A stretch of DNA of 64,000 nucleotides from Coniferiporia sulphurascens (lineage: Eukaryota > Basidiomycota > Agaricomycetes > Hymenochaetales > Hymenochaetaceae), in the NCBI GenBank assembly GCA_002794785.1, contig NBBA01000017.1:744001-808000 (forward strand). The letters run 5' to 3'. Below are positions 1-64,000 of the stretch, piece by piece. Within the stretch, counting starts at the first letter, position 1. Each line of letters begins with the position of its first letter. The translations under genes were made by a program, and so were the position numbers. The notes beneath the pieces were generated by a model. That model was given only the letters and a program-made list of their open reading frames with translations. It did not search any database and was not told where the DNA came from.

Positions 1-1325
1 CACCCCCAACAAAGGACCCTGACCACCACCACCCAACCCTCTGCCCCGACTAGGACCCCTGGAACCACTAACATATCACCTGACGTGGCTGCACTGACTA
101 ACATTGTCAAACAGCTATCCACAGAGGTTGCCACCATCTCCCGACAAGTCTCCACACTTGTCAACCGGCCCACACCCCGTGCCCCACAGGCCCAGAAGGC
201 CCAGGCCCCCACCACCACCACCGCCCAGGACGCCACCAATGCAGCGCCAACCTCCTACGCCCAGGTGGCGACCGCCCCGGCCCCACCTACAGCCTCCAAC
301 CCCAACTCTGCCGCACCGGCCCTGGGCACTGTCTTCACGACAGTGACCCACAAAAAAAAGAAAAAGCAGCACCAGGTACCACCCCCACCCCCAATGTATG
401 CCAAGGAACCGACCCTAGTCCTACTGCCGTCCATCATGATTAAGTCCAAGGTCCAGCTCCCAGCTATGCGCCTCACCACCACAGCCCATGAGTTCTTCTC
501 CTCCCTTCCCACTGCTGACTGGGTCACAGTCCTAGCGTCCTCCTTCAACATAAAGGGGAACCTCATGACCTCATTCGCCAAGCGCCCCTCCTCCACTACC
601 CTGGCCACAGATATGATCATTGATCGGCACTCCACAGCCTTTGCAGCCCACATGCAAGAAAGGAGTCTGTCCCTGGAGGTCACTAAGATCCCAGGACGTT
701 CTCCTTCAACCCCATCCACGTCCGCCCCCGGTCAGCACTCCGCATCTCCATGGTGCCATGCAAGGACTACCTCTTCGGCCAGAACAGCCACACCATCAAC
801 ACAAAGGCCCTCATGGCCGAAGTCCGGCATAACCCGGCTCTCCACAACCTCGACTTTGTCGTCGACCCTCACTTTGCCGCCACTGATGACCACCTACCGA
901 CCCTGGACAGGTGCCCCATGGCATTCTCCTTCTCCGACCCGGACGGATCCATCCGAGCGCAGCTCCTCAAGCGCCCAAGAGTATGGATGTTCGGCGCCTC
1001 CCTCTCCCTATCAGTCCCACCCTTCCACCCCAGCCTCACCCAATGCAAGCACTGCCAAGGCCTAGGACATGGAACAAAAGGATGCCATGCCCAGCCCTGT
1101 TGTGCCGAATGTGGTGGAGGTCATCTCTCCCACAATCATCATAAGTTGTGCGCACACTGCGCCACTGAAGCTGTCGAGGGCGACCACTGCCCTAACCCCT
1201 GCTACTGCACAAACTGCAAGAGCGACCATCCTGCCACCTACCCTCAGTGCCCCAAGAAACGGCGATACCGCCAGATCAAGGCCGCCATTGAAGGACCCGA
1301 AGACAACACAATGGAGGACTCATGA
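1..1325 (+). pseudogene. L1 ORF1, gag-like Cys/His-knuckle protein (partial, frameshifted)
   Basis: This is the C-terminal two thirds of the LINE ORF1 protein, presumably an RNA-binding nucleoprotein. It starts upstream of the window in an Ala/Pro/Thr-rich region (frame 1 from the left edge, first ATG at 85). A basic HKKKKKQ stretch lies near nt 350-370. The frame is lost near nt 690, where the conserved KIP(E/G)QY segment has lost about one base, and resumes in frame 3 to the TGA at 1323-1325. The C-terminal end has several Cys/His clusters: a canonical C-x2-C-x4-H-x4-C knuckle (CKHCQGLGHGTKGC), then C-x2-C-x3-H-x4-H and C-x2-C-x3-H-x6-C variants, followed by a basic KKRRYRQ tail. The stop overlaps the ORF2 start as ATGA. 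Confidence 0.9.
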
Positions 1326-4300
1326 ATAGAGACATCTCTATTCTCTAGTGGAATGCCACCTGCTCCCTAGCTGCGGTCCATTCCCTCATTCTGATCCTAA
1401 CCACTGACCCATCCCCACCCACCATCATCTTAATCCAGGAGCCACCCTAGTACCAAATCGGTCTCCAACCCTCCCTCACCGACCCCACTGGCACGCCGGT
1501 CCTCAATGTCCCCTCCCTCCCAGGATACACGGCCATCCTCCCCCCATCCACACGGCTGAGGGTAGTCACGTATGTATCTCGTGCCATCCCTGCAACCGCT
1601 TGGTCAGTACTCAGGGCCGCCTCTTTCGGCACCGATGTCCTCACCATTGAAATCCATTCCCACTCGATGATCTGCCTCTGCAACTACTACAGTATGCATG
1701 CACCGGACCACACCACTGCCACCCCCCTATACCCCAGTGAGTCATTTCTTTTTACAATCCCACCGGCCTTGGCCTCCACTCTGCTAGTGGTGGGCGACTT
1801 CAATCATCACCACCATTCGTGGTCCAAACTCCTTGCCTCACGGCAGGAGGACTTGAGGGCACAACCCCTTGATGACTTCTTCCAGGAGCACAGCCTTGCC
1901 CCAGCTCACCTCCCGGACTCTGACTCATGGCCTGTTGACAATCGTTGGCGGTGCCCAATTGACATGATCTGGTCCCCCCCCACGATAAACCCTGACATAA
2001 TCTTAGATTTGGGTACCTCGACCACCTCCCCTTTGTCCGACCATGCAATCCTGCGGTGGTCCCTGCCTTTTCGGCCTCCAAACCCAGTCATCAAAATGTG
2101 CCGGTTACTCGTGGCTGACAGGGAAGAGTGGACCGACATCACCTTTCCATTACTCGAAACTGCCTTCCAACTCATGGTGGACAGCACCCTCGCCCTTGAT
2201 GGTAAAGCGCAGGCAGTGGTCGACTCTATGATCGCCACCCTCGCACCCTTCACCCGACTCACCAAGCCGTCCAAAACTGAGGTCCCCTGGTGGACTCCGA
2301 CATGCAAGACACTCCTCCAGGGGATCTCAACGGCCACCACCCCCCTCCAGCAGTCAGCAGCCCGCCGCACATTCAAACGCGGGGTCAGGGCGGCCAAGCG
2401 ACAGTACTATGCCGACCAAGCCAACCAAGCTGACGCCTCCAATATCTGGAGCTGGGCCAAACGTGGCCTCGGCAACCGCCCTACACCCATCCCCTTGCTC
2501 AAGAAATGTGATGGCACTTTCACCCAGACAGACAACAAGAAAGGTGAGCTTTTCCACACCACTTTCTTCACACCCCCGCCACCCCTCCAAGCGGCCGATA
2601 CCTCGCTGCCTCCCCTCCAACCAGCTGCCCCACCCATACTCCTATCGGAGCTTACGGGGGCACTGTCTGACACATCCAACTTGTCGGCTCTGGGCCCCTC
2701 AGGCATCGGCTACCGCCCCCTGAAATGGGTGGTGGACGCCTACCCCAATGAGATTCTCACCCTTTTCAATGACTGCCTGCACATGGGGCACCACCCCAAG
2801 TGCTGGCGGGCAGCAAAAGTCGTGATGCTCCGGAAGCCTAACAAGAAGGATCCCTTCTTGCCGTGCTCATACCAGCCCATCACCCTCGAGGAGACCTTAG
2901 GGAAACTCCTCAAAAAGATTATTGCTAACCGGCTCCAGTTCCTCACTAACACGAGGGACTGGCTGCCACCTAACCAATACGGGGGACGTCAAGGACATTC
3001 TGTCTATGATGCTGCCCAGCACCTCCTACAGATTGCAGAGCGAGCCCATGCCGAGGACCAGGTATGTTCGGTCCTAGTGGTTGACATACAGGGCTTCTTC
3101 AACTCAGTACACCTGCAACTCCTCCACTGACAACTGCTGGACCTCCAGTGCCCACCTGACATGGCAAACTGGTGTTCGTCCTTCATGACGGACCGGCAAG
3201 TAGCCATCGCTTTTGACGGCACCACCCTCCCAACCGCCCAGAAACCTGACCTCGGCACCCCCCAAGGGTCACCAGTCTCCCCTATCCTCTCGACTATATT
3301 CGCAGGTGTGGTCCTCCAGAAATTCCACCAAACCGGCACCACCGCCCTCGCATACATTAATGACCACCTCCTAGTGTGTGTCGGACCCAGCATGGCATCC
3401 AACTGCCAGCAACTGTCCAACACCTACCACCAACTGAATGCCCACTTTGGTGCCATCAGTCTCAACATCGAAGCCACCAAAACAGAGTGCCTTCACTTCC
3501 ACCCACCCTGACGCCATTCAGCTGCTTACACCAACTGGGACACTGCCGGGGTTTGGGTCGCCCCCACCATGCTCATCCGACCCTCTATCCCGCTTCGCTG
3601 GCTGGGAATTTGGTGGGACCTGGCCCTTACCTTCAAAGCCCATGTGGAACGCATGCGATCCAAAGGCCTCTCCACCCTCGCTGCCCTCCGCATTCTCGGC
3701 AACACAGAATGCGGCATCTCAGCCCTCCTCCTCCATCGACTGTACACCACCTGCATCCGCTCCATCCTCACATGGGGCGCCCCGGTCTGGTACCACGGCC
3801 GACGCCAAAAAACCTTAGTAAGCCATCTGCAGGCTGTGAAAAACACAGCATGTAGATGGATCCTTGGAGTCTACAAAGGTGCCTCCCCCTTCTCTACAAA
3901 TTTTCTCTGTTCCCTTCCCCCACTTTCTTATTATTTCGAATATGCTAAGACCCTCCATTCCCTGTGTCTCTGGCGCACCCCGCACTCTATAGGTAGAAAA
4001 TGATATTATAAAAGCATAACTAACCATCCCTTCTCCACTTCTCTGCAGGTCTGGGTTCCTTGGGTTCAACCGGTTCCTGCATACACTCATCCCCCATGGA
4101 CGGATCCTCTGGCATTTACGAATGGAAGAGTCTCGTTTGCCACTCCTATCACTCCGGTCAGTGAGGACACCCGCAAAGAATTTGTGGGTGCCGCACACTC
4201 CCTGAGCACCATCCCCCACCTCCAGGTTTTCACCAATGGCTCATGCATCGGCCAAAAGTCTGGATCAGCTGTCTGCGCCATGAAGGGCCTTACCCGCCTC

Positions 4301-5329
4301 AAGTCCCGCCGGCTAGCCTCCCCCACCTGTGCAACAGCAACGGATGCGGAAATCTTCTCTCTTACCTCCGCACCAAGCTGGGCTGCACACCACCTCTGGG
4401 AGCTCCTGCCAGTCGCATCTGACATCTTCTTTCTGTCAGATTTGCTGACAGCACTCCACCTGATCCACACATGGGTGCCAGTTCCAGGTGCGCATCTCCT
4501 CCACCAATGGAAGGCAGGGGTCCAGACTCTACTGGACTCACACCTGGATCTCTCCATTCATTTCGTTTGGTGCCTGGGTCACTCCGACATCCCCAGGAAT
4601 GAATGGGTGGACCACAAGGCGAAGTTTGCAACAAACCTACCCCTGTCTTCCCTCACACCCTCCACCTCAGCACTGAAAGAGGCTGCCGTCAACACACTCA
4701 TGGAGCATTGGTCCCTCTCACTCGCCCACCCCCTCGCCTCGACAGCCAACAAATACCTAGCTGTCAACAGGGTCCCCTCCTGCCATCCCCAAAAGATCAT
4801 CACGCAGTTGGTGGACCACCCTTGCCAGGAGCTATCAGCAGTCGCCCAGGTCCTCTGCCGTGCCGGTCCCTATGGGGGCTACTGGCTGAGCTTTGACTCA
4901 GTCTACCAGCACAGACATGGCCTGATCTTGCACTGCAGATGGCACAACCACCCCCCCTGGCCGGCCCAGTCGACTGCTCACGTTTTGGGTGGTTGTCGCA
5001 CATTCCGACCCTGGATTCGCAAGGTCTGGCCCCCCTGCAACCCACTTCTGACCCACCACACCGAGTGGGCCGACGAAAACCATCTCCAGGTTTTGCGCCA
5101 CTGGCTGAAGCTGATGGGGCATCTTAACCGCCTTTCTGACTGTACCTCAGCCACCATCTGCCTGGCCTTCACCGCAATGGAGCTGGAGGGACACCCGACC
5201 AATGAAGATATGGACTTGGACCTCCTCAGGGAATACATGAGTCGTATGCTTGGAACCTGTTCCCAGGACCCAGACCCAGCTCTCTTGGAGCTTTCAGGTG
5301 CACTTCCTCCCTTTTCCTCTGATCTATGA
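1322..5329 (+). pseudogene. L1 ORF2: endonuclease-reverse transcriptase-RNase H polyprotein (5 stops)
   Basis: One continuous frame of 1,335 codons can be followed from ATG 1322 to TGA 5327-5329, so the length is that of the complete protein. EN runs over residues about 1-240, with QEPP near 39, GDFN near 160 and SDH near 238. RT runs over about 460-765: VVDIQGFF (motif A), GTPQGSPVSP (B), YIND (C), WLGIWW (E). RNase H covers about 965-1100. A C-x2-H-x11-H-x4-C motif lies near 1203-1225. In-frame stops fall near nt 1350, 1450, 3130, 3511 and 4003; the first two correspond to Gln (CAG) and Trp (TGG) codons and the others look like Arg CGA/CGG codons turned into TGA. The catalytic YIDD is YIND here, and the first RNase H Asp (FTDGS) is FTNGS. 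The enzyme is therefore inactive twice over. Confidence 0.93.
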
Positions 5330-5635
5330 CCACCTTTCAGACTCCCCCCCATATGTCCCAGCCGGTGCTCTCACCCTCCCTTCCCTATTCTAAGCTACCC
5401 CTTTTGCCTGATGTCGTCCATTTGGCTTGGCTGTAGTAAAATGTACTCCTCCCTCTTTCCGCGTTTTTACTAATAGGGGCCCTTCACACCTTGGCACCCT
5501 TTGGGGAGCAGGGCCCCCGCCCAGTTTCGTGCATTGTGCGATGACGGGCACCCCTGTTGTTATGTAGTTAGGGCCCCCCCTTCAGGGGAGCAGCTTGTAA
5601 TTATGTAATACTGCAGGAATAATTTAAAAAAAAAA
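5330..5635 (+). other. LINE type-A 3' UTR with GC-clamp hairpin and A-rich tail
   Basis: This 3' UTR recurs in nearly every A-subfamily copy. It has a GGGGCCCTTCACACC-like block, a GGGGAGCAGGGCCCC block, TTATGTAGTTA, then a run of C and a run of G around a short loop (5571-5593 here), then TAATACTGCAGGAATAAT and the tail. The cleanest hairpin is in L3 at 8779-8797: an 8-bp stem of G plus seven C, with loop TTT. LINE 3' hairpins commonly serve as RT recognition sites for target-primed reverse transcription. That role is inferred here from position and conservation. Confidence 0.8.
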
Positions 5636-6752
5636 GGAGACTCTACTGGACTCGTACCCCCAGCTCACTGTTCACTTCATATGGTGCCCTGGTCACTTGG
5701 ACATCCCCGGCAATGAATGGGCTGACAAGGAAGTGAAACTAGCGACAGAGCACCCTCCATCTGACCTAAAGCCCTCCACCTCCACACTAAAAGAAGTCGC
5801 TGTCTGCACCCTCATGGACCGGTGGATGTTCTTGCTTGCCTGCCCACTTGCCTCAACCGCCAACAAATATCTGGCAGTACATGGCCTCCCTTCCCGACAA
5901 CCCAGGAAACTACTCCTGCACTCGGTCGACCATCCACGCAGTGAGCTATCTGCAGTCGCTCAGGTCCTCTGCTGTGCTGGTCCCTATGGGGGCTACTGGC
6001 TGAGCTTCGACTCAGCCTACCGGTGCAGACACAGCCTGATCTTGCACTGCAGATGGCACAACCACCCCCCCTGGCCTGCGCAGTCGACTGCCCATATCTT
6101 AGGCGGCTGTAGCACCTTCCACCCATGGATATGACATGTATGGCCACCTCGGGACCCTCTCCCAGTCCACCACTCAGAGTGGGCTGAAGAAAACCACCTC
6201 CCAGTTCTGCACCATTGGCTTAGGCTGACAGGGCACCTAAACCGCCATTCCAACCGGACCTCTGGGGCCATCTGGCTAGTGTTTGCCACAATGGACCTTG
6301 ACGGCCACCCAACCGACGAAGATATGGACCTGGACCTCCTAAGGGACTACATGCATTGTATGCTTGGACCCCGAACCCAGGACTCAGACCCAGCCCTTTT
6401 GGAGCTTTCAGGTATGCTTCCACCCTTCCCTCTGGTCTAACACCTGCCTTTAGAATTCCCATGAATACGTCCCAGCCAGTGCTCTCACCATCCCCTTTCC
6501 AATTCTAAGCTACTTAATTTGCCTGCCCTTGTCTGCTTGGTCTGTTCGTAGTGATATGTATTCCTCCTTCTCCCTCTTTCCTTACTAAATAGGGACTCTT
6601 CACACTTCAGCACCCTTCGGGGAGCAGAGCCCCCGCCCAGTTTTGTGCGATGCACAATGATGGGTGCCTCCATTGTTATGTAGTTAGGGCCCCCCCTTTG
6701 GGGGGGCAGCTTTTAATTATGTAATACTGCAGGAATAATAATAATAAAAAAA
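5636..6752 (+). mobile_element. LINE fragment L2 (subfamily A2, 5'-truncated)
   Basis: This fragment begins inside the end of RNase H (LDSYPQLTVHF) and runs to an (AAT)n tail at 6736-6752. The ORF2 remnant (5640-6440) is in one frame, with a TGA at 6132-6134 replacing an Arg codon after HPWI; it ends PPFPLV-stop. It contains HCRWHNH...HILGGC and the C-terminal DEDMDLDLL block. It may be a 5'-truncated insertion, or the 3' remainder of a copy split by L1; the 5' side of L1 is outside the window, so these cannot be separated. Confidence 0.9.
5640..6440 (+). pseudogene. L2 ORF2 C-terminal remnant
   Basis: About 267 codons of the ORF2 C-terminus: the RNase H end (GHLDIPGNEWAD with the final catalytic Asp), the linker KYLAVHGLPSRQPRK, the conserved GPYGGYWLSFDSAY block, the C-x2-H-x11-H-x4-C motif and the acidic DEDMDLDLL tail. 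A single in-frame TGA lies at 6132-6134. There is no start codon or upstream domain, so it is non-functional. Confidence 0.88.
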
Positions 6753-8837
6753 GGGATCCAAATCGACCCCAACACCCTCATCCGACCCTCCCATCCACTA
6801 TGGTGGCTTGGGATCTGGTGGGATCCAGGCCTGACCTTTAAGTCCCACATCGAGTGAATGCATTCCAAGGGACTCTCCACCCTCACCACCCTCTGCATCC
6901 TAGGCAACACTGAATGCGGAGTATCGGCCCTCCTCCTCTGGTGACTATACACCAGCTGTGTCCGCTCCGTCCTAACATGGGGCGCCCCAGTCTGGTACCA
7001 TGGCCACCGCCAAAAAACCCTGATCAACTGACTCCAGTCTGTGCAAAACATGGCCTGCCAGTGGATCTTAGGTGTCTACAAAGGTGCCTCCCCTTTCTCT
7101 ACTAATTTTCTATGCTCAGTCCCTCCCCTCTCTTTTTACCTTGAATATTTAAAAATGTCCCATTCCCTGCACCTATGGCACACCCCCCACTCTATTGGCT
7201 GCAAATGCATTCACAATGTAACTAATAGACCTTTTTCCCTTTCTCTGCAGGTCCGAGTCCCTCGGGTACAACCGGTCCCTGCATACATGCATCCCCCCTG
7301 GATGGATCCTCTGGCCTTTACAGGCAGATGGGTCACCTTCACCCTCCCCTCCCTCCCAGTCATGGGCGACACATGTGATGAGTTCATAAAGGCCGCCCTA
7401 GATCTCAGCACCACCCCCCACCTCCAGGTCTTTACCGATGGCTCCCGCATTGGAACCACCTTGGGATCCGCCATCTGCGCCATGCGTGGCCTCACCAAAC
7501 TACGGTCTTGCCGACTGGCCTCCCCCACCTGTGCCATGGCCATGGATGCAGAAATTTTCTCTCTCGCCACTGCTCCGGGCTGGGCTGCACACCGCCTCCT
7601 CACCCACCTGCCCATCACATCGGACCTGTTCTTCCTGTCCGATTTGCTGACGGCACTAAACCTCTTCCACAGCTGGGCCACTGTACTGGGCACCCATCTC
7701 CTTCACCTCTGGAAGGCAGGGGTCGAGACGCTTCTGGACTCGCACCCAGATCTCACCATCCATTTCATGTGGTGTCCGGGTCACTCGGATATTCCTGGGA
7801 ATGAATGGGCCGATGATGAAGCGAAACTAGCCACGGAGCTCCCCCCCTTGCAACTCGCACCCTCCATCTCCGCCCTAAAGGAAGTGGCCACCAAGACCCT
7901 GGTGGAACAGTGGACACTATCATTGGCCCACCCTCTCGCCTCCACCACCAACAAATACTTGGCAGTGCACGGCATCCCCTCTCGCCACCCGTGGAAGCTG
8001 CTCACCCACTCTGTGGACCACCCTCACCACCACCTTTCTGCAGTAGTGCAAGTCCTCTGCCATGCCAGTCCCTATGGGGGCTACTGGCTGAGCTTCGACT
8101 CAGCCTACTGGCGCAGACATGGCTTGATCTCCCACTGCAGGTGGCATAACCACCCACCATGGCCAGCACAGACAACTGCCCACATTCTAGGTGGGTGCAC
8201 TACATTCCAACCTTGGATTCAGTGCATTTGGCCAGCCAAAATCCCCCTCCCAGTCCACCATTCAGAATGGGCTGAGGAGAACCTTATCCTGGTTCTGTGC
8301 TGCTGGCTTAGGCTAACGGGGCACTTGAACCGCCTCTCCAACAGAACCATGGGCACCATCTGCTTGGCTTTTGCTGCAATGGAACTAGATGGCCACCCTA
8401 CCAATGAGGACATGGACTTGGACCTCCTTTGGGACTACATGCATTGTATGCTTGGACCCCACACCCAGGACTCGGACCTGGCTCTCTTGGAGCTGTCAGG
8501 TGCACTCCCACCCTTCTCCTCTGATTTGTGACTGCTGTTCGGACTCCTAATCATATGTCTCAGCTGGTGCTCTCACCACCCCTTTCTCCATTCTAAGCTA
8601 CCTCTTTTGCCTGCATTCGACTGCTAGGTATTGTCGTAGTAATATGTATTCCTCCCTCTTCTTTTTTGCCTTGTACTAATAGGGGCCCTTCACACCTTGG
8701 CACCCTTTGGGGAGCAGGGCCCCCACCCAGTTTTGTGCATTGTGCAATGATGGGCACCTCCGTTGTTATGTAGTTAGGGCCCCCCCTTTGGGGGGGCAGC
8801 TTGTAATTATGTAATACTGCAGGAATAATAATAATAA
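6753..8837 (+). mobile_element. LINE fragment L3 (subfamily A3, 5'-truncated)
   Basis: It starts in RT just before the NTLIRPS block and ends in an (AAT)n tail near 8823-8837. The 3' UTR holds the cleanest type-A hairpin of the window (8779-8797, 8-bp stem, TTT loop). Subfamily A3 is assigned from LHLWKAGVETLLDSHP and KTLVEQWTLSLA. Only the RT thumb, RNase H, C-terminus and 3' UTR are present. Confidence 0.9.
6754..8531 (+). pseudogene. L3 ORF2 fragment: RT thumb, RNase H and C-terminal motif
   Basis: The first part (6754-7040) has in-frame stops at Arg positions. From about 7041 to the TGA at 8529-8531 the frame is open for 496 codons. This part keeps the thumb (WILGVYKGASPFSTNF), a complete RNase H with FTDGS, MDAEIFSL, FFLSDLL and GHSDIPGNEWAD, and the C-x2-H-x11-H-x4-C motif. 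Without the EN and RT cores it cannot mobilise. It is one of the better preserved RNase H copies. Confidence 0.9.
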
Positions 8838-10594
8838 AACACCCTGATCTGCCCCTCCATTCCACTCCAGTGGTTGGGAATATGGTGGGACCCAGGCCTC
8901 TCCTTCAAGCCACACATCGAGCACATGCATTCCAAGGGGCTCTCCACTCTCGCCACTCTCCGCATCCTGGGCAATACCCAATGCGGCATCTCGGCCCTCC
9001 TCCTCCGCCACCTTTACACCTCCTGTGTCCACTCCATCCTGTCATGGGGAGTGCCAGTGTGGTACCATGGCCGCCACCAAAAAACCCTGGTAAACTGCCT
9101 CCAGGCCATGCAAAACACAGCTTGCCACTGGATTTTGGGTGTCTTCAAAGGCGCCTCCCCCCATTCCACTAATTTTCTTTGCTCTGTTCCCCCCTCTCTT
9201 TCTATCTCGAATATATAAAGACCACCCATTCACTGTGCCTCTGGCACACCCCTCACTCCATTGGCTGTAAATTATTTAAAAACGTAGCTAACAAACCTTT
9301 CTCCCTTTCTCTGCAGGTCCGAGCCCCCCAGGTTCAACAAGTCCCTGCATACATGCATCCCCCATGGACGGACCCCCTGACCTTCACCAAGGGCCGCATC
9401 CGCCTCACCACCCCCCCCACCCTGGTTAGTGCCAACACCTGTAAACAGTATGTGAGTGCCGCACATGAGCTAAGCTCCACCCCCCACGTCCAAGTCTTCA
9501 TGGACGGCTCCTGCATCGACAATAAGTCGGGATCAGCCATCTGTGCTATGCTCAGCTCCACCCAACTTCGGTCTTGATGACTGGAGTCCCCCACCTGCGC
9601 TACCGCCATGGATGCTGAGGAGTTTTCCCTTGCTACAGCTCCGGGCTGGGTCATGTGCCGCCTCCTGGTGCAACTGCATGTTGCATCAGACATCTTCTTC
9701 TTGTCTGATTCGCTGACTGCAATCCACCTTTTCTGCACATGGGCTGCCACTCCAGGTGCCCACCTCCTACACATCTGGAAAGCAGGTGTGGAGACCCTGC
9801 TGGACTCGTACCCCCAGATCACTGTTCACTTCATGTGGTGCCCCGGACACTTGGACATCCCTGGGAATGAATGGGCTGACACAGAAGCGAAACTGGCAAT
9901 GGAGCTCCCCCCATCCGACCTAAAGCCCTCCACCTCCACACTAAAAGAAGCCGCTGTCTGCACCCTCATGGACTGGTGGACCCTTTCACTCACCTGCCCC
10001 CTTGCCTCCACCATGGACAAATACTTGGCAGTACACGGCCTCCCCTCTCGCCGACCTTGAAAGCTGCTAATGCATTCAGTCGACCACCCACGCAGTGAGC
10101 TCTCTGCAGTCGCACAGGTCCTCTGCCATGCCGGTCCCTATGGGGGCTACTGGCTGAGTTTTGACTCAACCTACTGGTGCAGGCATGGCCTGATTTCGCA
10201 TTGCAGGTGGCACAACCACCCCCCCTGGCCTGCGCAGTCGACCACCCACATACTCGGTGGCTGTAGCACTTTCCACTCATGGATACAACACATATGGCCT
10301 CCTTGGGACCCTCTCCCAGTCCACCACTCAGAGTGGGCCGATGAAAACCGCCTCCCAGTTCTGCGCCATTGGCTCAAACTAATGGGGCATCTGAACTGCC
10401 TTTCCAACAGGACAGCAGGTGCCATCCAGCTGGCCTTTGCCACAATGGAACTCGACAACCACCCAACTGACAAAGATATGGACCTGGACCTCCTAAGGGA
10501 CTACATGCGTTGTATGCTCGGACCCCGAACCCAGGACTCGGACCTTGCCCTTTTGGAGCTTTCAGGTACACTCCCTCCTTTTCCTTCAGACTAG
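8838..10594 (+). pseudogene. L4 ORF2 fragment: RT thumb, RNase H, C-terminus (frameshifted)
   Basis: Frame 3 is used to about 9200 (GIWWDPGLSFK, thumb WILGVFKGASPHSTNF), then frame 2 to the TAG at 10592-10594. Stops lie near 9575 (Arg to TGA after LRS) and 10060. RNase H keeps FMDGS, MDAEEFSL, FFLSDSLTA and GNEWAD. The C-terminal HCRWHNH...HILGGC motif is intact. Confidence 0.88.
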
Positions 10595-10915
10595 TGCCTG
10601 CCTTTCGGATTCCTACAGAAATGTCTCAGCTGGTGCTCTTGCCCTCCCTTTCCACTTCTAAGCTTCCCACTTTAACCTGCCCTCAACTGCTTGGTTTGTT
10701 CATAGTGATATGTATTCCTCCTACTACCCTTCTTTCTTACTAAATAGGGGCTCTTCACACTTTGGCACCCATTTGGGAGCAGGGCCCCCACCCAGTTTTG
10801 TGCAATGTGCAATGATGGGCACCTCCATTGTTATGTAGTTAGGGCCCCCCCTTTGGGGGGGCAGCTTTTAATTATGTAATACTGCAGGAATAATTTAAAA
10901 AAAAAAAAAAAAAAA
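8838..10915 (+). mobile_element. LINE fragment L4 (subfamily A2, 5'-truncated)
   Basis: It starts at the NTLIRPSI segment of RT, only slightly downstream of where L3 starts, and ends in TTT followed by a run of about 19 A at 10897-10915. Subfamily A2 is assigned from LHIWKAGVETLLDSYPQ. The tail abuts a minus-strand LINE (L5) cut in mid-RNase H, so L4 or the stack containing it inserted into L5 or was joined to it. The other TSD is not in the window. Confidence 0.9.
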
Positions 10916-12361
10916 GGCAGCAGTCCACATGCGGAAGAGGTGTAGGGTGGTCAGCGAATCAGACAGAAAGAAGACATCTGATGCGACACACAGTTGTGCC
11001 AGGAGGCGGCACACTACCCAGCCCGGAGCCGTAGCGAGGGAAAACTCCTTGGCATCCATGGCGGTGGCACAGGTGGGGGACTCCAGTCATCGTGACCAGA
11101 GATGGATAGGGCCTCACATTGCACAGATAGCGGAGCCTGACTTGTCGTTGATGCGTGAGCCATCTGTGAATACTTGGATGTGGGGAGTGGAGCCTAGGGC
11201 TTGGGCGGCATGCACGAATTGTTTGCGGGTGTTGGCGCTGACCAGGGTGGCAGGGGTGGTGAAATGGACTCAGCCTTTGGTGAAGGCCAGGGGGTCCATC
11301 CATGGGGGATGCATGTATGCAGGGACTTGTTGAACCCGAGGGGCTCAGACCTGCAGAGAAAGGGAAAAGGGTCTGTTAGCTATGTTTTTAAATAATTTTC
11401 GGCCAATAGAGTGAGGGGTGTGCCAAAGGTGCAGAGAATGGGTAGTCTTTATATATTTGAAATAGAAAGAGAGAGGGGGAACAGAGCAAAGAAAATTAGT
11501 GGAATGGGGGAGGTGCCTTTAAAGACACCCAGGATCCAGTGGCAGGCTGTGTTTTGTACAGCCTGGAGGCAGTTTACCAATGTTTTTTGGCAGTGGCCAT
11601 GGTACCAAACTGGCGCTCCCCAGGCGAGGACAGAGTGGACACAGGAGGTATAGAGGCGGTGTAGGAGGAGGGCCAATATGCCACGCTGGGTATTGCCCAA
11701 GATGCGGAGGGTGGCTAGTGTTGAGAGCCCCTTGGAGTGCATGCGCTCCACATGGGGCTTGAAGGAGAGTCCCAGATCCCACCATATCCCCAACCACCGC
11801 AGTGGGATGGAGGGGTGGATCAGGGTGTTCGGGTTGACCTGTACGCCAGCAGTGTCCCAGCCGTCATAGCCGGTGCATTGCCGTGGTGGGTGGAAATGGA
11901 GACACTCCATCTTGGCAGCCTCAATGTTGAGACCGATGGTGCCGAAGAGGGTGTCGAGTTGTTGGTAGGTGCGGGCAAGGGCATGGCAGTTGGATGCCAC
12001 TGAGGGACCTACACAGATTAGTAAATGGTCGTCCACATATGCCAGGGTGGTGGTGCCGGCTTGGTGAAAGCGCTGGAGTACCACCCCTGCAAATATAGTT
12101 GACAGGATGGGGGAGACTGGCGATCCCTGGGGGGTGCCGAAGTTGGGTTTGGGGGCGGTAGGGAGGGTGGTGCCGTCAAAGGAGACGGTGACCTGCTGGT
12201 CTGTCATGAAGGATAAGCACCAGTTGGCCATGTCGGGGGTGCAACCGAGTTCTAACAATTGTCGGTGGAGGAGTTGGGGGTGCACTGAGTCAAAGAAGCC
12301 CTGAATGTCGACTGCGAGGACCGAACAGACAAGACCCTCCGAGTGGGCGCATTCCGCTATC
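10916..12361 (-). mobile_element. LINE fragment L5 (subfamily A2), both ends interrupted
   Basis: This is a minus-strand piece of ORF2 from the RT segment QIAECAHSEG (right end) to early RNase H (left end). It is cut on the left by the L4 tail and on the right by the L6 tail. RT keeps VDIQGFFDS, GTPQGSPVSP and an intact YVDD. No TSD pairs the right end with the sequence beyond L6: past L6 the DNA is a plus-strand LINE. L5 and L7 could be the two arms of one 5'-inverted insertion (see findings). Confidence 0.88.
10916..12361 (-). pseudogene. L5 ORF2 fragment: RT core to early RNase H
   Basis: About 280 codons are open from 12285 to about 11449: LLHRQLLELGCTPDM, GTPQGSPVSP, YVDDHLLICVG, LNIEAAKMECLHFHPP, WLGIWWDLGLSF and the thumb. 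Then a frame change and stops follow, and the RNase H start lies at 11303-10959. All RT catalytic residues are visible, but there is no EN and no C-terminus. Confidence 0.87.
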
Positions 12362-12688
12362 TTTTTATTTATTTATTATTATTATTATTATTCCTGCAGT
12401 ATTACATAATTACAAGCCACCCCCCCAAAGGGGGGGCCCTAACTACATAACAACAGAGGCGCCCGTCATTGTGCATCGCACAAAACTGGGCAGGGGCTCT
12501 GCTCCCCAGAGGGGCCAAAGTGTGAAGAGCCCCTATTGCATTCAGAAGAAGAGGAGGAGAAGGAGGGATACATATCGCTATGAACTAACCACATGGATAA
12601 AGGCAGGTAAATGTAGGAAGCTTAGAAATGGTAAGGGAGGGTGAGAGCGCCGGCTGAGACATATCCAGAGGAATCCGAAAGGCAGGCA

Positions 12689-15600
12689 TTATTCAAGCGG
12701 AAAAGGAGGGAGCATACCTGATAGCTCCATAAGGGCTTGGTCCGAGTCCCAAGTTCAAGGTCCGAGCATACAATGCATGTAATCCCATAGGAGGTCCAGG
12801 TCCATATCTTCGTCAGTGGGGTGGCCGTCAAGGTCCATTGCAGCAAAAGAGAGCCGGATGGCGCCTGCGGCACGGTCTGAGAGGCGGTTCAGGTGCCCCG
12901 TTAGCCTGAGCCAACAGCGAAGAACCGGGAGGTGGTTTTCATCAGCCCACTCTGAATGGTGGACTGGGAGAGGGTCCTGAGGTGGCCACACGTGTCGTAT
13001 CCACAGGTGGAAGGTGCTACAGCCACCGAGGATGTGGGTGGTTGACTGTGCGGGCCATGGGGGGTGGTTGTGCCACCTGCAGTGCGAAATCAGGCCATGC
13101 CTGCGCCAGTAGGTTGAGTCGAAGCTCAGCCAGTAGCCCCCGTAGGGACCGGCGTGGCAGAGGACTTGTGCGACTGCCGAGAGCTCGCTGCGGGGATGGT
13201 CGACCGAGTGCATGAGTAGCTTTCGGGGTCGGCATGTGGGGAGGCCATGGACTGCGAGATACTTGTCGGCAGTGGAGGCAAGGGGGCGGGCTAGCGAGAG
13301 TGTCCACCACTCCATGAGGGTGCAGATGGCTACTTCTTTTAGTGCGGAGGTGGAAGGTTTGAGGTTGGATGGGGGAAGCTCTGTCACTAACTTCGCTTCC
13401 GTGTCAGCCCATTCATTGCCAGGGATGTCCAAGTGGCCGGGGCACCATACAAAATGAACAGTGAGCTGGGGGTACGAGTCCAGCAAGGTTTCCACACCCG
13501 CTTTCCAGATGTGGAGGAGGTGGGCGCCTGGGGTGGCGGCCCATGTGCGGAAAAGGTTGAGGGCAGTCAGCAAATCGGACAGGAAGAAGATGTCCGATGC
13601 GACACACAGTTGCACCGGGAGACGGCATGCTACCCAGCCTGGGGCCATGGCAAGGGAGAATTCCTCAGCATCCGTGGCTGTGGCGCAGGTGGGGGATTCC
13701 AGTTGGCAGGACCGGAGTCGGATATGGCCAAGCATGGCACAAATGGCTGAGCCCGACTTATTGTCAATGTGGGAGCCGTCCATAAAGACCTGGACATGGG
13801 GGTGGTGCCGAGTAGGTGTGCAGCCGCTACGAAAGACTTTTGCATGTCTGCGCTTACCGGGGTGATGGGGGTGGTGAAATGGACCCGACCTTTAGTGAAG
13901 GCTAGGGGATCTGTCCATGGGGGGTGTGTGTATGCAGGGACTTGTTGAACCCAGGGGGCTCGGACCTGCAGAGAAAGGGAGAAAGGTCTGTTAGCTACGT
14001 TTTTAAATAATTTTCGGCCAATAGAGTGAGGGGTATGCCAGAGGCGCAGGGAATGGGTCGTTTTAATATATTTGAAGTAAAAAGAGAGAGGGGGAACAGA
14101 GCAAAGAAAATTTGTAGAGTGGGGGGAGGCGCCCTTAAAGACACCCAATATCCAGTGGCAGGCCATGTTTTGTACGGTCTGGAGGCGGTTTACCAGGGTT
14201 TTTTGGCAGCGGCCATGGTACCACACTGGTGCCCCCCATGCGAGGACAGAGCGGATGCAGGATGTGTAAAGGTGGCAGAGGAGGAGGGCTGAGATTCCGT
14301 GTTGGGTGTTACCCAGTATGCGGAGGGCAGCGAGTGTGGACAGCCCCTTGGAGCGCATGTGCTCCACGTGGGGCTTGAAGGAGAGGCCCAGGTCCCACCA
14401 TATCCCCAGCCACCGAAGTGGGATTGAGGGGCGGATCAGGGTGTTGGGGTCGACCTGTACCCTGGCCGTGTCCCAGCCTTCATAGCCGGTGCGTCGCTGA
14501 GGAGGGTGGAAGTGGAGGCACTCTGTCTTGGCAGCTTTGATGTTGAGACCAATGGTGCCGAAGAGGGTGTCGAGTTGTTGGTATGCATGGGCTAAGGTGC
14601 AGCAGTTGGATGCCACTGAGGGACCTATACAAATAAGTAAGTGGTTGTCAACATATGCCAGGGTGGTGGTGCCGGCTTGGTGAAAGCACCGGAGTACCAC
14701 CCCTGCAAATATAGTTGACAGGATGGGGGAGACTGGCGATCCCTGGGGGGTGCTGAAGTTGGGTTTGGGGGCAGTAGGGAGGGTGGTGCCATCAAAGGAG
14801 ACGACAACCTGCTGGTCCATCATGAAGGATAAGCACCAGTTGGCCATTTCTGGCATGCAACCAAGGTCCAACAGCTGTTGGTGGAGGAGCTGGGGGTGCA
14901 CCAAGTCGAAGAAACCCTGAATGTCAACCGTGAGGACTGAACAGACATGGCCTTCGGAGTGGGCATGTTCCGCAATCTGTAGGAGGTGTTGGGCGGCATC
15001 ATAGACCAAATGGCCTTGACGCCCCCCATACTGGTTAGGTGGCAGCCAGTCCCTTGTGTTTGCGAGGTACTGGAGCCAGTTAGCGATTATCTTTTCGAGG
15101 AGTTTCCCAAGGGTCTCCTCGAGGGTGATGGGCCAGTATGAATGCAGTGAGAATGGGTCCTTCTTGTTGGGCTTCCTGAGCATTACTACTTTTGCCGCCC
15201 GCCAGCATTCGGGGTGGTGCCCCAAACACAGGCAGTCGTTGAAAAGCATGAGGATCTCCTCGGGGTAGGCATCCACCACCCATTTCAGGGGGCGATATCC
15301 GATTCCCGAGAGGCCTGGTGCCGACAAGTTGGATGTGTCGGCCAGTGCCCCCATAAGCTCCACAAGGAGAATGGGTGGGGCAGCTGGTTGGTGTGGTGGC
15401 ACCGGGTTGTTGGCCATTGCCTGGGGTGGGGGGGCCATGAAGAAAGTTTCATGAAAGAGCTCACCTTTCTCGTCATCTGATTGGGTGAAGGTGCCGTCTC
15501 GCTTTTTCAGCGAGGGGATGGGGGTGGGGTGGTTGCTGAGGCCATGCTTGGCCCAGTTCCAGATATTGGAGGTGTCCGCTTCCGATGCTTGGTTGGTGTA

Positions 15601-16686
15601 GAACTGCTGTTTGGCCGTCCTGACGCCCCACTTGAAGGCACGTCAGGCTGCTGATCGCTGGAGGGGGGTGGTGGCCGTCTGGATGGCAGAAAGTAGGGTC
15701 TTGCAGTGGGGTGACCACCATGGGACTTCTGCTTTCGATGGCTTGGTGAGACGGGTGAACAGCTGGAGGGCGGTGACCATAGAGTCGATGACCACCTTGG
15801 CTTTGATGTCCAGGGTGTGGGTGTCGAGCCCTGGGAGTCAGAAGGCTGCTTTGAGGAGAGGGAAGGCGATGTCGGTCCATTCCTCCTTGTCAGCTGGTGT
15901 CAGCCGACGGGTCTTTAGGACAGGAGGGGGGGGCCGAAAGGGCAGTGACCAATGCAGGATGGTGTGGTCGGACAGGGGTGAGGGGTCGGAGGTGGCCAAA
16001 TCTAAAATAGAGTTGGGGTTGACCGTGGGTGGGGCCCAAATCATGTCAATGGGGCACCGGTGCTGTTTGCCATCAGGCCGCAAGTCAGAGTCAGGTAGGC
16101 GGGCAGGTGCCAGGCCATGCCCACGAAAAAAGTCATCTAGGGGTTGAGCCCCCAGGTCATCTCATCGTGGGACAGAGAATTCGGACCACGTGTGGTGGCG
16201 ACGGTTGAAGTCGCCTGCCACAAGTAGAGTGGTGGCTAGCACCAAGGGGAGTGAGAAAAGGAAAGACTCACCTGGGTACTGGGGGGCAGCATTTTCTCGG
16301 TCCAGGGGGTGCATGCCATAGTAGTTGCACACCCGGAGGGTGATTTGGGATCGGATCTCCACCGTCAGTACATCAGTGCCGTGTGAGGCGGCTCCAAGGA
16401 TCGACCATGAAGTTGGGGGGAGGGCTCTGGACACATATGTGACTACCTGAGGGCGAACCTCTGGTGGTAGTACTGGTATGTAGCCCGGGATGGTTGGGAC
16501 GTTGAGGACCGGGGTGCCAGTCGGGTTGGTGAGTGAGGGTTGCAGTCCTATTTGATACCAGGGGGGTTCCTGGATAAGAATTAGGTGTGGGGGGGATGGG
16601 TCAGTTGTAAGGACAGGGATTAGGGAATGTATCGCTGCTAGTGAGCGGGCGGCATTCCACTGCAGGATAGGGAGTGTCTCTATCAT
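12689..16686 (-). pseudogene. L6 ORF2 EN-RT-RNase H polyprotein
   Basis: It starts MIETLPILQWNAARS at 16686. EN (QEPPWYQIG, GDFNRRHH, SDHTILHW) is broken by stops near 16160 and 15840. RT and most of the rest are open from 15438 to 13630 (602 codons), with VDIQGFFDL, GTPQGSPVSP and YVDN instead of YVDD. A frameshift near 13800 at the RNase H start moves to a frame open from 13783 to a TGA at 12755 (Arg to stop). The homologous end lies at 12689. RNase H keeps MDGS, DAEEFSL, FFLSDLLTAL and GNEWAD. Confidence 0.92.
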
Positions 16687-18733
16687 ATTTCCTCCATCTG
16701 ATCATCGGCAGGGTCGGTGGTGAGGGCCTCTTCGATTTGGCGGTATCGCCTCTTCTTGGGGCAAGCCGGCTGGGTGGCTGGGTGGTCGCCTTTGCAGTTG
16801 TTGCAGAGGCGGGGGTGGGGGCATGTGTTGCCTTCGGGCACTGCATCAGTTGCGCAGTGGGCGCACAATTTGCGGTGATTGTGGGTCAGGTGGGTACCCA
16901 CGCAGTCAGCGCAGCAAGGTTGGGCTCGGCAGCCCTTGGTTCCGTGACCGAGGCCCTGGCACCGCTCACATTGGGTGAGGGTGGGGTGGACGGGTGGGAC
17001 TGAGAGACAGAGGGTGGATCCGAACATCCAGATGCGTGGCCTCTTGAGGAGGCATTCGCAGATGGACCCGTCGGGGTCGACGAAGGAGAAGACCACTGGG
17101 CACCTGTCGAGTGTTGGCAGGTGATCCTCAATGGCAGCGAAGTGGGGGGTGACTACAAAGTCAAGGTTGTGGAGTGCCGGGTTGTGCCGGATTTCGGCCA
17201 TGAGGGCCTTCTCGTTGATGGTGTGTCCATTCTGGCCGAACAAGAAGTCTTTGCATGGCACCATGGAGATGTGCAGTGCGGACCGGGGGCAGACTCTGGA
17301 GGGGGTTAGTGCAAACGCAGTTGGGACATTAATCCCTGTTGCGATGCACTCAGTACGCATATGGGATGCGTAGGCTGCGGAGTGACGATCAATGATTGTC
17401 TCCATGGTCGGGTTAGCGGAGGATGGGCGTGCCGTGAACATGGTCACAATGTTCCCCTTTACGTTGTAGGAAGAGGACAAGACCGGGACCTGGTCTGCAG
17501 TAGGGAGGGAGGCGAAGAACTCATGGGACGTTTTGGTCAGGGCCATTGTTGACTTCTGGTTTTCAGCCCATATGCCAACTGTGGGGGTGAGGACCAAGGT
17601 GGGGTCCTTGGCGTACATTGTGGGTGGTGGGGGCACCTTCCTCTGGCGTTTCTTCTTCTTCTGTGCCGGGTTGATGACTGCTCCAGTGACTGGGGCCACT
17701 GGAGATGGGTTGGTGGCTGTTGGGGGGGCCACTGCTGTGGCAACCTGCACATAGGAGGTGGGGGTGGCCTGAATGGTGGCCTGGGTGGCGGGTTGCTGTT
17801 GTTGTTGTTGTTGCTGTGGTCGGGGGGCAGGCCTAGAGCTGATGGAAGACATCTGACATGAAATAGAAGCTACGTCAGTTGTCAGGCGCTTGACTGCATC
17901 TGTCAGCGCCCTCATTTCTGGGGTCATGGGGGCGGTGCCGGGGGTCCTGGCGGTGGCCGGGGCCCTTTGGGGGGGGCGAGCTGGGGCGAAGGGTTCCGGG
18001 AGGGTGAGAACTGCCCCCTCCCTTGCGAAGTTGTAGGCCATCACCGCATTGTGGTAGATGATGTTCTGGGGGTATGTCCTGTCTTGCTCAATGTTGACCA
18101 GCATCTGTTGGATGTTCCAGAAGAGGTTGCCCACAAACTGCGTGGCCTTGATGTCGATCGTCTCGGTGGTGGTGTCCCTGGTTTGCTGGTCAAAGTCGTC
18201 CAGGGCATGGGTAAGGGAGTACATGAACCCTGCGGTGTGCTGTTCATGTTGATGGGTGGGGGGTCCTCTTGGGGTGAGAGGTGACATGGCAGCTGAGGAG
18301 CATTTCTGCCTGAGGCTTGCGCCTCCCACCTGTTGTGGGGGGGTATGGGGGTCAACCACCATCTCTGGGGCTGTCTCACCGGGTTCGTTGGAGCCGTGTA
18401 TTGACCCTACCGAGGCAGCTGGGGAGCCGGCTCAGGATGCCTGCCTTGATTCCGCATGCGCTTGGGCAGTGAAGTCATAAGCCGACACCAGTTGGGAGTC
18501 ACCTATGGTGGGGGAGGGTGCGAGGACATCCGGCGAGGATGATGGGGCCTGGGGGGGTTGGTGGTGGGGGTGGTGGGGGCCGTTCCGAAGCGGGTGGCGG
18601 CAGAGGCGCCAGCAGCAGCCCAGTTGGCGGCGGCTCTGGCAGCCCGATCGGCAGCGTCACTGGCCGAAGAGGGAGGTGGGAGGGGTTGTTGAGTATGATG
18701 AAGAGCATTCTGGTAGTCACTATGGTTCGACAT
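16683..18733 (-). pseudogene. L6 ORF1 gag-like protein (frameshifted)
   Basis: It starts at ATG 18733 (MSNHSDYQNALHH). A frame change between about 18360 and 18500 is needed before a long open stretch to the stop at 16685-16683. Order of parts: Ala/Pro-rich N-terminus; ALDDFDQQT helical block; Pro-rich linker with a run of eight Gln encoded by CAA/CAG near 17795-17820; basic KKKKRQRK; a conserved central region (MVPCKDFLFGQNGHTINEKALMAEIRHNP-type); then the knuckles CERCQGLGHGTKGC, CCADC-x3-H-x4-H and CNNCKGDH-x6-C. The poly-Gln tract is absent from the A1 copies. The stop overlaps ORF2 ATG 16686 as ATGA. Confidence 0.9.
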
Positions 18734-18791
18734 GGGGGAGTTTTAGCTGCCCGCACTAGTCGATGATAGTGGTTACTGGTCAAGAAGGATG
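18734..18791 (-). promoter_or_regulatory. LINE 58-nt 5' leader, candidate internal promoter/initiator
   Basis: The same 58-nt sequence precedes the ORF1 ATG in L6, L11 (33831-33888) and L17 (62236-62293), starting CATCCTTCTTGACC and ending AAACTCCCCC before ATG. The sharp, identical 5' end in three separate copies implies a fixed transcription start. The first 29 nt resemble the start of the non-coding body of the chimeric elements (25 of 29 identical, ungapped). A promoter role is inferred. Confidence 0.6.
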
Positions 18792-19441
18792 TCACAATCC
18801 TGACTGCTTTCTCCCTAACCCCCTCCAGAGTCTGCCCTAGGTCTGCGCTTCGCATCTCCATGGTGCCATGCAAGGACTTCCTGTTCAGCCAGAATGGACA
18901 CACCATCTCCGAGAAGGCCCTCTTGGCCGAAGTCCGACACAACCCAGCACTCCTCAACCTCGACTTCATAGTCGCCCCCCACTTCACAGCCACTGAAGAC
19001 CACCTGCCATCCTTGGACAGGTGCCCAGTGGCTTTCTCCTTTGTTGACCCCGATGGCTCCATCCATGAGCGCCTCCTCAAGAGGCCACATGTATGGATGT
19101 TCAGCTCCGCCCTCCAGCTCTCGGTCCCACCCATCCGCCCCACACTCACCCAATGTGAGCGCTGCCAGGGCCTCAGACATGGAACCAAGGGCTGCTGCGC
19201 CCAACCTTGCTGCGCTGATTGCACAGGCACCCATCTGACCTGCAATCATCGCAAATCATGCACCCACTGTGCCACCAATGCAGTGCCTGAAGGCGACACA
19301 TGCCCCCACCCCCGCCAATGCATCAACTGCAAAGGCGACCACCCAGCCACCTTGCCGACGTGCCCAAAGAAAAGGCGCTACCGCCAAATCATTGAGGCCC
19401 TCAACGCTGACCTCACCAACGAACAGATGGAGGAAATATGA
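18792..19441 (+). pseudogene. L7 ORF1 C-terminal half
   Basis: An open frame of about 216 codons with no N-terminus. It has the conserved MVPCKDFLFSQNGHTISEK block, the central acidic/aromatic region, the knuckles CERCQGLRHGTKGC and CADC-x3-H-x4-H, CINCKGDH-x6-C, and the terminal KKRRYRQI. It ends TGA 19439-19441, overlapping the ORF2 ATG at 19438. Confidence 0.88.
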
Positions 19442-19940
19442 TAGAGACACTCTCTATCCTACAGTGGAATGCCACCTGCTCACTAGTGGTGATTCATTCC
19501 CTAATTCTGGTCCTCACCACTGATCCCTCCCCCCCACACCTAATTCTTATACAGGAACCACCCTGGTATCAAATAGGGCTGCAACCCTCACTCACTGACC
19601 CGGCTGGCTCCCCGGTCTTTAATGTCCCCACCATCCCTGGGTACACACCGGTACTACCACCTGAGGTGCGCCCCAGGGTAGTTACATATGTCTCCTGAGC
19701 CCTCCCCCTCACCTCATGGTCAATTCTCAGCCCCACATCCCATGGCACTGATGTATTGATGGTCAAGGTCCGATCCCAACTCACCCTCCGGGTGTGCAAC
19801 TACTACAGCATGCACCCCCTGACCGAGAGAATACCTCCCCCCAGTACCCAGGTGAGTCCTTTATATTCTCACTTCCCTCGGAACTGGCCGCTACTCTACT
19901 CATGGTGGGCAACTTCAACCATCGCCACCACTTGTGGTCC
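19438..19940 (+). pseudogene. L7 ORF2 start, endonuclease N-terminal half
   Basis: MIETLSILQWNATCS begins at 19438 and continues through QEPPWYQIG and CNYYSMHP to GNFNHRHH (usual GDFN; the catalytic-loop Asp is Asn here). There is an internal TGA after YVS near 19698 and a frame change near 19795-19835. The frame then runs by chance into L8. Confidence 0.85.
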
Positions 19941-21548
19941 ACCCTTCTCCTACATCGCCTATATATCGCCTGTGTCCACTCGGTCCTCACATGGGGCACG
20001 CCGGTTTGGTACCATGGCCGGTGCCAAAGAACTTTCGTAAGCCGCCTGCAGGCTGTGCAAAACACGGCACGCAGATGGATTCTCGGCGTCTACAAAGGCG
20101 CTTCCCCATTTTCTACAAATTTCCTGTGTTCCCTTCCCCCCCTTTCTTATTATTTTGAATATGCTAAGACTCTCCATTCTCTGCGCCTATGGCACACCCT
20201 GCACTCCATTGGTAGAAAACATTTTTATAAAACAGTAACTAACCACCCCTTTTCCACTTCTCTGCAGGTCTGGGTCCCTCGGGTTCAACCGGTCCCTGCA
20301 TACACTCATCCCCCATGGACAGATCCTCTGGCATTCACGAATGGTCGAGTTTTGTTTGCCTCTCCTATCACTCCAGTCAGCAAAGACACCCACGAGGAAT
20401 TCATGGAAGCTGCACGCTCCCTAAGCACGCTCCCCCACCTCCAGGTCTTCACTGATGGCTCGCACATGGGCATGAAGTCTGGATCAGCGGTCTGCACCAT
20501 GCAGGGCATCACCCACCTCAAATCGTGCCGACTAGCCTCCCCCACTTGTGCCACTGCCACGGACATGGAGATTTTCTCCCTCACCTCCGCTCCGATGTGG
20601 GCCGCACACCACCTCCAGGAGCTACTGCCTGTCGCATCAGACATCTTCTTTCTGTCTGATTCACTGATGTCCCTCCACCTTATCTGTACATGGGTGCTGG
20701 TCCCAGGCGCCCATCTCCTTCATCAATGGAAGGCTGGGGTCCAGACCCTCTTGGACTCATATCTGGATCTCTCCGTTCACTTTGTCTGGTGCCCGGGCCA
20801 CTCGGACATCCCCAGGAATGAATGGGCCGACAGCAAGGCCAAGTTTGCCACAAACCTACCCCCATCCTCCCTCACACCCTCCACCTCTGCACTGAAGGAG
20901 GCTGCCATCAACACTCTGATGGAATGATGGTCACTCTCACTTGCCTGCCCTCTCGCCTCGACTGCCGACAAGTATCTTGCTGTCAATGGGGCCCCCTCCC
21001 ACTGACCCCATAAGCTGCTAACACACTTGGTCAACCACCCACAAAAAGAGCTCTCGGCGGTTGCCCAGATCCTCTGCTGCGCCAGTCCCTATGGGGGCTA
21101 CTGGCTGAGCTTTGACTCAGTCTACCAATGCAGACATGGTCTGATCTCACACTGCTGATGGCACAACCACCCCCCCTGGCCTGCTCAAGCCACCGCCCAT
21201 GTCCTGGGCAGCTGCTGTACTTTCCGGCCATGGATCCGTAAGGTTTGGCCACCACATGACCCTCTCCCGACCCACCATACTGAGTGGGCCAACGAAAACC
21301 GCCTCCAGGCTCTGTGTCGCTGGCTAAAGCTGACAGGACACATGACCTGCCTCTCTGACTGCACCTCCGCCACCATCCGCTTGGCTTTTGCTGCGATGGA
21401 GCTGGAGGGACACCTGACCGACGAAGATATGGACTTGGACCTCCTCCGGGATTACATGAGTCGTATGCTTGGACCCTGTCCCCAGGACCCGTACCCGGCT
21501 CTCTTGGAGCTTTCAGGTGCGCTTCCTCCCCTTCCCTCTACTCTGTGA
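19941..21548 (+). pseudogene. L8 ORF2 fragment: RT thumb, RNase H, C-terminus
   Basis: Frame 3 is open from the thumb through RNase H (FTDGSHMGMKSGSAV, DMEIFSL, FFLSDSL, GHSDIPRNEWAD) to TGA near 20927 (ERW to E-stop). It continues with a stop at 21003 and a TGA in place of Arg inside the HCRWHNH motif near 21159. The end is TGA 21546-21548. Confidence 0.88.
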
Positions 21549-21868
21549 CCACCTTTCAGACTCTCCCACATATGTCCCAGCCAGTGCTCTTGCCCTCCCT
21601 TTCCAATTCTAAGTTACCCCCATTACCTGCCCTCATCTGCTTGGTTTTATGTAGTGATAAGTATTCCTCTCTCCTTCTCCTCCTCTCCTCCTAAATAGGG
21701 GCCCTTCCCACCTTGGCACCCTTCGGGGAGCAGGGCCCCTGCCCAGTTTCATGCGTTGTGTGATGACAGGCGCCTCCATTGTTATGTAGTTAGGGCCCCC
21801 CCTTCAGGGGAGCAGCTTGTAATTATGTAATACTGCAGGAATAATAATAAAAAATAAATAAATAAAAA
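19941..21868 (+). mobile_element. LINE fragment L8 (subfamily A1) inserted in L7
   Basis: 5'-truncated at the RT thumb (LLLHRLYIACVHSVLTWG). It continues through RNase H, the C-terminus and a type-A 3' UTR to a tail of AAT then AAAT repeats at 21839-21868. The left flank CCACTTGTGGTCC is matched not after this tail but, inverted, beside the tail of L10. From about 20900 on, L8 and the inverted L10 are nearly identical, including tail structure; most differences are transitions. Confidence 0.9.
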
Positions 21869-22469
21869 TGAGCTCTGACAGGAGTATGGGCAGGGCAGCT
21901 GGGTGGGGTGGTGGCAGCGGTGTGTTGGCTGCTGCCAGGGGTGGGGGGGGCATAAAGAAAGTTTTGTGGAAGAGCTCACCTTTCTCAGCATCCGTCTGGG
22001 TGAAGGAGCCATCTCGCTTTTTTAATGAGGGGATGGGAGTTGGTCGGTTGCCCAGGCCGTGTTTGGCCCAGTTCCATATGTTGGAGGTGTCCGCTTCTGA
22101 TGCCTGGTTGGCATAGAACTGTCTTTTGGCTGTCCTGACGCCTCTTTTGAAGGCACGTCAAGCTGCTGCACACTGGAGGGGGGTGGTAGCCGTCTTAATG
22201 GCGGATAGAAGGTTCTTGCAGTGGGGCGACCACCACGGAACTTCCGCTTTCGATGGTTTTGAGAGGCGGGTGAATGGCTGAAGGGCAGCGACCATAGCAT
22301 CACTGACCACCTTAGCTTGAATGTCCAGGGCATGGGTGTCACGCCCCAGTAAGCGGAATGCTGCTTCGAGGAGAGGGAAGGTGATGTCGGTCCATTCCCC
22401 CTTGTCGGCTGGGAGGAGCCAGCGGGTTTTTAGAACAGGAGGGGAGGGCTGAAAGGGCAAGGACCACCT
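21869..22469 (-). pseudogene. Inverted L7 continuation: EN-RT linker and RT N-terminus
   Basis: Minus-strand ORF2 from LPFQPSPPVLKTRW (right) to PAALPILLSEL (left), ending at the L8 tail. Its order continues the EN piece at 24606-24864 across the L9 insertion. In the rearranged locus it is in opposite orientation to L7 18792-19940. It has stops and a frame change. Confidence 0.82.
22452..22469. repeat. TSD of L9 (left copy)
   Basis: AAAGGGCAAGGACCACCT, repeated at 24606-24623; the first As may be shared with the tail. Confidence 0.92.
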
Positions 22470-24285
22470 ACCCCGATGACGCACCGGCTACCAAGGCTGG
22501 GACACCGCCGGGGTTCAGGTAGACCCCAACACCCTAATCCGACCCTCAATCCCACTAAGATGGCTGGGGATATGGTGGGATCCGGGCCTCTCCTTCAAAT
22601 CCCATGTAGAGCGCATGCGCTCCAAGGGGCTCTCCACACTCACTGCCCTCCGCATTCTAGGCAACACCCAACATGGTATCTCGGCCCTCCTCCTCCGCTG
22701 CCCCTACACCTCCTGCGTACACTCCGTCCTCTCATGGGGAGCACCAGTTTGGTATCACAGCAGCCACCAAAAAACATTGGTAAACCGCCTGCAGGCTGTG
22801 CAAAACACGGCTTGCCGCTGGATCCTAGGTGTCTTTAAAGGCGCCTCCCCCCATTCCACAAATTTTCTTTGTTCTGTTCCCCCTCTTTCTTTCTATTTTG
22901 AATATATAAAGACGATCCATTCTCTGCGCCTATGGCGCACCCCTCACTCTATTGGCCATAAACTTTTTAAAAACATAACTAATAGACCTTTCTCCCTTTC
23001 TCTGCAGGTCCGAGCCCCCTGGGTTCAACAAGTCCCTGCATACACACATCCCCCGTCAACGGACCCCCTAGCCTTCACGCAAGGCCGAGTCAGCTTCACC
23101 ACCCCTGCTACCCCAGTCAGCACAGACACGTGAAAGTCTTTCGCAATGGCCGCATGACAGCTCGGCTCCACCCCCCATGTCCAGGTATTCACAGATGGCT
23201 CCCGCATTGACAATAAGTCGGGCTCGGCCATCTGCGTGATGCTAGGCCACACCTGACTCCGGTCACACCGACTGGAATCCCCCACCTGCGCTACAGCAAC
23301 AGATGCCGAGGAGTTCTCTCTCGCAACGGCACCAGGCTGGGTAGCACGCCGCCTCCCGGCTCAACTGTGTGTCGCATTGGACGTCTTCTTCCTCTCCGAT
23401 TCACTGACTGCCCTCCACCTCTTCCAAACATGGGCGGCCACCCCTGGCGCCCACCTCCTACACATCTGGAAAGCTGGAGTGGAGACTCTACTGGACTCGT
23501 ACCCCCAGCTCACCATTCATTTTGTGTGGTGCCCCGGCCACTCGGACATCCCTGGCAATGAATGGGCTGACACAGAGGCGAAACTGGCAACCAAGCTCCC
23601 CCCATCCGACTTGAAACCATCCACCTCGGCTCTAAAAGAAGCTGCCGTCTGCACTCTCATGGACAGGTGGACTCTCGCAATTGCCCGCCCCCTCGCCTCA
23701 ACTGCCGATAAATACCTGGCAGTACAAGGCACCCCGTCACGCCGACCCTGAAAGCTACTCATGCATGTGGTTGACCACCCACGAAGCGAGCTCTCTGCAG
23801 TAGTGCAGGTCCTCTGCCGCACCGGTCCCTACGGGGGTTACTGGCTGAGTTTTGACTCAGCCTACTGTCGATGACACGGCCTGATCTCTCACTGCCAGTG
23901 GCACAACCACCCCCCATGGCCTGCCCAGTCGACCACCCACATCCTCGGCAGCTGCAGCACTTTCCAACCATGGATACGATGAGTATGGCCACCATGAGAC
24001 CCCCTCCCAGTCCACCACTCCAAGTGGGCAGACAAGAACCACCTCCCGGTTTTGCGCCGATGGCTAAGGCTAATGGGGCACCTAAACCGCCTTTCAGACT
24101 GCGCCGCAGGGGCCATAAAGCTAGCGTATGCCGCAATGGACCTCGACAGACACCCAACCAACGAGGATATGGACATGAACCTCCTAAGGGACTACATGTG
24201 TCGTATGCTCGGACACCGAACCCAGGACTCGGACCTGGCCCTTTTGGAGCTCTCAGGTATGCTCCCCCCATTTCCTCACGCTTAA
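22470..24285 (+). pseudogene. L9 ORF2 fragment: RT palm end, thumb, RNase H, C-terminus
   Basis: The thumb region is open from 22615 to 23133. Then stops occur around 23134-23260 (several Arg-to-TGA), with RNase H FTDGSRIDNKSGSAI, DAEEFSL, FFLSDSLTAL and GHSDIPGNEWAD. The C-terminus has stops at 23749, 23875 and 23982 and ends at TAA 24283-24285. The first residue of the Cys/His motif region is altered (HCQWHNH). Confidence 0.87.
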
Positions 24286-24605
24286 TGCCTGCCTTTCGGA
24301 CTCCTACAGATACGTCTCGGCCAGCGCTCTTGCCATCCCTTTCTCAATTCTAAGCTTCTTACTTTACCTGCCCTCACCCACTTGGTTAGTTCATAGTGAT
24401 ATGTACTCCTCCTTCTCCTTCCCTTGTTTCCAAAACGAATAGGGGCTCTACACACTTCGGCACCCTCATGGGAGCAGAGCCCCCGCCCAGTTTCATGTGA
24501 TGCGCGATGACAGGTGCCTCCGTTGTTATGTAGTTAGGGCCCCCCCTTTGGGGGGCAGCTTGTAATTATGTAATACTGCAGGAATAATAATAAAATAAAA
24601 TAAAA
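22470..24605 (+). mobile_element. LINE fragment L9 (subfamily A2) inserted in inverted L7 sequence
   Basis: 5'-truncated in RT (GYQGWDTAGVQVDPNTL). It ends with the type-A 3' UTR and a mixed AAT/AAAAT tail near 24585-24605. Flanking TSD AAAGGGCAAGGACCACCT is at 22452-22469 and 24606-24623, an 18-bp exact match (the first As may belong to the tail). This proves insertion into a minus-oriented LINE. Confidence 0.94.
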
Positions 24606-24864
24606 AAAGGGCAAGGACCACCTGAGGATAGCGTGGTCAGACAGTAGGGAGGGGTCGGAGGTAGCTGAGTCTAAAATGGCATTGGGGTTGACCGAGGGTG
24701 GGGCCCAGATCATGTCAATGGGGCACTGACGATGATTGCCATCGGGCTGTGAGTCACAGTCAGGAAGATGGGCCGGCACTAAGCTGTGCCCATGGAAGAA
24801 GTCATCGAGGGGTTGCACCCCCAAGTCGTCTCTTCATGGGACGGTGAATTCGGACCACAAGTGG
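24606..24864 (-). pseudogene. Inverted L7 continuation: endonuclease C-terminal half
   Basis: Minus-strand EN: GVQPLDDFFHGHS, LPDCDSQP, CPIDMIWAPPSVNPN and SDHAILRWSLPF, with the catalytic SDH intact. The right end GGACCACAAGTGG (24852-24864) is the reverse complement of the last 13 nt of L7 at 19928-19940. This piece therefore follows directly on L7 once L8/L10 is removed. Confidence 0.85.
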
Positions 24865-25835
24865 TTTTATTTATTTATTTATTTTTTATTATTATTCCTG
24901 CAGTATTACATAATTACAAGCTGCTCCCCTGAAGGGGGGGCCCTAACTACATAACAACGGAGGTGCCTGTCATCACACAACACATGAAACTGGGCGGGGG
25001 CCCTGCTCCCCGAAGGGTGCCAAGGTGGGAAGGGCCCCTATTTAGGAGGAGAGGAGGAGAAGGAGAGAGGAATACTTATCACTACACAAAACCAAGCAGA
25101 TGAGGGCAGGTAATGGGGGTAACTTAGAATTGGAAAGGGAGGGCGAGAGCACCGGCTGGGACATATGTGGGAGAGTCCGAAAGGCGGTCACAGAGTAGAG
25201 GGAAGGGGAGGAAGCGCACCTGAAAGCTCCAAGAGAGCCGGGTCCGGGTCCTGGGGACAGGGTCCAAGCATATGACTCATGTAATCCCAGAGGAGGTCCA
25301 AGTCCATATCTTCGTCGGTCAGGTGTCCCTCCAGCTCCATCGCGGCAAAAGCCAAGTGGATGGTGGCGGAGGTGTGGTCAGAGAGGTGGGTCATGTGTCC
25401 TGTCAGCTTTAGCCAGCGACGCAGAGCCTGGAGGCGGTTTTCGTCGGCCCACTCGGTGTGGTGGGTCGGGAGAGGGTCATGTGGTGGCCAAACCTTACGG
25501 ATCCATGGCCGGAAAGTACAGCAGCTGCCCAGGACATGGGCGGTGGCTTGAGCAGGCCAGGGGGGGTGGTTGTGCCATCGGCAGTGTGAGATCAGACCAT
25601 GTCTGCATTGGTAGACTGAGTCAAAGCTCAGCCAGTAGCCCCTGTAGGGACCGGCACAGCAGAGGATCTGGGCAACCACCGAGAGCTCTTTTTGTGGGTG
25701 GTCGACCAAGTGCGTTAGCAGCTTATGGGGTCAGCGGGAGGGGGCCCCATTGACAGCGAGATACTTGTTGGCAGTCGAGGCGAGAGGGCGGGCGAGTGAG
25801 AGTGACCATCGTTCCATCAGAGTGTTGACGGTGGC
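24865..25835 (-). mobile_element. LINE fragment L10 (A1), inverted partner of L8
   Basis: Minus-strand 3' end of an A1 LINE: AT-rich tail at 24865-24897, type-A 3' UTR, ORF2 C-terminus (complement 25188-25835, ending PPLPSTL-stop), cut at the RNase H/linker border (VNTLMERWSLSLA) by the chimera C1. One Arg-to-TGA lies near 25736. Together with L8 it forms an inverted repeat of about 0.95 kb around 21869-24864. It may also be the 3' end of L11 (same subfamily and strand), separated by C1 and a deletion. Confidence 0.85.
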
Positions 25836-26783
25836 CATCCTTCTTGTCCTCTTACCACCACCATCTCACTTTTGCTCTGGGGTCGTCTCTGGTCAGTCAC
25901 AGCAACCCATGCTCTGCTCTGGTATACTACTGGGGTGTCATGAGAGAAGGCATCTGACTGCGCACCTTTTGTAAAGGAGCACTGCTCACTGGTCGCCGAG
26001 GCGCTGTAGCGGTGTCGCTGGATGGCACAAGAGGGGCTTAACTGCTCGCCAGAGGGTATGCAACCTGTCGAAAACGTTGCATTGGGGGGGGGTGACTCGG
26101 TGAGGATGAGCCTTCTTCACGTCCACGCTGACCTTCTCGAGGCAGTGTGCTCACTGGTCCGCCTCTCGGCGGCACAAGGGAGTGTACGCCTGCCAGTCGG
26201 GGGGGGACACAACATTAACGTCCCTAAGGGAGGGCGGAAACCCCCTGCCCATCTAGCGGTCGGCTTCGGCCGGGAAACCTTGGGTTCAGGGAAACTCGGA
26301 TCTAGGGCCATGTAGTCCTCGGCATAGACTAATCAAAGAACTGCCATCCCCAAATTCCGAGAGGGTGTCTGATGATGGCATTGGATGCTATAAGGACATA
26401 GGGGTCTCATAACACGTGGCGTTGTCGGTGATAACCAGCCGATGCGAGAGCAACAGGCCACCATGGGCCCTCGGGGGAGATGGCAGGCCCCTACTCGCGA
26501 ACCCTTCACTGGGAACAACGGGAGGTGGTCGGTGCTCCACTGGGGGTGGTTAGTCATGCGGACTCCCTGGCAGCCTCGAAAGAGATAGGCCGGGGTCCAA
26601 GCCTCTGGCAACATGGAGACTTGTGTACGTTGTGGATCCAGAAGCGGGACTCCGTCCTGAGTATTCCCCGGGGTTTACCCTGGGCTCCGAAGCATGTGCA
26701 TGGGAACGGGAAACTCACGTTGGGGCAACCTGACCTCTGAGCAGGCCATAGCAGTGGGGGGTAGTTCCCTTCATTCGGCTTGA

Positions 26784-26798
26784 GAGGACTAAATCCTC
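26784..26798 (+). other. Conserved hairpin in non-coding body (C1)
   Basis: GAGGA-CTAAA-TCCTC forms a perfect 5-bp stem. The same 15 nt occurs in every body copy: 29105-29119 (minus), 35832-35846, 37069-37083 and 62779-62793 (minus). It is followed by a second short inverted pattern, GGGGGTAATTCCC. Persistence in copies that are otherwise diverged suggests a structured RNA; function is unknown. Confidence 0.65.
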
Positions 26799-27413
26799 CG
26801 TGGGTTTGGGTGGGGGTAATTCCCACTCCGAGCTTAAGTTGATTCCCATGATCCAGCAGCGCTCTACAGTGGAAAGCGGGGCAAGGGAGGGAATGTGTAG
26901 GGTAGGGGGGGCATTCCAATGGGTGAAGTAGTGCTGATGGCGCCGTGACCTTCACCTGGGGTGTTCTCCTGGCGCGGCACGCCTTACCCAACCCAGCCCG
27001 CCGTAGAGGACAGCGTGTCGTGTGTAAGGCCTATTAGCTCCAGGCAGCGATGTCACGAGGAAGGTGTATGCATAGTGATGGGTCCCGCAAGGGCGCCCTT
27101 AATCTTGGGCCCTTTTGGAGCTCTCAGGTACACTCCCACCATTTCCCTCTGACTTGTGACTGCCATTTGGATTCCCCTCAGTTTCTTCTATGGCAATTGC
27201 AGCCACTCCTTTTCGCTTCTAAGGGACTCTCTCTTCCTGACCTCGTTTTAACGGTTCCGGTTTTCTGTAGTCGTGATATGTATACCTCCCTCTTCCCCTC
27301 TATTTATCCCTAATAGGGTGTGTAAGTACACTAGGCCTCCTTGGAGGCACGCACCCCACCCAGTTTCACTCGATGAGCGATGACAGGTGCCTCAGTAGTT
27401 AGGTAGTTTACAG

Positions 27414-27432
27414 GCGGCCCCTCCGGGGCCGC
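27414..27432 (+). other. LINE-B 3' UTR hairpin
   Basis: GCGGCCCC-TCC-GGGGCCGC is an 8-bp perfect stem about 25 nt before the conserved CAGCAGGAATAAT tail junction. It replaces the C-run/G-run hairpin of type-A 3' UTRs at the same position. Copies lie in C4 (near 38231-38249) and C5 (near 55183-55201, minus, slightly mutated). Confidence 0.75.
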
Positions 27433-27475
27433 AGGTGTATTACATAGCACAGCAGGAATAATAAATAAATAAATT

Positions 27476-27679
27476 GGGGATACCGGCGATCCCTGAGGGG
27501 TGCCTAGGTCGGGTTTCTGGGCGGTTGGGAGGGTGGTGCCATCAAAAGCAATGGTGACCTGCCAGTCCATCATGAAGGACAAACACCAGTCTGCCATGTT
27601 GGGTGGGCACTGGAGGTCCAGCAGTTGTCGGTGGAGGAGCTGTGGGTGTACCGAGTTGAAGAACCCCTGTATGTCGACT
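27476..27679 (-). pseudogene. L11 ORF2 middle fragment (RT motifs A-B)
   Basis: Minus-strand RT: DIQGFFNSVHPQLLHRQLLDLQCPPNMADW...TAQKPDLGTPQGSPVSPI, cut on the left by the C1 tail. It is the direct continuation of 30036-31807 once C2 and one copy of its TSD are removed. The motif A Asp and motif B are intact; motif C is lost. Confidence 0.9.
27665..27679. repeat. TSD of C2 (left copy)
   Basis: CCCTGTATGTCGACT, repeated exactly at 30036-30050. Confidence 0.93.
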
Positions 27680-30035
27680 TTTATTTATTTATTTATTTAT
27701 TATTCCTGCAGTATTACATAATGACAAGCTGCCCCCCCAAAGGGGGGCCCTAACTACATAACAACGGAGGCGCCCATCATTGCACATCACACAAAACTGG
27801 GCAGGGGCTCTGCTCCCCGAAGGGTGCCGAAGTGTGGAGAGCCCCTATTTAGTAGGAAACACATCAAGAGGGAGGAATACATATCACTACGAACAAACCA
27901 CACGGTTGAGGGCAGGTTAAGGTAAGAAGCTTAGAAGTGAAAAGGGAGGGTGAGAGCGCCGGCCGAGACGTATCATGAGGAATTCGAAAGGCAGGCATCA
28001 GTCGGATGGGAAAGGGGGGAGCATACCTGATAGCTCCAAAAGGACTGGGTCCGAGTCCCGGGTTCGGGGTCCAAGCATACGGCGCATATATTCCCTAAGG
28101 AGGTCCAAGTCCATATCCTCGTCAGTGGGATGGCCGTCAAGGTCCATCACGGCAAAAGCCAGCTGGATGGCTCCAGCAGTGCAGTCGGAAAGGCGGTTAA
28201 GATGCCCTGTCAGCTTAAGCCAATGGCGCAAAACCGGGAGGCAGTTTTCATCAGCCCACTCTGAGTGGTGGACTGGGAGAGGGTCCCGAGGTGGCCACAT
28301 GCACCGTATCCACAGGTGGAAGGTGCTGCAGCTGCCAAGGATGTGGGCGGTCGACTGCATGGGCCAGGGGGGGTGGTTGTGCCATCTGCAATGCGAGATC
28401 AAGCCATGCCTGCGGCAGTAGGATGAGTCAAAGCTCAGACAGTATCCCCCGTAGGGACCAGCATAGCAGAGGACCTGCGCAACTGCAGCTAGCTCATTGC
28501 GTGGGTGGTTGACCAAGTGCATGAGGAGCTTTCAGGGTCGGTGTGAGGGTATGCCGTGTACTGCCAAGTATTTATCGGCGGTCGAGGCTAGTGGGCGGGC
28601 TAGTGATAGCGTCCATCTTTCCATAAGGGTGCGGACGGTGGCTTCTTTTAGTGCAGAGGTGGAGGGTTTAAGGTCGGATGGAGAGAGCTCAGTCACCAGC
28701 TTAGCTTCCATGTCAGCCCATTCATTTCTGGGGATGTCCGAGTGTCCAGGGCACCATACAAAATGGACGGTGAGTTGGGGGTATGAGTCTAGCCAGAATT
28801 AAGAGCGCCCTTGCGGGACTCAAACAATGTGTGTACCTTCCTCGGGATATGCAGCCGACCAAAACTGCTCCCGCTGTCCCCTACGACATATGGGCGCTAT
28901 ATTGGAGCACTAGGGTAAGGCGTGCCATGCCAGGAGGCCACCCCGGGTGAAGGTCGTGGCGCTGTAGGCACTACTCCACCCATATGGAATGACCCCCCTA
29001 CCCTACACATTCCCTCCCTGACCATAGAGGTCCTGCAGAGTACCACTGCGCTTCTGGGAATCAACTTAAGCCCATAGTGGGAATTACCCCCACACAAACC
29101 GACGGAGGATTTAGTCCTCTGGAGCCACTGAGGGGAACTCTCCCACAGCACTATGGCCTGAGACACTACACTTCAGCATGCCAGGATGCTGACACATGCT
29201 CCATGCAGGCCCTTTCCTGTGCCCTGGCACGCACTTCAGAAACAGCCATTACAGCCGGAATACTCAGGAACCAAGGTCATGGGACAAGCGCCCAGTCAAC
29301 CCCCGGCCCCCGCTTCTGGATCCACGATTGTACCAGGATCTCCGTCTTGCAGACCTGACCCCAGTGGCAAAGCCGTCCCAGGGAGTAAGGGCTACTAACC
29401 ACCTCAAGAGGGTCCAACCCACCCAAGAGGCCCATGGTGCCCTGTCGCTTTTCAGCATTGGGTGGTTCTTACCGCCACACCATGTGTTATGAGCCCCCTA
29501 TCTCCTTTTAGCATGAGGTGCTGTCATCAGAGACCCTTTTGGGAATTTGGGGGGGCAGTTTTTGATTTGTCATGCCAGGGACAACACGGGCCCCGAGGTG
29601 CCCAGAAGGGTATTGCTCAGCACCCGAAGGCATGATCCGAGTTGCCCCGAACCAAGATCTCCCAACCGAAGTCGCCCACTGTGAGGCAGGGGGTTTCCCC
29701 CCCCCCTGTGAGGACATTAACGTCATGTCCCCCCCCGCCAAGCCCACATACAATGCAGGCCCAACGAGCATGCCACCCCGAGAGGACAGCGCAGACGCCA
29801 GAAGGATTGCAAGCTCACCAAGAATCCGACCAGTGGCAATGTTTTTGATGGGTTGCCAAGACTGCCGGCGAGCTCTGCGCCCGTTCCCCACCACATTACG
29901 GCGACCGACGACCAACCCCGGCACACCAGGGTGAGTCGGAACCTTCTCTTGTACGATGCCCAGTCCCAGAGAGTCCAGACAAGGTCAGGTAGCTGCGACT
30001 TCCCCCCAGCCAACCCCAGTCGCAAAACCGAGATG
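27680..30035 (-). mobile_element. Chimeric retroelement C2: complete body fused to A2-LINE 3' end, with TSD
   Basis: A complete minus-strand chimera inserted in L11. TSD CCCTGTATGTCGACT is at 27665-27679 and 30036-30050 (15 bp, exact). Body: 30035-28797 (5' end CATC, 3' end GCAAGGGCGCTCTTAATTCTGGC). LINE part: 28796-27680, subfamily A2, starting at RNase H LDSYPQLTVHFVWC and including the type-A 3' UTR and AAAT tail. The body is diverged from C1/C4 but shares blocks, including the GAGGA-CTAAA-TCCTC hairpin (29105-29119). This copy shows that body plus LINE tail moves as one unit. Confidence 0.9.
27998..28796 (-). pseudogene. C2 LINE part: ORF2 C-terminus
   Basis: The RNase H end (GHSDIPRNEWAD), an Arg-to-TGA near 28532, then open from 28522 to the stop at 27998: LVNHPRNELAAVAQVLC, GPYGGYCLSFDSSY, HCRWHNH-x9-HILGSC and DEDMDLDLLREYM. 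It belongs to subfamily A2. Confidence 0.88.
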
Positions 30036-31807
30036 CCCTGTATGTCGACTGCTAGGACCAAACATACACGGCCCTCTGCATGGGCACACTCTGCAATCTG
30101 TAAAAGGTGTTGGGCAGTGTCATAGACTGAGTGTCCCTGACACCCCCTGTACTGGTTGGGTGGCAGCCAGTCCCTTGTGTTAGCGAGGAACTGGAGCTGG
30201 TTAGCTATTATCTTTTCGAGGAGTTTCCCTAGGGTCTCCTCAAGGGTGATGGGCCAATAAGATCTTGGTGAGAAGGGGTCCTTCTTGTTAGGCTTCCGTA
30301 GCATTACCACTTTTGCCGCCCACCAGCACTTAGGGTGGTGCCCCATGCGTAAGCAGTCATTGAAAAGGGTGAGGATCTCGGCGGGGTAAGCATCTACCAC
30401 CCATTTTAGTGGGCGGTAGCCGATCCCCGAGAGGCCTGGAGCCAACAAGTTGGAGGTGTCGGACAGTGCCCCCATGAGCTCCGTGAGGAGTATGGGCGGG
30501 GCAGCTGGTTGGAGGGGAGGCGGTGGGGTGGGAGCCGCTTTTGGGGGTGGGGGGGGTGCGAAGAAAGTCGTGCAGAAGAGCTCACCTTTCTCGATGTCCG
30601 ACTGGGTGAAGGTGCCATCGCGTTTCTTGAGTGAGGGGATTGGGGTGGGTCGGTTGCCAAGGCCTCGTTTGGCCCAGCTCCATATGTTGGAGGCATCCAC
30701 CTGGTCGGCTTGTTCAGCATAAAAGTGCCGTTTGGCCGCTTGTACACCACGTTTGAAGGCGTGGCGGGCTGCTGATTGCTGAAGGGGGGTGGTGGCCGTT
30801 GAAATCGTCTGGAGGAGCGATTTGCAGGTCGGGGTCCACCAGGGGACCTCGGTTTTTGATGGCTTGGCGAGTCTGGTGAAAGGGGCGAGGGTGGTGATCA
30901 TAGAGTCGACCACAGCCTGCGCTTTGACATCGAGGGTGGTGGGGTTGTCTGCTGATATGAGGAAGGCAGATTCGAGTAGTGGGAAGGCGATGTCGGACCA
31001 TTCCTCTCTGTCGGCTGGGAGAAGCTGGCGTGTTTTCATGACTGGAGGTGGGGGCCGGGATGGCAGGGACCAGCGTAGCATTGTGTGGTCGGACAGTGGG
31101 GAGGTGGTTGATGACCCCGAGTCTATAATGGCATCAGGGTTGATTGCGGGTGGAGCCCAGACCATGTCAATGGGGCACCATCGATGATTGTCCATGGGCC
31201 ACGAGTCAGAGTCCGGGAGGTGGGCTGGCGCAAGGCCATGCTCCCGGAAGAAGTCATTGAGGGGTTGTGCCCTCAAGTCCTCCTGCCGAGCTGCAAGGAG
31301 TTCGGACCATGAGCGGTGGCGATGGTTGAAGTCGCCGGCCATGAGCAGAGTAGAGGCCAAGACTGGCAGGAGCATAAAAAGGAACGACTCACTGGGGTAT
31401 TGTGGGGTGGTGGTGGTACGGTCCGGCGCATGCATACCATAGTAGTTGCAGAGGCGGATGGTTATTTGGGAGCGGATTTCGATAGTGAGGACGTCGGTGC
31501 CGGACGAGGCAGTGCCGAGGACTGACCATGTGGTTGAGGGGATGGCCCTGGATACATACATAATGACCCTTGGCCTGGTGGCTGGGGGAAGAATGGCTGT
31601 GTACCCTGGGAGGGAGGGTATGTTGAGGACCGGTGTGCCAGTTGGGTTGGTGAGGGATGGCTGGAGACCGATTTGGTACCATGGTGGTTCCTGTAGCAAA
31701 ATAATGGTGGGTGGGGATGGGTCAGTGGTGAGGATCGGGATGAGGGAATGGACCGTGGCTAAGGAGCGGGCGGCATTCCACTGAAGAATGGAGATGTCTC
31801 TATTCAT
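30036..31807 (-). pseudogene. L11 ORF2 5' part: intact EN and RT fingers
   Basis: Open for about 590 codons from ATG 31807 (MNRDISILQWNAARS) to the C2 junction, the best preserved EN in the window. It has LLQEPPWYQIG, TYVSRAI-type region, MAGDFNHRH, WCPIDMVWAPP and SDHTMLRW, then the linker (TKPSKTEVPWW type), RT entry GYRPLKWVVDAYP, PITLEETLGKLLEKIIANQL and VLAVDIQG (motif A). The chance open frame continues into the C2 body and should not be read as part of the protein. Confidence 0.92.
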
Positions 31808-33830
31808 TGATCCTCCATGTGGTCGTCATTGGGCCCGTCAATTGCAGCCTCGATTTGGCGAAAACGCCGTTTCTTGGGGCACTGAGGGAGGGTAGCGGGG
31901 TGGTCGCCTTTGCAGTTAGTGCAGTAGCAAGGATGAGGGCAGTGGTCGCCCTTGATGGCTTCAGAGGCGCATGATGCACATGACTTATGGTGGTTGCAGG
32001 AGAGGTGTCCTCCTCCGCAGTTGGCGCAGCAGGGCTGGGCATGGCACCCTCTCATTCCATGGCCGAGGCCCTGGCAGCGCTCACATTGCGTGAGGCCAGG
32101 GCGGTAAGGCGGGACAGAGAGGGAGAGAGCGGAACCGAAGAGCCGTACTCGTGGGCACTTAAGTAGCTGAGCCCGGATAGATCCGTCAGGGTCGGAAAAG
32201 GAGAATGCCATGGGGCACTTCTGGAGGGTCGGGAGGTGCTCCTCGGTGGAGGCAAAGTGAGGGTCAACTACAAAGTTGAGGGGGTGGAGGGACGGGTTGT
32301 TCCAGATTTTGGCCATGAGGGCCTTTGGGGAGATGGTGTGGCCATTTTGGCCGAAGAGGTAGTCCACGCAGGGCACCATGGAGATGCAGAGGGCGGACCG
32401 GGGGCGGACATGGACAGGGTTGAGCATGTACTGCTCGGGGATCTTGTCGATCTCGACCGAGAGGCAATGCTCGCACATATGGGCCGCAAAGGCTGCAGAG
32501 TGCTGATTGATGATTGTGTCTGTGGCCGGAGAGGCAGAGGCAGGGCGCTTAGCGAAGGAGGTCACGAGGTTCCCCTTTACATTGAAAGAGGAGGCCAAGA
32601 CCGTGACCTGGTCAGCGGTGGGAAGGGAAGAGAAGAACTCACAGGTGGTGGTGGTAAGGCACATGGCTGGGAGCTGAATCTCGGATTTGAGCGAGATGGC
32701 TGGGATGAGGACCAGGGTCGGGTCTTTGGCATACATCAGGGGCAGGGGCAGGACTTGGCATTGCTTTTTCTTCTTCTTGTGGGTCACCATCGTGAAGACG
32801 GCACCCGCGGCAGGTGCAATGGGGTTGGGGTTGGTGGCCATGGGTGGTGCCGGGGCAGCTGCCACCTGGGCGTAGGAAGTTGGTGCCATGGTGATAGCAG
32901 CCTGGTTGGTGGTGGTGGGGGCCTGGGCCTTCTGGGCCTGTGGGGTGCAGGGGGCAGGCCGGTTGACAAGGGTCGAGACTTGCCGGGAGATGGAGGCGAC
33001 CTCTGTGGAGAGCTGCTTAACAATGTTAGTCAGCACGGCCACATTGGGCGAGATGTTAGTGGTGCCAGGAGTCCTGATCGGGGCAGAGGGTTGGGGGGCG
33101 GTGGCCAGGGTCCTTTGTTGGGGGCGAGCTGGGGCAAAGGGCACTGGCAGGGAGGCTTCTGCCCCCCCCTTGCGATGTTGTAGGCCATCTCAATGTTGCA
33201 TGAGATGATGTATTGGGGGTCCTTCTCGTCTCTCAAAACACCGGCAATAGTCTGTTGGACGTTCCAGAGGAGGTCGCCTACAAACTTGGCCACGGCACGG
33301 TCAATCTCTTCTGGGTTGTAGCGGTGGGTCTTCCTGTCGAAGTCCTCCAGTGCTCGGGAGATGGCATACATGAAGCCCAATGTGTGCGGCTCGAACTGGG
33401 CTCGAGGGCGAGGTCAGGGGGTGTGTGGGGACAGGTTTTTGGATGACCTCTTATTGGTGAGTGGTGGCAAAGGTGTGTGCGGGTTCTCAAGGATATCTTC
33501 CATCTTGCCTTGTTCGTTGGAGCCGGTGGGGGGGTTGGAGCTTTCGGAAGGGGGGCGGCTGACGTGTTCGAATGTGCGGGTGAACTCCATGTTCAAAACT
33601 CCGAAGACGGGGGATGGGGCAAGACAGAGCGCATCTGGGGACGATGCCAGGAGGCCTGGGTCGATGTGGGTGGGGGTCGTACTGTGCAGAGCGGCGGCAA
33701 CGTTGCCAGCAGCCACCCAGTTGGCGGTGGCTCTGGCGGCCCTGTCGGCATTGGCGCTGGCCGATGAGGGGGGTGGGAGGGGTGGTCGAGTCGATCGGAG
33801 AGCATTCCTGTATCCACTGGGGTTCGACAT
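31804..33830 (-). pseudogene. L11 ORF1 gag-like protein
   Basis: ATG 33830 (MSNPSGYRNALRS). Stop near 33414 (after PHTP) and a frameshift near 33165, then open from 33144 to TGA 31804-31806. Parts: Ala-rich N-terminus, ALEDFDRKT block, LTNIVKQLSTEVASISRQVSTLV heptad-like segment (possible coiled coil), Pro/Ala linker, HKKKKKQ, central MVPCVDYLFGQNGHTISPK block, knuckles CERCQGLGHGMRGC, CANC-x3-H-x4-H and CTNCKGDH-x6-C. ATGA overlap with ORF2. Confidence 0.9.
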
Positions 33831-33888
33831 GGGGGAGTTTTAGCTGCCCGCACTAGTCAATGGTGGTGGTTACTGGTCAAGAAGGATT

Positions 33889-34153
33889 GACTAGGTCCCG
33901 CGGTGTTAGCACCAAGGTGGGTTCCTTGGTGTACATTTTGGGGGGGGGTGGTGGTTGCCGGACTCTCTTCGCCTTCTTTTCTGGGGCTGTCTGGGCTGCG
34001 GGGGGCTGGGGGAGGTTAGCTGCTATCGCCGCTAACTGAGCATACGTCATTGGGGCTCCAGCCAGTACAACTTTTGCTGCAGCCTCGAGCTGAGCCGGGG
34101 TTATGGTGGTGGCGACTGTTGCCACAGTTGGCACAACCACCCCCCATGGCCCG
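33889..34153 (-). pseudogene. Divergent LINE ORF1 fragment
   Basis: Minus-strand coding for ITPAQLEAAAKVVLAG...MTYAQLAAIAANLPQPP...KKAKRVRQPPPPPKMYTKEPTLVLTPRD. It matches ORF1 by its YAQ(V/L)A, basic KK and PPPPP-MY-K-PTLVLTP landmarks but differs strongly elsewhere, so it is a fifth ORF1 type, possibly that of subfamily B. It is bounded by the L11 5' end and the C3 body. The last 20 nt or so before 34153 resemble, in plus orientation, the ORF2 WHNHPPWP motif. Confidence 0.75.
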
Positions 34154-34629
34154 CATCCTTCTTGTCCTCTTACCACCACCATCTCTGGTTTTCACTGGGG
34201 GTCATCTGGGGGTTCGTCACAGCAACCTGTACTCTGGTCTGGTATACTACTGGGTCGATACGAGAGAAGGCTACTGACTGCACACCAGTCTTCCGGAGTG
34301 CGTGCTCACTGGTCGTCCAGTCGCTGTAATGGCGGTTTCGAAGATGTGAGAGGGGCTCCAGGGCTCGCCAGAGGGTATGCAATCCATCGTTAATGTTGCA
34401 TTGGGGGGATAACTCGGTGAGGATGATTCCTCTTCACGTCTGCCATGCCCTCTCGGGGTGTGGTGCCTCGACTGGTCTGCTGGTCATGCCCTTGGGCCCG
34501 GTCAGCGGGGCAAGGTGCAAAGTGCACCAGTCGGGGGGAACATGACGATAATGTTTCCATGGGAGTCGGGAAACCCTCTGCCCACTAGCAGTTGGTGAAA
34601 ACCGGGAAACCTCGGGTTCGGCAAAAGTC

Positions 34630-34641
34630 GGGTCTAACCTT
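34630..34641. repeat. TSD of L12 (left copy)
   Basis: GGGTCTAACCTT, repeated exactly at 35356-35367. Confidence 0.92.
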
Positions 34642-35355
34642 TTTTATTTTTATTATTTTTATTATTATTCCTGCAGTATTACATAATTACAAGCTGCCCC
34701 CCCAAAGGGGGGGCCCTAACTACATAACAACGGAGGCGCCCATCATCGCGCATCGCACAAAACTGGGCGGGGGCTCTGCTCCCATGAGGGTGCTGAAGTG
34801 TGTAGAGCCCCTATTCGTTTTGGAAACAAGGGAAGGAGAAGGAGGAGTACATATCGCTACAAACTAACCAAGCGGGCGAGGGCAGGTAAAGTAAGAAGCT
34901 TAGAATTGAGAAAGGGATGGCGAGAGCACCGGCCGAGACGTATCCGTAGGAGTCCGAAAGGCAGGCGTTAAGTGTAAGGAAATGGGGGGAGCATACCTGA
35001 GAGCTCCAAAAGGGCCGGGTCCGAGTCCTGGGTTCGGTGTCCGAGCATACGACACATGTAGTCCCTTAGGAGGTTCACGTCCATATCCTCATTGGTTGGG
35101 TGTCTGTCGAGGTCCATTGTGGCATACGCTAGCTTTATGGCCCCTGCGGTGCGGTCTGAAAGGCGGTTTAGGTGCCCCGTTAGCCTTAGCCATTGGCACA
35201 AAACCGGGAGGTGGTTCTCATCTGCCCACTCGGAGTGGTGGACTGGGAGGGGGTCTCGTGGTGGCCATACTCATCGTATCCATGGTTGGAAAGTGCTGCA
35301 GCTGCCGAGGATGTGGGTGGTCGACTGGGCAGGCCATGGGGGGTGGTTGTGAGTT
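34642..35355 (-). mobile_element. LINE fragment L12 (A2), short 5'-truncated insertion in C3 body
   Basis: 714 bp. TSD GGGTCTAACCTT at 34630-34641 and 35356-35367 (12 bp, exact). It contains the AT-rich tail, type-A 3' UTR and the last 129 codons or so of ORF2 (complement 34968-35355; includes STHILGSC and DEDMDVNLL, ends PPFPYT-stop) with an Arg-to-TGA near 35275. Truncation lies inside the HCRWHNH motif. Confidence 0.93.
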
Positions 35356-36107
35356 GGGTCTAACCTTCTGGGGTTGATGCGCTTGCATTGAGGCCATGAT
35401 GACCGGCATGTCATATCAAAAACTGCCCCCCCAAATTCCCGAAAGGGTCTCTGATGACGGCACTAGTTGCTAAAAGGAGATAGGGGTCTCATAACACATG
35501 GTGTGGCAGTAATAACCATCTGACGCAGAAATGCGACAGGACACCATGGGCCTCTCGGGTGGGATGGGCCCCCTTGAGGTGGTTAGTAAGAGGCACTCCC
35601 TGGCGGCTGTAAAAAGCGTCGGGGTCCACCCCTCTGCAACACGGAGATTCTGGTACGCTGCGGATCCAGAAGCGGGAAAACTCTTAAATGCGGGCCCCAA
35701 GTATTCCCCATGGAGCATGTTGGGGTAACACCTGATGCTGATGTGGGTTCTGAAGTGCGTGCCAGGGCACAGGAAACTCAGTGCGCTGAGCGGGCCATAG
35801 CAGCAGGGGGTAGTTCCCTCTGTTGGCTTGAGAGGACTAAATCCTCCATGGGTTCTAATGGGGGTAATTCCCATTCGGGCTTAAGTTGATTCCTTGACAC
35901 ACAGTGGCGCTTCACATCACCAAGCGGGTACAGGGGGGTGTGAGTCCAGGCGGCTGGGGGTGGTGGGGTAGTGCCTACAGTGCTGCGACCCTCACACTAC
36001 ACCTCTGGTGCGTCGGGTAGCTCTAATCTCACCTTTAGGCCTGTGTGGTGTGAAGGACAGCAGGAGGGGTTTGTCAGGCCCCATATCCTGAGGAAGGTAC
36101 ACGTGTA

Positions 36108-36121
36108 TGTTGGGCCCCGCA
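36108..36121. repeat. TSD of C4 (left copy)
   Basis: TGTTGGGCCCCGCA; the right copy at 38304-38317 has two transitions. Confidence 0.9.
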
Positions 36122-38303
36122 CATCCTTCTTGTCCTCTTACCACCACCATCTCACCTTCGCTCTGGGGTCATCTCTGGTCAGTCGCAGCAACCCATGCTC
36201 TGCTCTGGTATACTACTGGGGTGTCATGAGAGAAGGCATCCGACTGCGCACCTTTTACAAAGGAGCACTGCTCACTGGTCGCCGAGGCACTGTAGCGGTG
36301 TCGCTGGATGGCGCGAAAGGGGCTTAACCGCTTGCCAGAGGGTACACAACCCATCAAAAACGTTGCATTGGGGGGGGTGACTCGGTGAGGATGAGCCTTC
36401 TTCACATCTGCGCTGACCTTCTCGAGGCAGTGTGCTCGCTGGTCCGCCTTTCGGCGGCGCAAGGGAGTGTACGCCTGCCAGTCGGGGGGGGACACAACGT
36501 TAACGTCCCTAAGGGAGGGCGGAAACCCCCTGCCCATCTAGCGGTCGGCTTCGGCCAGGAAACCTCGGGTTCAGGGAAACTCGGATCTAGGGCCGTGTAG
36601 TCCTCGGCATAGACTAATCAAAGAACTGCCATCCCCAAATTCCAAGAGGGTGTCTGATGATGGCATTGGATGCTATAAGGACATAGGGGTCTCATAACAC
36701 GTGGCGTTGTCGGTGATAACCAGCCGATGCGAGAGCAACAGGCCACCATGGGCCCTCGGGGGAGATGGCAGGCCCCTACTCGTGAACCCTTCACTGGGAA
36801 CGATGGGAGGTGGTCAGTGCTCCACTGGGGGTGGTTAGTCAAGCAGACTCCCTGGCAGCCTTGAAAGAGATAGGCTGGGGTCCAAGCCTCTGGCAACACA
36901 GAGACTTGTGTACACTGCGGATCCAGAAGCGGGACTCCATCCTGAGTATTCCCTGGGGTTTACCCTGGGCTCTGAAGCATGTGCATGGGAACGGGAAACT
37001 CACGTTGGGGCAACCTGACCTCTGAGCAGGCCATAGCAGTGGGGGGTAGTTCCCTCCATTCGGCTTGAGAGGACTAAATCCTCCATGGGTTCAGGTGGGG
37101 GTAATTCCCATTTCGGGCTTAAGTTGATTCCCATGATCCAGCAGCGCTCTACAGTGGAAAGCGGGGCAAGGGAGGGAATGTGTAGGGTAGGGGGGGCATT
37201 CCAATGGGTGGAGTAGTGCCGATGGCGCCGCGACCTCCACTCGGGGTGTTCTCCTGGCACGGCACGCCTTACCCAACCCAGCGTGCTGTAGAGGACAGCG
37301 TGTTGCATGTAAGGCCTTTGTCCTGGGGGCAGCGATGTCACGAGGAAGGTGTATGCGTAGTGATGGGTCCCACAAGGGCGCCCTTAATCGTGGACAAATA
37401 CCTGGCGGTGATAGGGCCCCCTACACGAAGACCAAGAAAGATAATCACTATCTCAGTCGACCACCCTCGCACGGAACTCACTGCAGTGGCGCAGGTCCTC
37501 TGCCGTGCCAGTCCCTATGGGGGCTACTGGCTGAGCTTCGACTCAGCCTACCAGCACAGACACAGCCTGATCTCCCACTGCAGGTGGCACAACCACCCTC
37601 CCTGGCCAGCACAGTCAACCTCCCATATCCTCGGCAGATGCGAAACCTTCCAGCCCTGGATACGACGTGTCTGGCCCAAGAGCGACCCCCTCCCTATCCA
37701 CCATACTGAATGGGCAGATGAAAACCACCTCCTGGTCTTAAGACGCTGGCTGTGCCTTACAGGCCACCTCAATCGGATATCTAACTGCACTGCTGGGGCG
37801 ATCCGCCTCGCCTTTGCGGCCATGGAACTAGACAAACTCCCCACCAATAACAACCTTGACTTGGACACCCTCTGGGGCTATGTGCACAGGTTGCTTGGAT
37901 CCAGGACTCAGGACATGGACCTGGCCCTTTTGGAGCTCTCAGGTATGCTCCCCCCATTTCCCTCTGACTTGTGACTGCCATTTGGATTCCCCTCGGTTTC
38001 TTCTATGGCAATTGCAGCCACTCCTTTTCACTTCTAAGGGACTCTCTATTCCTGACCTGGTTTTAACGGTTCCGGTTTTCGGTAGTCACGATATGTATAC
38101 CTCCCTCTCCTCTTCTATTTTATCCCTAATAGGGTGTGTAAGCACACTAGGCCTCCTTGGAGGCACATGCCCTACCCAGTTTCACTCGATGAGCGATGAC
38201 AGGCGCCTCAGTAGTTAGGTAGTTTACAGGCGGCCCCTCCGGGGCTGCAGATGTATTACATAGCACAGTAGGAATAATAAATTTAAAAAAAAAAAAAAAA
38301 AAA
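36122..38303 (+). mobile_element. Chimeric retroelement C4: body + 0.9-kb LINE-B 3' part, inserted in C3
   Basis: Body 36122-37389 (5' CATCCTTCTTGTCC, 3' AAGGGCGCCCTTAATC), then LINE-B from codon VDKYLAVIGPP to the 3' UTR and a long A tract ending at 38303. TSD TGTTGGGCCCCGCA at 36108-36121 versus TGTTGGGCTCCACA at 38304-38317: 14 bp with two transitions, so C-to-T and G-to-A changes arose after insertion. It sits inside the homologous body of C3. Confidence 0.92.
37390..37974 (+). pseudogene. C4 LINE-B ORF2 C-terminus (open, but N-terminally absent)
   Basis: Open from the fusion point to TGA 37972-37974, about 194 LINE codons without stops. VDKYLAVIGPPTRRPRKIITISVDHPRTELTAVAQVLC, GPYGGYWLSFDSAY, HCRWHNH-x9-HILGRC, WPKSDPLPIHHTEWADEN, NNNLDLDTLWGYV. 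It defines subfamily B. The frame also reads back into the body (from about 37204) by chance. Confidence 0.88.
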
Positions 38304-38333
38304 TGTTGGGCTCCACAAGGGCGCCCTTTAGTC

Positions 38334-41300
38334 AGGCCTCACGAAACCGTCGAAAACGGAGGTCCCCTGGTGGACGACAACATGCAAAACCCTGCTGACA
38401 GCCATTTTGACGGCTACCACCCCCCTCCAACACACCTTCAAACACGGAGTGCGCACAGCCAAACGGCAGTTCTATGCCGATCAGGCGGCTGAAGCGGACA
38501 CCTCCAACATCTGGACCTGGGCCAAGCGTGGCCTCGGCACCCGACCCACGCCCATCCCGTCCCTCAAACAGCGGGATGGAACCTTCACCCAGTCGGACAA
38601 TGAGAAAGGTGAGTTATTCCAAGAAACTTTCTTCATGCCCCCCCCCCCTGCAAGTGGACCCAAATCCGCCACCACCACTCCAACCAGCTGCCCCGCCCAT
38701 ACTCCTCACTAAGCTTATGGGGGCACTGGCCGACACCTCCAACTTATCGGCTCTGGGCCTCTTGGGAATAGGCTACCGCCCCTTAAAATGGGTGGTCGAT
38801 GCCTACCCCGATGAGATACTAACGCTTTTCAATGACTGCCTCCACATGGGGCACCACCCCAAGCGCTGGCGGGCAGCAAAAGTGGTTATGCTCCAGAAGC
38901 CAAATAAGAAGGACCCATTCTCGCCACGTTCATACAGGCCCATCACCCTCAAGGAGACCTTAGGGAAACTGCTCGAAAAAATAATAGCTAACCGACTCCA
39001 GTTCCTCACTAACAAACGGGACTGGCTGCCACCCAACCAGTATGGGGGGCGTCAAGGACACTCAGTCTACAATGCCGCCCAACACCTCCTACAGATAGCG
39101 GAGAACGCCCATGCAAAGGGCCTTGTGTGCTCAGTCTTAGCAGTCGACATTCAGGGCTTCTTTGATTCGGTACACCCCTGCCTCCTCCACCGGCAATTGC
39201 TGGAGCTTCAGTGCCCACCTGACATGGTGGATTGGTGTCTCTCCTTCATGACGGACAGGCAGGTCGCAGTCACATTCGATGGCACCACCCTCCCAACTGC
39301 CCCCAAACCCAACTTCGGCACCCCTCAAGGATCGCCTGTCTCCCCCATCCTATCAACAATTTTTGCGGGTGTGGTCCTCCGGCGCTTCCACCAAGCCGGC
39401 ACCACCACACTCGCATACATTGATGACCACTTACTAATATGCGTAGGCCCCACAGTAGCATCAAACTGCCGCCGACTAGCCGATGCATATCACCAACTTG
39501 ACGGTCTCTTCGGCAACATCAGACTCAACATTGAAGCCGCCAAAACAGAGACACTCCACTTTCACCCACCCCGGTGCAGAATTGGCTATCACGGCTGGGA
39601 CACCGCAGGGATTCAAATCGACCCCAACACCCTCATCCGACCCTCCCGCCCACTGAGGTGGCTTGGGATCTGGTGGGACCCAGGCCTGACCTTCAAGCCC
39701 CATGTAGAGAGAATGCGCTCTAAGGGGCTCTCCACCCTCGCCGCCCTCTGCATCCTGGGTAATACCAAACGCGGAGTATCGGCCCTCCTCCTCAGGCAAC
39801 TATACACCAGCTGCGTCCGCTCCGTCTTAGCATGGGGCGCCCCAGTCTGGTACCATGGCCGCTGCCAAAAAACCCTAATAAACCGCCTACAGTCTGTGCA
39901 AAACACGGCCTGCTGGTGGATCCTAGGCGTCTACAAGGGCGCCTCCCCATTCTCCACTAATTTTCTATGCTCAGTCCCTCCCCTTTCTTTTTACTTTGAA
40001 TACTTAAAAACATCCCACTCCCTGCGTGTATGGTGCACCCCCCACTCTATTGGCCGCAAATGCTTCTGAAATGTAACTAATAGACCTTTTTCCCTTTCTC
40101 TGTGGGTCCAAGTCCCTCGGGTACAACCGGTCCCTGCATACACACACCCCCCCTGGACGGATCCTCTGGCCTTTACAGGCGGATGGGTCACCTTCACCCT
40201 CCCATCCCTACCGGTCACAGGCGACACACAAAGAGTTTGTGCAGGCTGCGCTAGACCTCAGCACCACCCACCACCTCCAGGTCTTCATGGATGGCTCTCG
40301 CATTGGGACAGCCTCGGGATCCGCCATCTGCACTATGCTCAGCCGAACCAAATTGCGGTCTCACTGACTCGCCTCCCCCACCTGCGCCACAGCCACGGAC
40401 GCAGAAATCTTCTCCCTCGCCACCGCCCCTGGCTGGGTAGCGCACCGCCTCCGCACCCATCTGCCTGTCACATCGGACATGTTCTTTCTGTCCGATTTGC
40501 TGACAGCACTCAACCTTTTCCGCAGCTGGGCCACCGTCCCTGGGGCCCACCTCCTCCACCTTTGGAAGGCAGGGGTCGAGACGCTTCTGGATTCGCATCC
40601 AGGCCTCACAATCCATTTCATATGGTGCCCGGGTCACTCGGACGTCCCCGGAAATGAATGGGCCGATATCGAAGTGAAACTCGTCATGGAGCTCCCCCCC
40701 TCACAGCTTGTGCCCTCCATATCCACCCTTAAGGAAGTGGCCACCAAGACTCTGGTCGAACAGTGGATGCTATCCCTGGTCCGCCCTCTAGCCTCCACTG
40801 CCAACAAATACTTGGCTGTGCATGGCATCCCCTCACGCCACCCACAGAAGCTGCTCACCCACTCTGTAGACCACCCTCACCACCACCTCTCTGCAGTGGT
40901 GCAAGTCCTCTGCCATGCCGGTCCCTACGGGGGCTACTGGCTGAGCTTCGACTCAGCCTACCAGCACAGGCATGGCCTGATCTCCCACTGCAGGTGGCAT
41001 AACCACCCACCATGGCCAGCACAGACAACTGCCCACATTCTAGGTGGGTGCACCATGTTCTGCCCCTGGATCCGGCGCATCTGGCCAGCCAAGATCCCCC
41101 TCCCAGCCCACCACTCAGAATGGGCCGAGGAAAACCTTATCCCAGTTCTGCGCCATTGGCTTAGGCTGACAGGGCACCTGAACCACCTCTCAGACAGAAC
41201 CACAGGCGCCATCCGCCTGGCTTTCACCATGATGGAGTTAGACGGCCACCCCACTGACGAGGACATGGACCTGGACCTCCTTAGGGACTACATGCGTCAT

Positions 41301-41384
41301 ATGCTCGGACCCTGTACTCAGGACTCGGACCCGGCTCTCTTGGAGCTTTCAGGTATGCTCCCACCCTTTCTCTCTGACCTGTGA
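38334..41384 (+). pseudogene. C3 LINE-A3 ORF2: RT, RNase H, C-terminus
   Basis: From the linker through RT: frameshift near 38655, then open 38474-40069 (531 codons) with PLKWVVDAYPDEI, AVDIQGFFDSVHP, GTPQGSPVSP, an intact YIDDHLL, LNIEAAKTE and WLGIWWDPGLTF. TGA at 40067-40069, a frameshift near 40220 and an Arg-to-TGA near 40365 damage the RNase H start. From 40479 it is open to TGA 41382-41384, with FFLSDLLTAL, GHSDVPGNEWAD and HCRWHNH-x9-HILGGC. The RT catalytic set is intact. Confidence 0.9.
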
Positions 41385-41701
41385 CTGCCTTTTGGACTCC
41401 TAATCGTATGTCCCAGCCGGTGCTCTCACCCTCCCATTCTCCATTCTAAGCTACCTCCTTTGCCTGCCTTCATCCATTTGGTATTGTCGTAGCGATATGT
41501 ATTCCTCCCTCTCCTGTGTGTTTTGTACTAATAGGGGCCCTTCACACCTTGGCACCCTTTGGGGAGCAGGGCCCCTGCCCAGTTTCGTGCATTGCACGAT
41601 GACGGGTGCCTCCGTTGTTATGTAATTAGGGCCCCCCCTTCGGGGGGGCAGCTTGTAATTAGGTAATACTGCAGGAATAATTTAAAAAAAAAAAAAAAAA
41701 A

Positions 41702-43303
41702 GGTCCAAGCCCCCTGGGTTCAACAGGTCCCCGCATACACACATCCCCCATGGACGGACCCCCTGGCTTTCACCAAAGGCTGAGTCAGCTTCACCACCCC
41801 CATCACACCAGTCAGCTCCGACATGCACAAACAATTCATGAACGCGGCAAGGGCCCTAGGCTCCACAACACACATCCAGGTATTCACGGATGGCTCCCGC
41901 ATAGACAATAAGTCGGGCTCGGCCATCTGTGCCATGCTGGGCACCACCTGTCTCCGGTCCCAATGACTGGAGTCCCCCACCTGTGCCACAGCCACGGATG
42001 CCGAGGAATTCTCCCTCACCATGGCCCCAAGCTGGGTAGCATGCCGCCTCCTGGCACAACTGCATGTTGCATCAGACATTTTCTTTCTATCTGATTCACT
42101 GACCACACTCCACCTCTTCCACTCTTGGGCTGCTGCCCCCAGTGCCCACCTCCTACACATTTGGAAAGCGGGTGTGGAGACGCTGCTGGATTTGTACCCG
42201 CAACTCACCATTCATTTCGTATGGTGCCCCGGTCACTCGGACATCCCCAGAAACGAATGGGCTGACTCGGAAGCGAAGCTAGCCACGGAGCTCCCCCCAT
42301 CCGATCTCAAACCGTCCACCTCCACTCTCAAAGAGGTCGCCATCCACACCCTCATGGACAGGTGGACCCTCGCACTAGCCCGCCCCCTCGCCTCCACTGC
42401 CGATAAATACTTGGTGGTACAGGGCCCCCCCACACGCCGCCTGAGAAAGCTACTCATGCACTCAGTGGACCACCCCCGGAGCGAGCTATCAGCAGTTGCT
42501 CAAGTCCTCTGTCGCACAGGTCCCTATGGGGGTTACTGGCTGAGCTTTGACTCGACCTACCGATGCAGACATGGCCTGATCTCGCACTGCAGGTGGCACA
42601 ACCACCCCCCGTGGCCCATGCAGTTGACCGCCCACATTCTAGGCGGCTGTAGCACCTTCCAACCATGGATATGACACGTATGGCCTCCCAGGGACCCTCT
42701 CCCAGTCCACCACACAGAGTGGGCTGACGAACACCACCTCCCGGTTTTGCAATGCTGGCTGCGGCTGACGGGGCATCTAAACCGCCTTTCTGACCGGACA
42801 TCCGGAGCCATCCGACTAGCTTTTGCTGCGATGGACCTTGATGGACACCCAACCAATGGGGATATGGACTTGGACCTCCTACGGGATTACATGCGTCGTA
42901 TGCTCGGACCCTGAACCCAGGACTCGGACCCGGCCCTTTTGGAGCTCGCAGGTACGCTCCCTCCCTTCCCTACTGATTAGCGACTGCCTTTCAAATTCCC
43001 TTGAATACATCTCGGCCGGCACTCTCACCCTCCCATTCCAATTCTAAGTTTCCTATTGTAACCTGCCCTCACCTGCACAGTTTGTTCATAGCGATATGTA
43101 CTCCTCCTTCTATGTCTTTCATCTAAATAGGAACTCTTCACACTTCGGCACCTCACAAGGGAGCAGAGCCCCCGCCCAGTTTTGTGCGATGCGCGATGAT
43201 GGGCACCTCCATTGTTATGTAGTTAGGGCCCCTCCTTTGGGGGGGCAGCTTGTAATTATGTAATACATGCAGGAATAATTTAGAAAAAAAAAAAAAAAAA
43301 AAG
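41702..43303 (+). mobile_element. LINE fragment L13 (A2, 5'-truncated)
   Basis: Starts just before RNase H at the ...QV(Q/R)APWVQQVPAYTHPP segment, directly after the C3 tail, and ends with a long A tract at 43285-43303. ORF2 remnant 41702-42980: stops near 41783, 41966, 42674 and 42915; RNase H FTDGSRIDNKSGSAI, DAEEFSL, FFLSDSLTTL; HCRWHNH-x9-HILGGC. Right flank is the minus LINE L14 in the RT thumb. Confidence 0.9.
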
Positions 43304-44160
43304 GCCGTGTTTTGCACAGTCTGGAGGCAGTTTACCAGGGTTTTTTGGTGGCTGCCATGGTACCAATACCAGCACGCCCCATGACAGGACTGAGCATACA
43401 CAGGAGGTGTATAGGCAGCGGAGGAGAAGGGCCGAGATGCCGCGTTGGGCATTGCCCAGGATGTGGAGGGCAGCGAGGGTGGATAGCCCCTTGGAGCGCA
43501 TTCACTCAACATGGGGCTTGAAGGAAAGGCCTGGGTCCCACCATACCCCCAACCATCGAAGTGGGATTGAGGGGCAGATCAGGGTGTTGGGGTCAACCTA
43601 GACGCCAGCGGTGTCCCAGCCTTCATAGCCGGTTTGTCGCTGAGGGGGGTGGAAGTGGAGGCACTCTGTCTTCGCAGCTTCGATGTTTAGACCAATGGTG
43701 CCGAAGAGGGTGTCTAGTTGTTGGTATGCATGGGCTAAGGCATGGCAGTTGGATGCCACTGAGGGACCTACACAAATAAGTAAGTGGTCGTCAATGTATG
43801 CCAGGGCAGTGGTGCTGGCTTGGTGAAAGTGCTGGAGGACCACCCCTGTGAAAATAGTTGACAGGATGGGTGAGACTGGTGATCCCTGGGGGGTGCCGAA
43901 ATCGGGTTTGGGGGCGGTAGGGAGGGTGGTGCCATCGAAGGCGATAGTGACCTGCTGATCCATCATGAAGGACAGACACCAGTTGGCCATGTCTGGCGCG
44001 CAACCGAGGTCCAACAGTTGTCAGTGGAGGAGTTGGGGGTGCACCGAGTCGAAGAAACCCTGAATGTCGACCGCTAGGACCGAACAAACAAGGCCCTCTG
44101 AGTGGGCATGCTCCGCGATCTGTAAAAGGTGTTGGGCAGTGTCATAGACAGAATGTCCTT
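43304..44160 (-). mobile_element. LINE L14 (A2), part 1: RT palm and thumb
   Basis: Minus strand. RT from QIAEHAHSEGLVCSVLAVDIQGFFDSVHPQLLH (TGA next, Arg codon) through GTPQGSPVSP, intact YIDDHLL, WLGVWW-type and thumb, interrupted on the left by the L13 tail. Right end TAGACAGAATGTCCTT (44145-44160) is the TSD of L15 and recurs at 49181-49196, where L14 continues. Confidence 0.93.
44145..44160. repeat. TSD of L15 (left copy)
   Basis: TAGACAGAATGTCCTT, repeated exactly at 49181-49196. Confidence 0.93.
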
Positions 44161-44479
44161 TTTTTAATTTTTATTATTATTATTCCTGCAGTATTACATA
44201 ATTACAAGCTGCCCCCCAAAGGGGGGGCCCTAACTACGTAACAATGGAGGTGCCCGTCATTGCACATCACATGAAACTGGGTGGGGGCTCTGCTCCCTAG
44301 GCAGGTGCTGATGTGTGAAGAGCCCCTATTTAGTAAGGGAAACTGGGGAGAAGGAGGAATACATATTGCTACGAACAAACCGGGTGGTTAAGGGCAGGTA
44401 AAAGTAAGAAGCTTAGAATTGGAAAGGGAGGGCGAGAGCACCGGCCAGGACGTATTCAAGGGAATTCGAAAGGCAGGCG

Positions 44480-47400
44480 CTATTCAAGAGGAAAAGGAGG
44501 GAGCATACCTGAGAGCTCTAAAAGGGCTGGGTCCGAGTCCTGGGTTCGGGGTCCGAGCATACAACGCATGTAATCCTGTAGGAGGTCCAGGTCCATATCC
44601 TCATCGGTCGGGTGTCCGTCTAGGTCCATAGCAGCGAAGGAGAGCCGTATGGCGCCCATGGCGCGGTCAGAAAGGCGGTTTAGGTGCCCCATCAGCTTAA
44701 GCCATCGGCACAAAACCGGGAGGCGGTTTTTGTCAGCCCACTCTGAGTGGTGGGTTGGGAGAGGGTCTTGAGGTGGCCAGACACGTCATATCCATGGGTG
44801 GAATGTGCTGCAGCCGCCTAGAATGTGGGCGGTCGACTGCGCGGGCCAGGGGGGGTGGTTGTGCCACCTGCAGTGCGAAATCAGGCCATGCCTGCGACGG
44901 TAGGCCGAGTCAAAACTCAGCCAGTATCCCCCATAGGGACCAGTGCAACAGAGGACCTGTGCGACTGCAGATAGCTCGCTACATGGGTGGTCGACCAAAT
45001 GCATGAGCAGCTTTCTTGGTCGGCGTGAGGGGAGGCCGTGGACTGCCAAGTACTTGTTGGCAGTCGAGGCCAGGGGGTGGGCTAGTGAGAGTGTCCATTG
45101 TTCCATGAGGGTGTGGACAGTGACTTCTTTTAGTGCGGAGGTGGAGGGTTTAAGGTCGGATGGTGGGAGCTCCATGGCCAGTTTCGCCTCTGTGTCAGCC
45201 CATTCATTCCCAGGGATGTCCGAGTGGCCAGGACACCATACGAAATGAATCGTGAGCTGGGGGTACGAGTCCAGCAAAGTCTCCACACCTGCTTTCCAGA
45301 TGTGAAGGAGGTGGGCGCCTGGGGCGGCAGCCCAAGTACAGAAGAGGTGGAGAGCAGTCAGCAAATCGGACAGGAAGAAAATGTCCAATGTGACATGCAG
45401 TTGCGCCAGGAGGCGGCATGCCACCCAGCCGGGGGCCATTGCGAGGGAGAACTCCTCAGCATCCATGGCTGTGGCACAGGTGGGGGATTCCAGTCGTTGA
45501 GACCGGAGTCGGGTGTGGCCCAGCATGGCACAGATGGCCGAGCCCGACTTATTGTCAATGCGGGAGCCATCGGTGAATACCTGGACGTGGGGGGTGGAGC
45601 CTAGTTGGCACACAGCTGTTACAAATGATTTTCAGGTGTCAGCACTAACCGGAGTGGTGGGGGTGGTAAAGCGGATCCGGCCTTCTGCGAATGCCAAAGG
45701 GTCTGTCCATGGGGGATGTGTGTATGCAGGGACCTGTTGAACCCGGGGGGCTTGGACCTGCAGAGAAAGGGAGAAAGGTCTATTAGTTATGTTTTTATAA
45801 AATTTTCGGCCAACAGAGTGCAGGGTGTGCCATAGGCGAAGGGAATGGGTAGTCTTTATATATTCAAAATAGAAAGGGAGAGGGGGGACGGAACAGAGAA
45901 AGTTAGTTGAGTGGGGGGAGGCGCCTTTGAAGATGCCCAGGATCCATTGGCAGGCCGTGTTTTGCACGGCCTGTAGGCAGTTTACCAGGGTTTTTTTGAC
46001 GGTGGCCATGGTACCATACTTGTTACAATTTTCCGTTACTTTTCCTACCACGCTGACTCACTTCCCTTTCGTCATCATCAGTCAGCGCAACTCCCCCATT
46101 TCTCTGCCTTACTCATCCTTATTTACCATATGCCATAAGACGCCATGATGACGCCTTCTCGCACCATCATGACGTGCTTTGCTTACTGATACCTTCACTT
46201 GTATTACCAAGACACTCCTTGGGGTTTCCATGACCTTCCATAGTCATGTAAACATACTAATACACGACCCTACAGTAACAAACACATAGAGTAGCATATA
46301 AGCATGTAACTTCAGTAGCACAAGCCCTAAGCTTGTGCTCTTTGTTCATACAAGCCCATTATCTGCTACCACCCATCTACTGTGCGCTACTTGACCATTA
46401 GTCGCTCTGTCGTAACCCGACTTGCTATAAGAAGCCTACTGCGTCCACATCGTCGATCAGGAAGCCCCACTGACGATCACCTTCGACTTACGACATCTAG
46501 GAAGCCCCGTTGCCGTACCATCAGTTCCGACGATCAGGAAGCCCCGACGTCGATCACTGCGTAACCATTGAGCTTAACAATACTAGCGCTCCCCATGACA
46601 GGATGGAGTGGACGCAGGAGGTATAGAGGCGGTGGAGGAGGAGGGCCGATATGCCGTGTTGGGTGTTGCCCAGGATGTGGAGTGCGGTGAGGGTGGAGAG
46701 CCCCTTGGAGCGCATTCGCTCAACGTGGGGCTTGAAGGAGAGGCCTGGATCCCACCATATCCCCAACCACCGGAGTGGGATTGAGGGGTGGATTAGTGTG
46801 GTGGGGTCAACCTGTACGCCGGCTGTGTCCCAGCCATTATAGCCAGTACATCACCGAGGGGGGTGGAAGTGGAGGCATTCCATCTTGGCAGCTTCAATGT
46901 TGAGACTGATGGTGCCGAAGAGGGTGTCGAGTTGTTGGTAGGCATTGGCGAGCTCACGGCAGTTGGATGCTACTGAGGGTCCTATGCATATAAGTAAGTG
47001 GTTGTCAACATAAGCCAGGGCCGTGGTGCCGGCTTGGTGAAAGCGCCAGAGTACCATGCCTGTGAATATTGTTGACAGGATGGGGGAGACTGGCAATCCC
47101 TGGGGGGTGCCGAAGTCTGGTTTAGGGGCGGTTGGGAGGGTGGTGCGTCAAAGGCGACTGCGACCTGCCGATCCATCATGAAGGACAGACACCAGTTGGC
47201 CATGTCTGGCGTGCAACCGAGGTCCAACAATTGCTGGTGGAGGAGCTGTGGATGCACCGAGTCGAAAAAGCCCTGGATGTCGACTGCAAGGATCGAGCAC
47301 ACAAGGCCCTCTGAGTGGGCGCATTCCGCTATCTGTAAGAGGTGTTGGGCAGCGTCATAGACCGAATGGCCCTGACGCCCCCCATATTGGTTAGGTGGCA

Positions 47401-49041
47401 GCCAGTTCCTCGTATTTGCGAGGTACTGTAGCTGGTTAGCTATTATCTTTTCGAGGAGTTTCCCCATGGTCTCCTCAAGGGTGATGGGCCGGTATGAATG
47501 CGGCAAAAATGGGTCCTTCTTGTTTGGCTTCTGGAGCATTACCACTTTTGCTGCCCGCCAGCACTCGGGGTGGTGCCCCAAGCGTAGGCAGTCATTGAAA
47601 AGTGTAAGGATCTTGTCGGGGTAGGCGTCCACCACCCATTTCAGGGGGTGGTAGCCTATTCCCGAGAGGCCCGGAGCCAACAAGTTGGATGTATCGTTCA
47701 GTGCCCCCGTAAGCTCCATAAGGAGTATGGGTGGGGCAGCTGGTTGGGATGGTGGCGGTGGTGTGTTGGCCGCTGTCTGGGGTGGTGGGGGCATAAAGAA
47801 GGTCTCATGAAAAAGCTCACCTTTCTCTTTGTCCATTTGGGTGAAGGTGCTGTCTCACCGTTTCAGCAATGGGATGGGGGTGGGTCGGTTGCCGAGGCCA
47901 CGTTTGGCCCAGCTCCAGATGTTGGTGGCGTCCGCTTCTGATGCCTGGTCCGCATAGAACTGCCGTTTGGCAGTTCATATGCCCCTTTTGAAGGCTCTTC
48001 TTGCTGTTGCATGCTGGAGGGGGGTGGTGGCCATTGTAATGGCGGATAGTAATGTCTTGCAGTGGGGTGACCACCATGGGACTTCTGTTTTCAATGGCTT
48101 TGAGAGGCGGGTGAATGGCTGAAGGGTGGCTACCATGGAGTCGATAACTGCCTTGGCTTTGATGTCCAGTGTATGGGTGTTGTGCCCTGGAAGACTGAAG
48201 GCTAGTTCGAGGAGAGGGAAGGTGATGTTGGTCCATTCCTCCTTGTCGGCTGGGAGTAGCTGGCGTGTCTTTAGGACAGGAGGGGGGGGCCGAAATGGCA
48301 CTGACCAGCGAAGGATGGCATGGTTGGACAGAGGGGAAGGGTCGGATGTGGCCGAATCTAGTATAGAGTCAGGGTTGACCGAGGGTGGGGCCCAGATCAT
48401 GTCAATGGGGCACCAGCGGTGGTTGCCATTGGGCTGTGAGTCAGAGTCAGGGAGATGGGCAGGCGCCAGGCCATGCCCACGAAAAAAGTCATCGAGGGGT
48501 TGCGCCCCCAAGTCATCCCGTTATGGGACAGCGAAGTCGGACCACGTGTGGTGGCGACGGTTGAAGTCGCCTGCCATGAGTAGAGTGGTGGCTAGCACCG
48601 AGGGGAGTGAGAATAGAAAGGACTCACCTGGGTACTGGGGGAGGCGTTCTCTCTGTCCGGGGGGTGCATACCGTAATAGTTGCACACCCGGAGGGTGATT
48701 TGGGATCGTACCTCTATCGTCAGTACATCGGTGCTGTAGGATGCGGCTCCGAGGATTGACCAGGAGGTGGGGGGGAGGGCTCTGGATACATACATGACCA
48801 CTCAAGGGCGGACCTCTGGTGGTAATACAGGTATGTATCTGGGGATGGTAGGGATGTTGAGGACCGGGGTGCCGGTTGGGTCAGTGATTGATGGTTGCAG
48901 GCCTATTTGATACCAGGGTGGTTCCTGGATAAGAATTAGGTGCGGAGGGGAGGGGTCAGTTGTTAGGACAGGGACTAGGGAATGTATCGCCACTAAAGAG
49001 TGGGCGGCATTCCACTGCAGGATAGAGATCTTCTCTATCAT
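44480..49041 (-). pseudogene. L15 ORF2 EN-RT-RNase H (interrupted by solo LTR)
   Basis: ATG 49041 (MIEKISILQWNAAHS). EN is in pieces (49041-48802; 48801-48592; 48511-47975 with GDFNRRHH, CPIDMIWAPP, SDHAILRW changed to SNHAILRW). RT 47836-46982 is open with VDIQGFFDS; one base is lost near 47145, giving a frameshift; motif C is YVDN. Thumb 46766-46580, then LTR1, then 46020-45632. RNase H and C-terminus 45613-44786 are open (FTDGSRIDNKSGSAI, DAEEFSL, FFLSDLLTAL, GHSDIPGNEWAD, HCRWHNH-x9-HILGGC). It ends PPFPLE-stop at 44480. Confidence 0.92.
46021..46579. mobile_element. Solo LTR1 (559 bp) of an LTR retrotransposon
   Basis: TGTTACAATT...GAGCTTAACA: terminal TGTTA/TAACA inverted repeats (TG...CA) flanked by the 5-bp TSD ATACT (46016-46020 and 46580-46584), inserted in the L15 RT thumb. 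Lower GC than its surroundings. Internal features: TATAAG at 46297-46302 and three AGGAAGCCCC repeats at 46459, 46499 and 46536. No internal domain (gag/pol) is present in the window, so it is a solo LTR left by LTR-LTR recombination. Copia or Gypsy origin cannot be told. Confidence 0.92.
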
Positions 49042-49180
49042 ATTTCCTCCATCTGGTCATTGGTGGGGTCGGCGGCGAGGGCCTCTTCGATTTGGCAGTA
49101 ACGCCTCTTTTTGGGGCATGCCGGCAGGGTGGCAGGGTGGTCGCCTTTGCAGTTGTTGCAGAGGCGGGGGTGGGGACATG

Positions 49181-50840
49181 TAGACAGAATGTCCTTGACA
49201 CCCCCCATACTGGTTCAGTGGCAGCCAGTCCCTCGTGTTTGCGAGGTACTGGAGCCGGTTAGCGATTATCTTTTCAAGGAGTTTCCCTAAGGTCTCCTCG
49301 AGAGTGATGGGCCGGTATGAATGCAGCAAGAAGGGATCTTTCTTGTTGGGCTTCCAGAGCATCACCACTTTTGCTGCCTGCCAGTACTCAGGATGGTGTC
49401 CCAAGTGCAAGCAGTCATTGAAAAGCGAGAGAATCTCATCAGGGTAAGCTTCCACAACCCATTTCAAGGGGTGGTAACCTATGCCTGAGAGGCCCGGTGC
49501 CGACAGGTTGGAGGTGTCAGACAGTGCCCCCATAAGCTCGGTGAGGAGAATCGGCAGGGCAGCTGGTTGGTGTGGTGGCAGCAGGGTGTTGGCCTCTGCC
49601 GGGATTGGGGGGGGCATGAAGAAAGTTTCTCGGAAGAGCTCACCTTTTTCATCGTCCGTTTCAGTGAAGGGATGGGGGTGGGTCGATTACTGAGGCCTCG
49701 TTTGGCCCAGTTCCAGATGTTGGAGGCATCCGCTTCCGATGCCTGGTCTGTGTAGAACTGTCGTTTGGCTGTCCTGATGCCACGCTTAAAGGCATGTCAT
49801 GCTGATGATCGCTGGAGGGGGGTGGTGGCCATCTGGATGGCGGAAAGGAGGATCTTGCAGTGGGGTGACCACCACAGGACTTCTGCTTTCAACGGCTTGG
49901 TGAGGCGGGTGAACGGCTGGAGGGTGGCGACCATAGAGTCAATGACCGCCTTGGCCTTGATGTCCAGGGTGTGGGTGTCGAGCCCTGGGAGGCGGAAGGC
50001 TGCTTCGAGGAGCGGGAAGGTGATGTCGGTCCATTCCTCCTTGTCAGCTGGTAGCAGCCGGCATGTCTTTAGGATGGGAGGGGGGGGCCGAAAGGGCAGT
50101 GACCAGTGCATGATAGTGTGGTTGGACAATGGTGAGGTGTCGGAGGTAGCTGAATCTATAATAGAGTCGGGGTTGACCATGGGTGGGGCCCAAATCATGT
50201 CAATGGGGCACCGATGGTGATTGCCATCAGGCTATGAGTCAGAGTCAGGAAGATGGGCAGGTACCAGGCCATGCCCACGAAAAAAGTCGTTGAGGGGTTG
50301 CACCCCCAGGTCATCTCATCGTGGAATGGGGAATTCGGACCATGTGTGGTGGCGATGGTTGAAGTCGCCTGCCACAAGTAGAGTGGTGGCTAGCACCGAG
50401 GGGAGTGAGAAAAGAAAGGACTTGCCTGGGTATTGGGGGGAGGCATTTACTCGGTCCGGGGGGTGCATGCCGTAGTAGTTGCACACTCGGAGGGTGAGTT
50501 GGGATCGGACTTCCACAGTCAGTACATCGGTGCCGTATGAGGCGGCTCTGAGAATCGACCATGAAGTTGGGGGAAGGGCTCTGGACACATACATGACTAC
50601 CTGAGGGTGGACCTCTGGTGGTAGCACTGGTACATAGCCTGGGATGGTTGGGATGTTGAGGACCAGGATGCTGGTAGGGTCGGTGAGCGAGGGCTGCAGT
50701 CCTATTTGATATCAGGGGGGTTCCTGAATAAGAATTAGGTGTGGGGGGGATGGGTCAGTTGTAAGGACAGGGATTAGGGAATGTATCGCCGCTAGTGAGC
50801 GGGCGGCATTCCACTGCAAGATAGAGAGTGTCTCTATCAT
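49181..50840 (-). pseudogene. L14 ORF2 N-terminal part (EN, linker, RT entry)
   Basis: Start at ATG 50840, overlapping ORF1 TGA as ATGA. EN is broken by stops and frame changes (50627-50316, 50198-49797); it includes GDFNHRHH, CPIDMIWAPP and SDHAILRW altered to SNHTIMHW (catalytic Asp lost). The linker has lost about 10-25 nt around 49665. RT entry 49617-49190: LTELMGALSDTSN, GYHPLKWVVEAYP, PITLEETLGKLLEKIIANRL, NQYGGCQGHSVY. The rest is at 43304-44160. Confidence 0.9.
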
Positions 50841-51286
50841 ATTTCCTCCATTTGGTCATTGGTGGGGTCGGTGGCGAGGGCCTCTTCAATTTGGCGGTAT
50901 CGCCTCTTCTTAGGGCAAGCCGGCAGGGTGGCTGGGTGGTCGCCTTTGCAGTTGTTGCAGAGGCGGGGGTGGGGGCATGTGTCGCCTTCGGGCACTGCAT
51001 CAGTTGCACAGTGGGCGCATGATTTGCGGTGATTGCGGGTCAGGTGGGCACCTGTGCAGTCAGCGCAGCAAGGTTGGGCTCGGCAGCCCTTGGTTCCATG
51101 CCCGAGGCCCTGGCACCGCTCACATTGGGTGAGGGTGGGGTGGACAGGTGGGACTGAAAGGTGGAGGGCGGATCCGAACATCCAGACGTGTGGCCTCTTG
51201 AGGAGGCGTTCACGGATGGAGCCATCAGGGTCGACAAAGGAGAAAACCACTGGGCACCTGTTGAGTGTTGGCAGGTGGTCCTCGGT
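50837..51286 (-). pseudogene. L14 ORF1 C-terminal region
   Basis: An open stretch covering VFSFVDPDGSIRERLLKRPHVWMFGS, knuckles CERCQGLGHGTKGC, CADC-x3-H-x4-H and CNNCKGDH-x6-C, then KKRRYRQIEEA and the stop at 50837. Upstream codons are beyond L16, at 54930-55120. Apparent ORF sequence to the right of 51286 belongs to L16. Confidence 0.9.
51273..51286. repeat. TSD of L16 (left copy)
   Basis: AGGTGGTCCTCGGT, repeated exactly at 54930-54943. Confidence 0.93.
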
Positions 51287-54200
51287 CCCGCCTCTCGAAA
51301 CCATCGAAAACGGAGGTCCCTTGGTGGACGCCAACATGCAAAACCTTACTGACCAACATCTCGACGGCTACCTCCCCCCTCCAATGAGTGTCAGCATGAC
51401 GCACTTTCAAACGCGGCATGCACACGGCCAAGCGGCAGTTTTACGCTGATCAGGCGGCCGAAGCGGACGCCTCCAACATCTGGACCTGGGCCAAAAGGGG
51501 CCTCGGCACCCGCCCCACACCCATTCCGTCCCTCAGATGGTGGGATGGCACCTTCACCCAGTCAGACGATGAGAAAGGTGAGTTATTTCGGGAAACTTTC
51601 TTCAGTCCTCCCCCCCCACGCAAGCGGATCCAAACCTGCCACCACCACCCCAACCAGCTGCCCTGCCAATACTCCTTAGCGAGCTTATGGGGGCACTGGC
51701 CGATACCTCCAACTTGTCGGCTCCGGGCCTCTCGGGAATAGGTTATCGCCCCCTGAAATGGGTGGTGGATGCCTACCCTGATGAGATCCTAACGCTTTTC
51801 AATGACTGCCTCTGCTTGGGGCACCACCCCAAGCGTTGGCGAGCGGCAAAAGTGGTTATGCTCCAGAAGCCAAACAAGAAGGACCCTTTCTCGCCGCGTT
51901 CATACCGGCCCATCACCCTTGAGGAGACCCTGGGGAAACTCCTCGAAAAGATAATAGCTAACAGGCTCCAGTTCCTCGCCAACAAGTGGGACTGGTTGCC
52001 ACCTAACCAGTATGGGGGGCGTCAAGGACATTCAGTCTATGACACTGCCCAACACCTCCTACAGATAGTGGAGAATGCCCATGCGAAGGGTCTCATGTGC
52101 TCGGTACTAGCAGTCGACATACAGGGCTTTTTCAACTCGGTCCACCCCCACCTCCTTCTTAGAATCTATGCACGTTGTGGTAGATGATGAGGTGCAGTGG
52201 TGAAGTCAAGGCGAAGGTGGGTTATCAGCGTAAACCAATGTATTTCATGGTAGAGACCAGCTCTCCTTATATACATCTACCGTGAGCTACGTATACTATA
52301 ACTATCATAGCTCCTATTCATATGGCGTTATCATTGCGTTATCGTTTACTTAGTAAGATGGTTGATCATACGACCATCTTTATATTTAGTACGTTCGTTA
52401 TATTTATTTAATACTCCTCCACCAGCAACTGTTGGAGCTCCAGTGCCCGCCAGACATGGCGGACTGGTGTCTCTCCTTCATGACAAATCGGCAGGTCGCA
52501 GTCGCCTTCGACAGCACCACCCTCCCAACCGCTCCAAAACCCGACTTCGGCACCCCTCAAGGATCGCCTGTCTCCCCCATCCTATCAACAATTTTTGTGG
52601 GAGTGGTCCTCCGGCGCTTTCGACAAGCCGGCACCACTGCTCTCGCATACATTGATGATCACTTACTAATATGTGTCAGCCCCTCAGTATCATCTAACTG
52701 CTGCCGACTTGCCGATGCATATCACCAACTCGACGGCCTCTTTGGCGACATCGGCCTCAACATCGAAGCGGCCAAAACAGAGGCACTCCACTTTCACCCA
52801 CCTCAGCGCCGAGTTGGCTATCATGGCTGGGACACCGCCAGGATCCAAATCGACCCCAACACCCTTATCCGACCCTCCCACCCACTTAGGTGGCTCGGGA
52901 TTTGGTGGGACCCAGGCCTGACCTTTAAGCCCCATGTAGAGAGAATGCGCTCTAAGGGGCTCTCCACTCTCACTGCTCTCCACATCCTAGGTAACACTGA
53001 ACACGGCGTATCAGCCCTCCTCCTCTGGCGACTATACACCAGCTGCATCCGCTCCGTCTTAGCATGGGGCACCCCAGTATGGTACCATGGCCGCCACCAG
53101 AAAACCCTAATAAACCGCCTCCAATCCATGCAAAACACGGCCTGCTGGTGGATACTAGGTGTCTATAAGGGCGCCTCCCCCTTCTCTACAAACTTTTTAT
53201 GCTCCGTCCCTCCCCTTTCTTTTTACTTTGAATATCTAAAAATGTCCCACTCCCTTCGCCTATGGCGCACCCCCCACTCTATTGGCTGCAAATGTTTCCA
53301 CACTGTAACTAATAGACCTTTTTCCCTTTCTCTGCAGGCCCGAGTCCCCTGGGTACAATTGGTCCCTGCATACACACATCCCCCATGGACGGATCCCCTG
53401 GCCTTTACAGACGGACAGGTCACTTTCACCCTCCCCTCCCTCCCGGTCACAGGCAACACACGCAAACAGTTCGTGCAGGCTGCGCTAGACCTCAGCACCA
53501 TCCCCCACCTCCAGGTCTTTACGGATGGCTCCTGCATCAGAACAGCCTCAGGATCCGCTATCTGCGCCATGCTCGGCCGAACCAGACTAAGGTCCTGCCG
53601 ACTTGCCTCCCCCACCTGTGCTACAGCCATGGATGTGGAAATTTTTTCTCTCGCCACTGCCCCGGGCTGGGCTGCGCACCGCCTATGCACTCACCTGCCT
53701 GTCGCATCAGACCTGTTCTTCCTGTCTGATTCACTGATGGCACTAAACCTCTTCCGCAGTTGGGCCGCCATTCCGGGTGCCCACCTCCTCCACCTTTGGA
53801 AGGCAGGGGTCGAGACTCTTCTGGACTCGCATCCAGGCCTCACCATCCATTTCGTGTGGTGTCTGGGTCACTCGGACATCCCTGGAAACAAATGGGCGGA
53901 TGATGAAGCGAAACTAGCCACGGAGCTCCCCCCCTCACAACTCGCGCCCTCCATATCTGCCCTCAAGGAAGTGGCCACCAAGACTCTGGTTGAACAGTGG
54001 ACGCTGTCCCTGGCCTGCCCCCTAGCCTCCACTGCCGATAAATATCTGGCAGTACATGGCATCCCATCACGACATCCACAGAAGCTGCTCACCCACTCCA
54101 CGGACCATCCCCACCATCACCTATCTGCAGTAGCGCAGGTCCTCTGTCGCGCCAGTCCCTACGGGGGCTACTGGCTGAGCTTCGACTCAGCCTACCAATG

Positions 54201-54618
54201 CAGGCATGGCCTGATCTCTCACTGCAGGTGGCATAACCACCCACCATGGCCAGTGCAAACGACCGCCCACATCCTGGGCAGGTGTTCCACCTTCCAACCC
54301 TGGATTCGATGCATCTGGCCAGCCAAAACCCCCCTCCCAGCCCACCACTCAGAATGGGTGGAGGAAAACCATATACCGGTTCTGCGCCATTGGCTTAGGC
54401 TGACGGGGCACCTGAACCGCCTCTCAGACAGAACCACAGGCGCCATTCACTTGGCCTTTGCAGCAATGGAGCTTGACGGCCACCCCACTGACGAGGACAT
54501 GGACTTAGACCTCCTTAGGGACTATATGCGACATATGCTCGGACCCTGTACTCAGGACTCGGACCCGGCTCTCTTGGAGCTTTCAGGTATGCTCCCACCC
54601 TTTCTCTCTGACCTGTGA
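51287..54618 (+). pseudogene. L16 ORF2: RT, RNase H, C-terminus (longest intact tail)
   Basis: Linker with stops and a frameshift near 51650, then open from 51687 to LTR2 with GYRPLKWVVDAYPDEI and AVDIQGFFNSVHP. After LTR2 (262 bp including TSD, which shifts the frame by one) it is open without a stop from before 52432 to TGA 54616-54618, at least 728 codons. Intact motifs: GTPQGSPVSP, YIDDHLL, WLGIWWDPGLTF, FTDGSCIRTASGSAI, DVEIFSL, FFLSDSLMAL, GHSDIPGNKWAD, and C-x2-H-x11-H-x4-C at 54223-54285. It is the least decayed RT/RNase H here apart from the LTR. Confidence 0.93.
52157..52413. mobile_element. Solo LTR2-like insertion (257 bp)
   Basis: AT-rich insertion, TCTTAGAATC...TTATTTAATA, flanked by the 5-bp TSD CTCCT (52152-52156 and 52414-52418), interrupting RT between VHPHLL and HQQLLELQ. 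Ends TCTTA/TAATA look like mutated TGTTA/TAACA, as in LTR1. A TATATAC box lies near 52268. Short solo LTR is the best reading; a MITE is less likely because terminal inverted repeats are negligible. Confidence 0.75.
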
Positions 54619-54929
54619 CCACCTTTCGGACTCCTCATCGTATGTCCTGGCCGGTGCTCTCACCCTCCCATTCCCCATTCTAAACTACCCCCTTTGCCTG
54701 CACTCGTCCATTTGGTATCATTGTAGTGATATGTATTCCTCCCTCTTTCTGGGTTTCTCTACTAATAGGGGCCCTTCACACCTTGGCACCCTTTGGGGAG
54801 CAGGGCCCCCGCCCAGTTTTGTGTGCTGTGCGATGATGGGTGCCTCCGTTGTTACGTAGTTAGGGCCCCCCCTTCAGGGGGCAGCTTGTAATTATGTAAT
54901 ACTGCAGGAATAATAATAATAATAAAAAA

Positions 54930-55120
54930 AGGTGGTCCTCGGTGGCAGCAAAGTGGGGGGTGACTACAAAGTCAAGGTTGTGGAGTGCTGGGTTGTGCCA
55001 GATTTCAGCCATGAGGGCCTTCTCATTGATGGTGTGTCCATTCTGGCCGAACAAAAAGTCTTTGCAGGGCACCATGGGGATGTGCAGTGCAGACCGGGGG
55101 CGGACTCTGGAGGGGTTAGC
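54930..55120 (-). pseudogene. LINE L14 part 3: ORF1 central fragment
   Basis: Minus-strand ORF1: SRVCPGLH-type frame and MVPCKDFLFGQNGHTINEKALMAEIWHNPALHNLDFVVTPHFAATED. It follows on from 51286 after removal of L16. On the right it is cut at TGGAGGGGTTAGC by the tail of C5; upstream ORF1 and the L14 5' end lie beyond the window. Confidence 0.9.
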
Positions 55121-55881
55121 TTTTTTTTTTTTTTTTTTTTTAAATTTATTATTCCTACTGAGCTACACAATACACCTGCAGCCCCAGAGGGGCCGCCTGT
55201 AAACTACCTAACTACTGAGGTGCCCATCATTGCTCATCAGGCGAAACTGGGCAGGGTGCGTGCCTTCCTAAGGAGGCCTAGTGGACTTACATGCCCTATT
55301 AGGGGTAAATAGAGGGGAGGAGAGGGAGGCATACATATTGCGACTACAAAGAGCCAGACCAGGCCAAGAGCAAGATCCGGAAGAAAGAGTCCCTTAGAAG
55401 AGGAATGGAGCGGCTGCAAGTGCCATAGAAGAAACCGATGTGGAAACCGAAGGGCAGTCAAGAGTCAGAGGGAAATGGTGGGAGCGTACCTGATAGCTCC
55501 AAAAGGGCTGGGTCCGTGTCCTGAGTCCTGGATCTGAGAAACCTGCGCACGTATCCCCAGAGGGTATCCAAGTCGAGGTCGTTGTCTGTCGGGAGTCCGT
55601 CCAAGTCCATAGCCACAAAGGCGAGGCGGATCGCCCCAGATGTGCGGTTGGACATCTGGTTGAGGTGGCCTGTGAGACGCAGCCAGCGTCTTAAGACCAG
55701 GAGGTGGTTTTCATCCACCCATTCGGAGTGGTGTACAGGGAGGGGGTCGCTCTTGGGCCACACATGTCATATCCAGGGCTGGAATGTTTCGCATCCACCT
55801 AGGACATGGGAGGTTGACTGTGCTGGCCAGGGTGAGTGGTTGTGCCATCTGCAGTGAGAGATCAGGCCGTGTCTGCATCAG
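55121..55881 (-). mobile_element. Chimeric retroelement C5, 3' part (LINE-B C-terminus, 3' UTR, tail)
   Basis: A-rich tail (T-run at 55121-55141 on plus), LINE-B 3' UTR with the GCGGCCCC hairpin variant, and ORF2 C-terminus (complement 55458-55881): HCRWHNHSPWPAQSTSHVLGGC, one Arg-to-TGA at 55771, WPKSDPLPVHHSEW, NDLDLDTLWGYV, ending PPFPSDS-stop. It continues at 62294 on the other side of L17. Confidence 0.92.
55869..55880. repeat. TSD of L17 (left copy), decayed
   Basis: GTGTCTGCATCA versus GTGTCTGTGTTG at 62294-62305; all four differences are transitions. Confidence 0.82.
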
Positions 55882-56195
55882 TTTTTTTTTTTTTTTTTTA
55901 AATTATTCCTGCAGTATTACCTAATTACAAGCTGCCCCCCCGAAGGGGGGGCCCTAACTACATAACAACAGAGGCACCCATCATCGCACATCGCATGAAA
56001 CTGGGCGGGGGCCCTGCTCCCTGAAGGGTGCCAAGGTGGGAAGGGTCCCTATTAGTAAAGGAAAAGCGAGGGAGAGGAATACATATCGCTACGACGATAC
56101 CAAGCAGGTGAGGGCAGGTAAAGGGGGTAACTTAGAATTGGAAAGGGAGGGTGAGAGCGCCAGCTGGGACATACAAGGGAGAGTCCGAAAGGCAG

Positions 56196-59100
56196 TCACT
56201 GAGTAGTGGAAAAGGGGGGAAGTGTACCTGAGAGCTCCAAGAGAGCCGGGTCCGGGTCCTGGGGTTGGGGTCCGAGCATACAACTCATGTATTCGCAAAG
56301 GAGGTCCAAGTCCATATCTTCGTTGGTAGGGTGCCCCTCTAAGTCCATTGCTGCAAAAGCCAGGCAGATGGTAGCAGAGGTGCAGTTGGATAGGCGGTTC
56401 AGGTGCCTGGTCAATTTCAGCCAGTGGCGCAGAACCTGGAGGCGGTTTTCATCAGCCCACTCTGTGTGGTGGGTCGGAAGTGGGTCATGGGGGGGGCCAG
56501 ACCTTGCAGATCCATGGCCGGAATGTGCGGCACCCACCCAAGACATGGGTGGTGGATTGGGCTGGCCAGGGGGGGTGGTTGTGCCACCTGCAGTGCAAGA
56601 TCAAGCCATGTCTGCGCTGGTAGACTGAGTCAAAGCTCAGCCAGTAGCCCCCGTAGGGACCGGCATGACAGAGGACCTGGGCAACTGCCGAGAGCTCTTG
56701 GTGGGGGTGGTTGACTGACTGGTTGAGTAACTTCCATGGTCTGCAGGAGGGGATGCCGTTGACAGCCAAGTACTTGTCAGCTATCGAGGCAAGGGGGCGG
56801 GCAAGAGAGAGAGACCATCGCTCCATTAGGGTTTTGATGGCGGCCTCCTTCAGCATGGAGGTAGAGGGAGCGAGGGAGGATGGGGGGAGATTCATTGCAA
56901 ACTTGGCCTCATGGTTGGCCCATTCATTCCCTGGTATATCGGAGTGCCCCGGGCACCATACAAAATGCATGGAGAGATGTGGGTACGAGTCCAAGAGGGT
57001 CTGGACCCCAGCCTTCCATTGGTGAAGGAGATGGGCACCTGGGACTGGCGCCCATGTGTGTATAAGGTGTAGTGCTGTCAGCAAATCTGACAGAAAGAAG
57101 ATGTCAGATGCGACAGGCAGAAGCTCCTGGAGGTGGTGTGCGGCCCACATAGGCACTGAGGTAAGGGAGAAAATCTCTGTGTCCATTGCTGTGGCACATG
57201 TGGGGGAGGCGAGTCGGTGCGATTTTAGGCGGGTGAGGCTCATCATGGCACAGACGGCGGAACCAGACTTCGTGCCCATGTGGGAGCCATCAGTGAAGAC
57301 CTGGAGGTGGGGGAGGGTGCTCAGGGAGCGTGCAGCTTCCACAAATTCCTTGCGGGTGTCTTTGCTGACTGGAGTGATAGGAGAGGCAAATGAAACTCAA
57401 CCATTTGTAAATGCCAGAGGGTCCATCCACAGGGGATGAGTGTATGCAGGGACCAGTTGAACCCGAGGGACCCAGACCTGCAGAGAAGTGGAAAAGGGGC
57501 GGTTAGTTACTGTTTTATAAAAATGTTTTCTACCAACGGAGTGCAGGGTGCGCCATAGGCGCAGAGAATGGAGAGTCTTAACGTATTCAAAATAATAAGA
57601 AAGGGGGGGAAGGGAGCAAAGGAAATTTGTAGAGAAAGGGGAGGCGCCTTTGTAGATGCTGAGAATCCATCTGCATGCCGTGTTTTGCACAGCCTGCAGG
57701 CAGCTTACGAAGGTTTTTTGGCATCGGCCATGGTACCAAACCGGCGCACCCCATGTGAGTACCAAGCGGACACAGGCGATGTATAGGCAACGTAGGAGAA
57801 GGGCCGAGATGCCGCGTTCAGTGTTGCCAAGGATGCAGAGGGCAGCAAGGGTGGAGAGGCCTTTGGAGCGCATTCACTCCATGTGGGCCTTGAAGGTGAG
57901 GGCAGGGTCCCACCAAATCCCCAGCCAGCAGAGGGGGATAGAGGGTCGGATGAGCGTGGTGGGGTCGACCTGAACCCCGGCTGAGTCCCAGTTGGTGTAT
58001 GCTGCGGAATGGCACCGGGGTGGGTGGAAGTGTAGGCACTCTGTCTTGGCGGCCTCGATGTTGAGACCAATGTCACCGAAGAGAGTGTCAAGTTGGTGAT
58101 AGGTGGTGGCGAGTTGCTGGCAGTTGGATGCCACACTGGGGCCGACACGCATGAGGAGGTGATCGTCCACATATGCGAGGGCAGTGGTGCCGGTTTGGTG
58201 AAATTTCCAGAGGACCACGCCCATGAAGATGGTGGACAGGATAGGGGATACTGGCGATCCTTGAGGGGTGCCAAGGTCGGGTTTCTGGGCAGTTGGGAGG
58301 GTGGTGCTGTCAAAAGCGATAGCAACCTGCCGATCCGTCATGAAGGAGAGGCACCAGTCCGCCATGTCGGGCAGGCACTGGAGGTCCAGCAGTTGTCAGT
58401 GGAGGAGTTGCAGGTGCACTGAGTCAAAGAAGCCCTGTATGTCAACCGCAAGGACCGAGCATACAAGGCCCTCTGCATGGGCACGTTCTGCTATCTGTAG
58501 GAGGTGCTGGGCAGTGTTGTAGACTGAGTGTCCCTGACACCCCCTGTATTGGTTAGGTGGCAGCCAGTCCCATGTGTTAGCGAGGAACTGGAGCCGGTTA
58601 GCTATGATCTTTTCGAGGAGTTTCCCTAAGGTCTCCTCAAGGGTGATGGGCCGGTATGATCTCAGCGAGAACAGGTCCTTCTTGTTAGGCTTCCATAGCA
58701 TTACCACCTTTGCCGCCCGCCAGCACTTGGGGTGGTGCCCCATGCACAGGCAGTCGTTGAAAAGTGTGAGTATCTCTTCAGGGTAAGTGTCTACCACCCA
58801 TTTGAGTGGGTGATAGCCGATCCCTGAGAGGCCTGGAGCTGACAAGTTGGAGGTGTCGGCCAGTGCCCCCATAAGCTCCACGAGGAGTATGGGCAGGGCA
58901 GCTGGTTGGGGGGGGGGTGGTGGGGTGACGGCCACTACTGGGGGTGGGGGGGGGCATGAAGAAGGTCGTGTGGAAGAGCTCACCTTTCTCATTGTCCAAT
59001 TGGGTGAAGGTGCCATCGCCCTTTTTAAGAGATGGGATGGGTGTAGGTCGGTTGCCGAGGCCGCGTTTGGCCCAGCTCCAGATGTTGGTGGCATCCACAG

Positions 59101-60205
59101 AGTCGGCTTGGTCAGCGTAGAAATGCCGCTTAGCCGCTCATATGCCATGTTTGAAGGTGCGGCAGGCTGCTGATCGCTGAAGGGGGGTGGTGGCCGTCGA
59201 TATCGCCTTGAGGAGCGATTTACATGTCGGGGTCCACCATGGGACCTCGGTTTTGCACGGCTTGGTGAGTCGGGTGAAGGGGGTGAGGGCGGCGGTCATG
59301 GAGTCGACTACTGCCTGCACTTTGGTGTCTAGGGTGGTGGTGTTGCCCGCCAGGAGGCTGAAGGTGGTTTCGAGTAATGGAAAGGCAATATCGGTCCAAG
59401 TTTCTCTGTCATCTAGGAGGAGCCGGCATGTTTTCATGACAGGGGGTGGGGGTCAAGACGGCAGGGACCAGCGTAGCATAGCATGGTTGGACAGTGGGGA
59501 GGTGGTTGACGAGCCCGAGTCTATGATAGAGTCGGGATTGATGGCGGGCGGGGCCCAGATCATGTCAATAGGGCACCACTGACGATTGTCGATGGGCCGT
59601 GAGTCAGAGTCCAGGAGGTGAGCTGGTGCGAGGCCGTGCTCTTGGAAGAAGTCATCGAGGGGTTGCACCCTCAAATCCTCCTGCCGAGTGGCGAGGAGTT
59701 CAGACCATGAGTGGTGGCGATGGTTGAAGTCACCTGCCACTAGGAGGGTGGAGGCCAAGACTGGTGGGATCGTATAGAGGAACAACTCACCTGGGTATTG
59801 TGGGGTGGTGGTGGTGCGGTCTGGTGCGTGCATCCCATAGAAGTTGCACAGGCGGATCGTCCAGTGGGAGTGGATTTCGATAGTGAGGACGTCGGTGCCG
59901 GATGAGGCAGCCCTGAGGACAGACCATGAGGTGGTGGGGATGGCACGGGAAACATATGTGACCACCCTGGGCCGGGTGGCCGGGGGTAGGACTGCTATAT
60001 ACCCGGGAAGGGAGGGGACGTTGAGGACCGGCATGCCGGTGGGGTCGGTGAGGGATGGCTGGAGGCCGATTTGGTACCAGGGGGGTTCCTGAATCAATAT
60101 AACAGTGGGTGGGGATGGGTCAGTAGTGAGGGTTGGGATGAGGGAATGGACCACGGCTAGAGAGTGTGCAGCATTCCACTGAAGAATAGAGATGTCTCTA
60201 TTCAT
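56196..60205 (-). pseudogene. L17 ORF2 EN-RT-RNase H
   Basis: ATG 60205 (MNRDISILQWNAAHS). EN is open to 59453 (QEPPWYQIG, VAGDFNHRHH, CPIDMIWAPP), then an Arg-to-TGA just after SNHAMLRW (SDH changed to SNH). A frameshift near 59140; RT open 59148-58396 then TGA after SVHLQLLH; 58365-57874 with GTPQGSPVSP and intact YVDDHLL; TGA before MRSKGLS; 57873-57397 thumb; TGA after FTNG; RNase H 57342-56485 (FTDGSHMGTKSGSAV, DTEIFSL, FFLSDLLTAL, GHSDIPGNEWAN with the last Asp to Asn). A G-run expansion near 56490 shifts the frame; end at 56196. Confidence 0.93.
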
Positions 60206-62235
60206 TGGTCCTCCATGTGGTCATCATCAGGTCCATCAATGGCTGCCTCGATTTGGCGGAAATGCCGTTTCTTGGGGCACTGCGGTAGGGTGGCGGGGTG
60301 GTCGCCTTTGCAGTTTGTGCAGTAGCAAGGGTGAGGGCAGTGGTTGCCCTTGACGGCTTCAGAGGTGCAGGATGTGCACAACTTACAGTGGTTGCAGGTG
60401 AGGTGTCCTCCCCCACAGTCGGCGCAGCAGGGCTGGGCACGGCACCCCCTCGTTCCATGGCCGAGGCCCTGACAGCACTCACATTGTGTGAGGCTGGGGT
60501 GGTACAGTGGGACTGAGAGGGAGAGGGCGGAGCCAAATAGCCATACATGCGGGCGCTTAAGGAGTTGCGCCCTGATGGATCCATCGGGGTCGGAGAAGGA
60601 GAACGCCACGGGGCACTTCTGGAGGGTCGGGAGGTGCTCTTCAGTGGCGGCAAAGTGGGGGTCGACTACAAAGTCGAGGGGGCGGAGAGACGGGTTGTTC
60701 CATATTTCGGCCATGAGGGCCTTGGGGGATATGGTGTGGCCGTTCTGACTGAAGAGGTAGTCCACGCAGGGCACCATGGAGATGCAAAGTGCGGACCGGG
60801 GGCGGACATGGATGGGGGTGAGCATGTACTGCTTGGGGATCTTGTTGACTGGGACCGAGAGGCAGTGCTTGCGCATGTGGGCCGCAAAGGCTGCAGAGTG
60901 TCGATCAATGATCGTGTCCATGGCCAGGGAGGCAGAGGTGGGGCGCTTGGCGAAGGAGGTCACAAGATTCCCCTTCATGTTGAAAGAGGAGGCCAATACC
61001 ATGACCTGGTCAGCGGTGGGAAGGGAGGAGAAAAACTCACGAGCGGTGGCGGTGAGGCACATGGCTGGGAGCTGGATCTCGGATTTAAGCGAAATCGCCG
61101 GGAGGAGGACCAGGGTAGGGTCCTTGGCATACATCGGGGGCGGGGGTGGAACTTGGCATTGCTTTTTCTTCTTCTTGTGGGTCACTGTCATAAAGACGGT
61201 GCCCGGAGCCGGTGCAACGGGGTTGGGGTTGGAGGCAGTGGGTGGGGCCGGAGAAGCCGCCACCTGGGCATATGACGTTGGTGCCACAGCAATGGTGGCC
61301 TGGGGGGTGGTGGTGGGGGCCTGTGCCTTCTGGGCCGAAGGGGCGCAGGGAGCGGGCCGGTTGACAAGGGTTGAGACCTGTCGGGAGATGGAGGCTACCT
61401 CTGTGGAGAGCTGCTTAACAATGTTGGTCAGCACGGCCACATCGGGCGATACGTTAGTGGTTCCGGGGGTCCTGGTCTGGGCAGAGGGTTGGGGGGCGGT
61501 GGCCGGGGTCCTTTGACGGGGGGGGGCTGGGGCGAAGGGTGCTGGGAGGGAGGCTTCTGCCCCCTTCCTGGCAAAGTTATAGGCCATCTCCATGTTGTGG
61601 GAGACAATGTGCTGGGGGTCCTTCTTGTCCCTAATGATGCCAGCAATGGTTTGCTGAAGGTTCCAGAGGAGGTCCCCTACAAACTGGGCAGCGGCCATGT
61701 CAGTCTCAGCGATGTTGGTGTGGAGGGTCTTCCGGTCGAAGTCCTCCAGGGCACGGGAGATGGTGTACATAAACCCTGCCATGTGCAGCTCAAACTGGTC
61801 TCGAGGGCGGGGGTGGGGGGTGTGCAGGGAGAGGCTCTCTGCGGAGCGCTTGTGGGTGAGCGGCGGTGAGGGAGTGTGCAGGTTCTCAAGGATGTCCTCC
61901 ATCGTGCCCGCCTCGTTGGAGTCGGCCGGGTGGTTAGAGCCTTCGGAAGGGGGGCGGCTGATGTGCACGAAGGATCGAGTAAACTCCATGTTCGAGACGC
62001 CAATAGATGGGGATGGTGCAAGCCGGAGGGCGTCTGGAGACGATGCCGGGAGTCCTGGGTCGATTTGGGCAGGGGTGGGGGTCGTGCCGTGCAGAGCAGC
62101 AGCGACGTTGCCAGCGGCCACCCAATTGGTGGCGGTCCTGGTGGCCCTGTCCGCATCGGCACTGGCCAATGAGGGAGGTGGGAGGGGTGGTCAAGTCAAA
62201 CATAGAGCATTCCTGTATCCACTGGGGTTCGACAT
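60202..62235 (-). pseudogene. L17 ORF1 gag-like protein, 677 codons, one stop
   Basis: The best ORF1: a single frame from ATG 62235 to TGA 60202-60204 with one premature TGA at codon 15 (Arg CGA to TGA); otherwise open from 62169. Parts: Ala/Pro-rich N-terminus; helical FMYTISRALEDFDRKT near residue 160; LTNIVKQLSTEVASISRQVSTLV near 270 (likely coiled coil, suggesting multimerisation); basic HKKKKKQ near 352; PPPPPMYAKDPTLVLLP; conserved core to about 575; Cys/His cluster 583-655 in which the first knuckle reads CECCQGLGHGTRGC. No enzyme domain is recognised. The protein presumably coats LINE RNA. ATGA overlap with ORF2. Confidence 0.93.
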
Positions 62236-62293
62236 GGGGGAGTTTTAGCTGCCCACACTAGTCAATGGTGGTGGTTACTGGTCAAGAAGGATG

Positions 62294-62793
62294 GTGTCTG
62301 TGTTGGTAGGCTGAGTCAAAGCTCAGCCAGTAGCCCCCATAGGGACCGGCACGACAGAGGACCTGCGCCACCGCAGTAAGCTCCGAGCAGGGGTGGTCAA
62401 CTGAGATAGTGACTAGCTTTCTCGGTTGTCTGGTGGGGGGCCCCGTCACTGCTAAGTACTTGTCAGCCAGAATTAAGAGTGCCCTTGCGGGACTCAAGCA
62501 ACACGTGTACCTTCCTTGGGATATGCAGCCGACCAAAACTGCTCCTGCTGTCCTCTATGACATATGGGCACTATATTGGAACACTAGGGTAAGGTGTGCC
62601 GCACTAGGAGGCCACCCTGGGTGAAGGTTGCGGCGCCATAGGCACTACTCCACCCATATGGAATGACCCCCCTACCCTACACATTCCCTCCCCAACCATA
62701 GAGGTCCTGTAGAGTACCACTGCGCTTCTGGGAATCAACTTAAGCCCATAGTGGGAATTACCCCCACACGAACCGACAGAGGATTTAGTCCTC
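62294..62793 (-). mobile_element. Chimeric retroelement C5, 5' part (body end + LINE-B start)
   Basis: Minus-strand: body 62793-62467, ending GCAAGGGCACTCTTAATTCTGGC as in C2, then LINE-B from ADKYLAVTGPPTRQPRKL (62466) to 62294, where L17 interrupts. The body is interrupted on the right by L18, exactly after the conserved hairpin GAGGA-CTAAA-TCCTC (62779-62793), and must continue beyond the window. Confidence 0.9.
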
Positions 62794-62831
<38 letters not shown>

Positions 62832-63977
62832 CTGCAGTATTACATAATTACAAGCTGCCCCCCCAAAGGGGGGCCCTAACTACATAACAACAGAGGTGCC
62901 TGTCATTGTGCATCGCACAAAACTGGGTGGGGGCTCTGCTCCCTGAGGGGTGCTGAAGTGTGAAGAGCCCCTATTGGGATATAAGATGAACAAAAAGAAG
63001 GAGGGATACATATTGCTACGAACTGGTCAAATGGACGAAGGCAGGCCAAGTAAGAAGCTTAGAAGTGGTAAGGGGATGGCAAGAGCACCGGCCAAGACGT
63101 ATTCATGGGAATTCGAAAGGCAGGCTTCAAGACAGAGGAAAGGGAGGAGTCATACCTGATAGCTCCAAGAGGGCCGGGTCCGAGTCCTGGGTTCTGGGTC
63201 CGAGCATACAACGCATGTAATCCCTAAGGAGGTCCAGGTCCATGTCTTCGTCAGTGGGGTGGCCGTCCAGGTCCATCGCAGCAAATGCTAGCCTGATGGC
63301 GCCTGTGGCACGGTCGGAGAGGCGGTTTAGGTGTCCCGTTAGCTTAAGCCAGCGGTGCAAAACTGGGAGGCAGTGTTCGTCAGCCCACTCAGAGTGGTGG
63401 ACTGGGAGGGGGTCTCGAGGTGGCCAGACACGTCGTATCCACAAGTGGAAGGTGCTACAGCCGCCGAGGATGTGGGCGGTCGACTGTGCGGGCCAGGGTG
63501 GGTGGTTATGCCATCAGCAGTGCGAAATCAGGCCATGTCTGTGCCGGTAGGATGAGTAAAAACTCAGCCAGTAACCCCCATAGGGACTGGTGCAGCAGAG
63601 GACTTGCGCTACTATGGATAGCTCGCTGCGGGGGTGGTTGACTGAGTGCATGAGTAGCTTCTGGGGTCATCGTGATGGGAGGCCGTGTACCGCTAGGTAT
63701 TTGTCTGCGGTTGAGGCGAGGGGGTGGGCAAGCGAGAGAGTCCACTGGTCCATGAGGGTGCGGATGGCGACTTCTTTTAGTGCGGAGATAGAGGGCTTTA
63801 AGTCGGAGGGGGGAGCTCAGTTGCCAGTTTTGCTTCCGTGTCAGCCCATTCATTTCCGGGGATGTCCGAGTGACCGGGGCACCACATGAAGTGAACGGTG
63901 AGCTGGGGGTACGAGTCTAGCAGAGTTTCCACGCCCGCCTTCCATATGTGGAGGAGGTGGGCACCTGGGGCAGCAGT
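62794..63977 (-). mobile_element. LINE fragment L18 (A2) inserted in C5 body
   Basis: AAT tail from 62794, type-A 3' UTR, ORF2 C-terminus (complement 63127-63444 open, end PPFPLS-stop; HCxWHNH motif with a TGA in place of Arg near 63519; RNase H end GHSDIPGNEWAD near 63850). It stops abruptly at about 63976 (HLLHIWKAGVETLLDS region), where plus-strand LINE sequence begins. Confidence 0.9.
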
Positions 63978-64000
63978 GCCCCGCCCATACTCCTCACGGA
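63976..64000 (+). pseudogene. Start of a plus-strand LINE ORF2 piece (RT entry)
   Basis: The last 24 nt or so match the plus-strand APPILLTE segment of LINE RT (compare 38690-38712), adjoining the minus-strand L18 5' end. It may be a 5'-inverted arm of L18 or another copy. The window ends here. Confidence 0.5.

Follow-up and report, generated by a model that had tools for sequence, protein, structure and literature searches.

The window analysed here, a stretch of 64,000 nucleotides from Coniferiporia sulphurascens, carries five elements (C1–C5) in which a body is joined to the 3' part of a LINE. All five had been described in an initial annotation, and its junctions were right to within a few bases. 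C1, on the forward strand, has a full-length type I body that extends from a 5' hallmark to ...CTTAATCTTGG (positions 25836–27108), followed by the ORF2 end, 3' UTR and tail of a subfamily B LINE (27109–27472). C2 lies on the reverse strand; its type III body (28793–30035) is without the first 26 nt, its LINE part (27680–28792) is of subfamily A2 and starts at the RNase H end, and the element is flanked on both sides by AGTCGACATACAGGG, a target-site duplication (TSD). C3, on the forward strand, had been given as a single span, 34154–41701, which is not contiguous and holds both a LINE and C4. Its type IV body begins with a piece at 34154–34639, is broken by a reverse-strand LINE (34640–35351), resumes at 35352–36121 until interrupted by C4, and reaches its 3' end (...CCCTTTAGTCAGG, 38304–38336) beyond the C4 insertion; the LINE part (38337–41701) is of subfamily A3 and starts in the EN-RT linker. 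C4 as a whole (36122–38303, forward strand) is inserted into the C3 body with the TSD ATGTTGGGCCCCGCA/ATGTTGGGCTCCACA (ATGTTGGGCYCCRCA), and comprises a full-length type I body (36122–37393) and a subfamily B LINE part starting in the linker after RNase H (37394–38303). C5, on the reverse strand, retains the 3' part of a type III body (62467–62794), the upstream part being cut off by another LINE, and a subfamily B LINE part in two pieces, one at 62294–62466 and the other, beyond a nested LINE, at 55123–55876 (85% to B). C1 and C3 have no recognisable TSD.

The LINE subfamilies assigned earlier to the five chimeras were all correct, as were the LINE start positions, except that C4 and C5 start one codon apart and not a few. 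A shared body is indeed common to the five, but it comes in the several types given above; the two type I bodies, those of C1 and C4, are 94% identical. The nearly constant body 3' end claimed in the annotation was borne out too, although it extends further, to ...TGG (AGG in C3).

The first ~29 nt of the body form a hallmark that is also found at LINE 5' ends and in solo elements elsewhere. At up to 2 mismatches the hallmark occurs at 678 sites genome-wide and at none in the reversed control, and the window has 6 sites compared with 0 in 100 shuffles. LINE 5' ends with the same motif lie on the reverse strand at 18763–18791, 33860–33888 (AATCCTTCTTGACCAGTAACCACCACCAT) and 62265–62293. The latter two, both decayed copies, have their first ATG at nt 59, counted from the 5' end of the LINE, and lack a body; at other loci, LINE-type 5' ends resemble them in both respects. 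LINEs that extend as far as the hallmark thus do not have the body as their normal 5' region. That the body and LINEs have this 5' end in common also argues against the body being a chance cellular RNA.

The genome searched was an assembly of 39.35 Mb in 31 contigs. Genome-wide, the C1 body as query had 48 matches, of which 13, with C1 and C4 themselves among them, cover nearly its full length at 88–100% identity; this excludes chance as an explanation for the body repeats. The body 3' end, searched with two patterns at up to 3 mismatches, gave about 155 matches genome-wide: 71 with the type II pattern, for which the reversed control gave 1, and 84 with the type III pattern, for which it gave 0 and which also catches some type I and related ends. 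Among the 59 sequences taken, the body 3' end could not be recognised in three (L015 and L059 are interrupted, L073 is divergent), and the bulk analysis covers 56 chimeras; L016–L024 and L026–L030 repeat loci already sampled and were counted once. With L025, C5, L077 and L078 (the last 99.7% identical to L070), 60 body ends were read out of the roughly 155. L025, which stands outside the bulk counts, is joined to subfamily A1 at LINE site 4687, with CCG or CCA before the site and the TSD AGAACCAGGAGGC. The loci were chosen as the best, mostly full-length body matches, and body ends were located by a pattern allowing up to 4 errors; the sample is without shorter matches and may lack copies whose junction lies within the body, so that the fixed body end described below is partly a matter of choice.

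Each of the 60 body ends that we read adjoins a LINE 3' part directly and in sense orientation. None of them proved to belong to a solo body or to its source; two copies at C10 and C28 that had looked isolated turned out to be LINE-fused as well. The genome-wide body search with a table of downstream LINE breakpoints, proposed in the initial annotation, gave 39 distinct LINE sites in the 56 chimeras (collapsed by hand), in partners of subfamilies A1, A2, A3 and B. The body side, by comparison, ends in TGG in 54/56 chimeras (L066 ends in TAG), in RNA letters ...UGG, and ...CUGG in types II and III. A TSD was found in 19 of 50 chimeras, against 1 of 2450 mismatched flank pairs; in the other 31 (nesting, old copies, short flanks) none was found.

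The LINE sites are not distributed evenly over sequence contexts. CG, TG or CA stands before the site in 44/56 chimeras and at 30/39 distinct sites, compared with 328 of 1736 neighbouring positions (19%; Fisher p = 5e-21), and some other dinucleotide in the remaining 12/56. Enrichment is strongest for the CG step (19/56 chimeras, 86/1736 neighbouring positions), and of the two purines G, which matches the last G of the body, is more frequent at the site. In 4/56 chimeras, however, at least 7 of 8 LINE relatives have A and not G at −1, and pairing with the last G of the body therefore cannot account for all sites. Ordinary 5'-truncated LINEs, taken as a control, showed CG, TG or CA at 2/8 sites, a set that is too small and in which several sites are doubtful or spurious. 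Splicing from a donor in the body to acceptors in the LINE is ruled out, as AG precedes only 5/56 sites.

Did fusion happen many times, or were a few fused elements multiplied? In a tree of 52 bodies (4/56 were left out), the LINE sites are different within 12 of 16 sister pairs, and with subfamilies A1, A2, A3 and B all involved this means that fusion recurred. Type II has 29 copies at 24 sites and type III 12 copies at 11 sites (by hand), and the same site is found in non-sisters: in L035 and L042, and also in L039 (type II), L071 (type III) and L043 (outside the tree). The tree, the variable sites, the four subfamilies and the TSDs on fused units agree with the earlier suggestion of repeated independent fusion by more than one LINE lineage. 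The sister pairs with a common site are L055/L056, L031/L032, L003/L006 and the weakly supported L009/L012. The first three, with L058 at the same site as L055/L056, probably multiplied as units. Type I occurs at few sites and is mostly joined to subfamily B.

The body exists as four related types of ~1.27–1.29 kb. Its 5' start was located within reach of the junction in 50/55 chimeras tested (C3, left out of this count, also has the start); the five exceptions are C2, with its missing 26 nt, and four interrupted copies. The longest ATG ORF per body is 67–209 aa, and no sense-strand ORF of at least 80 aa has a stop column common to more than 10/52 bodies. With its longest ORFs so short and scattered, the body can be ruled out as a coding sequence, and we take it to be a non-coding RNA. 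No known RNA family was matched in Rfam (one of the searches used three loci, one per main type), and no tRNA-derived head was found. Folding gave a mean window z of −3.2 on the sense strand and −1.5 on the antisense strand. In the body alignment (the type II majority sequence was built without L060) 98.9% of cells are paired, and covariation is 0.221 against 0.153, with 0 of 500 shuffles as high, for a structure derived from the same alignment and with only about three independently varying clades. Pairs with two-sided change number 5, not above shuffles (4.8). A conserved RNA structure of the body is thus supported but not proven.

We consider it likely that the body is an RNA passenger that spreads on the front of 5'-truncated LINE copies, a reading that holds for either route of joining and overlaps with the ligation explanation weighed below. 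The body would be a structured non-coding retro-RNA family, transcribed from the hallmark at its 5' end, and would exist as a free RNA that spans CATCCTTC to the fixed 3' end ...UGG. Target-primed copying by the LINE machinery would start at the 3' tail of the LINE, and the LINE template would end or be left at many places, mostly after a pyrimidine-purine step (CG, TG or CA). Copying would then continue onto the body RNA from its 3' end to its 5' end, and the fused cDNA would be inserted with a TSD. A few chimeras would probably be copied again as units. Transcription of the body, the free 3' end of its RNA and the joining step are the parts that we infer.

Both template jumping and RNA ligation prior to copying fit these data, and sequence alone cannot choose between them; we favour jumping, which we hold to be somewhat probable, over prior ligation, for which we leave a considerable though lesser share. 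RNase cleavage prefers pyrimidine-purine steps. If a piece of cleaved LINE RNA were ligated onto the body RNA at its 3' end, and the resulting chimera then copied, breakpoints at such steps and the TGG on the body side would both be expected. Human LINE-1 chimeras arise from preligation according to PMC8857657, and for U6 snRNA/LINE-1 chimeras ligation and template switching are both discussed and given as open in PMC13174262. On the other hand, the commoner purine at the site is the G that matches the body's last G, as predicted for a jump guided by one base, and CG is the most enriched step. Ligation first, a variant of the passenger reading, is rather unlikely in our view. In the experiments excerpted from PMC8857657, R2 RT in vitro jumps best with an overhang of +1, at most +2, nt complementary to the acceptor 3' end, a preference that fits the frequent G common to the LINE site and the body end.

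A master element, an intact LINE of which the body would be the normal 5' region and the chimeras internal deletions or splice products, is very improbable. The common 5' hallmark would be expected from such an element, and at L073 a divergent body adjoins ORF1-like sequence. The LINE part of L073, however, appears to begin inside ORF1, the hallmark-bearing LINEs have no body, the LINE parts belong to four subfamilies, and the sites are not splice acceptors. Among the LINE types seen, none was found intact with the body in front of ORF1, the observation that the initial annotation had named as overturning its reading; L073 is the sole near and doubtful case. Least probable of all is descent of every copy, as an ordinary non-autonomous element, from a few one-time fusions. 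The 4/16 sister pairs with a common site and the few sites of type I agree with such descent for a minority, but as the whole story it is refuted by the sister pairs that differ and by the many sites of types II and III.

The initial annotation had compared the chimeras with MINE of Magnaporthe grisea, in which WEIRD, a 1.1-kb non-coding RNA, is joined to MGL (PMC2104539). By the features listed in the accessible part of that paper the elements here are of MINE type: a full-length non-coding 5' part is followed, in sense orientation, by the 3' part of a 5'-truncated LINE, which varies in length, with breakpoint hot spots and direct repeats, and in both systems no solo copy was found (here among the 60 ends read). 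The resemblance is incomplete, as here there are four body types, several LINE subfamilies, about 155 body-end matches and a conserved-structure signal, and the body has its 5' end in common with LINEs, a feature that the same part of the paper does not mention for WEIRD (PMC2104539). The site rule also differs, a pyrimidine-purine step before the join here and GCC*A/U without microhomology in MINE as described there. That WEIRD may be a housekeeping RNA was left as a possibility, and its source gene was not found (PMC2104539). U6 snRNA/LINE-1 chimeras of mammals, as outlined in PMC13174262, likewise have a small RNA in sense 5' of a LINE 3' part and TSDs, but U6 is a host gene, whereas the partner here has a LINE-type 5' end and diverged families. 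Trypanosomatid Pr77 (L1Tc/ingi) is, in the summary of PMC4748587, a short conserved 5' sequence on coding LINEs and non-coding partners, and in C. sulphurascens, too, LINEs and non-coding elements have a 5' end in common, with a putative promoter role. Pr77 is a tested promoter (PMC4748587) and is also reported to be an HDV-like ribozyme (PMC4035085); the hallmark-bearing body here is blank in Rfam, and the lineages are distant from each other.

SINEs exploit LINEs by imitating their 3' end, and have a known small-RNA head with a Pol III promoter and a LINE-like tail of their own. The body resembles them in being non-coding and apparently dependent on LINE machinery. Unlike them, it has no tail of its own at any of the 60 ends read, no tRNA or Rfam match, and a LINE 3' part of varying length on each copy; judged from these features, it is not a SINE. 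The four diverged types, the fold-supporting alignment and the LINE 5' end make the passenger look like a mobile lineage and not an accident of abundance. More tentatively, and with a little less than even confidence, we suggest that the body is a distinct selfish RNA with a LINE-derived 5' end and a fold under selection, which would spread only as an acceptor without an RT-start signal of its own, copied solely because LINE copying passes onto ...UGG. If true, an acceptor-only body would add a third mode of exploiting LINEs to those of SINEs and processed pseudogenes. In open-access papers we found no report of such chimeras in basidiomycetes or of a passenger with a LINE 5' end. The 60 junctions and about 155 body ends constitute a data set for how LINE chimeras form, and the rule seen at the sites, a pyrimidine-purine step with G as the usual purine facing a fixed end of the acceptor, lends itself to direct testing with purified LINE RT. 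Among the matches listed for the LINE RT-RNase H protein, 30/44 are from Coniferiporia weirii at 55–68% identity, 2/44 are other close matches, and 12/44 are remote at 19–25% identity.

All five chimeras, C1 to C5, that the initial annotation described in the window are present, each a non-coding body fused to the 3' part of a LINE. In the 39.35-Mb, 31-contig assembly, in which the window spans bases 744001-808000 of contig C17, the proposed search for the body and tabulation of LINE breakpoints gave at least 48 matches to the C1 body (at least 44 to a type II body and 45 to the C2 body) and 39 distinct LINE start sites, collapsed by hand, in 56 copies. Copies were read at the best-matching loci, where most matches are full length, and not at the partial matches of the three body searches; in this bulk set of 59 sequences, the body 3' end, located by a pattern tolerating up to 4 errors, was readable in 56. 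Types II and III end in ...AATTCTGG in nearly all copies (exceptions are L048, AACTCTGG; L060, AATGTTGG; and L066, AATTCTAG), type I in ...AATCNTGG or AATTGTGG, and C3 in ...TTAGTCAGG. LINE sequence abuts the body end directly, without a gap, in the 56 copies, and LINE relatives were identified for every fused part; the 42 starts placeable on the A1 reference occupy 32 coordinates between 2255 and 5460. With L025, C5, L077 and L078, which have the same junction form, the near-constant body end and variable LINE start first seen in the window hold in 60 of 60 ends read genome-wide. L060 and six other type III-pattern matches ending in AATGTTGG represent an additional variant of the body, distinguished by how its 3' end is spelled and branching at the type II base in the body tree.

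The type II form of the body end occurs 71 times in the genome (up to 3 mismatches; 1 in the reversed control), and the type III pattern 84 times (0 in the control), some of the 84 being type I or related ends. These 155 matches are spread over 23 contigs, confined on each to a single stretch no longer than 462 kb. Heaps of LINE nested within LINE appear to form a single stretch per contig (contigs C1-C30) and may mark centromeres. The window itself is mostly such nested sequence and contains endonuclease, RT and RNase H domains; for one RT-RNase H protein query, 30 of the 44 matches listed are from Coniferiporia weirii, at 55-68% identity. Chimera C3, taken initially as contiguous, is interrupted by a LINE and by C4. 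The C4 and C5 joins do fall at differing LINE positions, though one codon apart rather than a few, and the C5 LINE is indeed subfamily B, its sequence resuming past a nested LINE.

The single shared body originally proposed aligns along its length but divides into four types, whose majority sequences (built from 13, 25, 12 and 1 copies) are identical in columns 1-29; the C1 and C4 bodies are 94% identical. Across the body types, the longest ORF starting at an ATG spans 67-209 aa, and no sense ORF of at least 80 aa has a stop column common to more than 10 of 52 bodies (antisense stop-column sharing reaches 14 of 52). Rfam and tRNA searches of the body gave no match. With RNAalifold on 22 bodies, many windows scored a strongly negative z, with a mean of −3.2 on the sense and −1.5 on the antisense strand (20 windows each) and 9 versus 5 windows below −3, values that are rough since the column shuffle does not preserve dinucleotides. 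Two-sided change was found in 74 of 227 predicted pairs (52 bodies; 13 overlapping windows, mostly picked for low z). In a separate 30-sequence alignment, in which 35 of RNAalifold's 42 pairs were tested, 98.9% of cells are paired versus 39-57% on sliding; covariation (0.221 versus 0.153 shuffled) and cells with two-sided change (46 versus 13.7) were matched by 0 of 500 shuffles, and pairs with two-sided change number 5, the same as in shuffles.

Body-LINE fusions integrated as single units. Target site duplications (TSDs; at least 12 bp, at most 2 mismatches, preceded by an A/T-rich tail) flank 19 of 50 chimeras versus 1 of 2450 mismatched combinations of an upstream flank with other copies' downstream flanks; C2 and L025, outside the 50, also have one. 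Fusion happened repeatedly, as initially suggested: 12 of 16 sister pairs in the 52-body tree differ in LINE site, and non-sister bodies reuse sites, L035 and L042 the identical nucleotide, and L039 and L071, of different body types, a site also used by L043, outside the tree. The four same-site pairs (L055/L056, with L058; L031/L032; L003/L006; and the weakly supported L009/L012) probably multiplied as ready-made chimeras. More than one LINE lineage took part, A1, A2, A3 and B all being partners. Type I bodies pair with B in 13 of 14 copies and types II and III with A1, A2 or A3 in 40 of 41, the remaining one having no subfamily assignment; C5, read separately, joins a type III body to B.

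Could the body instead be the normal 5' region of an intact LINE, the master element that the initial annotation set against its own reading? This is disfavoured, as in none of the LINE types seen did a body precede ORF1. In its favor, L073 (contig C2:1270500-1272400, minus strand, outside that contig's LINE stretch) has a divergent body fused to sequence resembling ORF1 of a distant LINE. Because its alignment begins well within ORF1, we read L073, with some doubt, as another chimera. The body RNA may derive from a small number of source genes or else from chimeric copies whose 3' end is processed; the body tree, in which inner branches are short and tips long, suggests few sources.

On the LINE side, the two bases ahead of the site, read from the closest unfused relative, are CG in 19, CA in 13, TG in 12, AG in 5, CT in 4 and others in 3 of 56. 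CG, TG or CA thus precedes 44 of 56 sites, against 328 of 1736 positions close by (p 5e-21). Counting each distinct site once gives 30 of 39 (p 7e-15); at ordinary 5'-truncated LINEs the count is 2 of 8, too few for a control. Many CA or TG cases alternate with CG among relatives. The three dinucleotides interchange at matching sites among LINE copies throughout, which suggests decay of methylated CpG. The frequent G before the site is also the base with which the body ends, leaving most junctions compatible with a one-base overlap; for L008, L052, L053 and L062 the base is A in at least 7 of 8 relatives, and overlap is therefore not required.

An acceptor end that is fixed, a donor site that varies, the sense orientation and the TSDs are all consistent with template jumping, in which target-primed reverse transcription of a LINE would jump end to end from its template onto the 3' end of a body RNA. 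Passages of PMC8857657 describe R2 RT as jumping best when the overhang is +1, or +2 at most, and pairs with the end of the acceptor, and attribute human LINE-1 chimeras to RNA preligated before copying. The sequence data fit both routes, and passages of PMC13174262 consider either possible for LINE chimeras; the template switching initially proposed thus agrees with the junction features, which do not separate it from RNA ligation.

The body starts with CATCCTTCTTGTCCTCTTACCACCACCATC and the LINE with CATCCTTCTTGACCAGTAACCACCACCATYGACTAG (first ATG at nt 59), and their joint 5' pattern occurs 678 times in the genome (up to 2 mismatches; 0 in the reversed control). This hallmark, inferred to act as a promoter, is arranged much as in the trypanosomatid Pr77 family, as described in part of PMC4748587. 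A third form, CCTTCTTGACCTCTTACC, starts another LINE-like 5' end and also solo elements of about 0.9-1.0 kb beyond the LINE stretches (L072, L074 and L075; longest ATG ORFs 115, 87 and 66 aa, none long). These lie on chromosome arms, are tailed by (TCA)n or poly(A) and, judged by eye, are flanked by TSDs; L074 contains a head-to-head pair of hallmark elements separated by 73 bp (contig C2:1113666, minus; C2:1113739, plus).

The suggested likeness to MINE, the Magnaporthe chimeras, is borne out in the structural features listed for MINE in portions of PMC2104539, and the two work alike. The same portions give the Magnaporthe site preference as GCC*A/U, with no overlap; unlike MINE as described there, the C. 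sulphurascens chimeras have several probably structured body types bearing the LINE's own 5' end. The body chimeras are an ordinary LINE-chimera event turned into a lineage.

An AT-rich repeat starting TATTAAATAAATATAACGAACG is common to window positions 52157-52414, L015 (from 2217) and L076 (from 162). In L076 and L015 it runs into a shared stretch of about 1.5 kb that by eye resembles an LTR retrotransposon.
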